NCBI RefSeq assembly: GCF_037078405.1 | Contig: NZ_JAYMGZ010000004.1 | Location: forward strand, 186,001 to 250,000 | Direction: 5' to 3' | DNA length: 64,000 bases | Source: Haloarcula sp. DT43 | GTDB lineage: Archaea > Halobacteriota > Halobacteria > Halobacteriales > Haloarculaceae | In this document: piece after piece, positions 1 to 64,000 of the stretch | How positions within the stretch are numbered: position 1 is the stretch's first letter | Layout of the letters: every line of letters begins with the position of its first letter | Made by a program: the position numbers and the translations under genes | The notes under the pieces: model-generated | Databases searched by the model: none | The model's input: the letters and a program-made list of their open reading frames with translations, nothing else | What the model was told of the DNA's origin: nothing

Positions 1-951
1 GAGGACGATTGCCTTCGCGAACTCGCGGTCGATGTCCAGGCCGGCGAGTCGGTAGAGGTCCAACATTCCGTCGTAGAGGACGCCGACGCGGGCGTACTGG
101 GTCTTGCTGTAGGGCAGGTCCTTCTCCGTCTCGGTGAACGTCGCCGGCTCCTCGTCGTAGGCGGCGAACTTGTACTCCTCGCGGATGTCGTCCAGGGCGT
201 CGGCGTCGCCGTCCTCGGCCGCGGTCATCAGCCCCCGGAAGTGCTCGTCGCGGTCCTGGTGGGCCTCGCTGTAGTCGACGGCCCACTGGTAAGCGTCCTC
301 GACGACGGGCGGCATGTCCGCCAACAGGCCATCGAGGTGGGACTGCAGGGCGGACTGGGTGACCTCGGCGACGCGCCGTCGGTCGGCCTCGCTGCCGCTC
401 CACGGCTCGCTTCGCTCACCGTGTCGTTTCGAGGCGTCGGCCTCGCCGAACTCGACCTCGAAGTCCTCGAACTCCTCGTCGTTGATGGCGTCGCGCATGT
501 CGCCGTCGATGAGCGCCTCGATTGAGAGGCGGGTCATCTGCTCGGCACGGACGACCATCTCGCGGGGCGCGAGGTCCTGGGCCGGGCCCTGCTCCAGCGC
601 CGTCTCGTCGACGGTCGGAACGCCGTCGGCGATGGCGTCGATGACGGGGTCGCCGGGAGCCTGCCGGCGGGCGTTCCGGTAGACGTAGCCGAGCGTGAGC
701 TGGGCGGGCAGGATGAGCTTCGTGTCGTAGGAGAAGTCGACCGGCCGTCCGAACTCGTCTTCGAGGGCGTCCTCGATGCGGGCGGTCACGTCGTCGACCA
801 TCGCCTCGGTGCGGTCGTCGATTTCGGACTTCAGCGAGAGGCTGGCGGCGTCGAAGACGCCGGTGTCCGCGTAGTAGCCCAGCACCGCTCGCAGTGCTGT
901 GGGAAGCCGCCGCCTGTCCGCGAGCACGCCCGCGCCTGTCTTGAGAACCAT
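1..951 (-). CDS. Uncharacterized haloarchaeal protein, C-terminus cut by window edge
   Basis: An open frame of 317 codons starts with ATG (MVLKTGAGVLADRRR) and runs off the left edge with no stop, so the C-terminus is missing. I do not recognise the family. The visible part is soluble, strongly acidic and mostly helical in appearance, with no signal peptide, membrane segment or obvious catalytic motif. A Gly/Ser/Arg/Glu-rich patch near residues 175-190 (RHGERSEPWSGSEAD) reads like an in-frame insertion of the short gcgaagcgagc-type repeats common in haloarchaeal DNA. The gene is divergent from the reductase gene to its right, and the roughly 110-base gap must hold both promoters. Confidence 0.8.
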   Translation of the reverse strand, partial: MVLKTGAGVLADRRRLPTALRAVLGYYADTGVFDAASLSLKSEIDDRTEAMVDDVTARIEDALEDEFGRPVDFSYDTKLILPAQLTLGYVYRNARRQAPGDPVIDAIADGVPTVDETALEQGPAQDLAPREMVVRAEQMTRLSIEALIDGDMRDAINDEEFEDFEVEFGEADASKRHGERSEPWSGSEADRRRVAEVTQSALQSHLDGLLADMPPVVEDAYQWAVDYSEAHQDRDEHFRGLMTAAEDGDADALDDIREEYKFAAYDEEPATFTETEKDLPYSKTQYARVGVLYDGMLDLYRLAGLDIDREFAKAIVL

Positions 952-1062
952 TGTATGTCGCCCCGGGTGTTCCCGTGATGGTAGTGGGGTCGTCTTTACC
1001 CTTTCGAGACCGCCGTCGGTGTATTCGGAAAGACTGATTAGCGACAGGGAACACCCACAACC

Positions 1063-2295
1063 ATGCGCGAGCGCTTTGACGTGGTGATTGCCGGAGCCGG
1101 GCCTGCGGGGGCGCAGTGTGCCCGTGATCTAGCGGAGCGAAACTACGAGGTGCTCGTTCTCGAAACCGAGTCCGAAGACGAGTTCCCGCGTCAGAGCAAC
1201 AAGTCCACTGCCGGGACGTTCATGTCGGCGATGACCGGCTTCGCCATCCCCGACGACGTGGTGATGAACTACACCGACAACGTCGTCCTGGAGTCGCCAA
1301 ACGACCACTACGTCCGCAGCCAGACCGGCGCAGTGCTGGAGTTCGCGGAGTTCAAACGCTGGCTGGTCGCCGAGGGTCGGACCAACGGCGCGACCTATCG
1401 GTTCGACTCCCGCGTCTCCGCCCCCATCATGGAGGACGGCGAAATCGTCGGCGTCCGCTACGACGGCGACGAGGAGGTGTACGCCGACATCGTCATCGAC
1501 GCCACCGGCCCCGCCGCGCCGCTCGCCAAGAAACTCGACGTGTGTGACCTCCAGCGCGACCACCAGGCCATCGGCGTCGAGTACGAGTTCGAGGGCGTCG
1601 AGGTCGACCACGACGACTACGCCGACCTCCGGGACGCGATGATGCTGCGCCTGGACCACGACCTCGCCCCCGGCGGCTACTCCTGGATTTTCCACACCGG
1701 CGAAGACACGGCGAAGGTCGGCCTCTGTTACATCCAGAACGGCTCCCACCAGAAGTACGCGAAAGACGGGATGGGCATCGACGACTACCTGGAGTACTGG
1801 CTGGACTCGGACTCCCGGTTCGACGACGCCGAGCGCATCGAGGGCCAGCAACACCGCGGGTCGGCCCACATCCAGCCGCCGAAGTCGATGAGCACGGACA
1901 ACTTCATGGCCATCGGCGACACCGTCCCGACCATCGACCCGCTGTGGGGCGAGGGCATCCACAAGGGAATGAAGTCGGCCCGCGCCGCCGCCGCGACCGC
2001 CGATGCCGCACTCACGCCGGAAGAGCCGGACACGTCCGCCGAGAGCCTGTCCGTCTACGACCAGCTCTGGCACAGCGACGTGGCCCCGAAGCACAGCGCC
2101 CGCCTGATGATGACGGAACTGCTGTATCTGGCCCCGAACGAGCGGTACGACCAGCTCATGGCCGACCTCCGGAGCACCGGCCAGGACACGCTCAGACAGA
2201 TAAACAGCGGCGACCGCCGGGCGATTGCGAAGCTCGCCCACCTCTCGGACGTGCCGCTGCTCGTCGACTACGCGCGCCGTCGCTTCGGCATCTGA
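1063..2295 (+). CDS. Geranylgeranyl reductase-family FAD-dependent oxidoreductase
   Basis: A 410-residue flavoprotein. The N-terminus carries the dinucleotide-binding GxGxxG motif (IAGAGPAGA, about residues 10-18) followed by an acidic strand end (VLVLE). A second FAD motif is GDTVPTIDPLWGEGIHKG near residue 285, and GYSWIF near 205 resembles the substrate-site YxWxFP motif of archaeal geranylgeranyl reductases. Known members saturate the isoprenoid chains of archaeal lipids or of menaquinone and other prenyl compounds at the membrane face. Length fits the family. Haloarchaea encode several paralogs, so the exact substrate cannot be read from this sequence; another prenyl reductase or halogenase-like oxidoreductase is possible. 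It is followed by a T-tract and an NAD kinase-like gene. Confidence 0.85.
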   Translation: MRERFDVVIAGAGPAGAQCARDLAERNYEVLVLETESEDEFPRQSNKSTAGTFMSAMTGFAIPDDVVMNYTDNVVLESPNDHYVRSQTGAVLEFAEFKRWLVAEGRTNGATYRFDSRVSAPIMEDGEIVGVRYDGDEEVYADIVIDATGPAAPLAKKLDVCDLQRDHQAIGVEYEFEGVEVDHDDYADLRDAMMLRLDHDLAPGGYSWIFHTGEDTAKVGLCYIQNGSHQKYAKDGMGIDDYLEYWLDSDSRFDDAERIEGQQHRGSAHIQPPKSMSTDNFMAIGDTVPTIDPLWGEGIHKGMKSARAAAATADAALTPEEPDTSAESLSVYDQLWHSDVAPKHSARLMMTELLYLAPNERYDQLMADLRSTGQDTLRQINSGDRRAIAKLAHLSDVPLLVDYARRRFGI

Positions 2296-2314
2296 GAGCG
2301 AAGTGCGGCAGGTT

Positions 2315-2333
2315 TTTTTCCGCCGGCCCGGAG
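2315..2333 (+). terminator. Possible T-tract terminator
   Basis: Just after the reductase stop there is a run of seven T flanked by GCGG and CCGC. Archaeal transcription commonly ends at such T runs. The site is only about 20 bases before the next start codon, so read-through is equally possible. Confidence 0.35.
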
Positions 2334-2342
2334 TGTCTGGTG

Positions 2343-3056
2343 ATGGGAACCACCGTTGGTGTGGTCGGTGACGAGGCCCTGGCAGACGCGCTCCGGAACG
2401 CCGGTGTGGCCGTCGAACGAGACAGCGGCGGCACGGTCCCGGGAACCGACCGGATTGTCGCCGTCGGCCAAGCGGCCGTCGCCGCGGTGGCACGCGCGGA
2501 CGGCGACCCGCTCGTGTTGCCGGTCGCGGCCGGTCGCGGCGTCCGGTCAGTATCGAGGGACGACGCCGTGGCCGCCGTCTCAGCGCTCTCGGACGCCCGC
2601 GTCGAGACACATCCGGTGCTTCGTGTCACGATGCCCGACGGCACGGTCGAGCAGGCCTTCTGGGACGTGACCCTCGTCACCGCCGACGCGGCCCGTATCT
2701 CCGAGTTCACCGTCGCGTCGACGGCCGACCGAATCGGCCGGTTCCGGGCCGACGGCGTCGTCATCGCGACGGCCGCCGGCTCGTCGGGCTACGCCCACCA
2801 CGTCGGCGGCCCGACTCTGGCACCGTCCAAGCAGGCGGTGGTCGCGCCGATTGCGCCGTTCGCGACCGACCCGGACCACTGGGTGTTGCCGGTCGTCGGG
2901 CTCAGCGCCTCGGTCGAGCGCGACGAGGCGACCGTCGAACTGCTTGTCGACGACCGGGTGTCACGGACAATCGGCTATCAGGAGACCGTCACGATATCCC
3001 TCGGCTCCCCGGTTCGGACCGCCGTCGTCGCCCAGAGCCAGTCCAGATTCGAGTGA
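2343..3056 (+). CDS. NAD kinase-like protein with degenerate active site
   Basis: A 237-residue protein. The C-terminal half matches the NAD(+) kinase fold: IATAAGSSGYAHHVGGPTL (about 142-160) aligns with the family's ATPTGSTAYS...GGP block and is followed by the VVAPIAPF strand. The N-terminal half keeps a Rossmann-like start (GVVGDEALADALRNAG). The hallmark GGDGT motif, which holds the catalytic Asp, is replaced by IVAVGQAAV near residue 40, and the usual NE motif is not recognisable. Family members phosphorylate NAD(H) to NADP(H); this one may bind nucleotide without kinase activity. The ATG is preceded by an overlapping GTG. It probably shares a transcript or promoter region with the upstream reductase gene, about 47 bases away. 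Confidence 0.75.
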   Translation: MGTTVGVVGDEALADALRNAGVAVERDSGGTVPGTDRIVAVGQAAVAAVARADGDPLVLPVAAGRGVRSVSRDDAVAAVSALSDARVETHPVLRVTMPDGTVEQAFWDVTLVTADAARISEFTVASTADRIGRFRADGVVIATAAGSSGYAHHVGGPTLAPSKQAVVAPIAPFATDPDHWVLPVVGLSASVERDEATVELLVDDRVSRTIGYQETVTISLGSPVRTAVVAQSQSRFE

Positions 3057-3097
3057 GATTGGAAAGACACTAATGGACGGTGGACAGAGTTTTGGGT

Positions 3098-3559
3098 ATG
3101 CAGCCATCCGTAACGCTCTTTGGGCCACTGGATACCATTCTGGGGAGTCCGACAGTCGGCGGTGCGTTCCTCATCGAATACATCATCTTCGGTGTGGTGG
3201 TTGCCAACTTCCTGACCCGGCAGCTCGCCCACAGAAGCCACGTCAAACAGTACGAAGACGGCGGCGCGGACGCGATTAGCCGCCACCCGGCACACACGTT
3301 CACCAACGTCGCACTGGTCGTGCTGTCGTTTTTCTACATGACGCTGCACCACCACGGCGGGATGGTCCTGTCCGTGCTCGTGCTGGGCGCAGTCATCACC
3401 GACTTCTTCGAGTTCGAGTCCCGAAAGGTCGAGGCGCGCCGTGACATCCCGCTGGAACGACCGAAAGGTGCCATCGTCGCCGCCCTCGTGGTGTTCATGT
3501 ACGCGGGCTACCAGAGCCTGTTCTGGGTCATCAAGGGCCCCTGGAGCGCCATCGTCTGA
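3098..3559 (+). CDS. Haloarchaeal multi-pass membrane protein (DUF7313-like)
   Basis: A 153-residue protein, a conserved haloarchaeal membrane family I know as DUF7313; no function is established to my knowledge. Hydrophobic segments lie at about 23-45 (FLIEYIIFGVVVANFL), 68-95 (TNVALVVLSFFYM) and 118-145, with charged loops between. The second segment is followed by a His cluster, MTLHHHGGM, that could bind a metal or heme. The start was set at MQPSVT; an upstream in-frame ATG would add only six residues. The downstream cytochrome bc cluster on the other strand contains further small membrane proteins, so a respiratory role is a reasonable guess, but it is only neighbourhood evidence. Confidence 0.75.
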   Translation: MQPSVTLFGPLDTILGSPTVGGAFLIEYIIFGVVVANFLTRQLAHRSHVKQYEDGGADAISRHPAHTFTNVALVVLSFFYMTLHHHGGMVLSVLVLGAVITDFFEFESRKVEARRDIPLERPKGAIVAALVVFMYAGYQSLFWVIKGPWSAIV

Positions 3560-3740
3560 ACACGTCCCGGTCTGTTCCGGCTCACTTCTCCGCTGACGGC
3601 GTGCGCGGATAGCATCGCGTGTATGGTCGACACGCCACACGTCAGATTACGCCTAATGTCTAATTCCATCCGAAAAAAGAGTTTGATTGAACAATATTAT
3701 TCTAAAACCCCGCCCGATTGGTCTAGAACTAGCCGCAATA

Positions 3741-3750
3741 GTTTAATACC
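3741..3750 (+). promoter_or_regulatory. TATA-like box for the small HTH gene
   Basis: GTTTAATACC lies in an AT-rich stretch centred about 35 bases before the ATG of the 59-residue gene, predicting a start of transcription some 10 bases upstream of the start codon. The whole interval of about 220 bases before that gene is much more AT-rich than its surroundings and has no other feature I can support. Confidence 0.5.
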
Positions 3751-3780
3751 TCTAAGACGTTCGTGTCGTTGTAGACGAAG

Positions 3781-3960
3781 ATGTCACACAGGTCCCTCAC
3801 AACGGCACTGACGCTGTATCGCGGGGAAACGCTCACGCTTGAAGAGGCGGCGACGTACGGCGGCGTGTCGCCTTCGAAGTTCGCGGCGGCGCTCCGGTCA
3901 CGCGGGATTCAGGTGCGCGAGGAGGACGGCAACACGCTCGTCAAGCATACCGCGAACTGA
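3781..3960 (+). CDS. Small helix-turn-helix-like protein (DUF7317-like)
   Basis: A 59-residue protein, too short for many gene finders. It has TLEEAATYGGVSPSKFAAAL (about residues 18-37), which reads as a helix-turn-helix of the excisionase/MerR-like kind, followed by a short strand pair (QVREEDG). I recognise it as the haloarchaeal family DUF7317. It probably binds DNA, but no target is known. It has its own promoter and is convergent with the small membrane gene at the end of the cytochrome bc cluster, 23 bases away. Codon use matches its neighbours. Confidence 0.75.
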   Translation: MSHRSLTTALTLYRGETLTLEEAATYGGVSPSKFAAALRSRGIQVREEDGNTLVKHTAN

Positions 3961-3983
3961 GAGCGCTCGAAAAAACAGCTCTG

Positions 3984-4253
3984 TTACGCCGACCGCTCGT
4001 CGAGATACGCCTGGAACTCGCTGACCAGCGGGAGCAGGACCCAGAAGGTCAGCGCGCCCAGTACCGCGAACCAGAAGAACGCGTCGCCCATGAACAGGGC
4101 TATCTGGTCGAACACGGTCGGTTCCTCGATGGTAAGTTCGCCGGTGAGCTGTGCCCCCTCGAAGCTCGGCGTGTTGTACCAGCCCTTGATCGTCATCCAA
4201 CCCAGTCCGCCGACCATGAGGCACGCGAACCCCTTCATGAACTCGTCAGCCAT
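3984..4253 (-). CDS. Small membrane protein of the bc-complex cluster (DUF7314-like)
   Basis: An 89-residue protein with two predicted membrane helices, at about 7-25 (GFACLMVGGLGWMTI) and 55-78 (FFWFAVLGALTFWVLLPLV), joined by an outward-looking polar loop. It is the last gene of the minus-strand respiratory cluster, ten bases after the preceding small membrane gene. I know it as haloarchaeal DUF7314. Its place suggests an accessory or supernumerary subunit of the cytochrome bc complex or an assembly factor. No redox ligands are visible. Confidence 0.75.
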   Translation of the reverse strand: MADEFMKGFACLMVGGLGWMTIKGWYNTPSFEGAQLTGELTIEEPTVFDQIALFMGDAFFWFAVLGALTFWVLLPLVSEFQAYLDERSA

Positions 4254-4263
4254 TATCCGAACG

Positions 4264-4563
4264 TTAGGTAGCGTCGTCTTTAGACTTTCCCATTTCCTCG
4301 GTCCGGAACCGCGTCGAGAACGCGTAGACGACTGTGCCGGCGAGGATGCAGGCGATGCCGGCGATGGCGACCGGGACGTCTATCTCGGAGGCGGGCGCCG
4401 ACGCCCGCTGTGTCGCCACGTCGACGAGGATGAAGCCGGCGACGACGCTTATCACCGCAAACAGCGTCGAGAACACCGTCACGGCCTTGTACACGCGCAG
4501 CGGGACCACGACGTCCCGCCGCTCCGAACCGCTCTCAGTCCCCGCTGGCTGGTCCTCTGTCAT
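4264..4563 (-). CDS. Small membrane protein of the bc-complex cluster (DUF7315-like)
   Basis: A 99-residue protein. A polar Asp/Glu-rich N-terminus of about 25 residues is followed by two membrane helices, roughly 28-48 (AVTVFSTLFAVISVVAGFIL) and 65-85 (VPVAIAGIACILAGTVVYAF), and a charged C-terminal tail. It sits between the subunit IV-like cytochrome gene, 97 bases upstream, and the DUF7314-like gene, 10 bases downstream. Function is unknown; context suggests association with the bc complex. The longer gap before it could hold an internal promoter, although I see no clear TATA box. Confidence 0.75.
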   Translation of the reverse strand: MTEDQPAGTESGSERRDVVVPLRVYKAVTVFSTLFAVISVVAGFILVDVATQRASAPASEIDVPVAIAGIACILAGTVVYAFSTRFRTEEMGKSKDDAT

Positions 4564-4660
4564 CGTCAGCCCTAGGGACGGAAGCTACTTTACTGCGGCG
4601 AGACGCGGGCGAGCCGCTCAGTAGGCGACAGCGACGGTGAAAAGAAACACTGCGAACGGA

Positions 4661-5425
4661 CTACTTCGGCGGCCGCAGCCGGTAGTACCGGCGGTTGAGG
4701 TCGAACATGTAGCCCTCGCGCATCGTCTTGAGCACCGCGTAGGTGATAGTCGCGCTGACGATGGGGACGAGGAACGTCAGGTCGAACAGCAGGTGCGAGT
4801 CCATCGGGACGAGGTTCTTGATGGACAGCGCAGCGATGGTCAGGCTGAAGATGACGCCGGACATCCCGACCGCAGCCCAGAACGGCTGCTCGACGGGACG
4901 GCGCGCAGACCCCTTGTTCAGGAAGGGGACGATGGCGACGAACCCGACGACGACGACGTTTGCCAGCACACCGTAGGTCCGGTCGGCCATGAGCTTCGAC
5001 CCGCCGAGGATGCTCAGGTCCGGGTTCAGCGGGCCGAGCTTGAGCAGGCCGAAGGACCAGTAGAGGTACCAGTCCGGCAGGATGATAGCCGGCGTCACGC
5101 TGGAGTTGGCCGGGTTCGGCATCTCCGGGGGCAGCGTCGCCGAGACGAACAGAATCATGCCCACGAAGAAGGAGGTCAGCGCGATGTTGCGCATCATCTC
5201 GTGGGGCCAGGCCGGGAACGCGAGCACGTCGCGCTCGACGTAGTCGGACTGCTGGCGCAGGTCCTGGTCCTCGCGGCGCGCCCGCTCGAAGTACTCGTAG
5301 GTCAGCCGGGAGAGCCCCTGGGTCCGCTCCTTGCGTTCGGACCACGCGGGGGTCTCGTCGTCCGGCGAGACGATACCGGTGCCGGAACCGTCCGTGCGAA
5401 CGTCGTCGTTGTCGTTGTCGCTCAT
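4661..5425 (-). CDS. Cytochrome b C-terminal domain subunit (subunit IV-like) of bc complex
   Basis: A 254-residue protein corresponding to the C-terminal half of cytochrome b, or subunit IV of b6f complexes. After a soluble acidic N-terminal region of about 75 residues come about four membrane helices. The quinol-oxidation-site PEWY motif is present as PDWY in AIILPDWYLYWSFGLLK (about 117-133). Together with the upstream N-terminal cytochrome b gene, four bases away, it would form the Qo and Qi sites that oxidise menaquinol and pass electrons to the Rieske protein. The family's subunit IV is about 160 residues; the N-terminal extension here is longer and hydrophilic. Confidence 0.88.
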   Translation of the reverse strand: MSDNDNDDVRTDGSGTGIVSPDDETPAWSERKERTQGLSRLTYEYFERARREDQDLRQQSDYVERDVLAFPAWPHEMMRNIALTSFFVGMILFVSATLPPEMPNPANSSVTPAIILPDWYLYWSFGLLKLGPLNPDLSILGGSKLMADRTYGVLANVVVVGFVAIVPFLNKGSARRPVEQPFWAAVGMSGVIFSLTIAALSIKNLVPMDSHLLFDLTFLVPIVSATITYAVLKTMREGYMFDLNRRYYRLRPPK

Positions 5426-5429
5426 TGTA

Positions 5430-6233
5430 TCAGTGTGGTTCAGCGATCCCCTGCATCCAGACGATGCCGATGTGGACCGCGATGATGGCAGTCGTGATGA
5501 ACGGCAGGAAGAACACGTGCAGGATGTACATCCGCTGTAGCGTGGCCTGCGAGAGCGTGAACCCGCCGAACATCAGCTGTGCGACCCACTCACCGATGAG
5601 CGGGATAGAGAGGGACATCTCGACGCCGATCTGGCCGGCCCAGAACGACAGCTGGCTCCACGGCAGCAGGTAGCCGGTGTACCCGAACACCAGCGTCAGC
5701 GAGATGAGGACGATGCCGATGAGCCAGTTCAGCTCGCGCGGTTCCTTGTACGCCCCGGTGAAGTACACGCGGAGCATGTGGAGGAACACGGCAGCGACCA
5801 TTATCTGGGCGGCCCAGCGGTGGACCGACCGCAGGAAGTAGCCGAGGTTGAGCTGGCCCATGATGAGCAGCACCGAGTCGTACGCGATTGTCGGCGACCC
5901 GTCGGCGGCTGCCGCGGCCGGTGCGTAGTAGAAGCCAAGCAGCGCGCCGGATATCGCGGCGACGACGTACGCCACCGTCGAGAACGACCCCAGCGCGTAC
6001 AGCGGGTACCAGTACCAGAACTTGTTGTCGAGGTTGTACTGCTCCGTGTGGCTCTTGGGCATCTGCATGTTGACCTTGTAGTAGAGGTCCTCGAGTATCT
6101 CCAGGTAGTCAACGATACGCAGCCGCCTGTCGAGCCAGACGAGCACAGTCAGGTACACCGATTCGACCGGCGTCAGCTCGCGCGATTCCATCCAGCCTTT
6201 GTGGTCGTGTTCGTCTTTGCGTTCGAGACTCAT
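5430..6233 (-). CDS. Cytochrome b N-terminal subunit (b6-type), diheme
   Basis: A 267-residue cytochrome b with four helices and two bis-His heme sites. Helix B shows His-x13-His (within SVHRWAAQ...FLHM) and helix D shows His-x14-His (LHVFFLPF...AVHIG). Fourteen residues in helix D is the cytochrome b6 spacing, whereas mitochondrial-type cytochrome b has thirteen. The protein contains no cysteine, so the covalent extra heme of chloroplast b6 is not possible. A soluble N-terminal extension of about 75 residues precedes helix A. It is the quinone-binding, transmembrane electron-transfer core of the complex. It is packed between the Rieske gene, three bases upstream, and the subunit IV-like gene. 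Confidence 0.92.
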   Translation of the reverse strand: MSLERKDEHDHKGWMESRELTPVESVYLTVLVWLDRRLRIVDYLEILEDLYYKVNMQMPKSHTEQYNLDNKFWYWYPLYALGSFSTVAYVVAAISGALLGFYYAPAAAAADGSPTIAYDSVLLIMGQLNLGYFLRSVHRWAAQIMVAAVFLHMLRVYFTGAYKEPRELNWLIGIVLISLTLVFGYTGYLLPWSQLSFWAGQIGVEMSLSIPLIGEWVAQLMFGGFTLSQATLQRMYILHVFFLPFITTAIIAVHIGIVWMQGIAEPH

Positions 6234-6236
6234 TGA

Positions 6237-7103
6237 TTACTCCGTCTGTGGTGGGCGTGGTAGCGCCACGAACGTCGCTTGCACGGGACTGAACGGGTCG
6301 TACACCGATTGGTGGCACTGACAGTAAATAGCGTTTGCGCCGCCGAAGTTCGCACTCCCTTCCTGAGTCTTGAACCCAGGCACACAGCAGAAGTGCGTAC
6401 ACTTGTTCAGCCAGGCGATGAAGCCCTGGTCGGTCGCCTCCGAGACGAACGACTGGACGCTTCCGGGGAGGTCGGCGTACTCGCCTTCGCCGTTAGCCAT
6501 CTTCTCGACTTCGACCGACCGGATTACCTGCACCGGAGCGCCGTTACTCCCTTCGCTGTTGGTCCGCCAGACGACGCTCGCAGGCTTTCCGATTCCGGGG
6601 GTACCGATACCGTTGCCCCACTCCTGGTAGTCGTCGAACATGTCGACGGTAAGTGGTTTGCCGGATTCGTACTCGCCCTGCCAGGAGAAGGTCCCCGTGT
6701 CGTTGAGGAACGTGTTGTTCCGCTCCGATTGCGGGTAGATGGCTGCAGTACTCTGAATACCACAGTACTGGAACCACTGCGAGGAGTAGTCGATGCCGCT
6801 GCCGCCGAAGTCCGGTGCGACGGCCGCACCGGCGTTCTCGTCGTATTCCGGCCAGAAGCCGCTGATTTCGCCGCCGTTGATTTCGATGGGGATTATCGGC
6901 ATCCCCCGCGGGGCCGGTCCGTCGGTGTTCTCGACGGCGACGAACGGGGTCGTCCCGCCACCTTCGCCGGCGGCGTCTGTCGTCACGTCGACGGCTGCAG
7001 CGCCACCGACGCCGACGCTGGAGAGCGCTGCGCTCCCGACGACGCCCTTTACGAAGCGACGGCGGCCTGTCTCGGCCGGATATTTGTCTTCATCAAGTGG
7101 CAT
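6237..7103 (-). CDS. Rieske iron-sulfur protein, Tat-exported
   Basis: A 288-residue Rieske [2Fe-2S] protein. The cluster ligands are visible as CTHFCC (box I, about residue 238) and CQCHQS (box II, about 265), giving the needed two Cys and two His plus the disulfide cysteines. The N-terminus has a twin-arginine motif (GRRRFVKGVVG) before a hydrophobic stretch, so the folded cluster protein is expected to be exported and stay anchored. It carries electrons from the cytochrome b subunit to halocyanin. A long insert of about 150 residues between anchor and cluster domain contains PQSERNN and similar polar loops. Only one base separates it from the upstream small membrane gene. Confidence 0.93.
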   Translation of the reverse strand: MPLDEDKYPAETGRRRFVKGVVGSAALSSVGVGGAAAVDVTTDAAGEGGGTTPFVAVENTDGPAPRGMPIIPIEINGGEISGFWPEYDENAGAAVAPDFGGSGIDYSSQWFQYCGIQSTAAIYPQSERNNTFLNDTGTFSWQGEYESGKPLTVDMFDDYQEWGNGIGTPGIGKPASVVWRTNSEGSNGAPVQVIRSVEVEKMANGEGEYADLPGSVQSFVSEATDQGFIAWLNKCTHFCCVPGFKTQEGSANFGGANAIYCQCHQSVYDPFSPVQATFVALPRPPQTE

Positions 7104-7104
7104 G

Positions 7105-7524
7105 TTATTTCTTGTAGTATGGATACACTGCGCGTTTGAAGGTCTCTGCGAACTTGTCGCCGTCCGCCATCGTCGTACCGTCGACGTCTTCCTGACGGAT
7201 GTAGAGGTCCTCCCACTTCCGGCGGCGTTTCTTGACTATCATCACGTCGGGGAGGAACTCCTTGCGGTACAGCAGCATGATGAACGACAGGTCGATGAAA
7301 ATCGCCGTCAGCACGCCACCGAGGAACATGTTGGCCTCGATGAGCCGAACCGTCAGCGTCGTCCCGATACCTGACGCCCAGCCGGCAATCATGCCGTAGG
7401 TGAACAGGCCGACAAGGCCGACCTGGATAATCGTCAGGAGCACGATACCGACGGCCGCCGCCGTGCTCTCGCGCGGCGGTTCGTACCGGTGGATATCGCC
7501 GTAGGTGGAGCCTTCGGATGCCAT
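7105..7524 (-). CDS. Membrane protein between halocyanin and Rieske genes (DUF7318-like)
   Basis: A 139-residue protein with two strong membrane helices, about 22-46 (AVGIVLLTIIQVGLVGLFTYGMI) and 68-88 (LGGVLTAIFIDLSFIMLLY), and a basic cytosolic C-terminal half (VKKRRRKWEDLY). Its start shares one base with the halocyanin stop and its stop is one base from the Rieske start, so it must be co-translated with them. I know it as haloarchaeal DUF7318. It carries no heme or copper ligands. The tight packing makes it a strong candidate for a structural subunit of the haloarchaeal bc complex. Confidence 0.82.
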   Translation of the reverse strand: MASEGSTYGDIHRYEPPRESTAAAVGIVLLTIIQVGLVGLFTYGMIAGWASGIGTTLTVRLIEANMFLGGVLTAIFIDLSFIMLLYRKEFLPDVMIVKKRRRKWEDLYIRQEDVDGTTMADGDKFAETFKRAVYPYYKK

Positions 7525-8180
7525 CAGTTGTTCCCTCCGCTAGTGTGGGGCGACTCGCCGTACTTCAGCTGGAAGAACGTGTAGATGAGCGGGATGATGA
7601 CCGCGAGCCCGGCACCGAACCCGACGTAGTGGGGCTGGATGGGGACGCCGGCGTAGTGTGGGTCGACCTCTACCGGGCCGCCGCCACCGATTGTCTGTGT
7701 CGGGTACTCCTCGCCGACAACAATCGCTCCCTTCATGTTGAGTCCCTCGTGTGGGACACAGAGGTACGGGTAGATGCCGTCCTCCTCGAAGGTGTGTTCG
7801 TAGTTGACCCCGGCACTGGAGGTCGTGCTGCCGGAGTCAAGCGGGCCCTCGCCGTCCGAGACGACGTTGTGGCCGCCGCCGTTGCCCGTCCACTCCCACT
7901 GGACGGTCGCGCCGTTGTCCACGTGGACGGCGGGCGGCCCGAACCCGTACGCGCCGCCGTTGGCCTGCACACCGACCTCGACAGTCACCGTGTCCTGTCC
8001 GGTCGCGTCAACGGTCGTCCCGTCGAAGTTCCCGACCTGGTCCAGGAAACCGCCGTAGTCCGGGACGGTTTCGCCACCTCCGCTGCCCTCCTCCTGTGCG
8101 GCGGCGGTGCCGGTGGCACTGAGGGTCGCCGCAGCACCGGCGGCACCCCCTGCAGTCCGGACGAACTCCCGTCTGTTCAT
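7524..8180 (-). CDS. Halocyanin-like blue copper protein with C-terminal membrane anchor
   Basis: A 218-residue type 1 copper protein. The Tat signal NRREFVRTAGGAAG is followed by an Ala-rich segment. The cupredoxin domain spans about 60-165: the first His ligand is in GGHNVVSDG, and the Cys, His and Met ligands are in CVPHEGLNM. A C-terminal helix (AGLAVIIPLIYTFFQLKY, about 188-208) would anchor it in the membrane, unlike soluble plastocyanins. It probably takes electrons from the Rieske protein and hands them to the terminal oxidase. I chose ATG at MNRREF because a TATA box lies about 30 bases upstream; a GTG two codons earlier is possible. It is the first gene of the bc operon. Confidence 0.9.
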   Translation of the reverse strand: MNRREFVRTAGGAAGAAATLSATGTAAAQEEGSGGGETVPDYGGFLDQVGNFDGTTVDATGQDTVTVEVGVQANGGAYGFGPPAVHVDNGATVQWEWTGNGGGHNVVSDGEGPLDSGSTTSSAGVNYEHTFEEDGIYPYLCVPHEGLNMKGAIVVGEEYPTQTIGGGGPVEVDPHYAGVPIQPHYVGFGAGLAVIIPLIYTFFQLKYGESPHTSGGNN

Positions 8181-8207
8181 ATACACTCAAGAATCAGGAC
8201 TGAGTTT

Positions 8208-8214
8208 GTATAAA
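8208..8214 (-). promoter_or_regulatory. TATA box of the halocyanin-bc complex operon
   Basis: On the minus strand TTTATAC is centred about 31 bases before the halocyanin ATG, giving a nearly leaderless mRNA. It falls in the gap behind the upstream DUF7319-like gene, so the bc operon has its own promoter. Confidence 0.65.
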
Positions 8215-8241
8215 CCCACCGAATACCACCCGCAGGAACCG

Positions 8242-9126
8242 TCATTGCCCGGCTTCGTCGGTCTCGTCCGTCCCCGCTTCGGACCCCGTATTCTGCGGGT
8301 CGAGCTCCGGGACGAACTCCGGTCGCTCGCCGTCTTCGAGCCCGATGGCCCGCAGTCTGTCCCGGTACTCCTCGGCGCGGAACGTGTCCGAGAGCCGCGC
8401 GTTGGCGACGGTGAAAAACAGGACGAGCGACACCCCGATGAACGCGACGCCGGCCACGACCAGGAGCGCGATGCTGGTCCCGGCGTTGCCGATGACGCCG
8501 GCGGTCGCAAGCACCGCGCCCCCAAGCAGGGCGACCCCGGCCAGGAACTGCGTGCCGGCAATCGCCTGGAGCATCCAGTTCCCGAGTTCGCCGCCGCCCT
8601 CGGGGACCTCCTCTGGCTCGGGGAGGGGCCTGTCGGGGACGGTCTCGGGCACGTCGTAGGAGTCCATCGAACACAGTGCGACCGTCGGCTTCACGTCCCG
8701 CATGACGGTCCCTTCGCCTTCGAGGCTCCCGTCGGGGTAGACGACCGCGTAGCCCTCGTCGGAGTACGCGAGCACCCGCGGCGGGTCCCGGTGGCGCTCG
8801 ATGCGGGCGAACACGTCGCGGTTTGCGACGCGGCTCCGGAGGTCCCGCGTGACCCGGTCCAACAGTTCGTCGCCGGTAATCCAGGACTCCTCGTCGAAGG
8901 CGACGTCCCACTCCTCGGCGGTCATCTCGGCCATGTCCGCCGGGCCGAAGTTGTCGAAGTCGTACTTCTCCTCGACCTGCTTCCGGAGCGCCTCCGTGTC
9001 GAGGTCCTCCTCGCCGTCGGCCGGCTCCCCGCCCTCGGTTCCGGGCTCGGGTTCGGCAGTGACCGCGTCCGCAGGGCTGTTCCCGCGCTCGTCTTCCGTG
9101 GGCGCCGTCGAGTCCGGGTCGGCCAT
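8242..9126 (-). CDS. Haloarchaeal membrane protein upstream of bc operon (DUF7319-like)
   Basis: A 294-residue protein. The first 50 residues are highly acidic and disordered, then comes a soluble domain of about 130 residues (including EEWDVAFDEESWITGDELL and a segment on cofactor-like strands AYSDEGYAVVYPDGSLEG). Two adjacent membrane helices follow at about 195-240 (GTQFLAGVALLGGAVLATAGV and IALLVVAGVAFIGVSLVLFF), then an acidic tail. I know it as DUF7319. It is on the same strand just before the halocyanin promoter and divergent from a DUF7321-like gene. A link to respiration is inferred from position only. Confidence 0.75.
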   Translation of the reverse strand: MADPDSTAPTEDERGNSPADAVTAEPEPGTEGGEPADGEEDLDTEALRKQVEEKYDFDNFGPADMAEMTAEEWDVAFDEESWITGDELLDRVTRDLRSRVANRDVFARIERHRDPPRVLAYSDEGYAVVYPDGSLEGEGTVMRDVKPTVALCSMDSYDVPETVPDRPLPEPEEVPEGGGELGNWMLQAIAGTQFLAGVALLGGAVLATAGVIGNAGTSIALLVVAGVAFIGVSLVLFFTVANARLSDTFRAEEYRDRLRAIGLEDGERPEFVPELDPQNTGSEAGTDETDEAGQ

Positions 9127-9213
9127 CGGCCGGGTGTACGGACCGCGACGGCTTACAAGTTCTGACCGTCGCCATCCGGCAGTCTTTAGCGAGCACTGTC
9201 CCTAGGCCCGGCC

Positions 9214-9696
9214 ATGGTGTCGGACGGCCTCGTAGCCACAGTCGTGTTACTGTCGGTGACACTCAGCCTGCCCTGTTTCCTCTATGGCGCGTACTACATC
9301 ATCGAGACCGAGCCGGTGACTTGGGACGTGCTCATGCACCACCTGAAGTTCGTCACGACGGGGCTCGTGTTGACCACCGTCCCGATGGTGCTGTGGATGG
9401 CCCCGCGGCTCCCGGACCAGCTCGGCGGCCTCTCGGCCGTTCACGCGATGCTCGGCCTCCAGGCGTACGCGCTGCTCGCCTTCGGCGGGACCGGCATCGT
9501 CCGCATCTTCCGCGCGAAGCGGGAACACGACCTCTACAACGACTACGACGAGGAGCTGTTGCTCGACGAAATCGGCGACGAGACGTTCAGCCACTGGCGC
9601 TCGCGGCTTCGCATCGGCGTCTTCGGGTACGTCATCTTCTGGCTGCTGGCGTATCTCGTCGGCCTCGCCCGTTACGCCCTCCGGTACGTGGCGTGA
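9214..9696 (+). CDS. Four-helix membrane protein (DUF7321-like)
   Basis: A 160-residue protein with about four membrane helices: 4-27 (GLVATVVLLSVTLSLPCFLY), 43-64, 74-94 and 135-155. Conserved-looking His residues sit at MHHLKF in the second helix region and HAMLG in the third, an arrangement reminiscent of small b-type cytochromes such as the DUF420 or cytochrome b561 groups, though I cannot prove heme binding. I know it as DUF7321. It is divergent from the DUF7319-like gene with a gap of 87 bases, next to the bc operon. Confidence 0.75.
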   Translation: MVSDGLVATVVLLSVTLSLPCFLYGAYYIIETEPVTWDVLMHHLKFVTTGLVLTTVPMVLWMAPRLPDQLGGLSAVHAMLGLQAYALLAFGGTGIVRIFRAKREHDLYNDYDEELLLDEIGDETFSHWRSRLRIGVFGYVIFWLLAYLVGLARYALRYVA

Positions 9697-9782
9697 GCGC
9701 CGACGAGCCACCGGTTCTCGGGGCCCGCGAACCGACTAGACGTTTCATTAGGAGTGCAGGTCTATCGACGGCCGTGGTTCCA

Positions 9783-10289
9783 ATGTACGAACACATCCTC
9801 TTCCCGACCGACGGCAGCGACGGGGCGGCGGTCGCGCTGGCGCACGCGCGGGAACTGGCCGAGACACACGACGCGACGTTACACGTCATGACCGTCCTCG
9901 ATACGTCCTCGCCACACATCGGGATGACCGCCGCGGGCACGGAGGGGGCATCGTCCGGGATGGTCGCGGAGGAACACGACGCGTCTGAGCCCGGCGTGGT
10001 CGGCGAGGAGCACGGCATCGAGTCGTCGCTCCGGGAGCGGGCGCAGGCCATCGTCGAGGCGGCGGCCGACGAAGTCGACACGGTCGAGACCGTCACCGCC
10101 GTCGAACGCGGCCCCCCGCACCGCGCGATTCTCGACTACGCCGCCGACAACGACCTCGACCTCGTCGTGATGGGGACCCACGGCCGGACCGGCATCGAGC
10201 GGTATCTGCTCGGGAGCGTCGCCGAGAAGGTCGTTCGAACGTCCGACGTACCCGTGCTGACCGTGCGACTCGGTGCCGACGGGGACTGA
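9783..10289 (+). CDS. Universal stress protein (UspA family)
   Basis: A 168-residue USP domain. It starts MYEHILFPTDGSDGAAVALAH and ends with the ATP-binding signature in MGTHGRTGIERYLLGSVAEKV, a G-2x-G-9x-G(S/T) pattern, so nucleotide binding is likely. An acidic insertion of about 35 residues rich in Gly/Ser/Glu (near 55-90) lies between the first helix and the rest. USPs are cytosolic stress or signalling proteins with many paralogs in haloarchaea, and a second one is found in this window near 43.5 kb. The start ATG was chosen because it begins the canonical first strand. Endonuclease III follows on the opposite strand, 9 bases away. Confidence 0.9.
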   Translation: MYEHILFPTDGSDGAAVALAHARELAETHDATLHVMTVLDTSSPHIGMTAAGTEGASSGMVAEEHDASEPGVVGEEHGIESSLRERAQAIVEAAADEVDTVETVTAVERGPPHRAILDYAADNDLDLVVMGTHGRTGIERYLLGSVAEKVVRTSDVPVLTVRLGADGD

Positions 10290-10298
10290 CTGCTCGGG

Positions 10299-10982
10299 CT
10301 ACCACGCCTCGCCGCTGGCGAGGTCGACCTCGCCGTCGCCCTGCTCGGACGGACAGATGTCCGCGAGGACGCACGCCCCGCAGTCGGCCGAGCGCGCACC
10401 ACACACCGCGCGCCCGTGGTCGATGAGCAGGTGCGTGAACTGCTGCCACTCGTCCTCGGGGACCACGTCGAGGAGGTCCTGCTCGATGGCCTCGGGCCGC
10501 TCTTCCTCGGTAAGTCCCAGCCGCCGCGAGAGCCGCTGGACGTGCGTGTCGACGACGATGCCCTCGACGATGTCGTGGCCGTGCTGGAGGACGACGTTGG
10601 CCGTCTTGCGGCCGACGCCCGGGAGGTCCGTCAGTTCCGACATCGTGTCGGGGACCTCGCCGTCGTGTTCCTCGACGAGAATCTCGCCGATGCCCTGGAG
10701 GTAGCCGCCCTTGTTGTTGTGGAACGTGATGCCGTAGATGGCCTCCGCGAGTTCCTCCTCGGTGGCCGCGGCGTAGTCCTCGGCGCCCCGGTACGTCTCG
10801 AACAGGTCCGCCGTGACCTCGTTGACCCGCTCGTCGGTACACTGCGCCGAGAGGACGACGGCGACCAGCAGTTCGAGCCGGTCGCTGTAGTGCAGTGAAA
10901 TCGCCGAATCGGGGTACTCCTCGTGGAGTCGGTCGACGACCTCCGTGGCCTGTGCCTCGCGCGAATCCAGCGGCGTTCCCAT
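10299..10982 (-). CDS. nth: Endonuclease III (DNA glycosylase/AP lyase)
   Basis: A 227-residue base-excision repair enzyme that removes oxidised pyrimidines. The helix-hairpin-helix LPGVGRKTANVVL near residue 125 holds the catalytic Lys, and VDTHVQRLSRRLG just after it holds the catalytic Asp. The C-terminal [4Fe-4S] cluster motif Cys-x6-Cys-x2-Cys-x5-Cys is complete (CGARSADCGACVLADIC). Length is typical. The start MGTPLDSREAQ has no better alternative. Confidence 0.95.
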   Translation of the reverse strand: MGTPLDSREAQATEVVDRLHEEYPDSAISLHYSDRLELLVAVVLSAQCTDERVNEVTADLFETYRGAEDYAAATEEELAEAIYGITFHNNKGGYLQGIGEILVEEHDGEVPDTMSELTDLPGVGRKTANVVLQHGHDIVEGIVVDTHVQRLSRRLGLTEEERPEAIEQDLLDVVPEDEWQQFTHLLIDHGRAVCGARSADCGACVLADICPSEQGDGEVDLASGEAW

Positions 10983-11095
10983 ACCCTATGACAGTGCTGG
11001 CTTCCCTTCGGCGTGTCGTTCTGCAGCGGTCCCGGTCGGCACGGCGGCGTGTCCGCGGACGGCTACTGACCGCCGAACTGGGCCGGGGCGAGTAG

Positions 11096-11548
11096 CTACA
11101 GGTCGGCGAGGCCGCGCAGCACCGCGTCCAGCCCCTCGCTCTCGTCCGAGTCGCCGACGGTCGTCGCGGCATGCACACGGCACCGGCGGTCGACGACGAA
11201 CGCCGCCCGCTGGACGCTCCCGTCCGGCTTCCCGACGCCGAACTGGGTAGCGACGCCGTGGGTGTCGGCCAACAGCGGATAGGGGAGCGACAGCGCCGCC
11301 GCGAGCGACCGGCAGTCGTCCACGTTCGCCGGGAGCACGCCGAAGACGGCCACGGCGTCGGCGACGGTCGCCCAGTCCGCTTCCGCCAGGGCTTCGAGGA
11401 AGCCACGGGAAGCGGGGTCACCGCCGGGAACGAACGCAACGACTGCCGGGGCGCGGTTCGTCGCCGCCGAGAGCCGGTAGGTACCGACGCCGTCGGCTGC
11501 GGTCCCCGGCAGGTCGAAGTCGGGCGCGGGGTCGCCAGTGTCGAGCAT
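11096..11548 (-). CDS. Peroxiredoxin-fold (redoxin) protein without peroxidatic cysteine
   Basis: A 150-residue AhpC/TSA or BCP-like thioredoxin-fold protein: GDPAPDFDLPGT at the N-terminus is the typical peroxiredoxin opening, followed by VVAFVPGGDPASRGFLEAL. In active peroxiredoxins the last block carries the peroxidatic Cys (PxxxTxxC); here Ser/Arg occupy that place. The only cysteines are in DDCRSLAAAL (about 77) and RRCRVHAA (about 123). Later parts keep the fold (YPLLADTHGVATQFGV). It is therefore probably not a standard peroxidase; it could be a regulatory or chaperone-like derivative, or use another Cys. Confidence 0.8.
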   Translation of the reverse strand: MLDTGDPAPDFDLPGTAADGVGTYRLSAATNRAPAVVAFVPGGDPASRGFLEALAEADWATVADAVAVFGVLPANVDDCRSLAAALSLPYPLLADTHGVATQFGVGKPDGSVQRAAFVVDRRCRVHAATTVGDSDESEGLDAVLRGLADL

Positions 11549-11704
11549 ACTTGGTCGACGGCCGAGCGGCGCAAAAGTCCCCCGGACCCCGTCGGCGACA
11601 GCGGCCGTTCAGCGTCGGTGACGTCCCGGCCCGGTCTAGCGCTGTGTTTCGACGGACGACGGGACGCTCAGGCCCCGGTACAGGACTGTTCAGTCGCAAA
11701 GAAG

Positions 11705-11714
11705 TTTTATAAGC
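11705..11714 (+). promoter_or_regulatory. TATA box for the PRC-barrel gene
   Basis: TTTTATAAGC is centred 26-27 bases before the ATG, which predicts a leaderless transcript starting at or next to the start codon. It stands out against the GC-rich surroundings. Confidence 0.7.
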
Positions 11715-11735
11715 CGTCCAACCAACCACCGTCGT

Positions 11736-12041
11736 ATGGGAATGGAGAATCTGCCACAGGAGATTACAGCCCTCGTCGGCCGCGAGGTGTACTCGAAAAA
11801 CGGCGTGTTCGTCGGCGAGGTCGAGGACCTCCGTCTCGAACTCGACCGCAAGGAGGTCACGGGGCTCGCCCTCCACCAGCTCAACACCGAACTGTTCGAG
11901 GAAGACGTCAACGCGGCGCGGGGCGTCATCATCCCGTACCGGTGGGTCCAGGCCGTCGGCGACATCGTCATCGTCAGCGACATCGTCGAACGGCTCCGCC
12001 AGCCCGAGACCGGCGACGAAGAAGAGGAAGTCCCCGCCTAG
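11736..12041 (+). CDS. PRC-barrel domain protein, possible CdpB-type cell division factor
   Basis: A 101-residue single PRC-barrel domain. ALVGREVYSKNGVFVGEVED (about 11-30) is the typical first strand pair, and ARGVIIPYRWVQAVGDIVIV the closing part; the last ten residues are an acidic tail. In Haloferax volcanii two small PRC-barrel proteins, CdpB1 and CdpB2, link SepF and CdpA in the FtsZ division machinery, and this protein has the matching size and architecture. That assignment is inferred from similarity of kind, not from a search. PRC barrels also occur in RNA-processing proteins such as RimM. Its stop overlaps the stop of the convergent DHH gene within a shared CTAG. Confidence 0.85.
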   Translation: MGMENLPQEITALVGREVYSKNGVFVGEVEDLRLELDRKEVTGLALHQLNTELFEEDVNAARGVIIPYRWVQAVGDIVIVSDIVERLRQPETGDEEEEVPA

Positions 12042-13504
12042 CTCCCGTTCGAACTCTCGCTACTGGAACTGTCGACGCCCATCGCTTCGAACAGCTTCCG
12101 TTTGACCGCTTCTTCGGTGAGTTCTAGCAGGGTGTCCCGGTTGTCGTCGCTCGTATCCAGGCCGGTGAAGATGCCCAGCGGTATCTCGACGCTGGCGTCG
12201 GTGGAGTGGCCCGCCGTCTCACCCATCCCGCCGAAGGCGTCCGACAGCACCTTCCCGATGTTCATCCGGATGTCCTTCGAGCGCGCGGCGAGGTAGATGG
12301 TGTCGTCGGCGATGGCGAAGACGGCCGTCGTCGTTATCCCCTCCAGATTCAGGAGGTGTTGGGCCGCCTGGGCCAGCGCGTCGCGGTCCCTGATGAACCC
12401 GGCGTTGGAGACGAGGTGGCTCCCCTGGACCTCGCGGTTCCGGATGGCCTCGGCGAGCACGTCCAGCGTCTCCGGACTCATCGACGGTGACTCGACCTGT
12501 TCGAGCGTGTCGTGGTCGGCGAACGGGTACAGGTACGCCGCGGCGGTCAGGTCCGCCGGCGTCGTGTCCCGCTTGAAATCCAGCGTCTCGGCCCGGATGC
12601 CGTACAGAAGCGCCGTGGCGACGCTCTGGTCGAGATTGAGGTCCAGCTCCTGGATGTACTTCGTCAGAATCGTCGACGTGGCCGAGATATTCGGCCGGAT
12701 GTCCGAGAAGGTGGCGTCGTGTTCCAGTTCGTGTTCGTGCTCGTAGTGGTCGACGACGATGTCGACCGAGTCGATTGCCGGTTCGCCGCCCTTGGCGACG
12801 TCGACCAGGGCGAACGTGTCGTACTCCTCCAGGTCGACGTCCTCGTTCGAGGTCAGTTCGATACCCAGGAGGTTGACGAACGCACGGTTCTCCTGGTGGC
12901 CGATTTCCCCCTCGTAGATGATGTCGGCCTCCACGTCGCGGCTCGCGGCGATGGCCCGCAGCGCGGCCGCCGAAGCGATGGAGTCCGGGTCCGGCGACCG
13001 GTGAATCAGAATCGCCATGCGCTCCTCGGTCCCGTCGATGACGTCCCCGAGCTGTGAGGCCTTGTACTCCAGTTCGCCCGTTTCGAGCGCCCGGAGCGCC
13101 GAGTCCGCGATGACCGCGGAGGGGTTGATGACCACGTCGGCACCGAGGTCGGTGAGGTCGTCGGCCGACACCGGGTCGTCGGCGCGGGCGACGATGAACT
13201 GTTCGCCGCCGGACTCGCGGATGTTCTGGACCGCTTCCGCGTTGGCGGTTACGTCCGGGGACATGATGAGCACCACGTCGCGGTCGGCGACCGTCTGAGC
13301 GACGTCGGCCTCGCGGATGTCGGCCTGCTGTGCGTTGAGGTCCTGGTCACGGAGCGCCTCGACCCGCCCCTCGTCGGCGTCGAGGATGAGGACGTCCTTC
13401 CCCTCCTCGACGAGTTCCTCCGCCACGGCGTGGCCGACACTCCCACACCCAAGGATGGCGTAGGTCGACATAGAGGCCATCGTGATGCCGCTGGCTGCAC
13501 TCAT
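12038..13504 (-). CDS. TrkA-N/DHH-family phosphoesterase
   Basis: A 488-residue two-part protein. Residues about 13-125 form a TrkA-N (RCK) Rossmann domain with GCGSVGHAVAEEL and an acidic strand end (LILDADEGRV), expected to bind NAD(H) or a nucleotide. From about 160 comes a DHH phosphoesterase: motif I SPDPDSIASAAAL, motif II ALVDVAKGG, motif III VDHYEHE, and a DHHA1-like C-terminal domain with GGMGETAGHSTDAS. Family members degrade small nucleotides or oligonucleotides such as c-di-AMP, pApA or nanoRNA. A TATA-like box about 33 bases upstream supports this start; MSTYAILGC, 11 codons in, is an alternative. Convergent with the PRC-barrel gene, sharing a CTAG double stop. Confidence 0.9.
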   Translation of the reverse strand: MSAASGITMASMSTYAILGCGSVGHAVAEELVEEGKDVLILDADEGRVEALRDQDLNAQQADIREADVAQTVADRDVVLIMSPDVTANAEAVQNIRESGGEQFIVARADDPVSADDLTDLGADVVINPSAVIADSALRALETGELEYKASQLGDVIDGTEERMAILIHRSPDPDSIASAAALRAIAASRDVEADIIYEGEIGHQENRAFVNLLGIELTSNEDVDLEEYDTFALVDVAKGGEPAIDSVDIVVDHYEHEHELEHDATFSDIRPNISATSTILTKYIQELDLNLDQSVATALLYGIRAETLDFKRDTTPADLTAAAYLYPFADHDTLEQVESPSMSPETLDVLAEAIRNREVQGSHLVSNAGFIRDRDALAQAAQHLLNLEGITTTAVFAIADDTIYLAARSKDIRMNIGKVLSDAFGGMGETAGHSTDASVEIPLGIFTGLDTSDDNRDTLLELTEEAVKRKLFEAMGVDSSSSESSNGS

Positions 13505-13691
13505 TAGTGTCTGTATCGCTTGGCGTCAAGCCTCTTATATTGCATCCATTGCACCACACACCTGTTCGACTGCCCGGAAAAGGGCGGGTCCGCTGTGTCG
13601 GCCAGTGGCCCCCGCCGGTACGCCCGGTAACCCCACAGGCCGGGACTGTCAGGGCCTACGTATTTACCTCGGTCGGGCGCACGTACGGACG

Positions 13692-13745
13692 ATGAGCGCA
13701 CGCTTACGGACGGTGACCCGCCGCGCTCGACGGAGCGACCGATGA
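13692..13745 (+). CDS. Possible 17-residue leader peptide
   Basis: A very short frame, MSARLRTVTRRARRSDR, seven of whose 17 residues are Arg, ends in TGA that overlaps the next ATG as ATGA. A TATA-like GTATTTACC lies about 27 bases before its ATG, so this would be the leaderless first cistron and the membrane protein would be reached by translational coupling. It may equally be just the 5' leader of that gene. Confidence 0.35.
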   Translation: MSARLRTVTRRARRSDR

Positions 13746-13987
13746 GCCTCCTGACCGCACTGGTCGTCTTCGTCGTCGGCTTGCTCTCCGGAATCGTCGT
13801 CCGCTGGGTCGCCGGCCTCGCCGCCCTCGTCGCCCTCCTGTTGGTGATTTTCGGCGTGGCCGCCCCCGAAATCGGGCTCGTGACCTTCGTCGTCGAGCGG
13901 TACTACCAGGGCAACGAACTGCTCTTCTTGGCCGGTCTCCTGTTCGGCCTCGACGCCGAGCGGACGAGAGATGCGGTCGAGGGCTAG
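13742..13987 (+). CDS. Small two-helix membrane protein, unknown
   Basis: An 81-residue protein I do not recognise. The first 45 residues are almost entirely hydrophobic (LLTALVVFVVGLLSGIVVRW and GLAALVALLLVIFGVAAPEI), forming two helices or one hairpin. A short polar loop with VVERYYQGNELLF and a weaker third hydrophobic stretch (FLAGLLFGL) follow, then an acidic end. The start overlaps the stop of a possible 17-residue leader. No signal cleavage site or metal ligands are visible. tRNA-Lys follows about 105 bases downstream. Confidence 0.65.
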   Translation: MSLLTALVVFVVGLLSGIVVRWVAGLAALVALLLVIFGVAAPEIGLVTFVVERYYQGNELLFLAGLLFGLDAERTRDAVEG

Positions 13988-14092
13988 TCAGCCGCGCCGC
14001 TTTGCGACAGGCGTGCGAACTGGGTCCAAACCGACAGGCGACGAGAGAATGAAAACCTATTTTACCAGGCCGTCCAGAGCATTGAGTGCACT

Positions 14093-14166
14093 GGGCCGGT
14101 AGCTCAGTCTGGCAGAGCGACGGCCTCTTAAGCCGTCGGTCGAGGGTTCAAATCCCTTCCGGCCCG
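14093..14166 (+). tRNA. tRNA-Lys (CTT anticodon)
   Basis: A complete 74-base cloverleaf. The acceptor stem GGGCCGG pairs with CCGGCCC plus discriminator G. The anticodon stem ACGGC/GCCGT encloses the loop CTCTTAA, whose middle three bases CTT read Lys AAG codons. The T-arm is GAGGGTTCAAATCCCTT. There is no intron and CCA is not encoded. A TATA-like CTATTTTAC lies about 32 bases upstream, and TTTT directly after the acceptor may end transcription. Confidence 0.95.
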
Positions 14167-14247
14167 TTTTCCTGCGAACGAGGTGAGCAGTGAAAACTGC
14201 AGAAGAGTTTGAAGCAGACGAGATGAACGGCGTGAATCTCGATGTGA

Positions 14248-14262
14248 TTCAAATCCCTTCCG
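14248..14262 (+). repeat. Copy of the tRNA-Lys 3' end, att-like remnant
   Basis: The 15 bases TTCAAATCCCTTCCG exactly repeat the T-arm and acceptor part of tRNA-Lys, 101 bases downstream of the original. Integrative elements of haloarchaea commonly insert in the 3' end of tRNA genes and leave such direct repeats. No integrase is present, so this would be a scar or a minimal remnant. The 86 bases between the copies contain no gene. Confidence 0.7.
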
Positions 14263-14332
14263 ACTCGCTTCTGTGAGAAACGACTCGGACAGCGAAGCGT
14301 CCGCAGAGGATTGGAAAGTCGGTGCGGACAGG

Positions 14333-14773
14333 TCAGCCGTCCAGCCGCTTTCGCATCTCGACGTGCGGGATGCCGGCTTCCTCGAACGCGTCGCTGACAG
14401 TCTCGTAGCCGAGTCGCCGGTAGAACGCCTCGACGTGAGTTTGTGCGTGGAGTATGAGTTCCGTCGCCCCGTCCTCGCGGGCGGCCGCCTCGACGGCCCG
14501 CATCAGCGCCGACCCGACGCCGGCACCACGGTAGGGCTCGCGGACGGCGACTCGCTCGACCTTTCCGACCGTTGGCTCGGGGAACCGGAGCCGGGCGGTA
14601 CCGACCGGACGGTCGCCGTCGCGGGCGAGAAACTGGACGGCGTCCGAATCGTTCCCGTCCAGTTCCTCGGCCTCCGAGACGCCCTGTTCGTCGACGAACA
14701 CCTCTGTTCGGACGGCCGTCGCCGCGTCTTCGAACTCGTCCCAGGTGCCGGCGTCGACCTCGAAATCGCTCAT
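14333..14773 (-). CDS. GNAT-family N-acetyltransferase
   Basis: A 146-residue acetyltransferase. Motif A for acetyl-CoA binding is VAVREPYRGAGVGSALMRAV (about 78-97), with the R/Q-x-x-G-x-G/A turn. The strand before it is KVERVAV, and the C-terminal motif ends AFYRRLGYETV. The N-terminal part, FVDEQGVSEAEELDGND, matches the ElaA/YjcF-like subgroup, whose substrates are mostly unknown. The start was put at MSDFEVDAG because the additional 13 upstream residues are Pro/Gly-rich and unlike the family. The gene faces tRNA-Lys and the att-like repeat. Confidence 0.9.
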   Translation of the reverse strand: MSDFEVDAGTWDEFEDAATAVRTEVFVDEQGVSEAEELDGNDSDAVQFLARDGDRPVGTARLRFPEPTVGKVERVAVREPYRGAGVGSALMRAVEAAAREDGATELILHAQTHVEAFYRRLGYETVSDAFEEAGIPHVEMRKRLDG

Positions 14774-14860
14774 GCCAGCGGCTTCGGGTGGGGTCCCTGT
14801 ATGTGCTAGCACTGGGAATCGCCGAAACCATCAACACAGACGCGGGTGTAGCGAGCATGC

Positions 14861-15085
14861 ATGACCTACGATTACGCTCGCGACCACGAGCACGAACTGT
14901 CGGCGGAGTATCTGTACGCCTCTGACGCAGAGGTTCTGGGTATCTACGACTCCGATAACGCGCTACAGGTCGACGTGGCGGTCATCTGTCCCGAATGCAG
15001 CGAAACGCTACGCCTCGAAACCACCGTCGACAAAGTCACTTCGTCCGGCACGGAACTGCCTCTGGACGAGGACTACTACGACTGA
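14861..15085 (+). CDS. Small acidic protein with a CxxC pair, unknown
   Basis: A 74-residue protein, strongly acidic. The visible parts are YDYARDHEHELSAEYLYASD at the N-terminus, a central strand-rich segment (ALQVDVAVICPECSETLRL) containing one CPEC pair, and an acidic C-terminus ending EDYYD. One CxxC pair could bind zinc only as a dimer or with His ligands such as HEHE. I do not recognise a named family. It is followed, 74 bases on, by another very small Cys-containing gene, so the two may be related in function. Confidence 0.65.
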   Translation: MTYDYARDHEHELSAEYLYASDAEVLGIYDSDNALQVDVAVICPECSETLRLETTVDKVTSSGTELPLDEDYYD

Positions 15086-15158
15086 CAAGCCGGAATAACC
15101 GACTACGATTGCCGGAGCGACAATAATTCTTCCCGTGGCGCGAGTACCGGCCCCCGGT

Positions 15159-15275
15159 ATGGCCGACTTCGACACGGTCGAGTGTGCGACCTGTGGTGAG
15201 CCGTTCAAAGCGTCTCCGGACGCGAACGCGGCACAGACGGAAGCGCGTAGCCCGGCCTGCGAACCGGCGTCGTAG
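15159..15275 (+). CDS. 38-residue putative zinc-binding microprotein
   Basis: A short frame with ATG, typical halophile codon use and TAG stop. The sequence begins MADFDTVECATCGEPFK, a CxxCGxxF zinc-knuckle half as found in many haloarchaeal zinc microproteins; a single further Cys is near residue 34. Only three cysteines are present, so zinc binding would need a fourth ligand or a partner. Short size lowers certainty, but the CxxCG block is not expected by chance. Confidence 0.5.
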   Translation: MADFDTVECATCGEPFKASPDANAAQTEARSPACEPAS

Positions 15276-15289
15276 TCGAGTTCGGTCTT

Positions 15290-16774
15290 TTAGCTGTCCG
15301 GGCTGTAGTTGGGCGCTTCGTCGGTAATCATCACGTCGTGGGGGTGACTCTCCTGCTGGCCGGCCGCCGAGACCCGGACGAACTCCGCGCGCTCCTTGAA
15401 CTCAGGGATGGTGGCCGCGCCGACGTAGCCCATCCCGGACTGCATGCCGCCGACGAGCTGGTGGAGTTCGGAGGCCAGCGAGCCCTTGTACGGCGTCGCC
15501 GCTTCGACGCCCTCGGGGACGAACTCCTCGCCCTCCTCGTCGTCTTTGAGGTAGCGCTCGCCGCCGCCCTCGTTCATCGCGCCGACGCTGCCCATGCCGC
15601 GGTACTGCTTGTACTTCTTGCCGTTCATCGTGATGACGCGGCCGGGGGCCTCGTCGGTGCCGGCGAAGTAGGAGCCCAGCATCACCGCGTCCGCGCCGGC
15701 GGCGATGGCCTTGATGGCGTCCCCGGAGTAGCGGATGCCGCCGTCGGCGATGACCGGCACGTCGTGCTGGCTCGCCACGTCGGCGACCTGCGCGACGGCG
15801 GTAATCTGTGGCATCCCTGCGCCGGTGACCACACGGGTCGTACAGATGGAGCCGGGGCCGATACCGACCTTGATGCCGTCGGCGAAGTCGACGACGGCCT
15901 CGGCGGCCTCGCGGGTCCCGACGTTGCCGACGATCACGTCGGCGTCGACTTCCGCCTTTATTTCGCGGGCGCTCTCGATGACGTTCGCGTTGTGGGCGTG
16001 CGCACAGTCGATAAACAGGATGTCGACGCCGGCCTCGTCGGCGACCTGCGCGCGGTCCATCTCGAAGGGGCCGACGGCCGCGCCACAGCGCAGCGAGCCC
16101 TCGTGGTCGCGGGCGGCCTGGTCGTACTCGCGGCGCTGGAGGATGCCCTGCATCGTGACCAGCCCGACGAGCCTGTTCTCGCCGTCGACGATGGGGACGC
16201 GCTCTATCTTGTGGTCGTACATCAGTTCCAGCGCTTCCCGCGGTGTCACGTCCTCTGGGGCGGTGACGACCTCGTCCGTCATCGCGTCCGTGACCGCGTC
16301 GTCCTCGCCGACTTCGAGGTACGGGCGAATGTCCGTCCCGGAGATGATACCCAGCACTTCCTCACTGTCGTCGTCGACGACGGGCGCGCCGGAGACCCCC
16401 TCACGCTCCATCATCTCGTCGACCTCGCGGACGGTCTGGTTCGGGCTGGCCGTCACCACGTCGCGGATGATGAGTTCGTCGGCGCGTTTGACCCGCTCGA
16501 TTTCGGTCGCCATCTCGTCGGCGTTCATGTTGCGGTGGAGGACGCCGATACCGCCCTGTCGCGCCATCGCAATCGCCATGTCGCTCTCGGTGACGGTGTC
16601 CATCGCCGCGGAGACGACGGGGACGGTCAGTTCGACCGACTTCGAGACCCGTGTCGTCGTGTCCGCTTCGTCCGGTTCGACGCGGGACTCCTTGGGTCTG
16701 AGGAGTACGTCGTCGAACGTCAGCGCCTCCGGCACTCGGAGCTTCTCTGAGAAAGGCTCGGAATCGTTCGCCAT
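15290..16774 (-). CDS. guaB: IMP dehydrogenase
   Basis: A 494-residue enzyme converting IMP to XMP with NAD, the committed step of GMP synthesis. The catalytic Cys loop is IGPGSICTTRVVTGAG; the phosphate-binding strand ADGGIRYSGD and the flap with RGMGSVGAMNEGGGERY are present. Two CBS domains are inserted at about 100-215 (GVSGAPVVDDDSEEVLGII and ERVPIVDGENRLVGLVT) and normally sense adenine nucleotides. Length and order are standard. The start MANDSEPFSEKL precedes the family's usual opening LTFDDVLLRP; longer upstream frames are not homologous. Confidence 0.96.
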   Translation of the reverse strand: MANDSEPFSEKLRVPEALTFDDVLLRPKESRVEPDEADTTTRVSKSVELTVPVVSAAMDTVTESDMAIAMARQGGIGVLHRNMNADEMATEIERVKRADELIIRDVVTASPNQTVREVDEMMEREGVSGAPVVDDDSEEVLGIISGTDIRPYLEVGEDDAVTDAMTDEVVTAPEDVTPREALELMYDHKIERVPIVDGENRLVGLVTMQGILQRREYDQAARDHEGSLRCGAAVGPFEMDRAQVADEAGVDILFIDCAHAHNANVIESAREIKAEVDADVIVGNVGTREAAEAVVDFADGIKVGIGPGSICTTRVVTGAGMPQITAVAQVADVASQHDVPVIADGGIRYSGDAIKAIAAGADAVMLGSYFAGTDEAPGRVITMNGKKYKQYRGMGSVGAMNEGGGERYLKDDEEGEEFVPEGVEAATPYKGSLASELHQLVGGMQSGMGYVGAATIPEFKERAEFVRVSAAGQQESHPHDVMITDEAPNYSPDS

Positions 16775-17002
16775 GTAAATCGTCCACGACGGCCCGGCAA
16801 AAACGTTGCGAGACTCGCCGCTACGTGGGGTTCGATACCACACACGCCGGTGGCCGTGGGGCCGGCGACGGCGGCCCCGATGCCTCACTTGTCAAGTCGT
16901 ACCATCGGATGTGGGGCATTCGTCCACAAACAGCGGTCGATTCCGGAAAAACGGTGGCGTGTGTGCGCAGTTCTCACGCAACGGTTATGTGGGAATGAAG
17001 GA

Positions 17003-17012
17003 TAATTATAAA
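17003..17012 (+). promoter_or_regulatory. TATA-like element
   Basis: AATTATAAAC is a clear AT-rich island. A transcript starting 25 bases on would begin inside the following hairpin, so either the DUF5794 gene has a leader of about 150 bases or this element serves something else. Confidence 0.45.
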
Positions 17013-17022
17013 CATGCGACTC

Positions 17023-17100
17023 GCCGAACCCGCACGGAACGGTACTGCCCGTCAGACGACGCCGATAGCGTCGGGCAACACAACGTTCGCGGGGTTCGGT
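17023..17100 (+). ncRNA. Long imperfect hairpin, candidate structured RNA
   Basis: The 78 bases fold into one arm. The outer stem GCCGAACCCGC pairs with GCGGGGTTCGGT with one bulged G. A 3-base bulge follows, then GAACG/CGTTC, an internal loop (GTAC opposite ACACAA), TGCC/GGCA, a one-sided bulge, and CGACGC/GCGTCG closing the loop CGATA. AAACAG follows directly. This could be a leader structure of the DUF5794 gene, an H/ACA-like small RNA or simply a DNA palindrome. I can match it to no known RNA family. Confidence 0.4.
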
Positions 17101-17187
17101 AAACAGTTCTGGCAGCCCAGTCGTCCCCGTCAGGACCGAGCGAGAACCCCCCATCGGGAGTTGGGTCACGCTCGACCGTAACACGAC

Positions 17188-18075
17188 ATGAGCATCTCCA
17201 GACACCCGATTGCCCTCGACATCGAGCAGCAGGTAGGCCGCGGCGGCCGACTCCTAGCGACCGTGATGGGCCTCCCGCTCGTCGACGGCATCTTCCCGGT
17301 GCTCGTCCTCGCAGGGGCACTCTCGACCTGGACCGGCGTCCTCGAAGTCGGCTTGCTGGTCTTCGGCGGGTCGGCGACGGTCGCCGTCGTCCTGGCCGAA
17401 CTCGAAGGCGGCCCCCGCCAGCAGGCCCGTTCGGTGCTCATCATCGGCGCTGTCCTGCTCCCGGTCGCCCTCGTCGAGGCGGCGCTCGCGCCGACCATCG
17501 CGGGCATCGTCGAACTGGCGACCCTCGAACGATTCGCCGGCCTCGTCATCCTCGCTATCGCCGCACAGACGGCGAGTGCCCGCATCGGCGAGTACCTGCC
17601 GCGCCCGGCCGTCATCGTCGTGCTCGGCCTGCTGGCGAGTCTCGACCCCGCCGGCGCGACGCTCGTCACCGCCATCGAGCCCGGCGTCCTGCTCCGGGCG
17701 GCCGCCACCACCGGCGTCGGTATCGCGTTTGCCCTCGCCGTCGCGTTGGCGAGCCCGTGGCTCCGTAACGCCGTCGACATCGACCGCTTCCGGTTCGGCA
17801 GCGCCGTCGCGCTGGGCGTGCTCGCCCTCTCCGTCCTCGGCGTGATGCCGACCGACGCGCCGGTGGCGCTGGCCGTCCTCGCCGTCACGGCGCTGCTCTC
17901 CTTCGACCCGGAGAACGCCCGCACGCGCCACACGGAGTACCGCCCCGACGCCGTGGACCTCACCGCGGCCTTCTCTGACGGCGGCGCGTCCCAGGGCGTC
18001 GCCGCCGACGAGCGGACCGACGACGGCGCGACCGTCGAGTACGAACCCGACCAGGAGCGCGCCCCGTGGCTCTGA
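17188..18075 (+). CDS. Multi-pass membrane protein (DUF5794 family)
   Basis: A 295-residue protein with about eight hydrophobic helices between residues 35 and 240, such as GIFPVLVLAGALSTW, VLIIGAVLLPVALVEAAL and SAVALGVLALSVLGVM. A soluble acidic tail of about 55 residues ends in DQERAPWL. I know the family as haloarchaeal DUF5794, with no established role. The N-terminal region has a cytosolic start (ISRHPIALDIEQQ). A DUF5795 zinc-ribbon gene follows 38 bases downstream on the same strand, so the two may be co-transcribed. A structured leader may precede it. Confidence 0.85.
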   Translation: MSISRHPIALDIEQQVGRGGRLLATVMGLPLVDGIFPVLVLAGALSTWTGVLEVGLLVFGGSATVAVVLAELEGGPRQQARSVLIIGAVLLPVALVEAALAPTIAGIVELATLERFAGLVILAIAAQTASARIGEYLPRPAVIVVLGLLASLDPAGATLVTAIEPGVLLRAAATTGVGIAFALAVALASPWLRNAVDIDRFRFGSAVALGVLALSVLGVMPTDAPVALAVLAVTALLSFDPENARTRHTEYRPDAVDLTAAFSDGGASQGVAADERTDDGATVEYEPDQERAPWL

Positions 18076-18113
18076 TGGGGAACTTTTAGGCCCGTCAGGC
18101 CCGCCTGTCCGGT

Positions 18114-18341
18114 ATGAGCGACAACCGCGTGGTCCAGGGACGGATGCAGACCCCCGAGAGCCTGGCCGAACTCATCGAAGGCGACTCCGTCATGGACGCA
18201 GAGCCTATCGAAGACGCCGACGAGGACTGTCCCGAATGCGGCGAGAACGTCATCTCCGTCGGGTACATGCCCTCTGCGCTGGAGTTCGTCACCGGCTACA
18301 AGTGCCAGGAGTGTGACTGGGCCGACACCGACCGCGAGTGA
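18114..18341 (+). CDS. Small zinc-ribbon protein (DUF5795 family)
   Basis: A 75-residue protein with a classical zinc ribbon: DCPECGENVISVGYM (about 39-53) and YKCQECDWAD (about 62-71) give four Cys ligands. The N-terminal part is a short helix (ESLAELIEGDSVMD) and an acidic linker. I know the family as haloarchaeal DUF5795; function unknown, most likely protein or nucleic-acid binding. It lies between the DUF5794 gene, probably in one transcript, and the tRNA-Trp gene. Confidence 0.85.
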   Translation: MSDNRVVQGRMQTPESLAELIEGDSVMDAEPIEDADEDCPECGENVISVGYMPSALEFVTGYKCQECDWADTDRE

Positions 18342-18395
18342 GCACCGTCTGCCAATCGAAATCCCTTTAATGCGAGTCGGCTTACGCCGGAGTGC

Positions 18396-18576
18396 GGGGT
18401 CGTGGCCTAGTCCGGGAAGGCGGCTGACTCCAGAGGCCACGTGCCTGGGACGACACTCCAAGGGCTGATATACTGAGCGACCGGCTGATCACCGCGTCGC
18501 GACGATGACCCTCTGGAGTTCCGAGGCACAGGACGGAGATATCAGCCGATCGGGGGTTCAAATCCCTCCGACCCCA
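18396..18576 (+). tRNA. tRNA-Trp (CCA anticodon) with intron
   Basis: Exon 1 runs from the acceptor GGGGTCG through the D-arm to anticodon CCA and the following G. After an intron of about 107 bases, exon 2 continues with ATCAGC, the T-arm GGGGGTTCAAATCCCTC and acceptor CGACCCC plus A. Spliced, the anticodon stem GCTGA/TCAGC and a 7-base loop form correctly, giving 74 bases. The intron sits one base 3' of the anticodon, the standard archaeal place, and would be cut by the splicing endonuclease and joined by RtcB, which is encoded near 44.5 kb. A TATA-like CTTTAATG is about 27 bases upstream. Confidence 0.95.
18434..18540 (+). ncRNA. tRNA-Trp intron with box C/D-like guide features
   Basis: In Haloferax the tRNA-Trp intron is a box C/D RNA that guides 2'-O-methylation of its own tRNA. 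Here three CTGA (box D or D') boxes occur in the first half, and GACGATGA is a box C-like motif. Directly after it CCTCTGGAGT is the exact reverse complement of the 10 bases spanning the anticodon (ACTCCAGAGG), as expected for the guide to C34. Exact splice points are inferred from cloverleaf geometry. Confidence 0.8.
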
Positions 18577-18593
18577 CTCCGTATAAACGCAAA

Positions 18594-18607
18594 GCAGAAA
18601 ATTCTGC
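18594..18607 (+). terminator. Small palindrome behind tRNA-Trp
   Basis: GCAGAA and TTCTGC form a perfect 6-bp stem around AA, followed closely by CTTTTC. It may mark the end of the tRNA-Trp transcript. The rest of the roughly 190-base gap up to the regulator gene shows nothing I can support. Confidence 0.35.
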
Positions 18608-18763
18608 TGCTTTTCACGCCACCACTCCAGAGCGGTCAGTACGAGGTGGTCCGCGTGCTCTCAACCGGCGCTCCACTGGGCCGGGGAACTCGGTTGGACG
18701 GGGGACAGTCACGCCGCACTCGTGCACAGATCAGGACGTGCAGCAACTCAGTCGGAGACTGGG

Positions 18764-19114
18764 TCAGGGCCAGCCATCGGGCAATTCGTCCTCATGGTCC
18801 TGCATCAGTGTGAGGAGCGGTTCGATCTCCTCGAACCGCGGGCCGCGCGTGATGACCCCAGTATCACGATTCCAGTTGATGAGGCCTGCATCTGCCAGTT
18901 TTGGCAAGTGAACATGGTAGAACTCCGTCGAGAGGTGATTGAGCGCCTCGTCGTCGTTCTCGTCCTCATCCGTGACCCCCTCCGATGTGATGTCGTCCTC
19001 GGAGTTCGGATTGTGGTGTGCAACGGCCATGAGAATGCGGCGACGGTACGTGTGGCTAAGCATCTCGAATAGTTCACTCAGCGAATCACCGGTCTCGCCA
19101 CGTTCGTCTGACAT
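18764..19114 (-). CDS. Winged-helix regulator (DUF7344-like)
   Basis: A 116-residue cytosolic protein with an ArsR-like winged helix: LSELFEMLSHTYRRRILMAV (about 13-32) is the first helix pair, EFYHVHLPKLADAGLINW the recognition helix and wing entry, and DTGVITRGPRFEEIEPLL the wing and last helix. Between them lies an acidic insert, DDITSEGVTDEDENDDEAL, typical of haloarchaeal members. I know it as DUF7344. It probably regulates nearby or its own transcription. The start MSDERGETGD was chosen over a frame 34 codons longer whose extra part looks unlike protein. A non-coding gap of about 325 bases separates it from the divergent carbonic anhydrase gene. Confidence 0.85.
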   Translation of the reverse strand: MSDERGETGDSLSELFEMLSHTYRRRILMAVAHHNPNSEDDITSEGVTDEDENDDEALNHLSTEFYHVHLPKLADAGLINWNRDTGVITRGPRFEEIEPLLTLMQDHEDELPDGWP

Positions 19115-19440
19115 TTGCTGATGGCTCTTGTTGCGAAACGGTTCACTGGGGATGCGTTCCGCGCAACCGGTGCGCGAAGAGAAATGGATGGGTGTGAACG
19201 GGAACTCCCGTTTCAAGTAGCTCTCTCCGCCGGAGCTAAACGCACAGTGTGTGCTTGGTTCCGTATCATGGCTTGGTTCTCAAGCGTCAAAGCGTTGTTG
19301 GCCCCGAAGAATTTTTCAGCTGACAGTCGACGCATCGATTGGCGGTGGAGTGGCCCAGTTACCGAGCGGACGTGGTGAGTCGGACGCGGCACTGGTGGAG
19401 AGCCCAATGAGTTTACTTCGTGGCGGCTATCTGGCAACCC
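19115..19440. other. Intergenic region between divergent regulator and carbonic anhydrase genes
   Basis: About 325 bases with lower GC than its surroundings and no supported gene. It must contain both promoters. An AT-rich patch near GAAGAATTTTTCAGCTG could be part of one, but no TATA box is clear enough to name. Confidence 0.5.
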
Positions 19441-20121
19441 ATGAGCCAGCTATTACGGGAGTTACTCGCCGGGAACGCCGCTCACGCGGCGGCGTTCCGG
19501 GACCGGTTCGACAGCGTCCAGAACTCACAGACGCCCGACGCTGTCACGGTCTGTTGCTCGGATTCGCGGGTGCTCCAGGACCACATGTGGGGCAACGACG
19601 ACCCCGGACATCTCTTTACGTGTAGCAACATCGGGAACCGCGTCATCCAGCGGACCGCGTCCGGCGAGGCGGTGTCCGGCGACGTGCTGTACCCAATCGA
19701 GCACACGCTGACCGAAACCGCCGTCGTCGTCGGACACACCGGCTGCGGTGCGGTGACGGCGACGTACGACGACCTGACGGACGGGCTCGACGAGCCGGCA
19801 GGTATCGAGCACTGTCTCAGCGTTCTGAAACCGCATCTCGAACCGGCACTGGAGCACCTCCCCACGGACATCGAGCGGGCGGCGGCCATCAACCGTCTCG
19901 TCGAGTACAACGTCGACAGACAGGTCGAGTTCCTCCGCACCAGCGACGACGTGCCGGAGGCTGTCGACGTGTTCGGCGTCGTCTACGATTTTCAGGACGT
20001 GTACGGCGGTCAGCGGGGCGAGGTCCACGTCGTCAACGTCGACGGCGAAACCGACGTCGACGCGCTCCGGGCGGCCCACCCCGACATCGAGTCGCGTATC
20101 GACCGCCTCTGGGAGTACTAG
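19441..20121 (+). CDS. Beta-class carbonic anhydrase
   Basis: A 226-residue zinc enzyme that interconverts CO2 and bicarbonate. The motif CCSDSRV (about 37-43) supplies the first Cys ligand and the Asp/Arg dyad; GHTGCGAVTA (about 100-109) supplies the His and second Cys. The substrate-side strand SNIGNRV is also present. Acidic loops are typical of halophiles, and the C-terminal part has helix AAHPDIESRIDRLWEY. An in-frame GTG seven codons upstream is possible, but ATG at MSQLLREL fits the family's N-terminal helix. The divergent DUF7344-like regulator across the gap could control it. Confidence 0.93.
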   Translation: MSQLLRELLAGNAAHAAAFRDRFDSVQNSQTPDAVTVCCSDSRVLQDHMWGNDDPGHLFTCSNIGNRVIQRTASGEAVSGDVLYPIEHTLTETAVVVGHTGCGAVTATYDDLTDGLDEPAGIEHCLSVLKPHLEPALEHLPTDIERAAAINRLVEYNVDRQVEFLRTSDDVPEAVDVFGVVYDFQDVYGGQRGEVHVVNVDGETDVDALRAAHPDIESRIDRLWEY

Positions 20122-20409
20122 CTACCGACTCTCGCGCTGTTCGACCTTGTTCAGTTCGATGAGGAGCCGGAAGATGGCTTTCACGAGGTTCGCGTCGACG
20201 TCGAACTGCTCGGCGTTGTCGCCGGCGCGGTCCATCACGGCCTGCTCCTGCTGTTCGTCGGTCGTCGGCAGGCCCTTCTCGTCTTTGACCTGCGCGATGG
20301 TGTCGGCCACGTAGGTCCGCTGTGCGATTTTCTCGACGATTTCGCGGTCGATGCTCCGGATTTCGTCGCGCAGTTCGTCCAGCGACATGTCCTCTGGGTT
20401 CGTGCTCAT
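20122..20409 (-). CDS. Chorismate mutase (AroQ class)
   Basis: A 95-residue all-helical enzyme converting chorismate to prephenate for Phe/Tyr synthesis. The first helix LDELRDEIRSIDREIVEKIA carries the active-site Arg, followed by QRTYVADTIAQVKDEKGLP and the third helix ending LLIELNKVEQRESR. Length fits monofunctional archaeal mutases. Its ATG overlaps the shikimate kinase stop by 4 bases (ATGA), so both are translated from one message, joining two steps around the end of the shikimate pathway. Confidence 0.93.
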   Translation of the reverse strand: MSTNPEDMSLDELRDEIRSIDREIVEKIAQRTYVADTIAQVKDEKGLPTTDEQQEQAVMDRAGDNAEQFDVDANLVKAIFRLLIELNKVEQRESR

Positions 20410-21284
20410 ACTGTCTGTGTTCCCTCGGTTTGTGTCGTGGTCAGCCAGGTGTCTCCGGGTCGGTCGTCCCAGGCGTCCCGGACGGTTTCGAGCGCCGCCC
20501 GGTCGCCGACGGCGGTGAACGACGGCCCCGTCCCGGACAGCGAGACGCCCTCGACGTGCTGGAGCGCGTCGACCACTGGGTCCGTCTCGAAGTCCAGCGC
20601 GGCCGAGAACGCGAGGCCGTTGACCGTCATCGCGCGCTGGTAGTCGCCGTCGAGCGCGAGGTCCTCGACGAGGCGGGCCATCGGCGCGATATGGCGGCAC
20701 CGCTCGACGTCCGCGTCGGCGCTGAACGACTGCTCGGGCGGCGTCCAGACGAGCACGTCCCAGTCGGTTTCGTCGCGGGCCAGGACCGTGTCGTCCTCGT
20801 TGTCGGTGACGGTGACGCCGCCCAGCATCGACGCCGACGCGTCGTCGAAGGCTCCGGTGACGGTGACGCCCACGTCGCGGGCGGCCATGACGCCGAGGCG
20901 GGCCATGTCCTCGCGGCTCATCCGGTCGGTCGCGTCGAGGGCGTCGAGCGTCGCCATCACGGTCGCGTTCGCGGCCGCGCTGGAACTCTTGAGTCCCGAG
21001 GCCATCGGGACATCGCTCTCGGTGCGGACGGTCCCGCCGGAGACCGCCGGGACGCCCACGTTCTGTGGGCCGCCGTGGGCGTCGATGACGTACTCGACAC
21101 AGCGTTCGATGAGCCGCGTGTCGGCGTCCGGCGCGCCGGCGACCTCGCCGGTGACGCCGTCGGTCTCGGTCGAGAGCTCGACGGTCGCGGTCGTGTACTC
21201 GTCGATAGCAAACGCCGCGCCGCGGCCGGTCGCGAGCGCGTTGAGGACCGTCCCCGCCGCGGGCGCTGCTGCCTTCCCTTCCAT
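20406..21284 (-). CDS. Archaeal shikimate kinase (GHMP family)
   Basis: A 292-residue kinase phosphorylating shikimate at O3. Archaea use this GHMP-type enzyme instead of the bacterial P-loop AroK. The ATP-binding motif is DVPMASGLKSSSAAANAT near residue 90, the third motif near the C-terminus is GVSLSGTGPSFTAVGD, and GAFDDASASMLGG is the central motif. The start MEGKAAAPAAGTVLNALATG gives the family's usual opening; a longer frame upstream adds unrelated residues. It overlaps the downstream chorismate mutase gene by ATGA, forming an aromatic amino acid operon. Confidence 0.93.
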   Translation of the reverse strand: MEGKAAAPAAGTVLNALATGRGAAFAIDEYTTATVELSTETDGVTGEVAGAPDADTRLIERCVEYVIDAHGGPQNVGVPAVSGGTVRTESDVPMASGLKSSSAAANATVMATLDALDATDRMSREDMARLGVMAARDVGVTVTGAFDDASASMLGGVTVTDNEDDTVLARDETDWDVLVWTPPEQSFSADADVERCRHIAPMARLVEDLALDGDYQRAMTVNGLAFSAALDFETDPVVDALQHVEGVSLSGTGPSFTAVGDRAALETVRDAWDDRPGDTWLTTTQTEGTQTV

Positions 21285-21424
21285 CGACGTGTACTCCCGC
21301 GCGGACCTATTTACTAACTGCGATACCCCTGTATCGGTCACGGTGGCCACAGCGACCGAAGCGACTGCGTCGCAGTAAGACGGTACCGCTATCTCGCTCA
21401 GTTCGAAAGAAACAGCAACGAGGA

Positions 21425-21862
21425 ATGAGCATCGGGAAGACACTCCGCGGACTCACGGCAGGCATCGGGGTCCTTGGCTACGTTACCCTGTTCCTGTTGT
21501 TGCAGGTCCGTGTGGCCCCGGTGTCGGCACTGGCGGGGATTGCGGCGCTCGCTACTGCCGCACTCGCCGTCGCGGGCGGACGGCCCGCAGTTCGCCAGCT
21601 TCTGGGCCGCGGGTCGTCGTCTCAGGAGGACACGCCCGAGTGGTGGCTCGCTCGTCTCGAACCCGCTGTCGAAGACGCCTGGAACACGTATGCGGACCTA
21701 GTGCTGACGGTCGGACTCTGTGCCGTCAGTGTCGGGTCTTTCGGCGCACTCGTAGCGTATCCCGGCGACGACCCGCCGTTTGGCCTCGCTATCGTCGGGT
21801 TCCTGGCGATGGTCTGTGGCCTCATCTCGCTCGGGTTTCTCATCGATTCGAGAGCCGAGTGA
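21425..21862 (+). CDS. Four-helix membrane protein, unknown
   Basis: A 145-residue protein with four hydrophobic segments paired as two hairpins, about 10-28 (GLTAGIGVLGYVTLFLLLQV), 33-50 (SALAGIAALATAALAVAGG), 90-110 (DLVLTVGLCAVSVGSFGALV) and 118-138 (GLAIVGFLAMVCGLISLGFL). The soluble loop between hairpins contains EDTPEWWLARLEPAVEDAW, a distinctive Trp-rich stretch. I do not recognise a characterised family. It is divergent from the shikimate kinase gene. Confidence 0.7.
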   Translation: MSIGKTLRGLTAGIGVLGYVTLFLLLQVRVAPVSALAGIAALATAALAVAGGRPAVRQLLGRGSSSQEDTPEWWLARLEPAVEDAWNTYADLVLTVGLCAVSVGSFGALVAYPGDDPPFGLAIVGFLAMVCGLISLGFLIDSRAE

Positions 21863-21884
21863 ACGTGGGCGGTACGGGGTCGAC

Positions 21885-22019
21885 TCAGGCCGGGAACAGG
21901 AGGTACGGCAGGACGAACAGCAGCAGGAACACGAACAGGAGGATGAGGCCGTAGCCGGCGAGCGTCCCGGCGGCTGTCAGCCACGCCGGGTGGTCGAACC
22001 GCTCGGTGAGGCGAGCCAT
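21885..22019 (-). CDS. 44-residue single-helix membrane protein
   Basis: A tiny protein: MARLTERFDHPAWLTAAGT, then a strong membrane helix (YGLILLFVFLLLFVLPYLLF) to the end. Small membrane proteins of this form are common in haloarchaea; role unknown. The ATG is the last of several possible starts, and the upstream extension does not look like protein. It is convergent with the preceding four-helix gene. Confidence 0.55.
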   Translation of the reverse strand: MARLTERFDHPAWLTAAGTLAGYGLILLFVFLLLFVLPYLLFPA

Positions 22020-22105
22020 ACCGGGGAATACGGCGGGGGAGGCATAGTGTTTCGGGGCCGACCGCCACAGGTCGGCGACAGTGACTCCGTGCGCCGCGGT
22101 CCGTG

Positions 22106-22459
22106 TCACTCCGCCAAGGACACCTCGCCGAGGAACGTCCAGCGGACCTTCGTCCCGCCCTCGGGCCGGGACTCCTCTTTGAGGTGATAGAGATACGGCC
22201 CGTGCGGACAGTCGTCGCAGCCGTCGGCGCAGGTCGTCCGCTTCACTACCTCGGTGTAGCCGTCGCGTTCGGTCGACCGGAGTATCTCCTCGTTGGGCCC
22301 CGGTATGACCGGCGACGCCGTCTCGTCGTGGAACTGCAGTAACTCCTGTGCGTAGATGATTGTGTTGCGGAGTTCCTCGGGGGTCCGGTCGGACAGTTCC
22401 GCCGCCAGTGCCGCCGGAATCCCCTCCGGCGGTATCGGTTCATCTGCGGGACTGGGCAT
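22106..22459 (-). CDS. Conserved small Cys-rich protein, unknown
   Basis: A 117-residue soluble protein. The N-terminal half is a helix (DRTPEELRNTIIYAQELLQF) and linker; the C-terminal half has TCADGCDDCPHGPYLYHL, a three-Cys/His cluster followed by GPYLYH, which resembles the zinc-binding CGKPGCRC...HGPYWY motif of the DUF6788-type group often linked with mobile or regulatory DNA proteins. The final strand pair is KVRWTFLGEVSL. No function is assigned. The start MPSPADEPIPP was taken as the first ATG with halophile-like sequence. It lies beside the TrkH gene on the same strand but with its own gap. Confidence 0.65.
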   Translation of the reverse strand: MPSPADEPIPPEGIPAALAAELSDRTPEELRNTIIYAQELLQFHDETASPVIPGPNEEILRSTERDGYTEVVKRTTCADGCDDCPHGPYLYHLKEESRPEGGTKVRWTFLGEVSLAE

Positions 22460-22517
22460 ACCAACATCTCCGCCGCGGACGCACATAACTGAACTGCCAG
22501 CTAGCCGGGGACGGCAC

Positions 22518-24053
22518 TCACTCGTTCCAGAACGCGCCGGTGAATATCACGAACACCGGGATAATCTCCAGCCGGCCGAGCCACATTAGGAACACCATCA
22601 GCAGTTTGCTGGTGTCCGGGAACGTGAGGTAGCTCCCGAACGGCCCCAGAAACCCGAACCCGGGGCCGATGTTTCCGAGCGTCGCCAGACTCGCACTGAG
22701 TGCCTCGAGGACGGTCAGTTCGAGCCCGACCCGGCCCGCATCGAGGAGGAGCACCACCGTGGTGACCCCGAGCGTGAGCAGGTACAGCAGCGTGAACCCG
22801 TAGATGGCGTTGATGACGTCCTCTTCGATGACCTGGCCGCCGAGCCGGACCGGCTTGACTGCGCTGGGGTGGGCGGTCGTGAACAGCTGTCGTCGGATGC
22901 CCTTGAGCACGACGAGCCACCGAACGATTTTGACGCCGCCGCCGGTCGACCCCGCGGAGCCGCCGATGAACATGGCGAACAGCAGGACTCCCTTCGCGGT
23001 GTCGCCCCACTCGATGAAGTTGCTCGTCGCGTACCCGGTCGAGTTCAGCAGCGACGCGACCTGGAACGTCGCCTGCCGGAGCGAGTTCTCCAGCGCCCCC
23101 TGCGTGACCCCGCCGAGTTCCAGCGGCGGCGCGGACCCGGTAAAGAGCAGCCCCCAGAGGATGACGGCCACGCCGGCGTTGGCCCCGAGGTACGTCTGGA
23201 GTTCGCGGTCCTGGAGGAAGGCGGCGTAGTCGTCCTGTAACAGGAGGTAAAACAGCGCGAAGTTCATCCCGGCGACGAGCATGAACGGAATGACGGCCCA
23301 CTGGACGGCCGGTGAGAACGCGCCGATGCTCTCGGCCTGCGGCGAGAACCCGCCCGTCGGCAGCGTCGTGAACCCGTGTGCGACCGCGTTGTAGGCGTTC
23401 ATGTTCGGCGCGAACCCGGTGTAGTGGAGCCCGAGCAAAATGAGGACGAGCAGGACGGTAAAGCCCAGATAGAACAGCCAGAGCAGCCGCGCGGTCTCGG
23501 CTATCTTCGGGGTGAGCTTCTGGAGTTCGGGACCGGGCGCTTCCGACTCGATTAGCTGCGCGCCGTTGACCGCGGCTTCCGGGAGAATGGCGACCATCAG
23601 GACGATGATACCCATGCCGCCGAGCCACTGGGTGAGCTGTCGCCACATCAACAGCGCGTGGGAGTGGCGGTCGAACGATATCTCGCCGGTGACGGTCGCA
23701 CCGGTCGTCGTGAAGCCGGACATCGACTCGAACAGCGCGTTCACGGGCTGGCCCAGCGCCGACTCGGTCCCGTAGCCGGCGATGACGTAGGGTATCGCGC
23801 CGATGACGGCGACGGCCCCCCACGAGAGGGCGACGAACAGCAGGGCCTCGCGTGGCCCGAGTTCGTGGCTGTCGCTGACCCGCTCCAGCGCCACGCCGAC
23901 GGTGACAGCAATCGCGATAGAAATCAGGAAGACGACGACGTCGTCCCCGTAGAGCAGCCCGATTCCCAGCGGGACCAGCATCGTCGCGGCGAGATACTTG
24001 ATGACGGTGCCGGTCAAGCCGATGCTCTGTCGCCAGTCGACGCGAACCGACAT
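22518..24053 (-). CDS. trkH: TrkH-family potassium uptake channel subunit
   Basis: A 511-residue potassium transporter membrane subunit with about ten helices. The four P-loop selectivity segments are visible: SMSGFTTTGATV, GFTTLPTGGFSP, LNSTGYATSNF and ATLGNIGPGFGF, each with the conserved Gly that lines the K+ filter. RLGGQVIEEDVINAIYGF is the usual loop after the third pore. K+ uptake is essential for salt-in osmoadaptation. TrkH is normally gated by TrkA, but no complete trkA lies next to it in this window. Two adjacent ATGs exist; I took the second. Confidence 0.93.
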   Translation of the reverse strand: MSVRVDWRQSIGLTGTVIKYLAATMLVPLGIGLLYGDDVVVFLISIAIAVTVGVALERVSDSHELGPREALLFVALSWGAVAVIGAIPYVIAGYGTESALGQPVNALFESMSGFTTTGATVTGEISFDRHSHALLMWRQLTQWLGGMGIIVLMVAILPEAAVNGAQLIESEAPGPELQKLTPKIAETARLLWLFYLGFTVLLVLILLGLHYTGFAPNMNAYNAVAHGFTTLPTGGFSPQAESIGAFSPAVQWAVIPFMLVAGMNFALFYLLLQDDYAAFLQDRELQTYLGANAGVAVILWGLLFTGSAPPLELGGVTQGALENSLRQATFQVASLLNSTGYATSNFIEWGDTAKGVLLFAMFIGGSAGSTGGGVKIVRWLVVLKGIRRQLFTTAHPSAVKPVRLGGQVIEEDVINAIYGFTLLYLLTLGVTTVVLLLDAGRVGLELTVLEALSASLATLGNIGPGFGFLGPFGSYLTFPDTSKLLMVFLMWLGRLEIIPVFVIFTGAFWNE

Positions 24054-24239
24054 CACTGATCACCGACCATTAACTGACGCTCAATCCCCCGATACGAAAA
24101 AGCCCCACGTTCCGCCAGCGCTGGTTCTGACGGGAATTCTCGGGGACAACGCGGCGATAGCCGCTCGCCGCGTCAGTGACGAACTGCTCCCGTGTGTCCT
24201 AGCGGGACCACACGCTCGGCCGCCCCGGACGCGCGGTGG

Positions 24240-24662
24240 TCAGGCGTGACCCTGCTCTTTCGCTCCCTCGCGGACGCTTTCGGACCGCTTGCGGACGCGG
24301 GAGACGTAGCGCTCGATTTTCTCCGGTTTCACGCCGTAGAACGACGCGGCCCAGTAGGCGTCGATACCGTCCTGCGTGAGGAGGTACGCGACGAGGGTGT
24401 CGCGGCCGGCCTGGATGACTGTCGGCGGCACGCCGCGCTCGCCCGTGCCGGCCTCCTGAAAGCCGTTCACGTCGAAGTACACGTCGGCGTACAACGTGGC
24501 CGTCTCGGGGTCCTCGAACGCGATGCCCTCGTGGTCGGGGGCCTCGAAGCGGTAGCACACGTCGCCGTCGGCGGTCGTCCGCTCGACGACGCGCACGCCG
24601 AGGATGTACTCGCGGTAGGTCGAACTGTCCGTCGGTGCGTCTGCTGTGTCTGTGTGTGGCAT
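24240..24662 (-). CDS. Conserved haloarchaeal protein, unknown
   Basis: A 140-residue soluble protein. After a Thr/Asp-rich start comes a strand-rich core (YREYILGVRVVERTTADG and DVCYRFEAPDHEGIAFEDP) and then a helical C-terminal half with GRDTLVAYLLTQDGIDAYWA and ASFYGVKPEKIERYVSRVRK. It has a single Cys and no catalytic motif I recognise. It may belong to a haloarchaeal DUF family (possibly DUF7110), which I cannot confirm. It lies directly upstream, in the same direction, of nothing obvious: the cohesin protein gene ends 14 bases before its start, so the cohesin locus may read into it. Confidence 0.7.
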   Translation of the reverse strand: MPHTDTADAPTDSSTYREYILGVRVVERTTADGDVCYRFEAPDHEGIAFEDPETATLYADVYFDVNGFQEAGTGERGVPPTVIQAGRDTLVAYLLTQDGIDAYWAASFYGVKPEKIERYVSRVRKRSESVREGAKEQGHA

Positions 24663-24676
24663 GGATGGCTGTCGGT

Positions 24677-25414
24677 CTACGGACGTCGAGCGGTTCCGGC
24701 TGCCAGCGCCGCCGCGCCGGCGATTGCGACGAGGACCAGCGCCGGCGGAAGCGAGCCGTCGGCCCCGGTGGTCGACCGAGCGGCCGTGGCACCGCCGGCA
24801 GCGCCACCCGCGTCGCTCGCGGTCCTCGCCGTCCCGGCGGTGGATTCGACGGCCTGCGGGGTCGTTTCCGACGCGGCGACCCGCTCTGCCGTCGCGTCCC
24901 CAGTCACCGCGACCGTCGTCGCCGTCGTGGCGGGCTCGACGGCCGCGCCGCCGTCGGCGTCGACCTGGCTCGACGCGACGGTCACCTGCGTCTCGCCGCC
25001 GGCGACGCCGGTCAGTTCGACCGTCGCCAGCGTCACGTCAGTGGCCCCGGGCTCTATCTGCCCGTCGAGGTCGGCCGCCTCCAGCGTAATCGTCCCGCCG
25101 TCCGAACTCACGACGGGGTCGGTCGTGAGCCCGAAGCGGTCGGGGTAGCTGGCGTTCCCGAACCGGGCGACCCCGGGGTCGGAGACCGCGAGTTCGAGCT
25201 GGTAGCCGGCCAGACCGTCGGGGGCGCTCGTGAGGACGACCGGGACGGCCGTGGTCTCGCCGGCGGCGACGGAGCCGGCCTCGATGCTGATGGCCGGGTC
25301 GCTCTGCCCTGCGGCGAGCGCGGGGAGCGTCCCCGCGAGGAGGACGAGCGCGACGAGCGCCAGGGGGAGGCGAGCGGTCCGGCCGCGTATCGAACGGTGG
25401 GTGTCGTCTGTCAT
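24677..25414 (-). CDS. Membrane-anchored cohesin-domain protein
   Basis: A 245-residue exported protein. An N-terminal hydrophobic signal (LPLALVALVLLAGTLPALAA, about 16-35) is followed by a cohesin-type beta domain (about 38-170). Its start AISIEAGSVAAGETTAVPVV, the centre GLAGYQLELAVSDPGVARF and the block ATVELTGVAG align segment by segment with the cohesin domain of the neighbouring PhoX-like protein. A Thr/Ala/Gly-rich linker of about 50 residues, suitable for glycosylation, leads to a C-terminal helix (PALVLVAIAGAAALAAG) that would hold it in the cell membrane. Cohesins bind dockerins, so it may display the adjacent dockerin-bearing phosphatase. It lies 36 bases downstream of that gene. 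Confidence 0.85.
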   Translation of the reverse strand: MTDDTHRSIRGRTARLPLALVALVLLAGTLPALAAGQSDPAISIEAGSVAAGETTAVPVVLTSAPDGLAGYQLELAVSDPGVARFGNASYPDRFGLTTDPVVSSDGGTITLEAADLDGQIEPGATDVTLATVELTGVAGGETQVTVASSQVDADGGAAVEPATTATTVAVTGDATAERVAASETTPQAVESTAGTARTASDAGGAAGGATAARSTTGADGSLPPALVLVAIAGAAALAAGTARRP

Positions 25415-25450
25415 TGGGTCGCTGTATCGAAAGACGGGGAACCGCGGCCG

Positions 25451-28117
25451 TCAGTTGACCTCTTCGTAGAGAGCGGTCACGTCGGCGAAGTCTATCTGTC
25501 CGTTCTCGTTGAAGTCGTACGCGCCGGTGTTCAGGCGGACGCTGTCGGAGTCCATGTTCGAGAACAGGACCTGCACGTCCTCGTAGTCGAGGCGGCCGTT
25601 GCCGTTGAGGTCCTCGAAGTGACCGTCACCGTCGGGGTCGGTCGGGGCGGCGTCGCCGACGACCGTCTGCGGGCCACCGACGACGAGGCCGTTCCGCGTC
25701 TCGGCCTTGATGGCGTTCCCGTTCTCGTCGTCCATCTGCTCGACGGAGACGGTCAGGTCGGTCGTGCCGCCGCTGTCGGCGCGGACGTCCAGCGTCGCCA
25801 GTTCCACGTCCATCGCGCCCGACTGGACGTTCGTGTTCACGTCGGCCACGCGGATGGTGGCCGAGGAACCGTCGTCGCTGATGGCGCTCTCGGTGAGCCC
25901 CAGCGCGTCGGGGAAGGAGACGCCGGTTATCGACGCGATGTCGGGGTTCGAGAGGGAGAGGGTCAGCCGCGCGCCGGAGAAGCCGGCGGGGAGCGAGGAG
26001 GCGGTCACCGGGACGCTCCCGGTGGTGCCGCCGCCGACCGCCGCGGACCCGGCGCTGACGACGACGTTCGGCTGGTAGACGTAGAGGCCGTCGTTCGGGT
26101 ACGAGCGGGCGGGGCCGCCGAAGCCGTCCTCACAGCAGAGCACGCGGCCGTCCCGCATCGTGTAGACGTTGTCGATGTTCCGGAGCGCGTCGTCGGCGTC
26201 CTCGGGCGAGTCGGTGAAGTCCGGCCCGGTGATGACCGGTTCGAGCGTCGAGACGTTGTAGTCCGATTCGAGCACGCCGCGATAGACGACGCCGCCGTCG
26301 ACGCGGTCGAGTTGGACGTCGCCCTCGTCGTCGGCGAGCGCGTCGTTGAACTCGGAGATGCCGAAGTAGACGAAGTCGCCGGGCTGGGAGTCGTCGACGC
26401 TGTCGACGCCCTCGGCCTTGTTGAACTCGATGGACGCGCCGATTTCCTTGGCGGCCGCGCGGGTCTCCAGGAACGGGACGCGCCGGAGTTCCTCGTCGAC
26501 GCCGTCGGGGCCGTTGGCCTCGTACTGCTCGGCCCACGCGAGGATGTCCTCGTTCGTGATGTAGTTCTGGTTCCCGTTCTCGATGACGGAGAGGTCGGCC
26601 TGCTTGATGACCTCGGTAGTCACCTCGTCGCCCTCCGCCCAGTCGGCGTGGGCGCTGAGGTAGTCGGCCTGGGTCACGTCGTCGTACTCGGCGACCCAGG
26701 ACTCGACCTCGCCGTTGGTGGCGTGGCCGAGTTCTATCCACTCGATTTCGAGCGGGGTCTGTGCGGGGGAGTTTCGCTCGCCGGCTTCGGCGGCGTTGGC
26801 CGCGTCGTTCGTAATCTTCGGCGCGTACAGCGTCCCGGTGACGTCCATCGGGTCGTCGTACTCCGGAATCGGCTCGTCGGCGACGAACTTGTAGATGCCC
26901 TTGCTGTCGCCGTCAGAGCAGCCGTAGAGGGTCCGCTGGTCGCCTTCGATGTCGGGTGCCTCCCACGACGCCCGCCCCATCACGTAGTACTTGACCGCCT
27001 CGGGTTCGTCGGCGGTCGGCTCACGGAAGTCGACGAAGTATCCGTACCGGTACGGGTTCGGGTACACGTCGTCGAGCAGCGTCGTCGCCAGGTTCTCGCC
27101 GTCGCCCTGGTCGTCGCGCTCCGCACCGAGGTAGTACGCGAGGAACTCGACGCCGGTCAGCGCCCAGTACCCCTGCGGACCGAAGTTCGCGTCGAGGTCG
27201 CCGCTCTCGGCGTAGGACTCGATTGCGCCCGAAATCTCGCTGGGGTTCGGCCGGTTCCAGAACTGACAGCCGCCGATGAGGCCCTCGCCGGACCCCGCCT
27301 CGACGATGTCGCTCACCGTCGCCGTCAGGCTGACGCGGGGGTGTGCGTAGTTCTCCTCGGCGGAAATCATCGTCCCCCACGGGCTGAGGTCGCCGTAGCA
27401 GTTGATGCGCGTCCCGCCGTGTTCGCGGAGCGACTCGGTGTTCGTCAGGTTCATCGCGTTCTCGGTGTCCGCGCGCCACTCGCCGTTCTCGTCCTGGCTA
27501 AGTGGGACCCGCGAGACGCAGCCGGGGCTGTTCTCCCAGTTGGTGAACAGGTAGCCCTCGGTCCCCTCGTCGTTGGTCGGGACGAACTGGTTGCAGTCGG
27601 GGTTCGTCGCCGCGCCGCCGTACTGGGTGCCCGCGAAGTTCTCCTGGGTGATGTCCGTTCCGTCGGGCGTCTGGACCACGCCGAGTCGCTCCTCGCCGCC
27701 GTTGATTGGCTCGCGCCCCTGGACGAGGATTTCGTAGTCGCCGGCCGCGGACCGGACCTGTCGCTGTTTCTCTTCCGTGTCCGGAATCCCCACCTCCGGG
27801 AAGTCGTTGTTGCTCCCGTCGAACTCGAACTGGAAGCCACTGAAATAGCCCACCGCGGCCCGTCCGAACGGTTCGGGATTCGCTCCCTCCGGGTGCTGGA
27901 GGCTGTACAGCAGCGACCCGTCCTGGAAGACGAACGGCCCGGTCACCTCCGCGCCGAACGCCGTCGTCGAGAAGCGTTTGAGACTCCCGGCGACGCTCGG
28001 TGCGCCCGGTGTGTCCGATTCCTCAACCTCTTCCCCGCTTGCCACGCCGATGACGCTGGCCCCAAGCGCAGCAGCCACCGACTGTGAAAGCACCTGCCGT
28101 CGAGTGAAATCGACCAT
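25451..28117 (-). CDS. PhoX-like phosphatase with cohesin and dockerin domains, Tat-exported
   Basis: An 888-residue protein in three parts. The N-terminus has a Tat signal (FTRRQVLSQSVAAALG). Residues about 45-680 match the PhoX/DUF839 beta-propeller phosphatases, which use calcium and iron; HGGTRINCYGDLSPWGTMIS with its Cys, and SAEENY just after it, are typical blocks. Residues about 684-820 form a cohesin domain (FSGARLTLSLSNPDIASI). Residues about 821-888 are a dockerin with two calcium-binding F-hands, DLNGNGRLDYEDV and DFNENGQIDFADV. PhoX enzymes release phosphate from organic esters outside the cell. Carrying both partners of a cohesin-dockerin pair, it could self-assemble and attach to the membrane cohesin encoded just downstream. 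Confidence 0.88.
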   Translation of the reverse strand: MVDFTRRQVLSQSVAAALGASVIGVASGEEVEESDTPGAPSVAGSLKRFSTTAFGAEVTGPFVFQDGSLLYSLQHPEGANPEPFGRAAVGYFSGFQFEFDGSNNDFPEVGIPDTEEKQRQVRSAAGDYEILVQGREPINGGEERLGVVQTPDGTDITQENFAGTQYGGAATNPDCNQFVPTNDEGTEGYLFTNWENSPGCVSRVPLSQDENGEWRADTENAMNLTNTESLREHGGTRINCYGDLSPWGTMISAEENYAHPRVSLTATVSDIVEAGSGEGLIGGCQFWNRPNPSEISGAIESYAESGDLDANFGPQGYWALTGVEFLAYYLGAERDDQGDGENLATTLLDDVYPNPYRYGYFVDFREPTADEPEAVKYYVMGRASWEAPDIEGDQRTLYGCSDGDSKGIYKFVADEPIPEYDDPMDVTGTLYAPKITNDAANAAEAGERNSPAQTPLEIEWIELGHATNGEVESWVAEYDDVTQADYLSAHADWAEGDEVTTEVIKQADLSVIENGNQNYITNEDILAWAEQYEANGPDGVDEELRRVPFLETRAAAKEIGASIEFNKAEGVDSVDDSQPGDFVYFGISEFNDALADDEGDVQLDRVDGGVVYRGVLESDYNVSTLEPVITGPDFTDSPEDADDALRNIDNVYTMRDGRVLCCEDGFGGPARSYPNDGLYVYQPNVVVSAGSAAVGGGTTGSVPVTASSLPAGFSGARLTLSLSNPDIASITGVSFPDALGLTESAISDDGSSATIRVADVNTNVQSGAMDVELATLDVRADSGGTTDLTVSVEQMDDENGNAIKAETRNGLVVGGPQTVVGDAAPTDPDGDGHFEDLNGNGRLDYEDVQVLFSNMDSDSVRLNTGAYDFNENGQIDFADVTALYEEVN

Positions 28118-28398
28118 GCGGGTGAGGGGTAGCAGTGGTTGTTAAAGCAGTTTTATAATATTCGTATGATATGTCCAGGAGTGCTCCAGTGGCCTCTGTT
28201 CCACCCGTACGTCTAACCCATCGGACATATCACAAATACGGCTATTTTTGCGGGGTACGTACTGTATGGCGTCGACGACGTTCCCTCACGAGCCGGTTCG
28301 TCCTCAGCTACGTACCAGTCGGGGAACGGTCGCCACCGCAGCGGGATGCCCCGACAGCCGGGACAGAAACCGGGCGGGGAGGCGTCGTGGCCCGGCGG
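28118..28398. other. AT-rich intergenic region upstream of the PhoX-like gene
   Basis: About 280 bases without a gene. Near its left end TTTTATAATATTCG lies about 35 bases before the phosphatase start (minus strand) and is a plausible TATA region. A second AT-rich patch (CACAAATACGGCTATTTTTG) lies further right. Phosphate-responsive elements could sit here, but none can be named. Confidence 0.5.
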
Positions 28399-28686
28399 CT
28401 ACATCCCCATGTCGGCGGCCGGGTCGGGAATCGGCAGCGCGTTCGGAGACACACCCAGCAACTCCGCCGCGTGGTCGAGCGCCATGTCGAAGCCGTAGTA
28501 CCGCTCCAGTTCGTCGCCGTCGGCGGTCGGCCGGACCTTCAGCATCGCGTACCCCTCGATGTTCTGGGCGACCGCGGCGCTCCCGCCGTCGCTCTCGAAG
28601 GTCAACAGCCGTTCCTCGTCCGTCTCACGATACGTGGCCGTGATGCCGTCGGCCGACGCCTCGACGGGGAGTTCGGAGTCGGTCAT
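28399..28686 (-). CDS. Conserved small acidic haloarchaeal protein
   Basis: A 95-residue soluble protein. Alternating strands in the first half (DGITATYRETDEERLLTFE and GGSAAVAQNIEGYAMLKVRP) and a C-terminal helix (RYYGFDMALDHAAELLGV) with a Pro-rich tail. It may be the family called DUF7111, a name I recall but cannot verify; function unknown. The start MTDSELPVEAS was chosen because upstream residues look like untranslated sequence. It is divergent from the PadR-like regulator with about 80 bases between the starts. Confidence 0.7.
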   Translation of the reverse strand: MTDSELPVEASADGITATYRETDEERLLTFESDGGSAAVAQNIEGYAMLKVRPTADGDELERYYGFDMALDHAAELLGVSPNALPIPDPAADMGM

Positions 28687-28768
28687 CGCCGGTCCTAGGG
28701 GGTGGGGGTATGCGAACCTGGCGGTCCGAAACCGCAAACGCGAAGCGGGCGCGCCGCCAGGGACACCC

Positions 28769-29059
28769 ATGGCGAAGTGGCTCCAGAGCGGCCGCCGGCG
28801 CGACATGTGCGTCCTGCTGGCCGCCGCGGCGGACGGGGAACTCTCCGGCCAACGGCTGAAGACGCGGCTCGAAAGCCGCTACGACACGCGAATCGAGCCC
28901 AAGAGCTTCTACGGCGCGCTCGACGCGCTGGAGTCGGCCGGGTTCGTCGACCACCGCGAGGACGGCATCGCCGACAAGTACTCGCTGACCGACGCCGGCC
29001 AGCGGCGGCTCCGGGAGCAGTACGAGTGGATGCGGGCGGCGCTCGGCGACGACGACTGA
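28769..29059 (+). CDS. PadR-type winged-helix regulator
   Basis: A 96-residue winged-helix protein. RRRDMCVLLAAAADGELSGQ begins the domain, KSFYGALDALESAGFVDHRE is the recognition helix and DGIADKYSLTDAGQRRLREQ the wing and following helix, an order typical of PadR regulators. Unlike most PadR proteins it has only a very short C-terminal dimerisation helix. Regulated genes are unknown; the divergent acidic-protein gene and the small membrane gene downstream are the nearest candidates. Confidence 0.88.
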   Translation: MAKWLQSGRRRDMCVLLAAAADGELSGQRLKTRLESRYDTRIEPKSFYGALDALESAGFVDHREDGIADKYSLTDAGQRRLREQYEWMRAALGDDD

Positions 29060-29130
29060 CGGCACGGCCCCAAACCGGGTCCTCCGGCGGAGGGGTATTC
29101 TTTTTTACGAGCCTTCCGCAGTGTACAGCC

Positions 29131-29385
29131 ATGTCCCTGTCTCGGTCACTCCTCCTGGCTGGGCTGGACGCCCTCCCGTTCGCGGCGCTTGCGAGCGTCG
29201 CGGCGTACGTGTTCGCACGCACGACTGTCCAGCCGCCGTTCGCCGTCGGCGTGCTCGCCGGTACCGTCGGCGCGGTGGTGCTCCTGGCGCTCGGCACCGT
29301 CAGCGCGAACCGCTACCGCGCGGACGGCAAGTCGTTCTACTTCACGCGCGCCGTCGTCGTCGAGGGACTCCTGTCGCTCCCCTAG
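29131..29385 (+). CDS. Small two-helix membrane protein, unknown
   Basis: An 84-residue protein with two membrane helices, about 7-29 (LLLAGLDALPFAALASVAAYVF) and 36-58 (FAVGVLAGTVGAVVLLALGTV), and a basic C-terminus with SANRYRADGKSFYFTRA. No family is recognised. The ATG follows a T-rich stretch. Its TAG stop overlaps the stop of the convergent acyl-CoA dehydrogenase inside a single CTAG. Confidence 0.65.
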   Translation: MSLSRSLLLAGLDALPFAALASVAAYVFARTTVQPPFAVGVLAGTVGAVVLLALGTVSANRYRADGKSFYFTRAVVVEGLLSLP

Positions 29386-30530
29386 TCGAGCAGCTGGTCC
29401 GCGATGGTGTTCCGGAGCACCTCGCTGGTCCCCTCGTAAATCTCGTTGAGTTTGGCGTCGCGGTAGAACCGCTCGACTGGGAAGTCCTTCGTGTAGCCGT
29501 AGCCGCCGTGAATCTGGATGCCCTCGTTCGCCACCTCCCGTGACACCTCGGAGGCGTACAGTTTGGCCTGGGCGGCCTCCTTGACGAAGGACTCGCCGGC
29601 CATCTTTTTGTCGGCCGCCTGGTGCATCAGCAGGCGGGCGGCCTGGGTCTTCGTGTCCATGTCGGCGAGCTTGTGCTGGATGGCCTGAAAGTCGCTGATT
29701 GGCCGGTCGAACTGCTCGCGGTCCTGGGCGTATTTCAGCGCCTCGTCCAGTGCCGCCTGTGCGATGCCGACGCCGCGGGCCGCGATGGTGATGCGGCCGC
29801 CGTTGAGCGTCTTGAGCGCGTGGACGAACCCGCGACCCTCCTCGCCGAGCCGGCGGTCCGCGGGGAGGCGCATGTCGTCGAAGCGGAGTTCGGCGGTCGG
29901 ACAGCCCTTGTCCCCGAGCTTGTGCTCGGTGCCCTCGACGATGAAGCCGTCGTCCTCCTCGGGGCGGACGACGAACGACGAGATGCCTTTGTTGCCGGCC
30001 TCGGGGTCGGTCTTTGCGAACAGGACCACGGTGTCGGCGACCGAGCCGTTGGAAATCCAGAGCTTGCCGCCGTTGACCAGATAGGCGTCGCCGCCGTCGA
30101 CCGGTTCGGCGGTGGTGTCCATCGCCGGCACGTCGCTGCCGGCGCCGGCTTCCGAGAGGGCGAACGCGCCGATTTCCGCCCCCTCTGCCAGCGGCGTGAG
30201 GTACGTCTCCATCTGTGCCTCGTCGCCGAACTCGTATATCATGTTGCAGGCCAGCGAGATGTGCGCGGCCACGATTGTCCCGAGGCCGCCGCTGCCCCGC
30301 GAAATCTCTTCGAGCGCCATCGCGTAGCTGTGGTAGTCCAGTTCGGCCCCGCCGTACGCTTCCGGAATCGGCATGCCCATCAGACCCAGTTCGGCCATCT
30401 CGTCGACGAGGTCCCACGGGAACTCGTCGGTGTCGTCGATGTCCGCCGCCCGCGGCTTGACCTCCTCGTCGACGAACTCCGCGACCATCTCCTGTATCTG
30501 GCGCTGTTCCTGTGTGGGGCTGAAGTCCAT
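29382..30530 (-). CDS. Acyl-CoA dehydrogenase
   Basis: A 382-residue FAD enzyme introducing a trans double bond into acyl-CoA. Family signatures are AFALSEAGAGSDVPAMDT (about 125-142, FAD/substrate contacts) and the C-terminal QIHGGYGYTKDFPVERFYRD. The catalytic Glu is in IYEGTSEVLRN, the position used by short- and medium-chain enzymes. Length is standard. The 3-hydroxyacyl-CoA dehydrogenase gene lies about 90 bases upstream on the same strand, so both probably serve beta-oxidation or branched-chain amino acid breakdown. Substrate chain length cannot be read from the sequence. Confidence 0.94.
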   Translation of the reverse strand: MDFSPTQEQRQIQEMVAEFVDEEVKPRAADIDDTDEFPWDLVDEMAELGLMGMPIPEAYGGAELDYHSYAMALEEISRGSGGLGTIVAAHISLACNMIYEFGDEAQMETYLTPLAEGAEIGAFALSEAGAGSDVPAMDTTAEPVDGGDAYLVNGGKLWISNGSVADTVVLFAKTDPEAGNKGISSFVVRPEEDDGFIVEGTEHKLGDKGCPTAELRFDDMRLPADRRLGEEGRGFVHALKTLNGGRITIAARGVGIAQAALDEALKYAQDREQFDRPISDFQAIQHKLADMDTKTQAARLLMHQAADKKMAGESFVKEAAQAKLYASEVSREVANEGIQIHGGYGYTKDFPVERFYRDAKLNEIYEGTSEVLRNTIADQLLD

Positions 30531-30621
30531 GGCAGGGTCTAGCGCGGGTCGGGTCTTTACTGTTGGCCAACGCCCGACCCGTTGCTCGGTCTCGTACTCG
30601 AACCCTCCCGTCGTCGCCGAC

Positions 30622-31479
30622 TCACTCGTAGTCGTAGAAGCCGCGGCCCGACTTTTTCCCGAGGTCGCCGGCCGCGACCTTCCGCTTGAGCAGGTACGCG
30701 GGCTTGTAGCGGTCGCCCAGTTCCTCGTACAGCGTCTCGGAGGCGTCGAGCACCACGTCGAGGCCGATGTGGTCGGCCAGTTCGAGCGGCCCCATCGGGA
30801 CGTTCGTGCCGAGCGTCAGCCCGCGGTCGATGTCGGCCTTGTCGGCGACGCCCTCGTCGTAGGCCCGGATGCCCTCGTTTATCCAGGGCATCAGTACGCG
30901 GTTCACGACGAAGCCGGGCTTGTCGTCGGCCTCCCAGGTCTCCTTGCCGATGTCGCGGGCGAACTCCCGACCCAGCGCCACCGTCTCGTCGCTGGTGTGC
31001 TCGCCGACGACGAGTTCGACGCCTTTCATCACCGGCACCGGGTTCATGAAATGCAACCCCATGACCTGCTCGGGCCGGTCGGTGGCGCTGGCGATGGTCG
31101 TAATCGAGAGCGTGCTCGTGTTGCTCGCCAGCACCGCGTCCGACCCGCAGACGGCATCGAGTTCCCCGAACACCGACTGCTTGACATCCATGTCCTCGGT
31201 CACCGCCTCGACGACGAGGTCGGCGTCGTCGAGGGCCGTCATCTCGGTGGTGCCGGTGATGCGGGCCGTCGCCGCCTCGGCCTCCTGTTCCTTCACGGTC
31301 CCGCGCGCGACGAGACGCTCGAAACTCGCCCGGATGTCCTCGAACCCGGCGGCGACCAACTCTTCAGACACGTCCCGCATGACGACGTCGTAGCCGGCCG
31401 TCGCCGCGACCTGGGCGATGCCGTTACCCATCGTCCCGGCCCCGACGACGCCGACGGTGTCGACTGCTTCGAGGTGCAT
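30622..31479 (-). CDS. 3-hydroxyacyl-CoA (3-hydroxybutyryl-CoA) dehydrogenase
   Basis: A 285-residue NAD-dependent dehydrogenase oxidising 3-hydroxyacyl-CoA. The Rossmann start is VGVVGAGTMGNGIAQVAA (about 9-26); the catalytic His is in MGLHFMNPVPVMKGVELV near residue 145, with the partner Glu in this block; KPGFVVNRVLMPWINEG is the start of the C-terminal domain. Only the dehydrogenase part is present, without a fused hydratase. The start MHLEAVDTVG was taken in preference to a frame 29 codons longer with an unlike N-terminus. It probably works with the acyl-CoA dehydrogenase downstream. Confidence 0.94.
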   Translation of the reverse strand: MHLEAVDTVGVVGAGTMGNGIAQVAATAGYDVVMRDVSEELVAAGFEDIRASFERLVARGTVKEQEAEAATARITGTTEMTALDDADLVVEAVTEDMDVKQSVFGELDAVCGSDAVLASNTSTLSITTIASATDRPEQVMGLHFMNPVPVMKGVELVVGEHTSDETVALGREFARDIGKETWEADDKPGFVVNRVLMPWINEGIRAYDEGVADKADIDRGLTLGTNVPMGPLELADHIGLDVVLDASETLYEELGDRYKPAYLLKRKVAAGDLGKKSGRGFYDYE

Positions 31480-31743
31480 AGGTCCGCTTCGCCCGGCCGT
31501 CGTGTAAGTCTGCCGACGGGAGTGGTCGCTCCGACGAGCGGGTCCCTCCGGGAGAGTCCCACACACTTAGCGGCAAACGACGCCCGCCCGTCGAACATTC
31601 ACTCGAAATGTAGTAAATGTCAGCAAAAAGATACTTATGCTGTGCCGGAGAACGGACTGGTGATGAGAGACCCTGCGGGCAGCAGGCTCGGAGACAAACG
31701 CGACTGGTCACCGCCGGCCAGTCACTGCCCCTACACCTGACAA

Positions 31744-32619
31744 ATGAGCAAGTCACTCGATACCTCGACCAGCGAAGCCGAGCAGACAGTCACCGACGTC
31801 GTCGACGGCATCGCCGCGACGACACCGGACGTCCGTCGCGCAATCGCCGACCACCGTGGCCAGAGTAACTCCGTCAACCCCACCGGCGACGACCAGCTCG
31901 CGGCCGACCTGCGCGCCGACGAACTGTTCGAGCGGCGGCTGCTGGACATCGACGGGGTCGCCACGTACGCCAGCGAGGAGCGGGCGGACGTGAAAGCGAC
32001 GGACGGCCGCCTCCACGTCGCGATGGACCCCCTGGACGGGTCGAGCAACCTCGAACCCAACAGCGGGATGGGGACGATTTTCGGCGTCTACAGCGAGCGG
32101 CCGCCGACGGTCGGCACCAACCTTCTCGCCGCCGGCTTCGTCGTCTACGGCCCGATAACCTCGATGGTCGTCGCCCGGAAGGGCCGCGTCCACGAGTACA
32201 TCGTCGAAGACGGCGACAAGCGGGTCGTCGACGACGACGTGACGGTCCCCGACGACCCCACCGTGTTCGGGTTCGGCGGCGGCGTCGACTCCTGGACCGA
32301 GGAGTTCGAATCCTACGCCGAGGAGATACGCCACGAACTGAAGCTCCGCTACGGCGGGGCGATGGTCGCCGACATCAATCAGGTGCTCACCTACGGCGGC
32401 GTCTTTTCGTACCCCGAACTGGAGTCACGCCCCGAGGGGAAGCTCCGGGTCCAGTTCGAGGGCCACCCGATGGCCTACATCGTCGAATCCGCCGGCGGCC
32501 GGTCCTCCGACGGGAACCGGTCGCTGCTCGAGGTCGACCCCGACGCGCTCCACGAGCGGACGCCGCTGTACCTCGGGAACGACGACCTCGTCGACCGCCT
32601 CGAAGCGTCCATCGACTGA
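31744..32619 (+). CDS. fbp: Class I fructose-1,6-bisphosphatase
   Basis: A 291-residue gluconeogenic enzyme releasing phosphate from fructose 1,6-bisphosphate. The metal site DPLDGSSNLEPNSGMGTIFG is complete (about 98-117), with TYASEEREADVKA-like residues before it supplying the Glu ligands. The substrate-binding C-terminal block is MAYIVESAGGRSSDGNRSLL. The N-terminal allosteric AMP segment of eukaryotic enzymes is not obvious. About 260 bases without a gene precede it, containing an AT-rich patch (AAAAAGATACTTATG) that might be its promoter with a leader of about 80 bases. Confidence 0.94.
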   Translation: MSKSLDTSTSEAEQTVTDVVDGIAATTPDVRRAIADHRGQSNSVNPTGDDQLAADLRADELFERRLLDIDGVATYASEERADVKATDGRLHVAMDPLDGSSNLEPNSGMGTIFGVYSERPPTVGTNLLAAGFVVYGPITSMVVARKGRVHEYIVEDGDKRVVDDDVTVPDDPTVFGFGGGVDSWTEEFESYAEEIRHELKLRYGGAMVADINQVLTYGGVFSYPELESRPEGKLRVQFEGHPMAYIVESAGGRSSDGNRSLLEVDPDALHERTPLYLGNDDLVDRLEASID

Positions 32620-32623
32620 CGGC

Positions 32624-34612
32624 TCAGTAGCCGAGGTATATCGCGAGCGCCTTCAGAACGCTGTACAGCCCGATAGCGACGCCCAACAGCCCGCCCAGGA
32701 CGGTCCCGACGATGCCGTCGGGCCACAGGGAGAGCGGGTTCGGTATCCCGACGGACGGCAGCGCCGGCAGCGAGAAACCGCCGCCGCTGCCGGCGGCCGT
32801 CACGTTCCCGACGCGTCGCCTGTCGACGGTCAGGTCCCCGGTTGCGTTCGCCGGTACCGAGCGCGCGAACTCCGTCGTTCGCGTCTCGCCGGCCGGGACC
32901 GTGACCGTCCGCGTCGCCAGCACCGACCTGTTGAGCGAGACGACCACCCGGTGGTCGCCGCTCGCGGTGCCCCTGTTCTCCAGTTCGACGGTGACGACGG
33001 TCCGGTCGCCCGGGCCGAGCGCCGGCGGCTCGGCAGTCGCGTTCGTGACCACGATGTCCGGCTCCCCGGCGGGTTCCGTCGCCGTCGTCGGTTCGGGCGT
33101 CGCTGTCTCGGTCGGCGTCTCCGTCTCCGCTGGCGTCGGCTGCTCGATTCCCACGACGAACGTCGAGAGGCCCGGCGAGTCGGCCCGGTAGACGACCCGC
33201 GATTCACTCCGCCCGACTACGTCGGTCGAAAGCGGCGTCCACTCGCCGTCGTCCCGGAACAGGGCCACGGCTCCGGGCTCTACGTCGGCCGCCGCCAGCG
33301 TGGCCCGGTCGACGGTGAACGTGAACGTCGCGTCCGTGGCCGGAACCGAGCCGTGGTCGACGTCGAATCGACCGACGGCGGTGTGGCCGGTCGCGGCCGA
33401 AAACGACGACGGGGGCCGGCGGGCCCGAACAGTGAGTTCGGCGGACTCGTTACGCGGGAACGCCGCCGAAAGCCGCAGTAGCGTCCCGTTCTGACCGCTG
33501 ACGAGCGCGCCCGAGTCGGGCTGGATGCGCTGTGGCCGGCCGGTCCCGTTGACCGACGCGTTCGCCGTCGTCGCGTTCACCCGTCGCACGGTCACGTTCC
33601 CGCCGGCTCCCGGCCCGCCCACGGACACGATTCTGGTCTCCCGCCCCGTGTTCCCGAACGGGTCCGTGGCCGTCGCCGTGACCTCGTGACTGCCGGGCGA
33701 GGCGAAAGCTACGGTGATGTTCTCGCCGGTGAGAATCGTATCCCCACCCACCTGCCATCGGATAGACTCGACGCCCTGGTCGTCGGTGGTCCCCGCCGCG
33801 GAGAACGTCACCTGCTCGCCGACGGTCGCGTTCCCCGGCCCGGCGACGGTGACGTTCGGGGCGGACCCGTCGTAGAGGAACGTCCGCTGTCGGCTGAAGG
33901 AGTTGTTGTTCCCGTTCCTGTCGGTCACCGACATCAGGAGCAGCGAGTACTCTCCCTCCTCCGTGAACGTGTACTCCCGGGTGTAGGTGGCGCTGTTGCC
34001 GGTGCGTTCCGTGAACCCGGAGATGTTGAGCGAGTCGAGCGACGGCCCGCCGACGGAGATGCGGAGCTGGCGCAGCCGCTCGTGTGTCTCGACGACGATT
34101 TCGGCGGTCGAGCTGTTGACCCGGGTGACGTTGAAATCCCGATACTTCGGGGTGACGCTGTCCATCCCGGTCACGGTGACCGACTCGTCCGGGAGTTCGT
34201 TGCCCGCGCCGTCGGTGATGTTGCCGGTGGCACTGAGGCCGACCGTCACGTTGTTCTGGTCTATCCTGTCGGCGAGGAGGAGCGAGACGCGCGCCCCGCT
34301 CTTGTTGCTGTCCGGCGCGCTGGCGGAGCTGACAGAGACGTTCTCGACCCGGCCCGCGGTCAGGCGGAAGTCGTCGGCCTGAATCGTGTTCGTGTTTATC
34401 GAGGTGTCGTCGTACAGAGTGAGTTCGATGGTCGTGTCGTCGCCCCGCGTCGCGTTCCCCCACTCCGGAGGCTCCGTGTCTTCGGCCGCGGCCACCGCAG
34501 GGGCCATCGGCGCGACCAGCGAGACCGTAACGAGCAAAACGAGCAGCGGGAGCCACCGGCGCTGTCTCCCAGCCGACCCAGCCGTCTCCCGGGAGCCGCC
34601 GGTGGTCCTCAT
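32624..34612 (-). CDS. Large surface protein with PKD, PGF-pre-PGF-like and CARDB domains
   Basis: A 662-residue exported protein. Signal/anchor at about 20-43 (LPLLVLLVTVSLVAPMAPAV). The stalk is built of beta domains: a Big-like domain (about 45-130), a second one to about 245, a PKD-type domain (APNVTVAGPGNATVGEQVTF, about 250-330), a PGF-pre-PGF-like region with GEWTPLSTDVVG and DSPGLSTFVVGI (about 395-490), a Thr/Pro/Glu linker, and a CARDB domain (GEPDIVVTNATAEPPALGPG, about 515-600). Many N-x-S/T sequons suggest N-glycosylation. The C-terminus is a plain helix (GTVLGGLLGVAIGLYSVLKA), not a PGF-CTERM tail. Role is probably adhesion or surface architecture. Confidence 0.82.
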   Translation of the reverse strand: MRTTGGSRETAGSAGRQRRWLPLLVLLVTVSLVAPMAPAVAAAEDTEPPEWGNATRGDDTTIELTLYDDTSINTNTIQADDFRLTAGRVENVSVSSASAPDSNKSGARVSLLLADRIDQNNVTVGLSATGNITDGAGNELPDESVTVTGMDSVTPKYRDFNVTRVNSSTAEIVVETHERLRQLRISVGGPSLDSLNISGFTERTGNSATYTREYTFTEEGEYSLLLMSVTDRNGNNNSFSRQRTFLYDGSAPNVTVAGPGNATVGEQVTFSAAGTTDDQGVESIRWQVGGDTILTGENITVAFASPGSHEVTATATDPFGNTGRETRIVSVGGPGAGGNVTVRRVNATTANASVNGTGRPQRIQPDSGALVSGQNGTLLRLSAAFPRNESAELTVRARRPPSSFSAATGHTAVGRFDVDHGSVPATDATFTFTVDRATLAAADVEPGAVALFRDDGEWTPLSTDVVGRSESRVVYRADSPGLSTFVVGIEQPTPAETETPTETATPEPTTATEPAGEPDIVVTNATAEPPALGPGDRTVVTVELENRGTASGDHRVVVSLNRSVLATRTVTVPAGETRTTEFARSVPANATGDLTVDRRRVGNVTAAGSGGGFSLPALPSVGIPNPLSLWPDGIVGTVLGGLLGVAIGLYSVLKALAIYLGY

Positions 34613-34718
34613 GACGTGTGGCTACTCCGGCACCCACTATCAATCGTACGCCACCATTACGAGAGGTGATAATGGCACGGGGGCAACTACTGTGACCCCC
34701 GGGACCGTTGGGGCTGGT

Positions 34719-36482
34719 ATGAGAGTCCATATCGCGGACGGGGCCACGCGCGACGAGGCGTCGGCCATCGCGGCCGCCGTCGCCGAACACACCGGTCGAA
34801 CCGTGGAAGTGTACGTCGGCGACGAGGAGACCCCGACGCTGGTCCGCGAAGTGACCGCCGACGGCCAGGACTCGGACGCGACCGGTGACGACGCCGGAAC
34901 GGACGCCGCCCCGACGGACCGCGAGCGGCGGCTCCGAGAGGAAATCGAGGACATCGAGCGCGGCGGCCCGCAGAAGTACCGGGACCGGCTCGCCGAGCAG
35001 GGGAAACTGTTCGTCCGCGACCGCCTGGACCTGTGGTTCGGCGACGGCGGCCTGGACTTCGAGGACGGGCGGTTCGCCAACTTCGACTCGTGGCACCCCG
35101 ACAGCCCCGACGCCGACGGCGAAGGCGACCGCCTGCCGGCCGACGGCCTCGTCACCGGCGCGGGGACCTTCGAGGGCCGCCAGGTCCACGTCGCCGCCAA
35201 CGACTTCACCGTCAAGGCGGGGTCGATTGCCCGCCACGGCGTCGAGAAGTTCCTCCGGCTGCAACAGCGTGCGCTGAAGAGCGGGCAGCCGCTGCTGTAC
35301 CTGGTCGACTCCTCGGGCGGCCGCATCGACCAGCAGCGGGGCTTTTTCGCCAACCGCGAGGGCATCGGGAAGTTCTACTACAACCACTCGCTGCTGTCGG
35401 GCGCGGTGCCACAGATTTGCGTGCTCTACGGCCCGTGTATCGCCGGCGCGGCCTACACGCCAGTGTTCGCGGACTTTACCGTCATGGTCCGGGGGATGAG
35501 CGCGCTCGCCATCGCGTCGCCCCGGATGGTCGAGATGGTCACCGGCGAGGACATCGACCTCGAAACGCTGGGCGGGCCGGACCTGCACGCCCGCCACTCC
35601 GGTAGCGCCGACCTCGTCGCCGACGACGAGGAACACGCCCGGGAACTGGTCGCCCAACTCATCACGTACCTGCCCGACAGCGCCGATGAGAAGCCGCCGC
35701 GGACCGACGGAACCGCTCCGGCGGCCGACCCCGCAGGACTGGACTCGGTCATCCCGGCGGAGCCGAACAAGGGCTACGACATGCACCAGGTCATCGAGCG
35801 GGTCGTCGACGCCGACTCCTTCTTTGAACTTCAGGCCCAGTACGGTCCCGAGATTCTGACCGGGTTCGCCCGGGTCGACGGCCGCCCGGTCGGCATCGTC
35901 GCCAACCAGCCGAGCCAGCGGGCCGGTGCCATCTTCCCCGACTCGGCCCGCAAGGCCGCCGGCTTCGTCTGGACCTGTGACGCCTACGACATCCCCCTGC
36001 TGTACCTCTGTGACACGCCGGGGTTCATGGCCGGCTCGTCGGTCGAAAAGGAGGGGATTCTGGAGGCCGGGAAACGGATGATTTACGCCACTTCGCAGGC
36101 CACCGTCCCGAAGCAATGTGTCGTCGTCCGCAAGGCCTACGGCGCGGGCATCTACGCCATGTCAGGGCCCGCCTACGACCCCGAAGCGACCCTCGCGCTC
36201 CCGGGCAGCGAAATCGCTATCATGGGGCCGGAAGCGGCGATAAACGCTGTGTACGCCAACAAACTCGACGCCATAGACGACCCCGAGGAACGCGCCCGGC
36301 GCGAGCAGGAACTCCGGGAGGAGTACCGCGAGGACATCGACGTCCACCGGATGGCGAGCGAGGTCGTCGTCGACGAAATCGTCCCGCCGAGCGACCTGCG
36401 TCCGGAACTGGCCGCCCGGTTCGACCTCTACGAGGACGTCGAGAAGGACCGCCCCGACAAGAAACACGGCACGATTCTCTGA
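34719..36482 (+). CDS. Acyl-CoA (propionyl-CoA) carboxylase carboxyltransferase subunit with N-terminal extra domain
   Basis: A 587-residue biotin-dependent carboxyltransferase that moves CO2 from carboxybiotin to acyl-CoA. The core begins near residue 68 (DRERRLREEIEDIERGGPQK). Oxyanion-hole motifs are SSGGRIDQQRGFFANR and YGPCIAGAAYTPVFAD in the N-half, and FLCDTPGFM-like LLYLCDTPGFMAGSSVEKEG and KAYGAGIYAMSGPAYDP in the C-half. The first 60 residues (DGATRDEASAIAAAVAEHTG) are extra; they resemble the small third subunits known from some acyl-CoA carboxylases. The biotin carboxylase/BCCP partner is not in this window. In haloarchaea such enzymes make methylmalonyl-CoA from propionyl-CoA. 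Confidence 0.9.
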   Translation: MRVHIADGATRDEASAIAAAVAEHTGRTVEVYVGDEETPTLVREVTADGQDSDATGDDAGTDAAPTDRERRLREEIEDIERGGPQKYRDRLAEQGKLFVRDRLDLWFGDGGLDFEDGRFANFDSWHPDSPDADGEGDRLPADGLVTGAGTFEGRQVHVAANDFTVKAGSIARHGVEKFLRLQQRALKSGQPLLYLVDSSGGRIDQQRGFFANREGIGKFYYNHSLLSGAVPQICVLYGPCIAGAAYTPVFADFTVMVRGMSALAIASPRMVEMVTGEDIDLETLGGPDLHARHSGSADLVADDEEHARELVAQLITYLPDSADEKPPRTDGTAPAADPAGLDSVIPAEPNKGYDMHQVIERVVDADSFFELQAQYGPEILTGFARVDGRPVGIVANQPSQRAGAIFPDSARKAAGFVWTCDAYDIPLLYLCDTPGFMAGSSVEKEGILEAGKRMIYATSQATVPKQCVVVRKAYGAGIYAMSGPAYDPEATLALPGSEIAIMGPEAAINAVYANKLDAIDDPEERARREQELREEYREDIDVHRMASEVVVDEIVPPSDLRPELAARFDLYEDVEKDRPDKKHGTIL

Positions 36483-36600
36483 GGCCGCCGCAGTAGACGC
36501 TCTCTACCCGCCCTGTTTCAGAAGTAGACGCCGTGTATTTAATACGGATACGTGACAAGTAGCGGACAGACCACGTGGGGGCGTGGTTGCGGAGGGTGCC

Positions 36601-36966
36601 GTGTTCACGACAGACCGGACGGTCCCGATAGGGGCCATCGACCGGTGGTGTAGCGCCCTGCTCGACGAACTCGCGGGCGTCGAGCGGGAACTGTGGCTGG
36701 TGGTCGCCGTGACGCTCGTCGTCGACGTGTGGCTGACGCACGTGGGCCTCCAGCACGGCCTGCAGGAGGGAAACCCGGTGATGCGGGCCGCGATAGAGAC
36801 GTTCGGGTTCGCCGTCCTCGGACTGACGAAGGTCGCCGCGCTGGGGCTGGCAGGGGTGACGCGCCGACTGCTGAGCGACCGCCGTGGCGTCGTCGTCCCG
36901 CTCGGGATAGCGCTCCCGTGGGCGGGTGCCGTCGTGGTGAACGCGACGCTCCTGCTTCGCCTGTAA
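36601..36966 (+). CDS. Small membrane protein (DUF5658-like)
   Basis: A 121-residue protein with three helices: about 32-50 (LWLVVAVTLVVDVWLTHVGL), 68-88 (TFGFAVLGLTKVAALGLAGV) and 98-118. The motif DVWLTHVGLQ...EGNPVMR matches the DUF5658 pattern, in which a polar motif follows the first helix; function unknown. I placed the start at GTG because GGAGG stands four bases before it, a rare clear Shine-Dalgarno in this window; another GTG six codons upstream has none. It is convergent with the MaoC dehydratase gene. Confidence 0.7.
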   Translation: MFTTDRTVPIGAIDRWCSALLDELAGVERELWLVVAVTLVVDVWLTHVGLQHGLQEGNPVMRAAIETFGFAVLGLTKVAALGLAGVTRRLLSDRRGVVVPLGIALPWAGAVVVNATLLLRL

Positions 36967-36987
36967 CGGGGTGGGGAGGACGGCCGT

Positions 36988-37437
36988 TCACTCCTCGGCT
37001 CGCTGGACCAGCGCCGTCCGTTCGAGCGCACAGACGAGCGTGCCGTCCTGGTTGTAGGCGTCGACCTGCATCGTGACGACGCCGCGCTCCTCGTCGCTCG
37101 TCAGCCGCTTGTCCAGGACCGTCGTCTCCGCGCGTATCGTGTCGCCGTGGACGACTGGGGCCGGATGCTCGACGGAATCGTAGGCGAGGTTGGCGACTAT
37201 CGTCCCGTCGGTGGTGTCGGGAATGGTCAGCCCGACGGCGAGCGACATCGTGTACAGCCCGTTGACCAGGCGCTCGCCGAACTGCGTCTCGGCGGCGTAC
37301 TCGGCGTCGAGGTGGAGCGGCTGCTGGTTCATGGTCAGGTCGCAGAACCGCTGATTGTCGCTCTCGCTCACCGTCCGGCGCTTGCCGTGGACGATAGTCT
37401 CGCCCTCTGTGAACTCCTCGTAGTACTTGCCGGGCAT
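36988..37437 (-). CDS. MaoC-family (R)-hydratase/dehydratase
   Basis: A 149-residue single hotdog domain. The hydratase motif is DNQRFCDLTMNQQPLHLDAE (about 27-46), with catalytic Asp/His spacing typical of MaoC and R-specific enoyl-CoA hydratases; FGERLVNGLYTMSLAVGL follows. The N-terminus FTEGETIVHGKRRTVSESD is standard. It would hydrate an enoyl-CoA such as crotonyl-CoA or a methyl-branched or mesaconyl-type substrate. It is divergent from the CitE-like lyase gene with 93 bases between the starts, so one promoter region may drive both. Confidence 0.9.
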   Translation of the reverse strand: MPGKYYEEFTEGETIVHGKRRTVSESDNQRFCDLTMNQQPLHLDAEYAAETQFGERLVNGLYTMSLAVGLTIPDTTDGTIVANLAYDSVEHPAPVVHGDTIRAETTVLDKRLTSDEERGVVTMQVDAYNQDGTLVCALERTALVQRAEE

Positions 37438-37530
37438 AGCTGGACACAGACGTGGCCGGCTCTTAGCCGTGGGGGCACACCGGCCCCCGCGTCGCCTATC
37501 ACTTACCACGGGGGCGGACGTAGTGGGGGT

Positions 37531-38364
37531 ATGGCCCGCCGAAGCGTCCTGTTCTCCCCGGGCGACGACGGACGGAAACTGCGGAAAGCCGCCGCACTCG
37601 ACGCGGACGTAGTCGTGTACGACCTCGAAGACGCCGTCGTGCCGGACGCCAGGCCGGCGGCCCGCGAGACGGTCCGCGAGGCGCTTTCCGACGTGGTGCC
37701 GGCGACCCCCGAACTCTGCGTCCGAGTCAACCCCGTCGGCGCTGGAGCCAAAGAGGACCTCGCGGTCGTCCTCGACGGTCCCGCCCCGGACAGCGTGATG
37801 CTCCCGAAGGTAGGCGACGCGGCGGCCGTTCGGGAGCTGGCGTCGCTGCTGGAGGCACACGGCGTCGACTGTCCGGTGCTGGCGCTCGTGGAGTCCGCGG
37901 CGGGCGTCCTGCACGCCGAAGCAATCGCGGCGGCCGACCCGACCGACGCGCTCGTGTTCGGAGCCGAGGATCTGGCCGGCGATATCGGCGCGACCCGGAC
38001 CGCCGACGGACGAGAGGTGAGCCACGCCCGCCAGCACGTCGTGCTCGCGGCCCGGGCCGCCGGCGTCTCGCCCGTCGACACCCACTACCCGGATTTCAAC
38101 GACCCCGACGGCCTCCGGACGGACGCCCGAGCAGCCGTCGAGCTGGGCTACGACGGCAAGCTCGCTATCCACCCCGCCCAGGTCCCGGTCATCAACGAGG
38201 CGTTCACGCCCGACGCCGAGCGGGTCGCGTGGGCCAGGCGGATACTCAACGCTCGGGACGCAGCCGACGGCGGGGTGTTCGTCGTCGACGGCGAGATGGT
38301 CGACGCGCCCCAGGTCACGCAGGCGAGACGCGTCCTCGAACGGGCCGGCATCGACCGCGACTGA
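37531..38364 (+). CDS. CitE-like CoA ester lyase (HpcH/HpaI aldolase family)
   Basis: A 277-residue TIM-barrel lyase. It has RRSVLFSPGDDGRKLRKAAA, the strand VVYDLEDAVVP with the Mg2+-binding Glu/Asp, LCVRVNP, VLALVESAAG and the second metal motif FGAEDLAGDIGA, and KLAIHPAQVPVINEAF near the C-terminus. Relatives cleave malyl-CoA, methylmalyl-CoA or citramalyl-CoA, or act as malyl-CoA thioesterases; CitE proper works within citrate lyase, whose other subunits are absent. The start MARRSVLFS fits the family; a longer frame does not. Divergent from the MaoC hydratase, and glutamate dehydrogenase follows 88 bases on. Confidence 0.9.
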   Translation: MARRSVLFSPGDDGRKLRKAAALDADVVVYDLEDAVVPDARPAARETVREALSDVVPATPELCVRVNPVGAGAKEDLAVVLDGPAPDSVMLPKVGDAAAVRELASLLEAHGVDCPVLALVESAAGVLHAEAIAAADPTDALVFGAEDLAGDIGATRTADGREVSHARQHVVLAARAAGVSPVDTHYPDFNDPDGLRTDARAAVELGYDGKLAIHPAQVPVINEAFTPDAERVAWARRILNARDAADGGVFVVDGEMVDAPQVTQARRVLERAGIDRD

Positions 38365-38452
38365 GGGCGCGGTTCCGTCGTAGGCACCCCGGAACCGGCG
38401 GAATCCCATGGACGGCGGTACCCTTTTGCCCGCAGTCCGACTCAGTACCCGT

Positions 38453-39709
38453 ATGTCGCCTGAGGTAAATCCCTTCGAGAGTCTACAGGAGCAAATCGAC
38501 GACGCTGCGGACTACCTCGAGTATTCGACGGACGTGCTCGAACGGCTGAAACACCCCGAGCGGGTACTGGAGACGAACCTCTCCGTGGAGCTGGACGACG
38601 GGACCGTCGAGGTGTTCCGGGCCTACCGCTCGCAGTTCAACGGCGACCGTGGCCCCTACAAGGGCGGCATCCGCTACCACCCGCAAGTCACACGCGACGA
38701 GGTCAAGGCGCTGTCGGGCTGGATGGTGTACAAGTGCGCCGCGGTGAACATCCCCTACGGCGGCGGCAAGGGCGGCATCGAAATCGACCCGCGCCAGTAC
38801 TCCGCCGACGAGATGGAGCGCATCACCCGGTCCTTTGCGACGGAGCTCCGGCCGATTATCGGCGAGGACCAGGACATCCCCGCGCCCGACGTCAACACCG
38901 GCCAGCGGGAGATGAACTGGATAAAGGACACCTACGAGACGCTGGAGAACACGACCGAGCCAGGGGTCATCACCGGCAAGGCCCCGGAGTCCGGCGGCAG
39001 CGCGGGCCGCGTCGAGGCGACCGGTCGCTCGGTGATGCTCACCGCACGGGAGGCCTTCGACTACCTCGGCAAGGACATCGAGGACGCGACGGTCGCCGTC
39101 CAGGGCTACGGCAACGCCGGTTCCGTGGCCGCGAAACTCATCGCCGACCTCGGCGCGAACGTCGTCGCGGTGTCGGACTCCTCGGGGGCCGTCTACGACC
39201 CCGACGGCCTCGACCCCCGCGACGCGAAGGCGTTCAAGAGCGAGACGGGGTCGCTGACCGGCTACGAGGGCGCGACGGAGGAGCTGACCAACGAGGAGCT
39301 GCTGACCATGGACGTGGACCTGCTCGTGCCGGCCGCGCTGGAGAACGCCATCGACGGCGACCTCGCGGCGGACGTACAGGCGGACATGATAGTCGAGGCG
39401 GCCAACGGCCCGCTGACGCCCAACGCCGACGACGTGCTCACGGAGCGGGACGTGGCCGTGTTCCCCGACATCCTCGCCAACGCCGGCGGCGTCACGGTGT
39501 CGTACTTCGAGTGGGTCCAGAACCGCCAGCGGTTCTACTGGTCCGAGGAGCGCGTCAACGACGAACTGGAGACCATCATCACCAACGCCTTCGAGGACCT
39601 GGTCGAGTCCTACGAGAACACCGGCGCGCCGAACTTCCGGACGGCGATGTACGTCGTCGCCATCCGCCGGGTCGTCTCCGCCGCCGAAGAGGGCGGCATC
39701 TGGCCCTGA
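38453..39709 (+). CDS. Glutamate dehydrogenase (Glu/Leu/Phe/Val family)
   Basis: A 418-residue hexameric-type dehydrogenase interconverting glutamate and 2-oxoglutarate plus ammonia. The catalytic Lys is in [16 protein letters not shown] near residue 105 and the substrate Lys in [11 protein letters not shown] near 70. The nucleotide-binding turn is [16 protein letters not shown] (about 214), with a hydrophobic/acidic strand end that does not decide NAD versus NADP by eye. [15 protein letters not shown] closes the protein. The start [10 protein letters not shown] is preceded by GC-rich DNA with no SD. Haloarchaea often carry several such paralogs. Confidence 0.94.
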
Positions 39710-39760
39710 CGCCGGCACCGGTACCGCGGGTGTTTTGCCGGCGGTGCCCCTACTGCCCGT

Positions 39761-40246
39761 ATGGACGTCTACGAGCGCCAGGTCCGCGTCGAAGCCCCGC
39801 TGTCGGAGGTCTGGAAGTTCCACGCGACGGGCGACGGGCTGGTCGCCTTGACCCCCGACTGGATGAACCTCCGCATCGAGGAAGAGCGGGGGCCGGACGG
39901 CGAGCCGAACCCCGAGGAACTGACCGCCGGATCGGTCGTCGTCTCCTCCATCAAGCCCTTCGGCGTCGGACCGCGCCAGCGCTGGGTTTCCGATATCGTC
40001 GCGCGGGAGGACGGCGAGGACGAGGCGATGTTCCGCGACGTGATGGCGGAGGGACCGTTCCCCCACTGGGAGCACACCCACACCTTCCGGCGGCTGAGCG
40101 ACCGCGAGACGCTCGTCCACGACCACGTGGAGTTCGAACTGCCCGGCGGGCCGCTCGGCCGGGCGTTCGGCCCCTTCGGCTGTCTCGGCATGGAGCCGAT
40201 GTTCCGGTACCGCCACCAGCGGACGCGGGAACTGCTCGAAGGGTAG
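39761..40246 (+). CDS. SRPBCC (START-like) domain protein
   Basis: A 161-residue helix-grip protein. VYERQVRVEAPLSEVWKFHA is the typical first strand and helix, WVSDIVAREDGEDEAMFRDV and WEHTHTFRRLSDRETLVHDH the central strands, and the last helix ends YRHQRTRELLEG. Such proteins bind hydrophobic ligands or act as cyclases/coenzyme Q-binding proteins (Coq10-like); this one lacks obvious catalytic residues. It is downstream of glutamate dehydrogenase by about 50 bases, possibly on the same transcript, without an obvious functional link. Confidence 0.87.
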   Translation: MDVYERQVRVEAPLSEVWKFHATGDGLVALTPDWMNLRIEEERGPDGEPNPEELTAGSVVVSSIKPFGVGPRQRWVSDIVAREDGEDEAMFRDVMAEGPFPHWEHTHTFRRLSDRETLVHDHVEFELPGGPLGRAFGPFGCLGMEPMFRYRHQRTRELLEG

Positions 40247-40391
40247 TAGCCGTCCCGCGGACGGCGCGGTCCCGACTATGGTCCCCGGTGTTTCTTTATC
40301 CCCGTCCGGGATACCGTCACAGGATGAGTGGACGCGTCGCCGCGCCGACCACCGAAGCCATGGCGGCCCCGGGCCACAGTGAGGCGGGAGT

Positions 40392-41294
40392 GTGACGGAG
40401 CCGCGCATCGACCCGCGGGCCGCCCTGGTCGTCGCCGTTCTCGCGGTCAGCACGAGCGCGATTCTCGTCCGCTGGAGCACGGCCGCGGCGTCGGTCGCGG
40501 CCTTCTATCGGGTCCTGCTGACGACCGCGCTACTCGCGCCGCTGGCGCTCGGGCGCTACCGGTCGGCGTTCGGGCGGCTCTCCCGGCGGGACGTGCTGGC
40601 GGCCGCGGCGACGGGGGTCGCGCTCGCGGTCCACTTCGCCGCCTGGTTCGAGAGCCTGACGTGGACGAGCGTCGCGGCGTCGGTCACGCTGGTCCAGTGC
40701 CAGCCGCTGTTCGTCGCCGTCGGCGCGTGGGCACTGCTGGACGAACGGGTCACCCGGGGCACGACGGCGGGCATCCTCGTCGCCATCGGCGGCATCGTCG
40801 TGATGTCCATCGGCGAACTGCTCGGCGGCGGGGCGGTCGGCCCGCGCCCGCTGTACGGCAACGCCCTGGCCCTCGTCGGTGGCGTCATGGCCGCCGGCTA
40901 CGTGCTGGCCGGGCGCTCGCTCCGCCAGCGGTTCCCCCTCGTCCCCTACGTGACCGTCGTCTACAGCGTCGCCGCGGTGTCGCTGCTCGCGTTCGTCGTC
41001 GCGTCGGGCCACCCTGTGACCGGCTACCCGCCCCGCGAGTGGGCGCTGTTCCTGGCGATGGCCGTGGGTCCCGGCGTGTTCGGCCACACCGTCCTCAACT
41101 GGGCGCTGGCACACGTCGAATCGAGCATGGTCAGCGTCTCGCTGCTGGGCGAACCGGTCGGGAGCGCGCTGCTGGCGCTGCTGTTGCTCGCCGAGACGCC
41201 CGGGCCGTCGACCGTCGCCGGCGGGGCCGTCGTGCTCGTCGGCATCGGCGTCGTCGCCAGGAGCCGAGCGGTCGGGGCGACGCCGGCGGAGTGA
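40392..41294 (+). CDS. EamA/DMT-family transporter
   Basis: A 300-residue protein of ten predicted helices in two EamA repeats, each of five helices: LVVAVLAVSTSAILVRW begins the first, and NALALVGGVMAAGYVLAGRS begins the second. The signatures HFAAWFESLTWTSVAASVTL and NWALAHVESSMVSVSLLGEP end the repeats. DMT carriers export or import metabolites such as amino acids or nucleotide sugars; the substrate is unknown. GTG is used as start; GGCGGGAG lies just upstream and could act as a ribosome binding site. It is convergent with the RIO-like kinase gene, 8 bases away. Confidence 0.9.
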   Translation: MTEPRIDPRAALVVAVLAVSTSAILVRWSTAAASVAAFYRVLLTTALLAPLALGRYRSAFGRLSRRDVLAAAATGVALAVHFAAWFESLTWTSVAASVTLVQCQPLFVAVGAWALLDERVTRGTTAGILVAIGGIVVMSIGELLGGGAVGPRPLYGNALALVGGVMAAGYVLAGRSLRQRFPLVPYVTVVYSVAAVSLLAFVVASGHPVTGYPPREWALFLAMAVGPGVFGHTVLNWALAHVESSMVSVSLLGEPVGSALLALLLLAETPGPSTVAGGAVVLVGIGVVARSRAVGATPAE

Positions 41295-41302
41295 GGCCGG
41301 GA

Positions 41303-42097
41303 CTAGGCGCGCTTCTCGACGGCCCCGCGGATTTCGGCGGCGGCGAAGTCGTGGTCCGGGCGGATGTTGACGAAGTCGAGGAACTCCTCGGCGGCCAGCA
41401 GTTCGGCCGTGTCGTAGTGCTGTGCGGCGGCGGAGACGGCGACCGGCGCGCCGACCAGCGGCTCCAGCGCGCCAAGCGCACAGGCCAGGTCGTATGCGCG
41501 GGCGTCCCTGATAGCCGCCTCGCGGACGCTCGTGGCGTCGATGAAGTACAGGTCGTCGTGGGCCACGAGCACGTTCTCACACCGAAAGTCGCCGTGGGCC
41601 AGGCCGTCCTCGTGCATCCGGTGGAGGAAGTCGAACACCGCCGGGCCGTGGCGCTCGACCGTCTCCGGCGAGAGGTGGTCCAGCGGCTCGAAGTCGGGAA
41701 TGTACTCCAGAACGAGCACTCCCATCCCGTCGTACTCGAAGGCCTCGATTGGTTCGGGGGCGTTGACGCCGATTTCCCGCATCCGCCGGGTCGCCGCCAG
41801 TTCGTGTTCCGCCATCTCGTAGGGCGTCCCGAAGTGCTCGAAGAAGCCCTCCGTCCCCGAGGAGAACGCGCCGATGTTGCGGCCGGCGGTAAGCAGCGTG
41901 TGGACCAGCGAGTTCTGCTCCGTGATGACCTTCACGAACCACTGGTCGTTGACGACAAGCGGCGTCGAGAGCCAGTTGTCAGCCTCCAGGAACGCCACGT
42001 GGGCCGCGGGCTCGTCGTACCGCTCTATCACCGCCCGCGCCACGCCTTCGAGTCGCTCCCAAGGGACCGTCCCGCGAAGGAGTCGCCGGAACGCCAT
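41303..42097 (-). CDS. RIO-like atypical protein kinase
   Basis: A 264-residue kinase-fold protein. An ATP-contacting Lys is in WFVKVITEQNSL (about 78-89); the hinge region is VLVLEYIPDFEPL; the catalytic loop is HGDFRCENVLV (about 193-203) and the metal-binding motif is YFIDATSV, following the compact RIO/Bud32 style without activation segment. The N-terminal 60 residues form a short helical cap (MAFRRLLRGTVPWERLEG). RIO proteins act in ribosome assembly; more distant relatives phosphorylate small molecules, so the substrate is uncertain. The start MAFRRLL was chosen because the longer frame reads over the divergent promoter. Confidence 0.85.
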   Translation of the reverse strand: MAFRRLLRGTVPWERLEGVARAVIERYDEPAAHVAFLEADNWLSTPLVVNDQWFVKVITEQNSLVHTLLTAGRNIGAFSSGTEGFFEHFGTPYEMAEHELAATRRMREIGVNAPEPIEAFEYDGMGVLVLEYIPDFEPLDHLSPETVERHGPAVFDFLHRMHEDGLAHGDFRCENVLVAHDDLYFIDATSVREAAIRDARAYDLACALGALEPLVGAPVAVSAAAQHYDTAELLAAEEFLDFVNIRPDHDFAAAEIRGAVEKRA

Positions 42098-42149
42098 TCC
42101 CTCTAGGGGAGGCCACCGACGGTCAAATGGCTTGCGTCCGTCCCTGTGG

Positions 42150-42159
42150 TATATATTAA
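42150..42159 (+). promoter_or_regulatory. Strong TATA box for acyl-CoA dehydrogenase gene
   Basis: TATATATTAA is centred about 25 bases before the ATG, predicting a leaderless mRNA. It is one of the clearest promoter elements in the window. Confidence 0.8.
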
Positions 42160-42178
42160 CACGGGCCCTACGACTAGT

Positions 42179-43318
42179 ATGGAGTTCGACGTGCCGGCCG
42201 AACACCGGATGATACGGGATTCGGTCCGCGAGTTCTGCGAGAACGAGATTCAGCCGATAGCCCAGGAGATAGAGGACGAGCACCGCTTCCCGGCCGAGCT
42301 ATTCGAGGCACTCGGCGAACTGGACGTGATGGGTGTGCCCATCAGCGAGGAGTGGGGCGGGCTGGGCGGGGACACGCTGATGTACGCCCTCGTCGCCGAG
42401 GAACTCGGGCGCGTCTCCGGAAGCGTCGGCCTCTCGTACGTCGCCCACACCTCGCTGGGCAGCAAGCCGATAGAGCTGTTCGGCACGGACGCCCAGAAGG
42501 AACGCTGGCTCCGGCCGCTCGCAACCGGCGAGCACCTCGGCGGCTGGGCGCTCACGGAACCGGGGAGCGGCAGCGACGCCAGCGACATGGCGACGACGGC
42601 CGAGCGCGACGGCGACGAGTACGTGCTCAACGGGACCAAGCAGTTCATCACGAACGCCTCCGTCGCCGGGTCGATACTCGTCAAGGCCGTCACCGACCCC
42701 GAGGCCGGCTACGACGGTATCTCGACGTTCGTCGTCGCGCCAGAGGACGACGGCTGGGCGGTGACGACCGAGTGGGAGAAGATGGGGCTGAACGCCTCGC
42801 CGACCTGCGAACTGCAGTTCGACGACTGCCGGCTTCCGGCGGACCGCCTGCTGGGCGAGGAGGGCGACGGCTGGGAGCAGACCCTCGAGACGCTCAACGG
42901 CGGGCGCATCTCCATCGCCGCACTCTCGACGGGGCTGGCACAGGGCGCGTTCGAGGCCGCCAAGTCCTACGCCACCGAACGCGAGCAGTTCGACCGTCCC
43001 ATCTCGAAGTTCGACGCCGTCCGGGACAAAATCGTCGAGATGGACCGCAAGATAGAGCGCGCTCGCCTGCTGACCCACAAGGCGGCGACGATGTACGACG
43101 CCGGGGAGGACGTGACGCGCATGTCCTCGCTGGCGAAACTCGACGCCAGCGAAATCTGCCGGGAGGTCGCCGAGGACGCCGTCCAGGTGCTGGGCGGGTA
43201 CGGCTACACGACGGACTTCGCCCCCCAGCGGTTCTATCGGGACGCCAAGCTCATGGAAATCGGCGAGGGGACGAGCGAGATACAGCGGATGGTGCTCGGC
43301 CGGCAACTGGGGCTGTGA
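42179..43318 (+). CDS. Acyl-CoA dehydrogenase (second paralog)
   Basis: A 379-residue FAD-dependent acyl-CoA dehydrogenase. FAD/substrate motif GGWALTEPGSGSDASDMATT lies near residues 121-140, and QVLGGYGYTTDFAPQRFYRD near the C-terminus. The catalytic Glu is in IGEGTSEIQRMVLG. Opening MEFDVPAEHRMIRDSVREFC is typical. It differs from the paralog at 29.4-30.5 kb in the substrate-binding segment (SYVAHTSLGSKPIELFG), which somewhat resembles branched-chain enzymes such as isovaleryl-CoA dehydrogenase, but this cannot be settled by eye. It stands alone with its own strong promoter. Confidence 0.93.
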   Translation: MEFDVPAEHRMIRDSVREFCENEIQPIAQEIEDEHRFPAELFEALGELDVMGVPISEEWGGLGGDTLMYALVAEELGRVSGSVGLSYVAHTSLGSKPIELFGTDAQKERWLRPLATGEHLGGWALTEPGSGSDASDMATTAERDGDEYVLNGTKQFITNASVAGSILVKAVTDPEAGYDGISTFVVAPEDDGWAVTTEWEKMGLNASPTCELQFDDCRLPADRLLGEEGDGWEQTLETLNGGRISIAALSTGLAQGAFEAAKSYATEREQFDRPISKFDAVRDKIVEMDRKIERARLLTHKAATMYDAGEDVTRMSSLAKLDASEICREVAEDAVQVLGGYGYTTDFAPQRFYRDAKLMEIGEGTSEIQRMVLGRQLGL

Positions 43319-43327
43319 GGGCTCGAT

Positions 43328-43744
43328 TCACGCGTCGGACTTGCCGTCCGGGACGATAGTGACCGGCACGTCGGCGGCGTCGATGACGGCGACCGCGGCG
43401 TCGCCCTCCCGGATGCGGCCGGTCAGTCCCTTCGGCTCGTGGCCCATGACGATGTGGTGAACGTCCACGTCGGCCGCGAGTTCGAGCAGTTCGTTGCCCA
43501 CTCGCGTGCCCGACCGCATCGCCGACCGACCGACGTGTTCGATGGCGACCGTCGCCACGACGGTCGCGTCGCGGAACCGCTCGCGCATCTCGTCCCGGAG
43601 CTGTTTGGCCGTGCCGTCGGCGGTGTCGGCGTCGACGAGGTGGACGACGTACAGTTCCTCGTCCATCGCGTCCGCGAGCGCCACTGCCGTGTCGATGACC
43701 GCCCCGGAGACCGAATCGTTGGCGATAGCCACGAGAATGGTCAT
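43328..43744 (-). CDS. Universal stress protein (UspA family), short form
   Basis: A 138-residue USP domain: TILVAIANDSVSGAVIDTAV begins the fold and VHHIVMGHEPKGLTGRIREG the ATP-loop region. The usual Gly-x2-Gly-x9-Gly-Ser/Thr signature is incomplete (the second half reads GDAAVAVIDAADVPVTIV), so nucleotide binding is doubtful. It is convergent with the acyl-CoA dehydrogenase gene, 9 bases away, and lies downstream of the rtcB gene on the same strand. Confidence 0.85.
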   Translation of the reverse strand: MTILVAIANDSVSGAVIDTAVALADAMDEELYVVHLVDADTADGTAKQLRDEMRERFRDATVVATVAIEHVGRSAMRSGTRVGNELLELAADVDVHHIVMGHEPKGLTGRIREGDAAVAVIDAADVPVTIVPDGKSDA

Positions 43745-43798
43745 ACGGGGAAGACGGCCTTCGCGGGCAAATCACTTTCTGCCGAGCTAACAGGTATC

Positions 43799-45262
43799 TC
43801 ACTCCGTCGCTTTCAGATTGTGGACGGCGTCGACGGACTCGACGACCGCTGCGGTTGGTTCGATGGCAGAGCGGATGGCGTCGGCGTCCTTGTAGGCCAT
43901 CGGCGCTTCGTCGCGGACACCCTCGATGACGGACTCGGAGTAGACGCCGTCCATCGCCGCGGCGAACTCCTCCATGTCGATATCGCTGTGGGCCTGCCGG
44001 CGACTCATCACGCGCCCGGCCCCGTGGGGCGCGGTCTGGTGGTACTCGTCGTTGCCCTTCCCGCGGGCGATTATCGACCCCTCGGCCATGTTGAACGGAA
44101 TCAGCAGCCGCTGGCCCTCGCGGGCCGGGGTCGCCCCCTTGCGGATGGTCAGGTCCCGGAAGTCGATGTAGTTGTGAATCGACTGGAAGCGGTCGACGGG
44201 GTCGACGCCCAGGGCGTCACAGACGGCGTCGCTCATCAGGTCGCGGTTCCAGCGGGCGTACTGCTGGGCGAACAGCATGTCGACGAGGTAGCCGTGGGCC
44301 TCCCGGCCCTCCAGCCAGTCGAGGTCCGTATTGCGGTCCTCGTCGTCGTCGCTGTGAATCGCGTCCTGGACCTGCCCGAGCGCGTCGAAGGCGTCTTCGA
44401 TGTCGGAGCCGTCGAGTTCCCGGCGCAGTCGTTCTTTCCGGATGTAGGACTCGCCCATGCCGCCGGTGACCCAGGCGTAGAGGTCCCGGGACTCGACGGT
44501 ATCGGGGTCGAACTTCAGGTACTCGACGTACTCCTCGGGAATCTGTTCGCGGATTTCGCCGATGGTCCGGCGGTCCGTCGCCGTCGACTGCCAGTACTCC
44601 GCGACGGACTTCCCGAGGTAGCGGGAGCCGCTGTGGATGACCAGCCAGTAGTCGCCCGACTCGCGCCCGCGGCCGAACTCGACGAAGTGGTTCCCGCCGC
44701 CCAGGGTTCCCGCACTCCGGATTATGTACCCCATCCCCTGGCGCTGGTCGGCCAGGACGCGGTCACACAGCGACTCGAAGTAGTCCCCGTCGTAGCCGTC
44801 GAAGTCGAACTCGATGGGGTCGATGTGCTCGCCGAACCGCTCCGCGTAGGCCGCGTCGAACTGCTCGAAGACGCGGTTCGCCCGCTCGAAGGGGAACTCC
44901 TCGACGAGGTGGACGGCGTCGTCGTAGTCGTGAACAGACCGCCCCATCGGAACCGCCTCGCGCACGCGGCGCTCGCGCTCCTCGTCCTCCAGCGGTAGTT
45001 CGGGGCCGAGGTTCGTCGCGGCCATCCCACAGCCCACGTCGACGCCGACGATGTTCGGGACCACGCGCTCGCCAAGCGGCATCGTGAAGCCGATGGGCGC
45101 GCCGGCCCCCCAGTGCGTGTCCGGCATGATTCGGACCGGTTCGGTGAATGCGGGGTGGTCGATGAGCGTCTCTATCTGCTCCCGACAGCCGCTCTCGACG
45201 AGCGACTCGTCGTCGACCATCACCCGTGCCGTCGTGTGTTTGCCCGTCAGTTCCAAGACCAT
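43799..45262 (-). CDS. rtcB: RtcB-type tRNA-splicing ligase
   Basis: A 487-residue GTP-dependent RNA ligase that joins 2',3'-cyclic phosphate and 5'-OH ends after intron removal. Metal-site motifs are VGVDVGCGMAATNLG (about 81-95), GGGNHFVEFGRG and HSGSRYLGKSVAEYW; the guanylated His is in QTAPHGAGRVMSRRQA, preceded by IARGKGNDEYHQ. PVRIMPDTHWGAGAPIGFTM is the characteristic early block. Length is the family's standard, with no fused intein. In haloarchaea it is needed to splice intron-containing tRNAs such as the tRNA-Trp encoded near 18.4 kb. Confidence 0.95.
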   Translation of the reverse strand: MVLELTGKHTTARVMVDDESLVESGCREQIETLIDHPAFTEPVRIMPDTHWGAGAPIGFTMPLGERVVPNIVGVDVGCGMAATNLGPELPLEDEERERRVREAVPMGRSVHDYDDAVHLVEEFPFERANRVFEQFDAAYAERFGEHIDPIEFDFDGYDGDYFESLCDRVLADQRQGMGYIIRSAGTLGGGNHFVEFGRGRESGDYWLVIHSGSRYLGKSVAEYWQSTATDRRTIGEIREQIPEEYVEYLKFDPDTVESRDLYAWVTGGMGESYIRKERLRRELDGSDIEDAFDALGQVQDAIHSDDDEDRNTDLDWLEGREAHGYLVDMLFAQQYARWNRDLMSDAVCDALGVDPVDRFQSIHNYIDFRDLTIRKGATPAREGQRLLIPFNMAEGSIIARGKGNDEYHQTAPHGAGRVMSRRQAHSDIDMEEFAAAMDGVYSESVIEGVRDEAPMAYKDADAIRSAIEPTAAVVESVDAVHNLKATE

Positions 45263-45440
45263 TGCTGTCTTAGCGTAGTCGCATGGCGGGTTTGTACTTC
45301 ACGGTGGGCCGGGAGCGGCTCCCACCCCCTGTGAGACCTCATAAAAACCCACAGCCGAACGGGTCCCGAAATGCGCACTCGCCGATATTTCACTTCTCAA
45401 GGGCTGAGATGTGTTTTCACTCTGTGGGAACACCCGACCC

Positions 45441-45450
45441 CTTATATGCC
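45441..45450 (+). promoter_or_regulatory. TATA box and ribosome-binding site before the DoxX gene
   Basis: CTTATATGCC lies about 42 bases before the ATG, giving a leader of about 16 bases that contains GAGGTGAC, a good Shine-Dalgarno, from about 45475. The same GAGGTGAC precedes the next gene, so both cistrons are translated by SD-dependent initiation, which is unusual in this mostly leaderless window. Confidence 0.65.
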
Positions 45451-45486
45451 ACTCCGGTGCGGAAGTCCACATGTGAGGTGACACAG

Positions 45487-46011
45487 ATGTCCTATCAAGC
45501 GGCGAACCCCTTGGCAGACGAGTTCGAGCTCGAGCTCGGCGGGGCGTGGACCGCGTACTGGCTGGCGTTCCTGCGTGTCGTGACCGGCTGGTGGTTCTTC
45601 CACGCAGGCGTAACGAAGCTCATCGAGGACGGGCTGGCCTACACGTACGGGCCGGCGTACCTCCGGCAGATGACCGGCACGGCGCTCGGTCCGATTCCGG
45701 TGCTGATGGGCGAGCACCTCGGTTGGCTCATCCAGGCGATGGTCCCGCTGGGAGAGACGCTCATCGGACTCGGGCTGATGGTCGGCGCGCTGGTCCGACT
45801 CGCGTCCATGTTCGGGGTCTTCTTCATGGCCCTGTTCTGGATCGGCAACGCGAGCTTCGGCCACGGGCTGGTCAACAGCGACTTCATGGGCCTGCTGCTG
45901 TTCATGACGATGATAGTGCTGGCCACCGGTCGCTACTACGGTCTCGACGCCATCATCGAGAAGACCAAGCTGGTCAAACGACACCCGAAACTCCGGTACC
46001 TGCTCGGTTAA
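45487..46011 (+). CDS. DoxX-family membrane protein
   Basis: A 174-residue protein with four membrane helices, about 27-47 (YWLAFLRVVTGWWFFHAGVT), 77-100, 104-122 (LGLMVGALVRLASMFGVFFM) and 132-150. FLRVVTGWWFFHAGVTKLIEDG is the DoxX/DoxD-type opening with the helix-end Lys. Relatives form part of a quinol:acceptor system in Acidianus or membrane-associated thiol-redox complexes in bacteria. Its short partner follows after 14 bases with an identical Shine-Dalgarno, so the two products probably act together. No heme or metal ligands beyond one His in the first helix are evident. Confidence 0.88.
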   Translation: MSYQAANPLADEFELELGGAWTAYWLAFLRVVTGWWFFHAGVTKLIEDGLAYTYGPAYLRQMTGTALGPIPVLMGEHLGWLIQAMVPLGETLIGLGLMVGALVRLASMFGVFFMALFWIGNASFGHGLVNSDFMGLLLFMTMIVLATGRYYGLDAIIEKTKLVKRHPKLRYLLG

Positions 46012-46025
46012 CGAGGTGACACCCA

Positions 46026-46322
46026 ATGCAACAACACACCACCGTCATCGACAAAGCGGCGATGGCACTCAGCGGCGGACTGATGCTGCTGGGCGTCGTC
46101 GTCCTCGGCATCGTGGAGATACTCGCGGGACAGCCCTACGGCGCGGCACCGTTGACCAACGACGCGGGCGAGGTCATCGCGACCCCGATGGTCGACCCGA
46201 CGCTCCGGACCGGGCTGGTTCTCGCCGGCCTCTTGGTCCTGGCCCTGTACGGGGGCTACAGGCTCGTCGTCCCGGTGGACGACCGGGCGGCCACGGCCCA
46301 GCAGGAAGTAACGGCTGACTGA
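46026..46322 (+). CDS. Small membrane partner of DoxX
   Basis: A 98-residue protein with two membrane helices, about 12-34 (MALSGGLMLLGVVVLGIVEIL) and 62-81 (TGLVLAGLLVLALYGGYRLV), and an extracytoplasmic loop (QPYGAAPLTNDAGEVIATPM) between. The start is preceded by GAGGTGAC at a good distance, as for the doxX gene 14 bases upstream. In Acidianus the DoxD and DoxA subunits are paired, but I see no sequence likeness to DoxA that I could defend; the function is inferred from co-transcription only. Confidence 0.75.
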   Translation: MQQHTTVIDKAAMALSGGLMLLGVVVLGIVEILAGQPYGAAPLTNDAGEVIATPMVDPTLRTGLVLAGLLVLALYGGYRLVVPVDDRAATAQQEVTAD

Positions 46323-46510
46323 ACCACGTTCGTCGGCTCGCGTTTCTACGTTTCTGACGTGTCGCGAAGAAGATGTGTCGGGTGCCGGTCCACCCCACCG
46401 GGTCCCCACGAACAACGTATCGGTTCGGACACTATTAATCAGCAGGGGCGTTTTCCGATTCTGATACTACCCACCACAACGCTCATCTCCGTGCTGGTAC
46501 TGATACGGAT

Positions 46511-47197
46511 ATGCCTTCGCTGGTGGTTCACTACGCCTTCGTGGGGTTGCTCGCTGCGACGCTGCTGGGCGCCGCGTTCGACAGACGGTCCCTTCTCCTC
46601 TCGATACTCGTCGTCACGTTCCCCGACGTCGACGCCTTCATCGGTCTCTACTGGCAGGCCGGCCACCGGGCCGCGACGACGAACCTCGTCATCCCGGCAG
46701 TGCTCGCGGTGGTCGTCGCGGTCGACCTGTACGTGCGCGAGGACTCGTACATCAAGGGCCGCTGGGGGGCCTACGGCGTCCGGGTCAGCTGGTTCTGCGT
46801 CGTGGTGTACGCAGTCGGGCACGTCCTGCTGGACCTGATTACGGGCGGTGCGAACCTCTTTTGGCCGTTCTACGACCAGTTCTACCAGCTCAGCGGCCAC
46901 CTGGAGCTGTCGAGTCAGCGTGGCATCGTCCAGACGTTCGTCGAGCTGCCGGAGCCCTCGTCCGGAAGCGGCGGCGCGGGCGGCGGCAGCGGCGGGTCGA
47001 CGACGCAGGCCATGGGCAACTCCAGCGAGGTCCAGATGAGCACCGGTATCGACCCCAACCCGGGAGAGCCGGAGCCTGAATCCGTCGACCGCGTGTTCCC
47101 GATTGCACGGAGCGGGTGGGAGCTGGTCGTGCTCGTCGTCGGGACCCTCGCCACCGCCGCGCGGCTCCGCATCGGCCACGACCTGCCCGACGAGTAA
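46511..47197 (+). CDS. YdjM/DUF457-like membrane metal-dependent hydrolase family protein
   Basis: A 228-residue membrane protein. Family motifs are the N-terminal His in VVHYAFVGLLAATLLG, FPDVDAFIGLY (metal-binding Asp residues), GHRAATTNLVIPAVLAVVVA and VGHVLLDLITGGANLFWPFY. About four helices plus a last one (GWELVVLVVGTLATAARLRI). A loop of about 65 residues before the last helix is Gly/Ser-rich (SGSGGAGGGSGGS) and looks disordered. The family resembles phospholipase C-like folds and is often called a metal-dependent hydrolase, but enzyme activity is unproven. Confidence 0.85.
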   Translation: MPSLVVHYAFVGLLAATLLGAAFDRRSLLLSILVVTFPDVDAFIGLYWQAGHRAATTNLVIPAVLAVVVAVDLYVREDSYIKGRWGAYGVRVSWFCVVVYAVGHVLLDLITGGANLFWPFYDQFYQLSGHLELSSQRGIVQTFVELPEPSSGSGGAGGGSGGSTTQAMGNSSEVQMSTGIDPNPGEPEPESVDRVFPIARSGWELVVLVVGTLATAARLRIGHDLPDE

Positions 47198-47259
47198 CTG
47201 CGACACCGCGGGCGTTCGCTTTCGAGTCCTTCATATACGCCGTGGCCAACCGGGGAACC

Positions 47260-47946
47260 ATGGGCTTCGAGGTACGCCGACGACTCAGTGTCGCCGACAC
47301 GGTGACGTTGTTCAACGCCGTCGTCGGGTTCGTCGCCGGAGCCGTCGCCTTCACCGACCCCCACCTGGCCGCTCGGCTCATCCTGCTCGCGGTCATCGCC
47401 GACGCAATCGACGGCATCGTCGCCCGGAACGGCGACAGTTCGGCGGTCGGCCCGCTGCTCGACTCCGTGACCGACGTGGTCTCGTTCGGTGCGACGCCGA
47501 GTCTCTTCCTGTACGTGCTGTTGACCGACGCCTACGGCGGCATCGGGACCGCCCATCCGGCCGCGTTCGTCGGCCTCGCCTTGCTCGCCTCCGCGTACGT
47601 CGTCTGTTCCATCGTCCGGACGGCCTTCTACTCGACGTACTTCGACTCGCCCGACGAGCGGCCGGGCATGCCGAACACCCTCGGGAGCATCATCATCGCC
47701 ACGGCGTATCTGAGCGGCGTCACGGACCCGCTGGTGTTGAGCGTCGGCGCGCTGGGCCTCTCGCTCGCGATGATTGCGCCCTTCGATTACCCCAAGCCGG
47801 GGCCGAAACACGCCGTCCCGATGGGCGTCGTCCAGGCCGTCGCCGTCGTCGCGCCGACGGCCTTGTTCCGGGCCGGGCCGCGAGCGATGCTCGCCATCGC
47901 GCTGCTGTTTTTCGCGCTGGGACCGTGGGTCTACCCCGGCGAGTAG
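47260..47946 (+). CDS. CDP-alcohol phosphatidyltransferase, archaetidylserine synthase-like
   Basis: A 228-residue membrane enzyme. The CDP-alcohol phosphotransferase signature D-x2-D-G-x2-A-R-x8-G-x3-D-x3-D is exact in DAIDGIVARNG...GPLLDSVTDV (about 49-74). About six helices follow the order of PgsA/PssA enzymes. The opening RRLSVADTVTLFNAVVGFVA fits the haloarchaeal PssA group that makes archaetidylserine, a lipid needed with PssD for anchoring archaeosortase substrates; archaetidylglycerol- or inositol-phosphate synthases are alternatives. No sortase gene is nearby. The ATG was chosen because the family begins here; upstream sequence is unrelated. Confidence 0.9.
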   Translation: MGFEVRRRLSVADTVTLFNAVVGFVAGAVAFTDPHLAARLILLAVIADAIDGIVARNGDSSAVGPLLDSVTDVVSFGATPSLFLYVLLTDAYGGIGTAHPAAFVGLALLASAYVVCSIVRTAFYSTYFDSPDERPGMPNTLGSIIIATAYLSGVTDPLVLSVGALGLSLAMIAPFDYPKPGPKHAVPMGVVQAVAVVAPTALFRAGPRAMLAIALLFFALGPWVYPGE

Positions 47947-47952
47947 TCGGAC

Positions 47953-48729
47953 TCAGAGCGTGTCCTCGAGGAACGACCCCACGATGTCGTTGAACGCCTC
48001 GGGCCGTTCGACCATCGCGAGGTGGGCGGCGTCGGGGACGAACGACACCGCTCCCTGCGGGGTTTCGCGGGCCAGCGTCTCGTGATACGCGCGCGGCGTC
48101 AGTTTGTCGTGTTCGCCACAGACCGCCAGGACGGGCCCGTCGATGTCGCTCAGGCGGTCACGCACGTCGAATCGGTGGCAGGTCAGGAAATCGCGGCGGG
48201 TCACCGCCTGCCCGACGGCCGCCATCTGCTCGCGGGAGCGGGAGACGGCGTCGTGGTCAGGGTCGTGGAACAGTCGGTCCCGCTCGTGGAGGAACTCGAC
48301 GGCGCGGTCCCAGTCGTCCGCGAGCCACTCTCTGAGCCCCTCGAACACCGGCAGTTCGGGACCCGTACCGACCAGTACCAGGGCCGCGGGCGTCCAGTCA
48401 CGCTCCAGCGCGACCCACTGGGCGACGGCTCCGCCCAGCGAGTTGCCGACCAGCACGTCCGCGTCCGTCTCCCGCCCCACGGCCACCACGTCGTCCGCGT
48501 ACGCGTCGAGCGTCGCGGCCCCGGCGTCGGCGTCGATGTCGTCGGACTCTCCGTGGCCTGACAGGTCCAGCGCGACGGCGGACTCGGTCGGTCCGGACGG
48601 CGCGTACTGACGGCCCCAGACGCGGTGTGTCGCGCCGCTGCCGTGGACGTACAGCGCGGTCGGCCCCCCGGCAGCCGGCCGCGCCCGTCTGTACGCCGTG
48701 ACTCGCCCGCGATGGCTGACCCGTTCCAT
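47953..48729 (-). CDS. Alpha/beta hydrolase
   Basis: A 258-residue alpha/beta hydrolase. The oxyanion region is YVHGSGATHRVWGRQ (about 26-40), the nucleophile elbow LVGNSLGGAVAQW (about 95-107) with Ser, the catalytic Asp near CGEHDKLTP, and the His in PDAAHLAMVERPEAF. The cap is a helical block of about 60 residues. Such proteins include esterases, MenH-like enzymes and haloperoxidase-like enzymes; the substrate is unknown. The start MERVSHRGRV is preceded by AT-rich DNA, and 24 codons of upstream frame were left out as unlike protein. Confidence 0.9.
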   Translation of the reverse strand: MERVSHRGRVTAYRRARPAAGGPTALYVHGSGATHRVWGRQYAPSGPTESAVALDLSGHGESDDIDADAGAATLDAYADDVVAVGRETDADVLVGNSLGGAVAQWVALERDWTPAALVLVGTGPELPVFEGLREWLADDWDRAVEFLHERDRLFHDPDHDAVSRSREQMAAVGQAVTRRDFLTCHRFDVRDRLSDIDGPVLAVCGEHDKLTPRAYHETLARETPQGAVSFVPDAAHLAMVERPEAFNDIVGSFLEDTL

Positions 48730-48842
48730 GCAGCACCGTTCGGAAGCGGTGTGGATAAAACGTTGGCGCGTCCAGATACGGTGTGAACCGCATTCAAGCA
48801 ACTCCGCGAATTTTCCCGCCGTATAGCGTATTTTAGCGGTAG

Positions 48843-48850
48843 ATTTATAT
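48843..48850 (+). promoter_or_regulatory. TATA box of the DUF7127-CDC48 operon
   Basis: ATTTATAT sits about 29 bases before the ATG of the DUF7127-like gene within a low-GC stretch, predicting an almost leaderless transcript. It would also be the promoter of the overlapping CDC48 gene. Confidence 0.75.
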
Positions 48851-48876
48851 ACTAACGAAGCTTACTTTGAGTTAGC

Positions 48877-49122
48877 ATGACTTCAGAACAGCAGTTGTTC
48901 GGCGAGATGCCCCTCCGCCGATTCGAGTACGACGACAGCGTCGTGCTCGCGGCGGACGTGGGACCCGATGCCGACGCGAGTGTCGATGTGGTCGACGGGA
49001 CCGTCATCGTCGTCGCCGACGGCCAGCAGTACGAACAGGAAGTCCCCGCTGACGACGCACGAGCGTTTATCAATCACGGGGTTCTCACTATCGAACTGTC
49101 AGAGCGCGAGGGAGATTACTGA
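48877..49122 (+). CDS. Hsp20-like small protein (DUF7127-like) coupled to CDC48
   Basis: An 81-residue protein. [20 protein letters not shown] and [20 protein letters not shown] followed by [13 protein letters not shown] show the strand order of an alpha-crystallin/Hsp20-like domain, in short form without the usual I-x-I tail. I know the family as haloarchaeal DUF7127. Its stop codon overlaps the CDC48 ATG (TGATG), so the two are made together in a fixed ratio; an adaptor or holdase for CDC48 substrates is the obvious idea, but it is inference. Confidence 0.8.
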
Positions 49123-51395
49123 TGCGACTAACTGTCAAACCACTCAAACAGAAAGACGCCGGCCGCGGCCTCGCAGCTATCGACCGGGCCGCGATGGACG
49201 AACTCGAACTCGAGAACGGCGACTACATCGTTCTCGAGGGGAAGCAGGACAGCCGCGCTGTCGCCCGGGTCTGGCCCGGCTACCCAGAGGACGAGGGGAA
49301 GGGCATCGTCCGCATCGACGGCCAGCTCCGACAGGAGGCGGGCGTCGGTATCGACGACCCGGTCGACATCGAGAAGGCCGACGTCAACCCCGCGACCTCG
49401 GTCACCGTCGCGCTGCCCCAGAACCTCCGGGTCCGGGGCAACGTCGGGCCGATGATTCGCAACAATCTCAGCGGCCAGGCCGTCACGCAGGGCCAGACTG
49501 TCCCGGTGAGCTTCGGCCTCGGCCCGCTCTCCTCGATGTCCGGACAGAAGATACCCCTGAAAATCGCTGAGACCGACCCCTCCGGGACGGTCGTCGTGAC
49601 CGACTCCACGGACATCCAGGTCAGCGAGATGCCCGCCGAACAGGTCCACAGCGGCGAGGGCGCGCCCGAAGCGCGTGAGACGCCCGACGTGACCTACGAG
49701 GACATCGGCGGCCTCGACCGCGAACTCGAACAGGTCCGCGAGATGATAGAGCTGCCGATGCGCCACCCCGAGCTGTTCCAGCAGCTCGGCATCGAGCCGC
49801 CGAAGGGCGTCCTCCTGCACGGCCCGCCCGGCACCGGCAAGACGCTGATGGCCAAGGCCGTCGCCAACGAAATCGACGCGTACTTCACCACCATCTCCGG
49901 TCCGGAGATAATGTCGAAGTACTACGGCGAGAGCGAGGAGCAGCTCCGCGAGGTCTTCGACGAGGCCTCTGAGAACTCCCCGGCCATCGTCTTCATCGAC
50001 GAAATCGACTCCATCGCGCCCAAGCGCGGCGAGACGCAAGGCGACGTGGAGCGGCGCGTCGTCGCCCAGTTGCTGAGCCTGATGGACGGCCTCGAAGAGC
50101 GCGGGCAGGTCATCGTCATCGGCGCGACCAACCGCGTCGACGCCATCGACCCCGCCCTGCGCCGGGGTGGCCGCTTCGACCGCGAAATCGAAATCGGCGT
50201 CCCGGACAAGGAGGGCCGCAAGGAAATCCTGCAGGTCCACACCCGCGGGATGCCCCTCGCCGAGGAGATAGACATCGAGAGCTACGCCGAGAACACCCAC
50301 GGCTTCGTCGGGGCCGACCTCGCCTCTCTCACGAAAGAGAGCGCGATGAACGCGCTGCGGCGCATCCGCCCGGAGCTCGACCTCGAATCCGACGAGATAG
50401 ACGCCGAAGTGCTCGAACGCCTGGAGATAGAGGACGGGGACTTCCGCGAGGCGATGAAGGGCATCGAGCCCTCCGCGCTACGGGAGGTCTTCGTCGAGGT
50501 TCCGGACGTCACCTGGGACTCCGTCGGCGGCCTCGAAGACACCAAAGAGCGGCTCCGGGAGACCATCCAGTGGCCCCTCGAATACGAGGACGTCTTCGAG
50601 TCGATGGACCTCGAAGCCGCGAAGGGCGTGCTGATGTACGGCCCGCCCGGCACCGGGAAGACGCTGCTGGCGAAGGCCGTCGCCAACGAGGCCCAGTCCA
50701 ACTTCATCTCCGTGAAGGGACCGGAGCTGCTGAACAAGTTCGTCGGAGAGTCCGAGAAGGGCGTTCGCGAGGTGTTCAGCAAGGCCCGCGAGAACGCCCC
50801 GACCGTGGTGTTCTTCGACGAAATCGACTCCATCGCGACCGAACGCGGCGGCGGCACGACCGACTCCGGCGTCGGCGAACGCGTCGTCTCCCAGCTGCTG
50901 ACGGAGCTCGACGGCATCGAGGACATGGAGAACGTCGTCGTGGTCGCGACCACGAACCGGCCGGACCTCATCGACGACGCGCTCCTGCGCCCCGGCCGAC
51001 TCGACAGGCACGTCCACGTGCCGGTCCCGGACGAGGAGGCCCGACGCGCCATCTTCCAGGTCCACACCCGGAACAAGCCCCTGGCCGACGGCGTCGACCT
51101 CGACCAACTGGCCCGCCGCACCGACGGCTACGTCGGCGCTGACATCGAAGCGGTCGCCCGTGAGGCGTCGATGGCCGCGACCCGGGAGTTCATCAACAGC
51201 GTGGACCCCGAGGAAATCGGCGACACCGTCGGGAACGTCCGCGTGACGATGGACCACTTCGAGCACGCGCTCGACGAAGTCGGTCCCAGCGTCACCGAGG
51301 AGACCCGCGAGCGCTACGACGAAATCGAACAGCGCTTCGACCGGGCCGAACCCGGCGTCAGCGACGAGAGCACGGCCAGCCGCACCTTCCAGTAG
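49122..51395 (+). CDS. CDC48/p97-type AAA+ ATPase
   Basis: A 757-residue hexameric unfoldase. N-domain: double-psi barrel at about 1-90 ([20 protein letters not shown]) and a beta subdomain to 185. D1 has Walker A GPPGTGKT near residue 233, Walker [16 protein letters not shown] and Arg-finger block [17 protein letters not shown]2 has Walker A GPPGTGKT near 506, Walker [17 protein letters not shown] and the pore-loop side [14 protein letters not shown]. The archaeal enzyme unfolds substrates for the proteasome and acts in protein quality control. A C-terminal helix tail ends [15 protein letters not shown]. Translation is coupled to the DUF7127-like gene. Confidence 0.96.
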
Positions 51396-51440
51396 CGACG
51401 GTCGGCGCGCCGACCCCCTCCCACCGCGGACGGCGGTCCG

Positions 51441-52199
51441 TCAGCGCCCGTCGTCGTCGACCCTGTCCAGCGTGATTTCCCGACACTCGTACTCTTCTTT
51501 CGTGGCACCCGTCCCACCGATGGTGACCGGTCCGTTGTCGGTTTCGACGGTGAGCGACCGCTCGGCGGGGTTCGTGCTCGACGCGGGGTAGACGATGCTC
51601 TGTCGGACGTTTACGACCGGTCCCGATACCGTCGTCGCCGTTCGGTCCGTCGTCGAGCGGACCCGGGCACGGGCGGTTATCGGCGTCCCGGCCCGCAGCG
51701 CCAGCGCCGCCATGAACACTGCGAGCTGGAACGCGCTGAACGTCCGCGGGAACTCACACACGTCGGCGACGTAGCGCTCCGTCCCCATCAGCCAGTGGCT
51801 CCCGAGAAACATCGTGAACTGGTCTCGCGCGAGGTTCTCGTCGTCGAACTCGGTGGCCCAGGACTCCGTCCGAGTGTCCCTCAGGAGCCTGTAGTGGCCT
51901 GTGAGGCCGCGCTGGCTGTCGGCGGTCACCAGCAGCGGGGCGACATCGCTCGCAACCGTTCTGACCGCTGTGGCGACGTCACTGTCTGCGGGGCGCTGTG
52001 TGGCCGCGTCGCCGTGGACCAGCAACAGCACCAGCACGTCGCGCTCGATAGCAGCCTCTAGCTGGGGCGCGAACGTCGGCAGCGACGACTCCGGGACTGC
52101 GACCGTGAGGCTCTCCTCGGCACTGTCGAGGAGTGCCCGAATCGCATCGATGACCGCCGATTGCGTCCGATGAATCTCCAGCCCCGGTTGTTCCATCAT
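51441..52199 (-). CDS. TrmB-type sensor domain without DNA-binding domain
   Basis: A 252-residue protein matching the C-terminal part of TrmB regulators. The N-terminal block AVIDAIRALLDSAEESLTVAVPES...PQLEAAIERDVLVLLLVHG is the linker helix and PLD-like alpha/beta domain that normally follows the winged helix, which is missing. WLMGTERYVADVCEFPRTFS resembles the sugar-binding core, and the last beta domain holds GPVVNVRQSIVYPASSTN and GPVTIGGTGATKEEYE. A TATA box about 25 bases upstream of MMEQPGLEIHRT shows that this is the real start, not a truncated reading. It is divergent from a histidine kinase. Confidence 0.8.
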   Translation of the reverse strand: MMEQPGLEIHRTQSAVIDAIRALLDSAEESLTVAVPESSLPTFAPQLEAAIERDVLVLLLVHGDAATQRPADSDVATAVRTVASDVAPLLVTADSQRGLTGHYRLLRDTRTESWATEFDDENLARDQFTMFLGSHWLMGTERYVADVCEFPRTFSAFQLAVFMAALALRAGTPITARARVRSTTDRTATTVSGPVVNVRQSIVYPASSTNPAERSLTVETDNGPVTIGGTGATKEEYECREITLDRVDDDGR

Positions 52200-52220
52200 C
52201 GAAGAATTCAGGGCCACAGG

Positions 52221-52226
52221 TATAAA
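52221..52226 (-). promoter_or_regulatory. TATA box for the TrmB-type sensor gene
   Basis: On the minus strand TTTATA is centred about 25 bases before the first ATG, so the message is leaderless and starts at MMEQ. This fixes the start of the sensor-only gene. Confidence 0.7.
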
Positions 52227-52333
52227 TCGTCTCCCCGGGCTCGGGAGTCGCGTCGCCGTGAGGGGAAACGTCAATATTTGGATGATTAATAGTGCAACTT
52301 CTTTATGTGTGTGTGTCTCCCCAGGGACAGGTG

Positions 52334-53866
52334 ATGAAGTCCCAGCCCACCGTCCTGTTCGTCCGCAGTGCGAGCCAGGACGGGGCCGCGGTTTCGTTTC
52401 TCCGGGCCAACGGCCACGCCGTCCACGAGTTCGACGGGGTACGCGACCTGGCACGTGCGCTCGACGACCACGAGACGGACTGTGTCGTCACGAACTGCGA
52501 GGTGGGGAAGCCGGACGGAACGCGGTACCTCGGTGGGCTGACCGTCATCGAGCGGGTACGACGGGACCACCCCGAACTCCCGGTGGTCCTCTTCGCCGAG
52601 GTGACGAACAGGGACATCGCTCGCGAGGCCTACAGCCGGGACGTGTTCGGGTACGTGCCCGAGGCGGTCGGTGACGCCCACCAGCGGCTGCTGGAGCAGG
52701 TCGACGCCGCCGTCGCCTCCAGCCCGCCGCGTCAGCGGGCGACCAAGCGAAAGCAACTCAACGAGGCCGTCAGGCTGGTCAATCAGGCCCTCGTCCGCTC
52801 GCAGTCACGGATGGACATCGAGCGCGACGTGACAGCGGTGCTCGCGGGCACGTCCAGATACAGCGAGGCCTGCACGGTGATCTGCCAGCACGACGCGGCG
52901 GCCGTCCGTGCGCTGGGCTCACAGCGCGACGGCGTCACAATCTCCAGGCCGGAGCCGTTGCGCCGCGCCGAATCGGCGGGACGGCTTGTCACCGCGGACC
53001 TCGACCCGGCGGCGGTCCCGGACGGGGAGGACACCCTGGAGGCCGACTGCGTCCGCGTCCTCGCCGTGCCGTTGGTGTACAACGGGACCTCCTACGGCGT
53101 CCTCGCGGTGTACGCCGACCGCGTCGGCACGTTCGATACGGAAGAGCAGGACACGTTCCGTGAAGTCGGCCACAACATCGCCCTGGCCATCGACGCGAGC
53201 CAGACGAAAGACGCGCTCCAGCAGCGGACGACGGAGCTGGAACGACAGAAAGAGCGGCTCCGGGAGCTCGCACAGATTATCTCACACGAGCTCCGGAACC
53301 CGCTCCAGGCGGCGATGGGCCGGGTCGAACTGCTGGCCACGGACCACGCCACAGCGGAGTTCGACGCCGTCCAGCGCAGCCACACCCGCATGTCGTTTCT
53401 CATCGACGACCTCATGGAAATCGCACGGGAGGGCGGCCGGCAGTACACCGTCGAGCCGGTCTCGCTTTCCGACGTGCTGGCGGAGGCCTGGGCGACGGTC
53501 GACGCCAGGGGGTCGACGCTCGACGTCGACTGTACGGAGACGGTACTGGCCGATAGCAGCCGGCTGCGGCAGCTCGCGGAGAACTTCTTCCGGGTCGCCA
53601 CGGAGTACGGCGACGCCGCCATCGCCGTCACGGATACGGCTGACGGGTTCGCCCTGGAACACGACGGCCCCGCGCTAGAAGCGGGCAGCGACGGGCCGTT
53701 CGAGCTCTACTACGCCGCCACCGACGAAGGGGCTGGCCTCCAGCTCGCTGTCATCCGGGAAATCGCCCACGGCCACGGGTGGGAAGTCTCGCTCACCGAC
53801 GAGGAGACGGACCGGGTCCGCCTGAACGTGACCGGCGTCGAGCGGCCGTCGGTCGACGGCGCGTAG
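52334..53866 (+). CDS. Sensor histidine kinase with receiver-like and GAF domains, degenerate ATPase part
   Basis: A 510-residue soluble signalling protein. Residues about 1-125 resemble a receiver or PAS-linked input domain (PTVLFVRSASQDGAAVSFLR; TDCVVTNCE in place of a phospho-acceptor Asp strand). GAF domain about 155-300 (LVYNGTSYGVLAVYADRVG). A coiled helix (QQRTTELERQKERLRELAQI) leads to HisKA with phospho-His in ISHELRNPLQAAMGR. The HATPase part is weak: the N-box reads LRQLAENFFRVATEYG and the G1 box EHDGPALEAG lacks the usual DxGxG, while the G2-like GAGLQLAVIREIAHGHGW remains. ATP binding is therefore uncertain. It is divergent from the TrmB-type sensor gene, about 135 bases apart. 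Confidence 0.85.
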   Translation: MKSQPTVLFVRSASQDGAAVSFLRANGHAVHEFDGVRDLARALDDHETDCVVTNCEVGKPDGTRYLGGLTVIERVRRDHPELPVVLFAEVTNRDIAREAYSRDVFGYVPEAVGDAHQRLLEQVDAAVASSPPRQRATKRKQLNEAVRLVNQALVRSQSRMDIERDVTAVLAGTSRYSEACTVICQHDAAAVRALGSQRDGVTISRPEPLRRAESAGRLVTADLDPAAVPDGEDTLEADCVRVLAVPLVYNGTSYGVLAVYADRVGTFDTEEQDTFREVGHNIALAIDASQTKDALQQRTTELERQKERLRELAQIISHELRNPLQAAMGRVELLATDHATAEFDAVQRSHTRMSFLIDDLMEIAREGGRQYTVEPVSLSDVLAEAWATVDARGSTLDVDCTETVLADSSRLRQLAENFFRVATEYGDAAIAVTDTADGFALEHDGPALEAGSDGPFELYYAATDEGAGLQLAVIREIAHGHGWEVSLTDEETDRVRLNVTGVERPSVDGA

Positions 53867-53922
53867 CACCCGGCGCGTACGCGACTCGAAACCGTATTTT
53901 GCGTCCAGTCCGCAGGAGCGGT

Positions 53923-54483
53923 ATGGACCTCCAGGCTCGGTATCGCGTGCCAGCACTCACTGGCCTGCTGACGGTCGTGTCGCTCGCGCTCGTGTTTGGG
54001 GCCGTGCTCGGGGCGATTCCCAGGTCGGCGCTGCCCGCCGCTCCCGGGACCGTACTCGGGGCGATTCCCCACGCCAACGCCGTTATCAGCGCCCTCGCCA
54101 TCGGGACCATCGTCGGCGGCGTCCGTGCCGTGCGCCGCGGCGACATCGCCCGTCACCGGCGACTGATGCTCGCCTCCTTCGGGCTGTTCGCCCTGTTTCT
54201 CGTCCTGTACCTCTACCGGATAACGCTGGAGGGGCCGACCGACTTCGCCGGCCCGTCGGTCGTCGAGACCTACGTCTATCTCCCGTTCCTCACCGTCCAC
54301 ATCCTGCTCGCTATCCTCGCCATCCCGGCGGTGTACTACGTCCTGTTGCTGGCGTACACGTACCCCGTCGCGGAGATTCCGTCGACGAACCACCCGCGGG
54401 CCGGCAAGGTGGCCGCGGGGCTGTGGCTGATATCTTTTTCGATGGGCATCGTCGTGTACGCGATGCTGTACCTGGTGTGGTAG
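53923..54483 (+). CDS. DUF420-family membrane protein
   Basis: A 186-residue protein with about five membrane helices, such as ALTGLLTVVSLALVFGAVLG, ANAVISALAIGTIVGGVRAV, LASFGLFALFLVLYLYRITL and FLTVHILLAILAIPAVYYVL. Conserved His residues occur in IPHANAVISA, ARHRRLML, TVHILLA and STNHPRAGKV, the DUF420 (CtaM-like) pattern. Bacterial CtaM takes part in maturation of heme-copper oxidases. Here the role is inferred. The gene ends in a duplicated 22-base segment that repeats the last codons and the stop. Confidence 0.88.
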   Translation: MDLQARYRVPALTGLLTVVSLALVFGAVLGAIPRSALPAAPGTVLGAIPHANAVISALAIGTIVGGVRAVRRGDIARHRRLMLASFGLFALFLVLYLYRITLEGPTDFAGPSVVETYVYLPFLTVHILLAILAIPAVYYVLLLAYTYPVAEIPSTNHPRAGKVAAGLWLISFSMGIVVYAMLYLVW

Positions 54484-54512
54484 CGGAAAATACCTGGTGT
54501 GGTAGCGGAAAA
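54469..54512 (+). repeat. Perfect 22-base tandem duplication over a stop codon
   Basis: TACCTGGTGTGGTAGCGGAAAA occurs twice head to tail. The first copy holds the last codons and TAG of the DUF420 gene; the second lies wholly in the gap before purF. It looks like a recent replication-slippage duplication that was tolerated because the first stop was kept. Confidence 0.95.
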
Positions 54513-54527
54513 CGTTTCGGCGCGCGG

Positions 54528-55970
54528 TCAGTCGTCGGCCGGGCTCGACTGGGTCCCGATGTCCGGGCGGACGACGTCGCGGTCCGTCGCCTCGCCCTCG
54601 ATGTCGTAGGGGTACTCGCCGGTGACACAGCCGAGACAGAGGTCCGCCCGGCCCTTGTCCAGTGTCTCCGCGATGGCGTCGATTGAGAGGTACGACAGCG
54701 AGTCCGCCTCGATTTCCTCGCGAATCTCGTCGACGGACTGGTTCCCGGCGATGAGTTCGTCCCGGGAGGCCATGTCGATGCCCATGTAACACGGGGCGAC
54801 GATGGGCGGCGCGCCGATGCGGACGTGGACCTCCTCGGCCCCGGCGTCTTTCAGCAGCTGAATCAGCTGGGTCGAGGTGGTCCCGCGGACGATAGAGTCG
54901 TCGATGATGGTGACGCTTTTCCCCTCGATGGTCGACTTGATGGGGTTGAGCTTCAGCCGGACGGCCCGCTCGCGCTCGTCCTGGGTCGGCATGATGAACG
55001 TGCGGCCGACGTACCGGTTTTTCATCAGGCCCTCAGCGAACTCAATGTCCGAACCGTCGTCCTGCGCGGCCTCGGCGTAGCCCGAGGCGAACGCGCGCCC
55101 GGAGTCGGGCACCGGCAACACCACGTCCGAGTCGACGCCGGACTCTTCCCAGAGCTTGCGGCCCAGTTCGCGCCGGACCTCGTAGACGAGGTTCTCGTCG
55201 ATGGTCGAGTCCGGGCGCGCGAAGTAGACGTGCTCGAAGAAACAGTGGGCCGTACTCTCGGGTTCGACGAGCTGGTAGGTGTCGTAGCCGGTCCCGTCGG
55301 CGTGTAAGACGACGAGTTCGCCGGGCTTGACATCACGGATCAGTTCGCCGTCGAGCGTGTCGATGGCGGCCGACTCGGAGGCGAGGACGTAGCCGTCTTC
55401 GAGTTCCCCGATACACAGCGGGCGGTTCCCCTGCGGGTCACGCACGCCCAGCACCGTCTCGTCGTGCATGATGGTCAGCGAGTACGACCCGTGGATGCGG
55501 TTCATCGTCCGCTTGACGGCCCGAACCAGGTCCTCCTCCAAGAGATTACGCGCGAGGTCGTGGGCGATGACCTCGGTGTCGCCGTCGGACGTGAATGCGT
55601 GGCCGAGGTCGGCCAGTTCGTCGCCTATCTCGTCGGCGTTGACGAGGTTCCCGTTGTGGGACAGGCCCAGCGACCCGGACTTAAACGAGACGGAGAACGG
55701 CTGGGCACAGCAGGCGTTGACGCTCCCGGCGGTCGGGTACCGGACGTGGCCGATACCGTTCGAGCCGTTGAGCGCCTGCAGGTCGCCGGGGTCGAAGGCG
55801 TCACCGACGAGTCCCATCTCGACGTGGCTGTACTGCTGGAACCCGTCGTGGGTGACGATACCGGCCGATTCCTGGCCGCGGTGCTGGAGCGCGTACAAGG
55901 AGTAGTAGAGCGGTCGGGCGGCGTCACGGTCCTCCAGGGAGATGCCAACAACGCCGCACTTCTCGTGCAT
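54528..55970 (-). CDS. purF: Amidophosphoribosyltransferase
   Basis: A 480-residue enzyme making phosphoribosylamine from PRPP and glutamine, the first committed step of purine synthesis. The glutaminase nucleophile Cys is at position 5 (MHEKCGVVG), so a short propeptide must be removed. LQHRGQESAGIVTHDG and YPTAGSVNACCAQPF continue that domain. The PRPP loop is VTIIDDSIVRGTTSTQLIQL. Cysteines in HCFFEHVYFARPDS, APCYMGID and DLCLGCVTGEYP fit the 4Fe-4S form like that of Bacillus. It is third in an operon after the LSm and L37e genes, 14 bases behind the latter. Confidence 0.96.
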   Translation of the reverse strand: MHEKCGVVGISLEDRDAARPLYYSLYALQHRGQESAGIVTHDGFQQYSHVEMGLVGDAFDPGDLQALNGSNGIGHVRYPTAGSVNACCAQPFSVSFKSGSLGLSHNGNLVNADEIGDELADLGHAFTSDGDTEVIAHDLARNLLEEDLVRAVKRTMNRIHGSYSLTIMHDETVLGVRDPQGNRPLCIGELEDGYVLASESAAIDTLDGELIRDVKPGELVVLHADGTGYDTYQLVEPESTAHCFFEHVYFARPDSTIDENLVYEVRRELGRKLWEESGVDSDVVLPVPDSGRAFASGYAEAAQDDGSDIEFAEGLMKNRYVGRTFIMPTQDERERAVRLKLNPIKSTIEGKSVTIIDDSIVRGTTSTQLIQLLKDAGAEEVHVRIGAPPIVAPCYMGIDMASRDELIAGNQSVDEIREEIEADSLSYLSIDAIAETLDKGRADLCLGCVTGEYPYDIEGEATDRDVVRPDIGTQSSPADD

Positions 55971-55984
55971 TTGTCTTGAGTGTG

Positions 55985-56158
55985 TTATTCGCCCGCTTTC
56001 GACTGCCACTCGTAGTCACGTCGCTTGGCCGACTTGCCGAACCCGCACGACGAGCAGACCTTCTTTTTCGTGTGATACGACTTTTCGCCACACCGTCGGC
56101 ACTTCGTGTGCGTCGTGGTGTTTTTCTTGCCCTGACTCGGAGTTCCTGCGCCAGTCAT
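55985..56158 (-). CDS. rpl37e: Ribosomal protein L37e
   Basis: A 57-residue large-subunit protein. It begins [20 protein letters not shown] and carries the zinc ribbon [20 protein letters not shown] with four Cys, followed by [13 protein letters not shown]. Length and motifs are standard for archaeal L37e, which binds 23S rRNA. The start overlaps the LSm stop by four bases. Very basic composition sets it apart from the acidic neighbours, as expected for a ribosomal protein. Confidence 0.96.
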
Positions 56159-56337
56159 GGAGTAATTGAGACGACGTTATCGCCGCGTATAATCGTTGTG
56201 TCTTCATCCTCGACGACGAGGTTCATGTGTTGGTCGTAGCCGGTGAGCTCGCCTTCGAAGATTTCGCCACCCTTCAGCTGTACGGTGACTGTCTCACCGA
56301 GGGACGCTTCGAGTACATCCAGCGGTCGTCCACTCAT
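56155..56337 (-). CDS. lsm: LSm (Sm-like archaeal) protein
   Basis: A 60-residue Sm-fold protein that forms RNA-binding rings. Sm1 motif: [20 protein letters not shown] and [13 protein letters not shown]; Sm2 motif: [11 protein letters not shown]. The short size, with reduced loop 4, is typical of haloarchaeal LSm. It is the first gene of an operon with rpl37e (4-base overlap) and purF. A TATA-like GTTTAAGC lies about 30 bases upstream, giving a nearly leaderless message. The linked LSm-L37e pair is widespread in Archaea. Confidence 0.96.
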
Positions 56338-56399
56338 GTACGGTTTGGATAGTGATGGCCGCTTAAACGTACCGTTTGCACGGTGGCGGGCGCTCTGTC

Positions 56400-57458
56400 C
56401 TACACGTCGACGCTAAAGGGCGCTCGGTCGGCCGCTCGGACGGCAAAGCCCGCAAGCAGGTCCGCGAGCGAGTCGAGGTCGTCCGGGTCGATGACCTCGA
56501 CCGGCGTGTGCATGTAGCGGTTCGGCAGGCCGACGTTGACCGACGGGATGCCGCCACGGGAGGTGTAGAAGGCGTCGGCGTCGGTCCCCGTGCGCGTCCC
56601 CGTCGCCTGCAGTTGGATGTCGATGTCCTCGGCCTCGCTTGTCTCCCGGAGCGCCGCGACGGCGACCGGGTGGTTCGCGCTCCCGCGGGCGACGACCGGG
56701 CCCCCGCCAAGTTCGACACCGGTGTCGGTCTTGCCAGGCGCGTTCGGCGAGTCCGTCGCGTGTGTCACGTCGGCCGCGATGGCCACGTCCGGCGCGAGGT
56801 CGAACCCGACCATCTTCGCGCCCTGCACCCCGACCTCCTCCTGGACCGTGGAGACGGCGTACACCGTCGCGTCCGCACCGGTCTCGGCCGCGCGGCGGAG
56901 CCCCTCGGCGGCCGCCCAGATGCCGATTCGGTTGTCCATCCCCCGGGCGGCGAGCCGGCCGTTTTCGAGTTCGCTCAGCGTCTGGACGAACGTCACCGGG
57001 TCGCCGCGGTCGACCAGCGATTCGAGTTCCTCGCCGTCCTCGGCCCCCACGTCGACGTGTTGCTTGGCGATGTCCGGCACGGTGTCGTCGTCCTTCTCCC
57101 GGAGGTGGATGGCGGTCTGGCCGACGACGCCGGAGACCGGTCCGTCGGCCGTGTGGATAGTGACGTGTTGCCCGCGAGAGACGGTCTTGTCGGAGCCGCC
57201 GATGCGGCCCAGTCTGACGAACCCGTCGTCGGTGAGGTCCCGGACGATGAACCCTATCTCGTCGCCGTGGCCCGCGAGCGCGACGGTCGTGTCGCCGCCC
57301 TCGACCGTGGCGACGGCGTTCCCGTAGTCGTCGGTGCGGACCTCGTCGGCGAACTCGCTGACGTAGTCGAGCCACACCCGCTGGCTGTCGGCCTCGTATC
57401 CCGACGGGCCGGGCGTCGTCAGCAGCGATTCCAAGAACTCGCGTCGTCGTGTGTCCAT
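56400..57458 (-). CDS. M42-family aminopeptidase
   Basis: A 352-residue dimetal aminopeptidase. Ligand motifs in order: LAGHGDEIGFIVRDL (His, with neighbouring Asp), RGMDNRIGIWAA (bridging Asp), VSTVQEEVGVQGAKMVGF (catalytic and ligand Glu), AADVTHATD (Asp) and RYMHTPVEVIDPDDL (His). The beta insertion domain at about 70-165 contains DLTDDGFVRLGRIGGSDK. Relatives form 12-mer TET particles that trim peptides from the proteasome, or act as endoglucanase-like enzymes by name only. MDTRRREFLE was taken as start; MPG three codons before is possible. Confidence 0.94.
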   Translation of the reverse strand: MDTRRREFLESLLTTPGPSGYEADSQRVWLDYVSEFADEVRTDDYGNAVATVEGGDTTVALAGHGDEIGFIVRDLTDDGFVRLGRIGGSDKTVSRGQHVTIHTADGPVSGVVGQTAIHLREKDDDTVPDIAKQHVDVGAEDGEELESLVDRGDPVTFVQTLSELENGRLAARGMDNRIGIWAAAEGLRRAAETGADATVYAVSTVQEEVGVQGAKMVGFDLAPDVAIAADVTHATDSPNAPGKTDTGVELGGGPVVARGSANHPVAVAALRETSEAEDIDIQLQATGTRTGTDADAFYTSRGGIPSVNVGLPNRYMHTPVEVIDPDDLDSLADLLAGFAVRAADRAPFSVDV

Positions 57459-57567
57459 ACCCGGCATAATTGCCCCCGGATGATGAAGACAGCGAACGGC
57501 ACGCAGGGCCGTCCCGTGGCGGACCGCCCACCGCCACGGCTAAGAGTCACGGCGTCGAACTGTCAGT

Positions 57568-57837
57568 ATGGCCGAGTTCACCCTCCTCGAAGTACACCTC
57601 GACGGCGCGGAGTTCACCGCCAACGCTCCGTTCAGTTCCGCAGACGATGACGACGAATCGACGAGCAAATCACGCTGGTCGCGGTCCCGAACGGACGAAC
57701 CGAGCGACGAAACGGACACCGAAGACGGCGGTCGAAGCGTCGGCCGCCTCGCGCTCGCGGCCCTCGCCGTCGTCGCGGTCGTCGCCGTCGCTACGCGCCT
57801 GTACCTCGGCGGGGCTGACGACGACAGCGACCTGTAA
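57568..57837 (+). CDS. Single-pass membrane protein with acidic N-terminal domain, unknown
   Basis: An 89-residue protein. AEFTLLEVHLDGAEFTANAP is followed by an acidic/Ser linker (SADDDDESTSKSRW and DETDTEDGG) and one C-terminal helix (GRLALAALAVVAVVAVATRL) with a short Asp-rich end. No signal peptide, so it is likely a tail-anchored protein with the acidic part in the cytosol. I recognise no family. It lies between the M42 peptidase and the DUF2342 gene, both independent. Confidence 0.7.
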   Translation: MAEFTLLEVHLDGAEFTANAPFSSADDDDESTSKSRWSRSRTDEPSDETDTEDGGRSVGRLALAALAVVAVVAVATRLYLGGADDDSDL

Positions 57838-57932
57838 GGGCCTTCGGCCCGCGCCCTCCCGACTGCGAACCGAACACCGGTAGCTGTTTTCACAGGGAGA
57901 AGGCCTATTTTCTCCCGCCACTTCTCAGACGT

Positions 57933-58883
57933 ATGGGACTATATCACAGCGTTCAGGCTGTCGCGGGCGCGACCGGCGACGGCCCCATCGACTGGGACGC
58001 CGTCGCCGACGCCGCGAAGGCCGCCACGGACACGGGCGACCTCAGCGTCGGGACGCCCGAGCGCGACGGCTACGCGACCGACGTGCGGGACGCCAGAAAC
58101 CGCGTCCGCGAGGTGGGCCAGCTCGCCTTCGACCTCCCCGAGACCGTCGAAATCCAGAACCGCCACCACTGGATAGACGCCAACGTCGCCACGTTCAGCC
58201 GCGTGATGGAGCCGATAGAACAGCAGGCCGAGTACATCCCCGGCGTCGCCCGCGTCGTCAACACCGGGTCGATGGCCGTCGCCCTCTCGTTTCTGGGGAA
58301 CAACGTCCTGGGCCAGTACGACCCAGTCCTGCTCGCGGACAGCGACGCCCACGCGCTATACTTCGTGCGCCCCAACATCCACCGGGTCGCCGACCAGCTG
58401 AACGTCGACCGGGACCGCTTCCGCCGCTGGATTGCCTTCCACGAGGTCACCCACGCGGCGGAGTTCGGCGCGGCCCCGTGGCTCTCCGACCACCTCGAAA
58501 CGGCGATGGAGGACGCCATCGACAACCTCACCGACGGCAACATCGACCGCGCGACGCTGGGGGAACTGGACACGACGATGACCGCCGTCGAGGGGTACGC
58601 GGAACTGCTGATGGACCGCGCCTTCGACGACGAGTACGACGACCTGCGGCGGAAAGTCGACGAGCGCCGACAGGGACGTGGCCCCATCGCGTCGCTCGTG
58701 CGCCGCTTGCTCGGCCTCGGGATGAAACGCCAGCAGTACGAGCGCGGCAAAGCCTTCTTCGACGCCGTGGCCGACGCCCGCGGCGTCGCCGCGGCCGGCC
58801 GGGTGTGGGACTCGCCGGACACCCTCCCGACAGAAGACGAGATAGAGACGCCGTCGCTGTGGATAGACCGCGTCGACCCCTGA
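57933..58883 (+). CDS. DUF2342-like zinc-dependent metalloprotein
   Basis: A 316-residue mostly helical protein with RRWIAFHEVTHAAEFGAAPW (about 167-186), a perfect HExxH-type zincin motif (HEVTH). The family is annotated as zinc-dependent metalloprotease or coenzyme F420 biosynthesis-associated uncharacterised protein; proteolysis has not been shown as far as I know. Further conserved-looking parts are AQAVAGATGDGPIDWDAVA-like N-terminal residues and ETVEIQNRHHWIDANVATFS. A later Glu in VEGYAELLMDRAFDDEYDD could be the third zinc ligand. The archaeal genes are often near F420 or tRNA functions, but not here. Confidence 0.88.
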   Translation: MGLYHSVQAVAGATGDGPIDWDAVADAAKAATDTGDLSVGTPERDGYATDVRDARNRVREVGQLAFDLPETVEIQNRHHWIDANVATFSRVMEPIEQQAEYIPGVARVVNTGSMAVALSFLGNNVLGQYDPVLLADSDAHALYFVRPNIHRVADQLNVDRDRFRRWIAFHEVTHAAEFGAAPWLSDHLETAMEDAIDNLTDGNIDRATLGELDTTMTAVEGYAELLMDRAFDDEYDDLRRKVDERRQGRGPIASLVRRLLGLGMKRQQYERGKAFFDAVADARGVAAAGRVWDSPDTLPTEDEIETPSLWIDRVDP

Positions 58884-58914
58884 ATCGGCTATCCGCGCTG
58901 GCTCGGTGACCGCT

Positions 58915-59445
58915 CTACTTCTCTGGCTCTTCGACGGGCGCTTCGATTTTGGCGACGTCCATGAGGAGTTCGCTGTTGGACTCGTCGACCGCGACGATGG
59001 TCCCAGCGACGACGAGCTTCGAGATGGGCGTCGGCCCGAGGATGACCGCCTGCCCCTCGCTGAAGTCCTGCACCGAGCTCTGGAGGTGGAACCGGGCGCG
59101 GCACTTCTCCGGGTCGTGGACGTTCGTGAAGTTGATTTCCTCGACGGTCACGTCGACCCGCTCGTAGTCGTGCGCGACGATGACGCTCTCGGCCTCGTCT
59201 ATCTGCTGGCGGTCGATTGCGTCGAAGGCCTCGGAAGTGGGCTTGTACCCGCCCGTCGGCCCTGGAATCCCCTCGACGAGCCCCAGCGACGTCAGGCTCT
59301 GCATCTGGTTCCGGACGGTCCCGGGGTTCCTGTCTATCTCCTCCGCGATTGTCTCGCCGGTAACCGCCGACCCGGTCTGTTGATACTTGTTTACCAGCGT
59401 CGTGAGCATCGTTCGCTGGCTGTTGTTCAGATCGATGCTAACCAT
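58915..59445 (-). CDS. Winged-helix regulator with C-terminal beta domain
   Basis: A 176-residue protein. The N-terminal winged helix (about 1-75) has NNSQRTMLTTLVNKYQQTG, the recognition segment RNPGTVRNQMQSLTSLGLVE and the wing PTGGYKPTSEAFDAID, similar to Rrf2/HTH_Crp-like regulators but without Cys for an iron-sulfur cluster in this part. The C-terminal half (about 90-168) is strand-rich (ERVDVTVEEINFTNVHDPEK, GQAVILGPTPISKLVVAGTI) and may bind a ligand; I do not recognise it. The start MVSIDLNNSQR follows an AT-rich region. It lies on the same strand as the phosphodiesterase gene upstream. Confidence 0.85.
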   Translation of the reverse strand: MVSIDLNNSQRTMLTTLVNKYQQTGSAVTGETIAEEIDRNPGTVRNQMQSLTSLGLVEGIPGPTGGYKPTSEAFDAIDRQQIDEAESVIVAHDYERVDVTVEEINFTNVHDPEKCRARFHLQSSVQDFSEGQAVILGPTPISKLVVAGTIVAVDESNSELLMDVAKIEAPVEEPEK

Positions 59446-59520
59446 ACCGGTGTGTATCGGGAGCGGCTACTTATCCCATTGGGTTCACTCATTCGCCGCC
59501 GGTCGCTACCACGGCCGCAG

Positions 59521-61065
59521 CTACTCCATGTATCCCAGTTGCTTCAGGCGGTCTTCGACGGCGTCGCCATCGTCGCTCCCGAGCGCGTCCTCGATGTCGA
59601 GCGGGTCGCGCTCGCCGACGGCGGGGGCCTCGTCGAACACCGGGAGCACCTCGCCGCGCATGTCTGTCGGCACCGCACAGCCGTGGGCGGCGAGCACCGT
59701 CGGCGCGATGTCGAGGATGCTGATTCGGTCGAGTTCGCCCTGTGGCTCGAAGTCCGGCCCCTTCGCGGCGAAGATGCCGTAGGGCGTGTTCTCGGCCGCC
59801 CAGCGGTCCGGGCCGCTCTGGACGGTCCCGCCGCCGATGCCGTCGTTGACGTGGACGCCCGGGCGCTGGTCGACGACGACCTCCGGCCCGGCGTCGACGT
59901 AGGGTCCCTCGTAGATGTCCTCGCCGCGGTACACGTCGGTGAACAGGGGGCCGTGTTCGTCCTCGACCTCGCGGAGGTCGGCCATGAGCGACTCCCGGAC
60001 CGACGCCACGTCGAACCGGGGGTTGATGTACACAGGCCCCTGCCCGCTGGCGACGACCTTCGTCCGTTCGAGGTCGATGGCTTCGAGCTTGCGGTCGCGC
60101 TTGACGCCGTCGCGCTGGGGGACCAGTTGCTGTATCGACTCCGGGACGACGCGGGCGAGCGTGTCCACCAGCCCGGCCCGCTTCGCCACCGCGAGCAGGT
60201 TCTCGCGGTCCAAACCCACCCGAGTAAGTACGGCGTCGACGCTCGTGTCCCGGACCTGGTAGCCGTTCTCGGCGAGCCACTCGTTGATGTAGAACTCCGT
60301 CTGCGTCGCGTCACAGCCGTGGTCGGACATCAACACGAGGTTCAGGTCCTCGCGGTCGTCCAGCCGGCCGACCCACTCGTCGACCAGGTGCCACGCGCGC
60401 AGGCTCGGCTCGTCGTCCCAGAAGAAGTGATGGAGGACGTTCAGGTAGAACAGCGTCACGTGGACGAAATCGAGGTCCCGCTCGTCCATGAGGTGCGTCG
60501 CCACCTCGAAGCGCGTCTCTAGCAGGTCCAGGATGGCCTCGACCTCCGCGCCGCGCTCCTCGTTGGAGGACAGCAGCGGGTCCGGGTGGACGCGGTAGTC
60601 GAACCGGTCTTCGAGTTCGTCGGCCAGCTCCGGCGGCGAGGTGTAACCGGAGCTAATCGAGCGGTACTCGCCCTCGACGGCGTCCGGGCCGCCGGCGACG
60701 ACGAGTTCGTCGATGTCCCGCGGCGGGTACATCGTCGGCATGTTGACAACGCCGGCCGACTGCCCCTCGTCGTTGAGGTAGTCCCACAGCTCCGCGGTGT
60801 CGTAGTCGCCGCCGTTCGTCACGTCGATTTCGCCCGCCGCCAGGTCGACGTTCTCGAACCAGAAGACGCCGAAGCCGCCGGGGTCCTTGCCCGAGGAGTA
60901 GCACTTCCAGTTGGGGAAGGTCACCGGCGGCAGACAGCTCCGGGTCCCCGCCCAGGTTCCGGTGTCCCGCAGCGTGGCCAGATTCGGGAGCTCGCCTGCC
61001 GCTATCCACGGGTCGAGCAGTTCCCAGCTCGCTCCGTCGAGTCCGACGACGAGGGTCTTCGTCAT
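59521..61065 (-). CDS. Alkaline phosphatase superfamily phosphodiesterase/nucleotide pyrophosphatase
   Basis: A 514-residue cytosolic enzyme of the type I phosphodiesterase/nucleotide pyrophosphatase family. First metal site: VVGLDGASWELLDPW; nucleophile Thr in PPVTFPNWKCYSSG (about 46-59); second site: LVLMSDHGCDATQTEFYINE; the last His block is not sharp by eye. C-terminal ILDIAPTVLAAHGCAVP closes the core. No signal peptide. Members of this haloarchaeal group often lie near cell-surface polysaccharide genes, but none are here. Substrate unknown; nucleotide sugars or phospholipid headgroups are candidates. Confidence 0.9.
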   Translation of the reverse strand: MTKTLVVGLDGASWELLDPWIAAGELPNLATLRDTGTWAGTRSCLPPVTFPNWKCYSSGKDPGGFGVFWFENVDLAAGEIDVTNGGDYDTAELWDYLNDEGQSAGVVNMPTMYPPRDIDELVVAGGPDAVEGEYRSISSGYTSPPELADELEDRFDYRVHPDPLLSSNEERGAEVEAILDLLETRFEVATHLMDERDLDFVHVTLFYLNVLHHFFWDDEPSLRAWHLVDEWVGRLDDREDLNLVLMSDHGCDATQTEFYINEWLAENGYQVRDTSVDAVLTRVGLDRENLLAVAKRAGLVDTLARVVPESIQQLVPQRDGVKRDRKLEAIDLERTKVVASGQGPVYINPRFDVASVRESLMADLREVEDEHGPLFTDVYRGEDIYEGPYVDAGPEVVVDQRPGVHVNDGIGGGTVQSGPDRWAAENTPYGIFAAKGPDFEPQGELDRISILDIAPTVLAAHGCAVPTDMRGEVLPVFDEAPAVGERDPLDIEDALGSDDGDAVEDRLKQLGYME

Positions 61066-61181
61066 GTTGAGACGGAGACAGGCGAGTCACTAGTCCCTTT
61101 CGCACCCGTCCGAGAGCGGTCGGCGGGCGGCCGTCGGGCCGACAACGCGTCACTTTTGAGCGCGCCGCCGGAACGGGAGGT

Positions 61182-61607
61182 ATGAGCAACCGGTCGGACA
61201 TCGCACCGGACACCGTCTCGGTCGAGCTGACCGAGGACGGTATCGTCGTCGAGTACCTCGACGGCCGCCAGGCGTTCTACCACGGCGTCCCGACGACGGT
61301 CGAGGAGAGCATCCAGACGGCTCCGGGCAAGGACACGCACGTTCTGATTACCGACGAGACGGAGACGTCGGGTATCCTCGTGTACGTCAACGACCTCCGG
61401 ACCCACGACGACATCCTCGAAGAGACGGGGGTCGGGCGGGTCATCCTCGACGACGGCGAAGAAGACGAACTGTTTCCGGGGGTCACGGTCCGGGACAACA
61501 AGATGCGGACGGAAGTCGAGGTCGACTACGGCGTGACGAACGGTCGCGTGTTCGTCTTCGAGGAGGACGAACTCGGCGAGCGGAGCTTCGAAATCGTCGA
61601 GGCGTGA
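61182..61607 (+). CDS. Conserved haloarchaeal protein (DUF5796 family)
   Basis: A 141-residue acidic, strand-rich soluble protein. DTVSVELTEDGIVVEYLDGR opens the fold, GKDTHVLITDETETSGILVY and GVGRVILDDGEEDELFPGVT form the centre, and a last strand is NGRVFVFEEDELGERSFEIV. I know it as DUF5796, found throughout haloarchaea, function unknown. A Cys-free sequence and lack of catalytic residues suggest a binding or structural role. It has its own start about 115 bases from the divergent phosphodiesterase gene. Confidence 0.85.
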   Translation: MSNRSDIAPDTVSVELTEDGIVVEYLDGRQAFYHGVPTTVEESIQTAPGKDTHVLITDETETSGILVYVNDLRTHDDILEETGVGRVILDDGEEDELFPGVTVRDNKMRTEVEVDYGVTNGRVFVFEEDELGERSFEIVEA

Positions 61608-61641
61608 GGCCTGTGTGACAGTGACCGCGGGACGAGGGCCG

Positions 61642-61776
61642 CTACTGGATGTACGAGGGGTCCTCGTCGTCGCAGTTCTCCTCGTGCTGGCGCGCGTCGC
61701 TCTGGTCGTCGAACATCAGGCCACAAGTCTCGCACTTGTACCACGTTATGTCGTCCCGCTCTGTTTGGACAACCAT
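61642..61776 (-). CDS. 44-residue C2H2-like zinc finger protein (DUF7128-like)
   Basis: A microprotein with one zinc finger: [20 protein letters not shown] followed by ENC gives Cys-x2-Cys-x12-His-x3-Cys, close to a classical C2H2 finger with the last His replaced by Cys. I know it as haloarchaeal DUF7128. It may bind nucleic acid or protein. A TATA box 28 bases upstream implies a leaderless transcript. It is divergent from the CDC48-family gene, with which it shares the AT-rich promoter region. Confidence 0.85.
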
Positions 61777-61800
61777 ATCTGAGATTCCGACGGCCGCCCG

Positions 61801-61810
61801 TATATTATTT
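61801..61810. promoter_or_regulatory. Shared TATA region between zinc finger and CDC48-family genes
   Basis: TATATTATTT reads as AAATAATATA on the minus strand, centred about 28 bases before the zinc finger ATG. For the plus-strand ATPase it would give a leader of about 30 bases. One element may serve both directions. Confidence 0.6.
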
Positions 61811-61861
61811 TCCCGCGACACAACGGGAACCCTCAAGGACGTCGGATTGCAAGAAGGCGGC

Positions 61862-63973
61862 ATGAGCGGGTCCAGAGACGCCGGTGTCGAACTCACCGTC
61901 GAGGGTGCGAACAAGCGCGACGCCGGGCGCGGCATCGCACGGCTACCGGAGTCCGCACGGACCGAACTGGGCGTGTTGAGCGGGTCGCCCGTCATCATCG
62001 ACGGCGACGACGTGACCGTCGTGAAGGTCTGGCCGGCCGACGACGACGGCTCCTTCGTCCGCATCGACTCGGACACGCGGGCCAACGCCGGCGTCAACAT
62101 CGGCGACACGGTCACGGTGACCAGCGGGTCGGTCTCCGAGGCGGCCGAAATCGCCGTCCAGCCGGTCGAACCGATGCCCGGCGGCGAGGACTACGAGAGC
62201 CTGGTCGGGAAGCGCCTGGTCGACCAGATAATCCAGGCCGACGAGCGGACCCACATCGAGGGGCTTGGGACCTTTCTCGTCCGCAAGACCTCGCCGTCCG
62301 GCCCGGTTCGCGTCACCGGGACGACGGCGGTGACCGTGCTGCCGGGCCTCGACGGCGGCGGTGACGCCGGCCAGTCCCCGACCGACGAGGCGACGGCGTC
62401 GCCGACCACCGAGACGGACTCGGGCGTGAGCTACGAGGACATCGGTGGCCTCGACGAGGAACTGGACCGCATCCGCGAGATGATAGAGATGCCCCTCTCG
62501 GAGCCCGAGGAGTTCCGCCGCCTGGGCATCGACCCCCCGAGCGGCGTCCTGCTACACGGCCCGCCCGGGACGGGCAAGACTCTCATCGCCCGGGCCGTCG
62601 CCAACGAGGTCGACGCCTACTTCGACACCATCTCCGGCCCCGAAATAGTCTCGAAGTACAAGGGCGAAAGCGAGGAGCGACTGCGCGAGGCCTTCGAGAC
62701 GGCCGAGGAAAACGCCCCGGCTATCCTGTTCGTCGACGAAATCGACTCTATCGCGGGCTCCCGCGACGAGGACGCCGACATGGAGAACCGCGTGGTCGCG
62801 CAACTGCTCACGCTGATGGACGGCCTCGAAGACCGCGGGCGCGTCGTCGTCATCGGCGCGACCAACCGCGTCGACGCCATCGACCCCGCCCTGCGTCGGG
62901 GCGGGCGCTTCGACCGCGAAATCGAAATCGGCGTCCCCGGCGAACACGGCCGCCGCGAGATTCTGGACGTTCACACGCGTGAGATGCCGCTGGACGAGGA
63001 CGTGGACCTCGACCGCATCGCGGCCCAGACACACGGCTTCGTCGGGGCGGACCTCGCCTCGCTGACCACCGAGGCGGCGATGGCCGCGCTCCGGGCCGAC
63101 CGCGACGACGGCTCGGTCCACCGCGAGGACTTCGAGACCGCCCTGGCGACGGTCGACCCCAGCGCGATGCGGGAGTACGTCGCCGAGTCGCCGACGGCGA
63201 CCTTCGACGACGTGGGCGGGCTGGCCGAGGTCAAACAGACCCTGACCGAGACCATCGAGTGGCCGCTGTCCTACGGGGAGCTGTTCACCGCGACGAACAC
63301 CGACCCGCCCAGCGGCATCCTGCTGTACGGTCCGCCCGGGACGGGGAAGACCCTACTGGCTCGGGCCGTCGCCGGTGAGAGCGACGTGAACTTCATCCAC
63401 GTCGCCGGTCCGGAAATCATGGACCGCTACGTCGGCGAGAGCGAGGAGGCGGTCCGGGAACTGTTCGAGCGCGCCCGCCAGACCGCGCCGAGCATCATCT
63501 TCCTGGACGAAATCGACGCCATCGCCAGCCACCGCGGCCAGGGCAACGAGGTCACCGAGCGCGTCGTCTCGCAACTGCTCGCGGAACTCGACGGCATCAC
63601 CGAGAACCCCAACCTGGTCGTGCTGGCCGCGACCAACCGCCGGGACATGATAGACGACGCGCTGTTGCGGCCGGGCCGGCTGGAACAGCACGTCGAGGTG
63701 CCAAACCCCGACCGGGCGGCCCGCGAGGCGATTCTCGGGGTCCACACCGCCGGGAAACCGCTCGCCGAGGACGTGTCGCTGTCGGCGCTGGCGGCGGAGA
63801 CCGACGGCTTCTCCGGCGCACAGCTGGAGGCCGTCGTCCGCGAGGCGTCGATGCTGGCCATCCGCGAGGTCGCGTCGGCCTACGGACCGGACGCGGCCAC
63901 CGAGAACGCCGACGAGGTCGAGATTACGCCCGAGCACTTCCGGGAGGCCCTAGAGCGGGAACGCACCCGATAG
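61862..63973 (+). CDS. CDC48-family AAA+ ATPase, second paralog
   Basis: A 703-residue tandem AAA+ protein. N-domain barrel: [20 protein letters not shown] to about 175, shorter than in the other paralog. D1: Walker A GPPGTGKT near residue 233, Walker [16 protein letters not shown], then [17 protein letters not shown]2: Walker A GPPGTGKT near 489, Walker [16 protein letters not shown], then [14 protein letters not shown]. The C-terminal tail is only a few residues ([11 protein letters not shown]). It lacks the C-terminal Ser/Thr/Phe tail of the main CDC48 at 49-51 kb and is not coupled to a DUF7127 gene, so it probably handles different substrates. Confidence 0.94.
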
Positions 63974-64000
63974 CGTCGGCGTAGGGGGGATAGCTCTGGC

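Follow-up and report, generated by a model that had tools for sequence, protein, structure and literature searches.

Sequence comparison suggested, with a probability of about 0.75, that a membrane-anchored single-cohesin protein (P2) of Haloarcula sp. DT43 captures the adjacently encoded PhoX phosphatase homologue through the dockerin of the latter, in a surface dock of the cellulosome type. Capture by P2 was well supported by the co-occurrence of P2 with the cohesin-dockerin tail of PhoX, a closed system of one dockerin and two cohesins in the genome, the loss of the recognition residue at position 10 of dockerin repeat 1 together with P2, and the retention of the P2 anchor. The first-pass annotation had proposed the same capture; these comparative genomic results upheld it, but AlphaFold2 did not produce a confident docking.

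Organisation of the PhoX-P2 gene pair

Within the analysed window of 64,000 nucleotides, the pair consisted of two minus-strand genes in a common reading frame with a gap of 36 nt, with ORF coordinates and strand as given by the first-pass annotation; all features below are given as window positions on the minus strand. Gene 1 (25451..28117, 888 aa) encodes a dockerin-tagged, predicted secreted PhoX phosphatase homologue and gene 2 (24677..25414, 245 aa) encodes P2. The initial description of these neighbours as a Tat-type PhoX with a cohesin and dockerin tail next to a membrane protein with one cohesin was confirmed by the ORFs, Pfam and predicted structures. In a comparison of 14 Haloarcula loci, conservation upstream of PhoX was highest in a TATA-like core promoter element, TATTATAAAA (28151..28160). 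An inverted repeat located upstream in the window, ATATGTCC...GGACATAT, was dropped as a candidate as it was not conserved in relatives. The genes flanking the pair encode TrkH and an acyl-CoA dehydrogenase, and no pst or pho genes were seen near the pair within the window.

On sequence grounds, gene 1 encodes a PhoX phosphatase homologue and putative enzyme. Its N-terminus is a twin-arginine leader (MVDFTRRQVL) within a predicted Tat-type signal peptide (28034..28117, about residues 1-28, TRRQVL), followed by the PhoX region (26063..28000, residues about 40-685) which matched PF05787 in Pfam with 64.9 bits (E = 1e-17) over a cut-off of 24. A PDB search with a profile of the haloarchaeal PhoX core recovered the PhoX of P. 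fluorescens (E = 1e-9), and C240, E255, E386 and D402 aligned with C179, E194, E273 and D292 of that enzyme, the first three of which we take to be functional (metal or active-site) residues from the PhoX structure. The counterparts of these four residues were invariant in the alignable parts of 16 haloarchaeal PhoX cores, with further P. fluorescens residues such as R385 falling outside the alignable part. D292 has been named as an active-site residue (PMC11098088).

P2 is arranged as a predicted signal peptide (25307..25414, about residues 1-36), one cohesin (coh2; 24899..25300, residues 39-172), a Thr/Ser/Gly-rich linker, a C-terminal hydrophobic transmembrane anchor (24689..24754, about residues 221-242) and a basic tail. 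The C-terminal hydrophobic stretch with basic residues was present in 68 of 69 membrane-cohesin relatives. Many relatives of P2 bear a PGF signal of the archaeosortase type; the PGF motif was found in 27 of the 69 and, among the membrane cohesins tested, one passed the NCBIfam PGF-CTERM cut-off.

Both P2 and the enzyme-borne cohesin (coh1; 25652..26053, residues 689-822) carry the cohesin beta-sandwich fold in their predicted structures. P2 scored only 13.6 bits (E = 0.08) against Pfam Cohesin PF00963, below the gathering cut-off of 24.1, and coh1 was unlisted in the Pfam search for this family. The AlphaFold model of coh2 had a pLDDT of about 97 and all 50 of its 50 best PDB matches were solved cohesins (2jh2 with TM 0.80; Archaeoglobus 2xdh with TM 0.73), as were nearly all of the best PDB matches of the predicted structure of coh1. 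The segment-by-segment likeness of the two cohesins noted in the first pass was borne out by hhalign, which aligned them end to end over 132 columns with a probability of 99.9, E = 4e-35 and 35% identity. Such cohesins may go unannotated because their Pfam scores fall under the cut-offs.

The dockerin of PhoX (25454..25639, residues 827-888) contains two 12-residue F-hand loops; repeat 1, DLNGNGRLDYED (25577..25612, residues 836-847), has Y845 at recognition position 10 and repeat 2, DFNENGQIDFAD (25481..25516, residues 868-879), has F877 at the same position. Positions 10 and 11 of dockerins are established cohesin-recognition positions (PMC8063739). The D/N ligand positions 1, 3, 5, 9 and 12 were kept in 90-100% of 56 relatives, which substantiated the two calcium motifs first read from the sequence. 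Against Dockerin_1 (PF00404), the PhoX dockerin scored 17.7 bits, under the gathering cut-off of 22.9, a cut-off that other tagged proteins (L108, L111 and L152) exceeded. Overall, the profile searches and structure predictions proposed earlier as a check gave models of both cohesins that match solved cohesins and a dockerin below the Pfam cut-off.

Distribution of P2 and the cohesin-dockerin tail

Searches of the whole genome with profiles built from relatives found one dockerin and two cohesins, coh1 and P2. The only candidate partner found for P2 is thus the PhoX dockerin, provided that P2 receives dockerins of this family. In the main survey of 292 Halobacteria, PhoX with the coh1-dockerin tail was present in 65 genomes and P2 adjoined it in 60 of these, a count that includes one genome with P2 across a contig break (G269) and one with P2 split over two frames (G118). 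By comparison, none of the 38 genomes whose only close PhoX is tailless had P2 (Fisher 4e-23, a value that overstates independence), and no P2 without a tailed PhoX was found in any of the 292 genomes. In a held-out set of genomes drawn later, all 17 new genomes with tailed PhoX had P2. The gene-order survey in other haloarchaea, in which a lack of the adjacency in all relatives was one of the refuters named beforehand, found the adjacency retained, with tailed PhoX and the P2 gene together in 77 of 82 related genomes (main and held-out). In tandem PhoX clusters, P2 comes after the last PhoX copy. Overall, P2 tracks the tail and not the phosphatase.

Tailed PhoX without P2 occurred in five genomes (G276, G194, G215, G237 and G254), which represent at least three independent P2 losses on the PhoX tree. 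Position 10 of repeat 1 was aromatic in 62 of 62 paired PhoX dockerins and was H or D in 5 of 5 P2-less ones (Fisher 1e-7), although both Fisher values overstate independence because the independent P2 losses are so few, and the fair tally for position 10 is 3 of 3. A phylogenetic sign test cannot reach significance with 3 independent events. The held-out PhoX dockerins retained Y at this position. The aromatic residue of repeat 2 was retained in all five P2-less copies, which is not explained by the capture model.

The coh1-dockerin tail was also found in 9 genomes on PhoD phosphatases, in 2 on 5'-nucleotidases and in 4 on choice-of-anchor I proteins. Tailed PhoX and P2 were present as well in 10 of the 11 genomes with such a tagged PhoD, 5'-nucleotidase or choice-of-anchor I protein; the remaining genome (G130) has its tagged gene near a contig end. 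Other tagged proteins, e.g. staphylococcal-nuclease proteins, adjoin their own membrane cohesin at haloarchaeal loci. In G237, a gene for a PstS-like phosphate-binding protein lies close downstream of the tailed PhoX. Together with the tail on PhoD, 5'-nucleotidase and the other proteins, this points to phosphate acquisition as the likely theme.

Haloarchaeal papers with dockerins treat them as substrate-binding domains, as proposed for the type I dockerins of glycoside hydrolases and of a glycosaminoglycan lyase (PMC10963439, PMC13260240), and the PhoX dockerin could by the same reasoning bind a substrate or carbohydrate, with P2 as an unrelated surface protein. This is highly improbable, since the tail sits on phosphatases, which are enzymes without a polysaccharide substrate, and since dockerin and cohesin profiles occurred together in 113 genomes, with just one of the two in a further 15 and 6 genomes. 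Neither of the two papers mentions cohesins, and the substrate-binding reading of haloarchaeal dockerins probably arose because the partner cohesins score under the Pfam cut-off.

Docking models and the role of coh1

The docking of P2 and the dockerin was modelled as a single chain in AlphaFold2 with the natural TGA read-through sequence (dockerin-linker-P2) and no calcium. No confident docking was obtained for this chain (pTM 0.57) and the dockerin was poorly modelled (pLDDT 58-80, calcium-free); because of the missing calcium and the poor dockerin model, the result was taken as no more than mildly negative. The coh1-dockerin model, with a pLDDT of 92, a pTM of 0.74 and an ordered linker, was better than that of the dockerin with P2. 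This difference and the lack of a predicted docking would suit a dockerin that coh1 locks in cis or that serves merely as a calcium-stabilised cap, with P2 having another ligand or function and being only co-inherited. Such an arrangement is quite unlikely given that P2 follows the tail rather than PhoX, that no second dockerin was found in the genome, that the repeat-1 recognition residue was altered only where P2 was missing, and that other tagged proteins, at independent haloarchaeal loci, are accompanied by a membrane cohesin of their own.

The distances of coh2 and the dockerin correlated after removal of the PhoX-core signal (partial r 0.49), a mirror-tree correlation that is not specific for this pair because coh1 and P2 were comparably correlated (0.58). 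Residue covariation of the dockerin with coh2 and with coh1 was at the level of noise at an effective N of 30.

Position-specific differences separated coh1 from the putative receptor cohesins. In P2 numbering, position 71 was G or A in 67 of 67 PhoX coh1 and Y or F in 87 of 87 lone or scaffoldin cohesins, while positions 112 and 113 were mostly R and F/V in coh1 and E and A in P2 cohesins; the proposed binding-face residues of P2 itself are Y71, E112 and A113. The sharpest switches between coh1 and P2 include these positions, which lie on strand b3 (71) and strand b6 (112/113) of the dockerin-binding face of known complexes. Mean conservation of the 8-3-6-5 face and the opposite face showed no useful difference (2.41 vs 2.23 for coh2; 2.49 vs 2.32 for coh1), and for this comparison only the position-specific differences are informative, not the face averages. 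In addition, nearly all of the tagged proteins that were examined have coh1 ahead of the dockerin. From its sequence and model, coh1 is probably a structural partner of the dockerin and not a dockerin receptor.

This reading of coh1 speaks against chain formation, in which the coh1 of one PhoX would receive the dockerin of another and phosphatases would polymerise on the P2 anchor, as the first-pass annotation had suggested. Chains would draw on the full cohesin fold of coh1, on the two near-symmetric repeats of the dockerin and on the P2-less lineages, in which the retention of coh1 and of the repeat-2 aromatic would fit a different partner for repeat 2. They are nevertheless rather unlikely, as the position-71 aromatic is missing from every PhoX coh1, E and A at 112/113 are mostly replaced on the very face used for dockerin binding in known complexes, and the ordered linker of the coh1-dockerin model suggests an intramolecular role. 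The suggestion of chains was therefore not supported.

Proposed surface dock and its relation to known systems

In the preferred reading, capture by P2, PhoX would be exported via the Tat route, as its leader indicates, and P2 by its own signal peptide, with the C-terminal segment in the membrane and the cohesin facing outward as its architecture suggests. The P2 cohesin would bind the calcium-loaded PhoX dockerin, mainly through repeat 1 with Y845 at recognition position 10. This would keep the phosphatase on the cell surface, so that the phosphate it releases may be taken up before it diffuses off. We infer that coh1 receives no dockerin and packs against it like the X-modules of X-dockerin tandems. 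P2 probably also docks PhoD, 5'-nucleotidase and choice-of-anchor I proteins where these bear the coh1-dockerin tail. A broader and still tentative proposal, with somewhat less than even chances, is a "phosphatasome", in which one membrane cohesin docks PhoX, PhoD, 5'-nucleotidase and choice-of-anchor I proteins via an exchangeable coh1-dockerin tag, giving a calcium-dependent surface phosphate-scavenging complex in which aromatic residues replace Ser-Thr as the recognition code.

OlpA and OlpC of the Clostridium thermocellum cellulosome (PDB 3ul4, 4dh2), whose fold the predicted P2 fold matches, likewise present a single surface-held cohesin to dockerin-tagged enzymes. They are anchored by S-layer homology domains, whereas P2 is archaeal with a transmembrane or sortase-type anchor and a proposed phosphatase cargo, and the haloarchaeal recognition residues are Tyr/Phe flanked by acidic residues or Ala, in place of Ser-Thr. 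With regard to cellulosomes, the genome had no multi-cohesin scaffoldin, its two cohesins being found one per protein, and no dockerin-tagged glycoside hydrolases, its only detected dockerin being on PhoX. The enzyme-borne cohesins of Clostridium perfringens (PDB 2jh2, 2w1n, 2vo8), which include the best fold match for P2, resemble coh1 in being carried by secreted enzymes and link enzymes to one another; in contrast, coh1 lacks the receptor signature and the proposed haloarchaeal receptor is not part of the enzyme but a membrane protein in its own right. X-dockerin tandems (type II cellulosome, Ruminococcus) have a beta-sandwich module just N-terminal of the dockerin with an ordered linker, as has coh1, but coh1 has a true cohesin fold and the analogy is functional only.

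Among archaea, the Archaeoglobus fulgidus cohesin (PDB 2xdh) is also non-cellulosomal and matched the folds of P2 and coh1 with TM 0.72-0.73; that pair has no assigned function, whereas in the haloarchaeal pair the gene order is conserved and both the enzyme cargo and its likely partner in the membrane are defined. Archaeal cohesin-dockerin pairs have been reported to bind in earlier work cited in PMC9012536. The section of that paper on ANME archaeal dockerin and cohesin proteins likewise describes surface proteins that bear a dockerin tag, in some cases together with multi-cohesin scaffoldins, but their cargo consists of substrate-binding and S-layer proteins and the section contains no phosphatase pairing. 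No description of haloarchaeal cohesins or of a phosphatase-dockerin pairing was found in the open-access literature searched. Cohesin-dockerin surface docking is already known, but its proposed use for a haloarchaeal phosphatase, with the conserved gene pair and the aromatic recognition position, was not found in those papers.

The genome with one dockerin and two cohesins provides a clean natural test system. If the pairing works at molar salt, it would offer halophilic binding modules for protein engineering. Finally, if the proposed capture is true, cohesin-dockerin surface assembly would also serve phosphate acquisition and would reach into a widespread group of archaea.

Genes accompanying PhoX

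The gene for a 140-aa protein (window 24240-24662, minus strand) was found near PhoX in nearly all loci compared (77), with the PhoX genes that carry the cohesin-dockerin tail and the tailless ones alike, upstream of PhoX in some loci and downstream in others. The protein showed no match in Pfam, NCBIfam or PDB and is an uncharacterised family linked to PhoX.

In some Haloarcula genomes (loci L115 of G154, L114 of G269 and L145 of G653), a second, tailless PhoX was located directly downstream of P2, the membrane-anchored single-cohesin protein. The core promoter block of the tailed PhoX gene was also present at L113 (G016), where a different Haloarcula has a PhoX without the tail. At L072 (G118), P2 adjoined two tandem tailed PhoX genes and was broken across two frames, likely by a frameshift.

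An additional motif in the dockerin

Dockerin loop 1 of PhoX was directly preceded by an almost invariant DxDGDGx[FY]ED motif (window 25610-25639, minus strand). This motif is possibly a third calcium site, which classical dockerins do not have.

Cohesins and dockerins on other haloarchaeal proteins

Cohesin-dockerin tails were also observed on Staphylococcal-nuclease/DUF4350 proteins of 1000-1500 aa (L097-L100 and L161), each adjoined by its own membrane cohesin. Scaffoldin-like proteins were identified at L112 (G264, 2214-10732), L126 (G104) and L127 (G208). The number of cohesins per protein ranged from three to five or more, and most also contained a dockerin, the L126 sequence being incomplete. 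Those of L112 adjoined a membrane cohesin and GH5 cellulases that carry dockerin tags, and this gene group is a cellulosome-like cluster.
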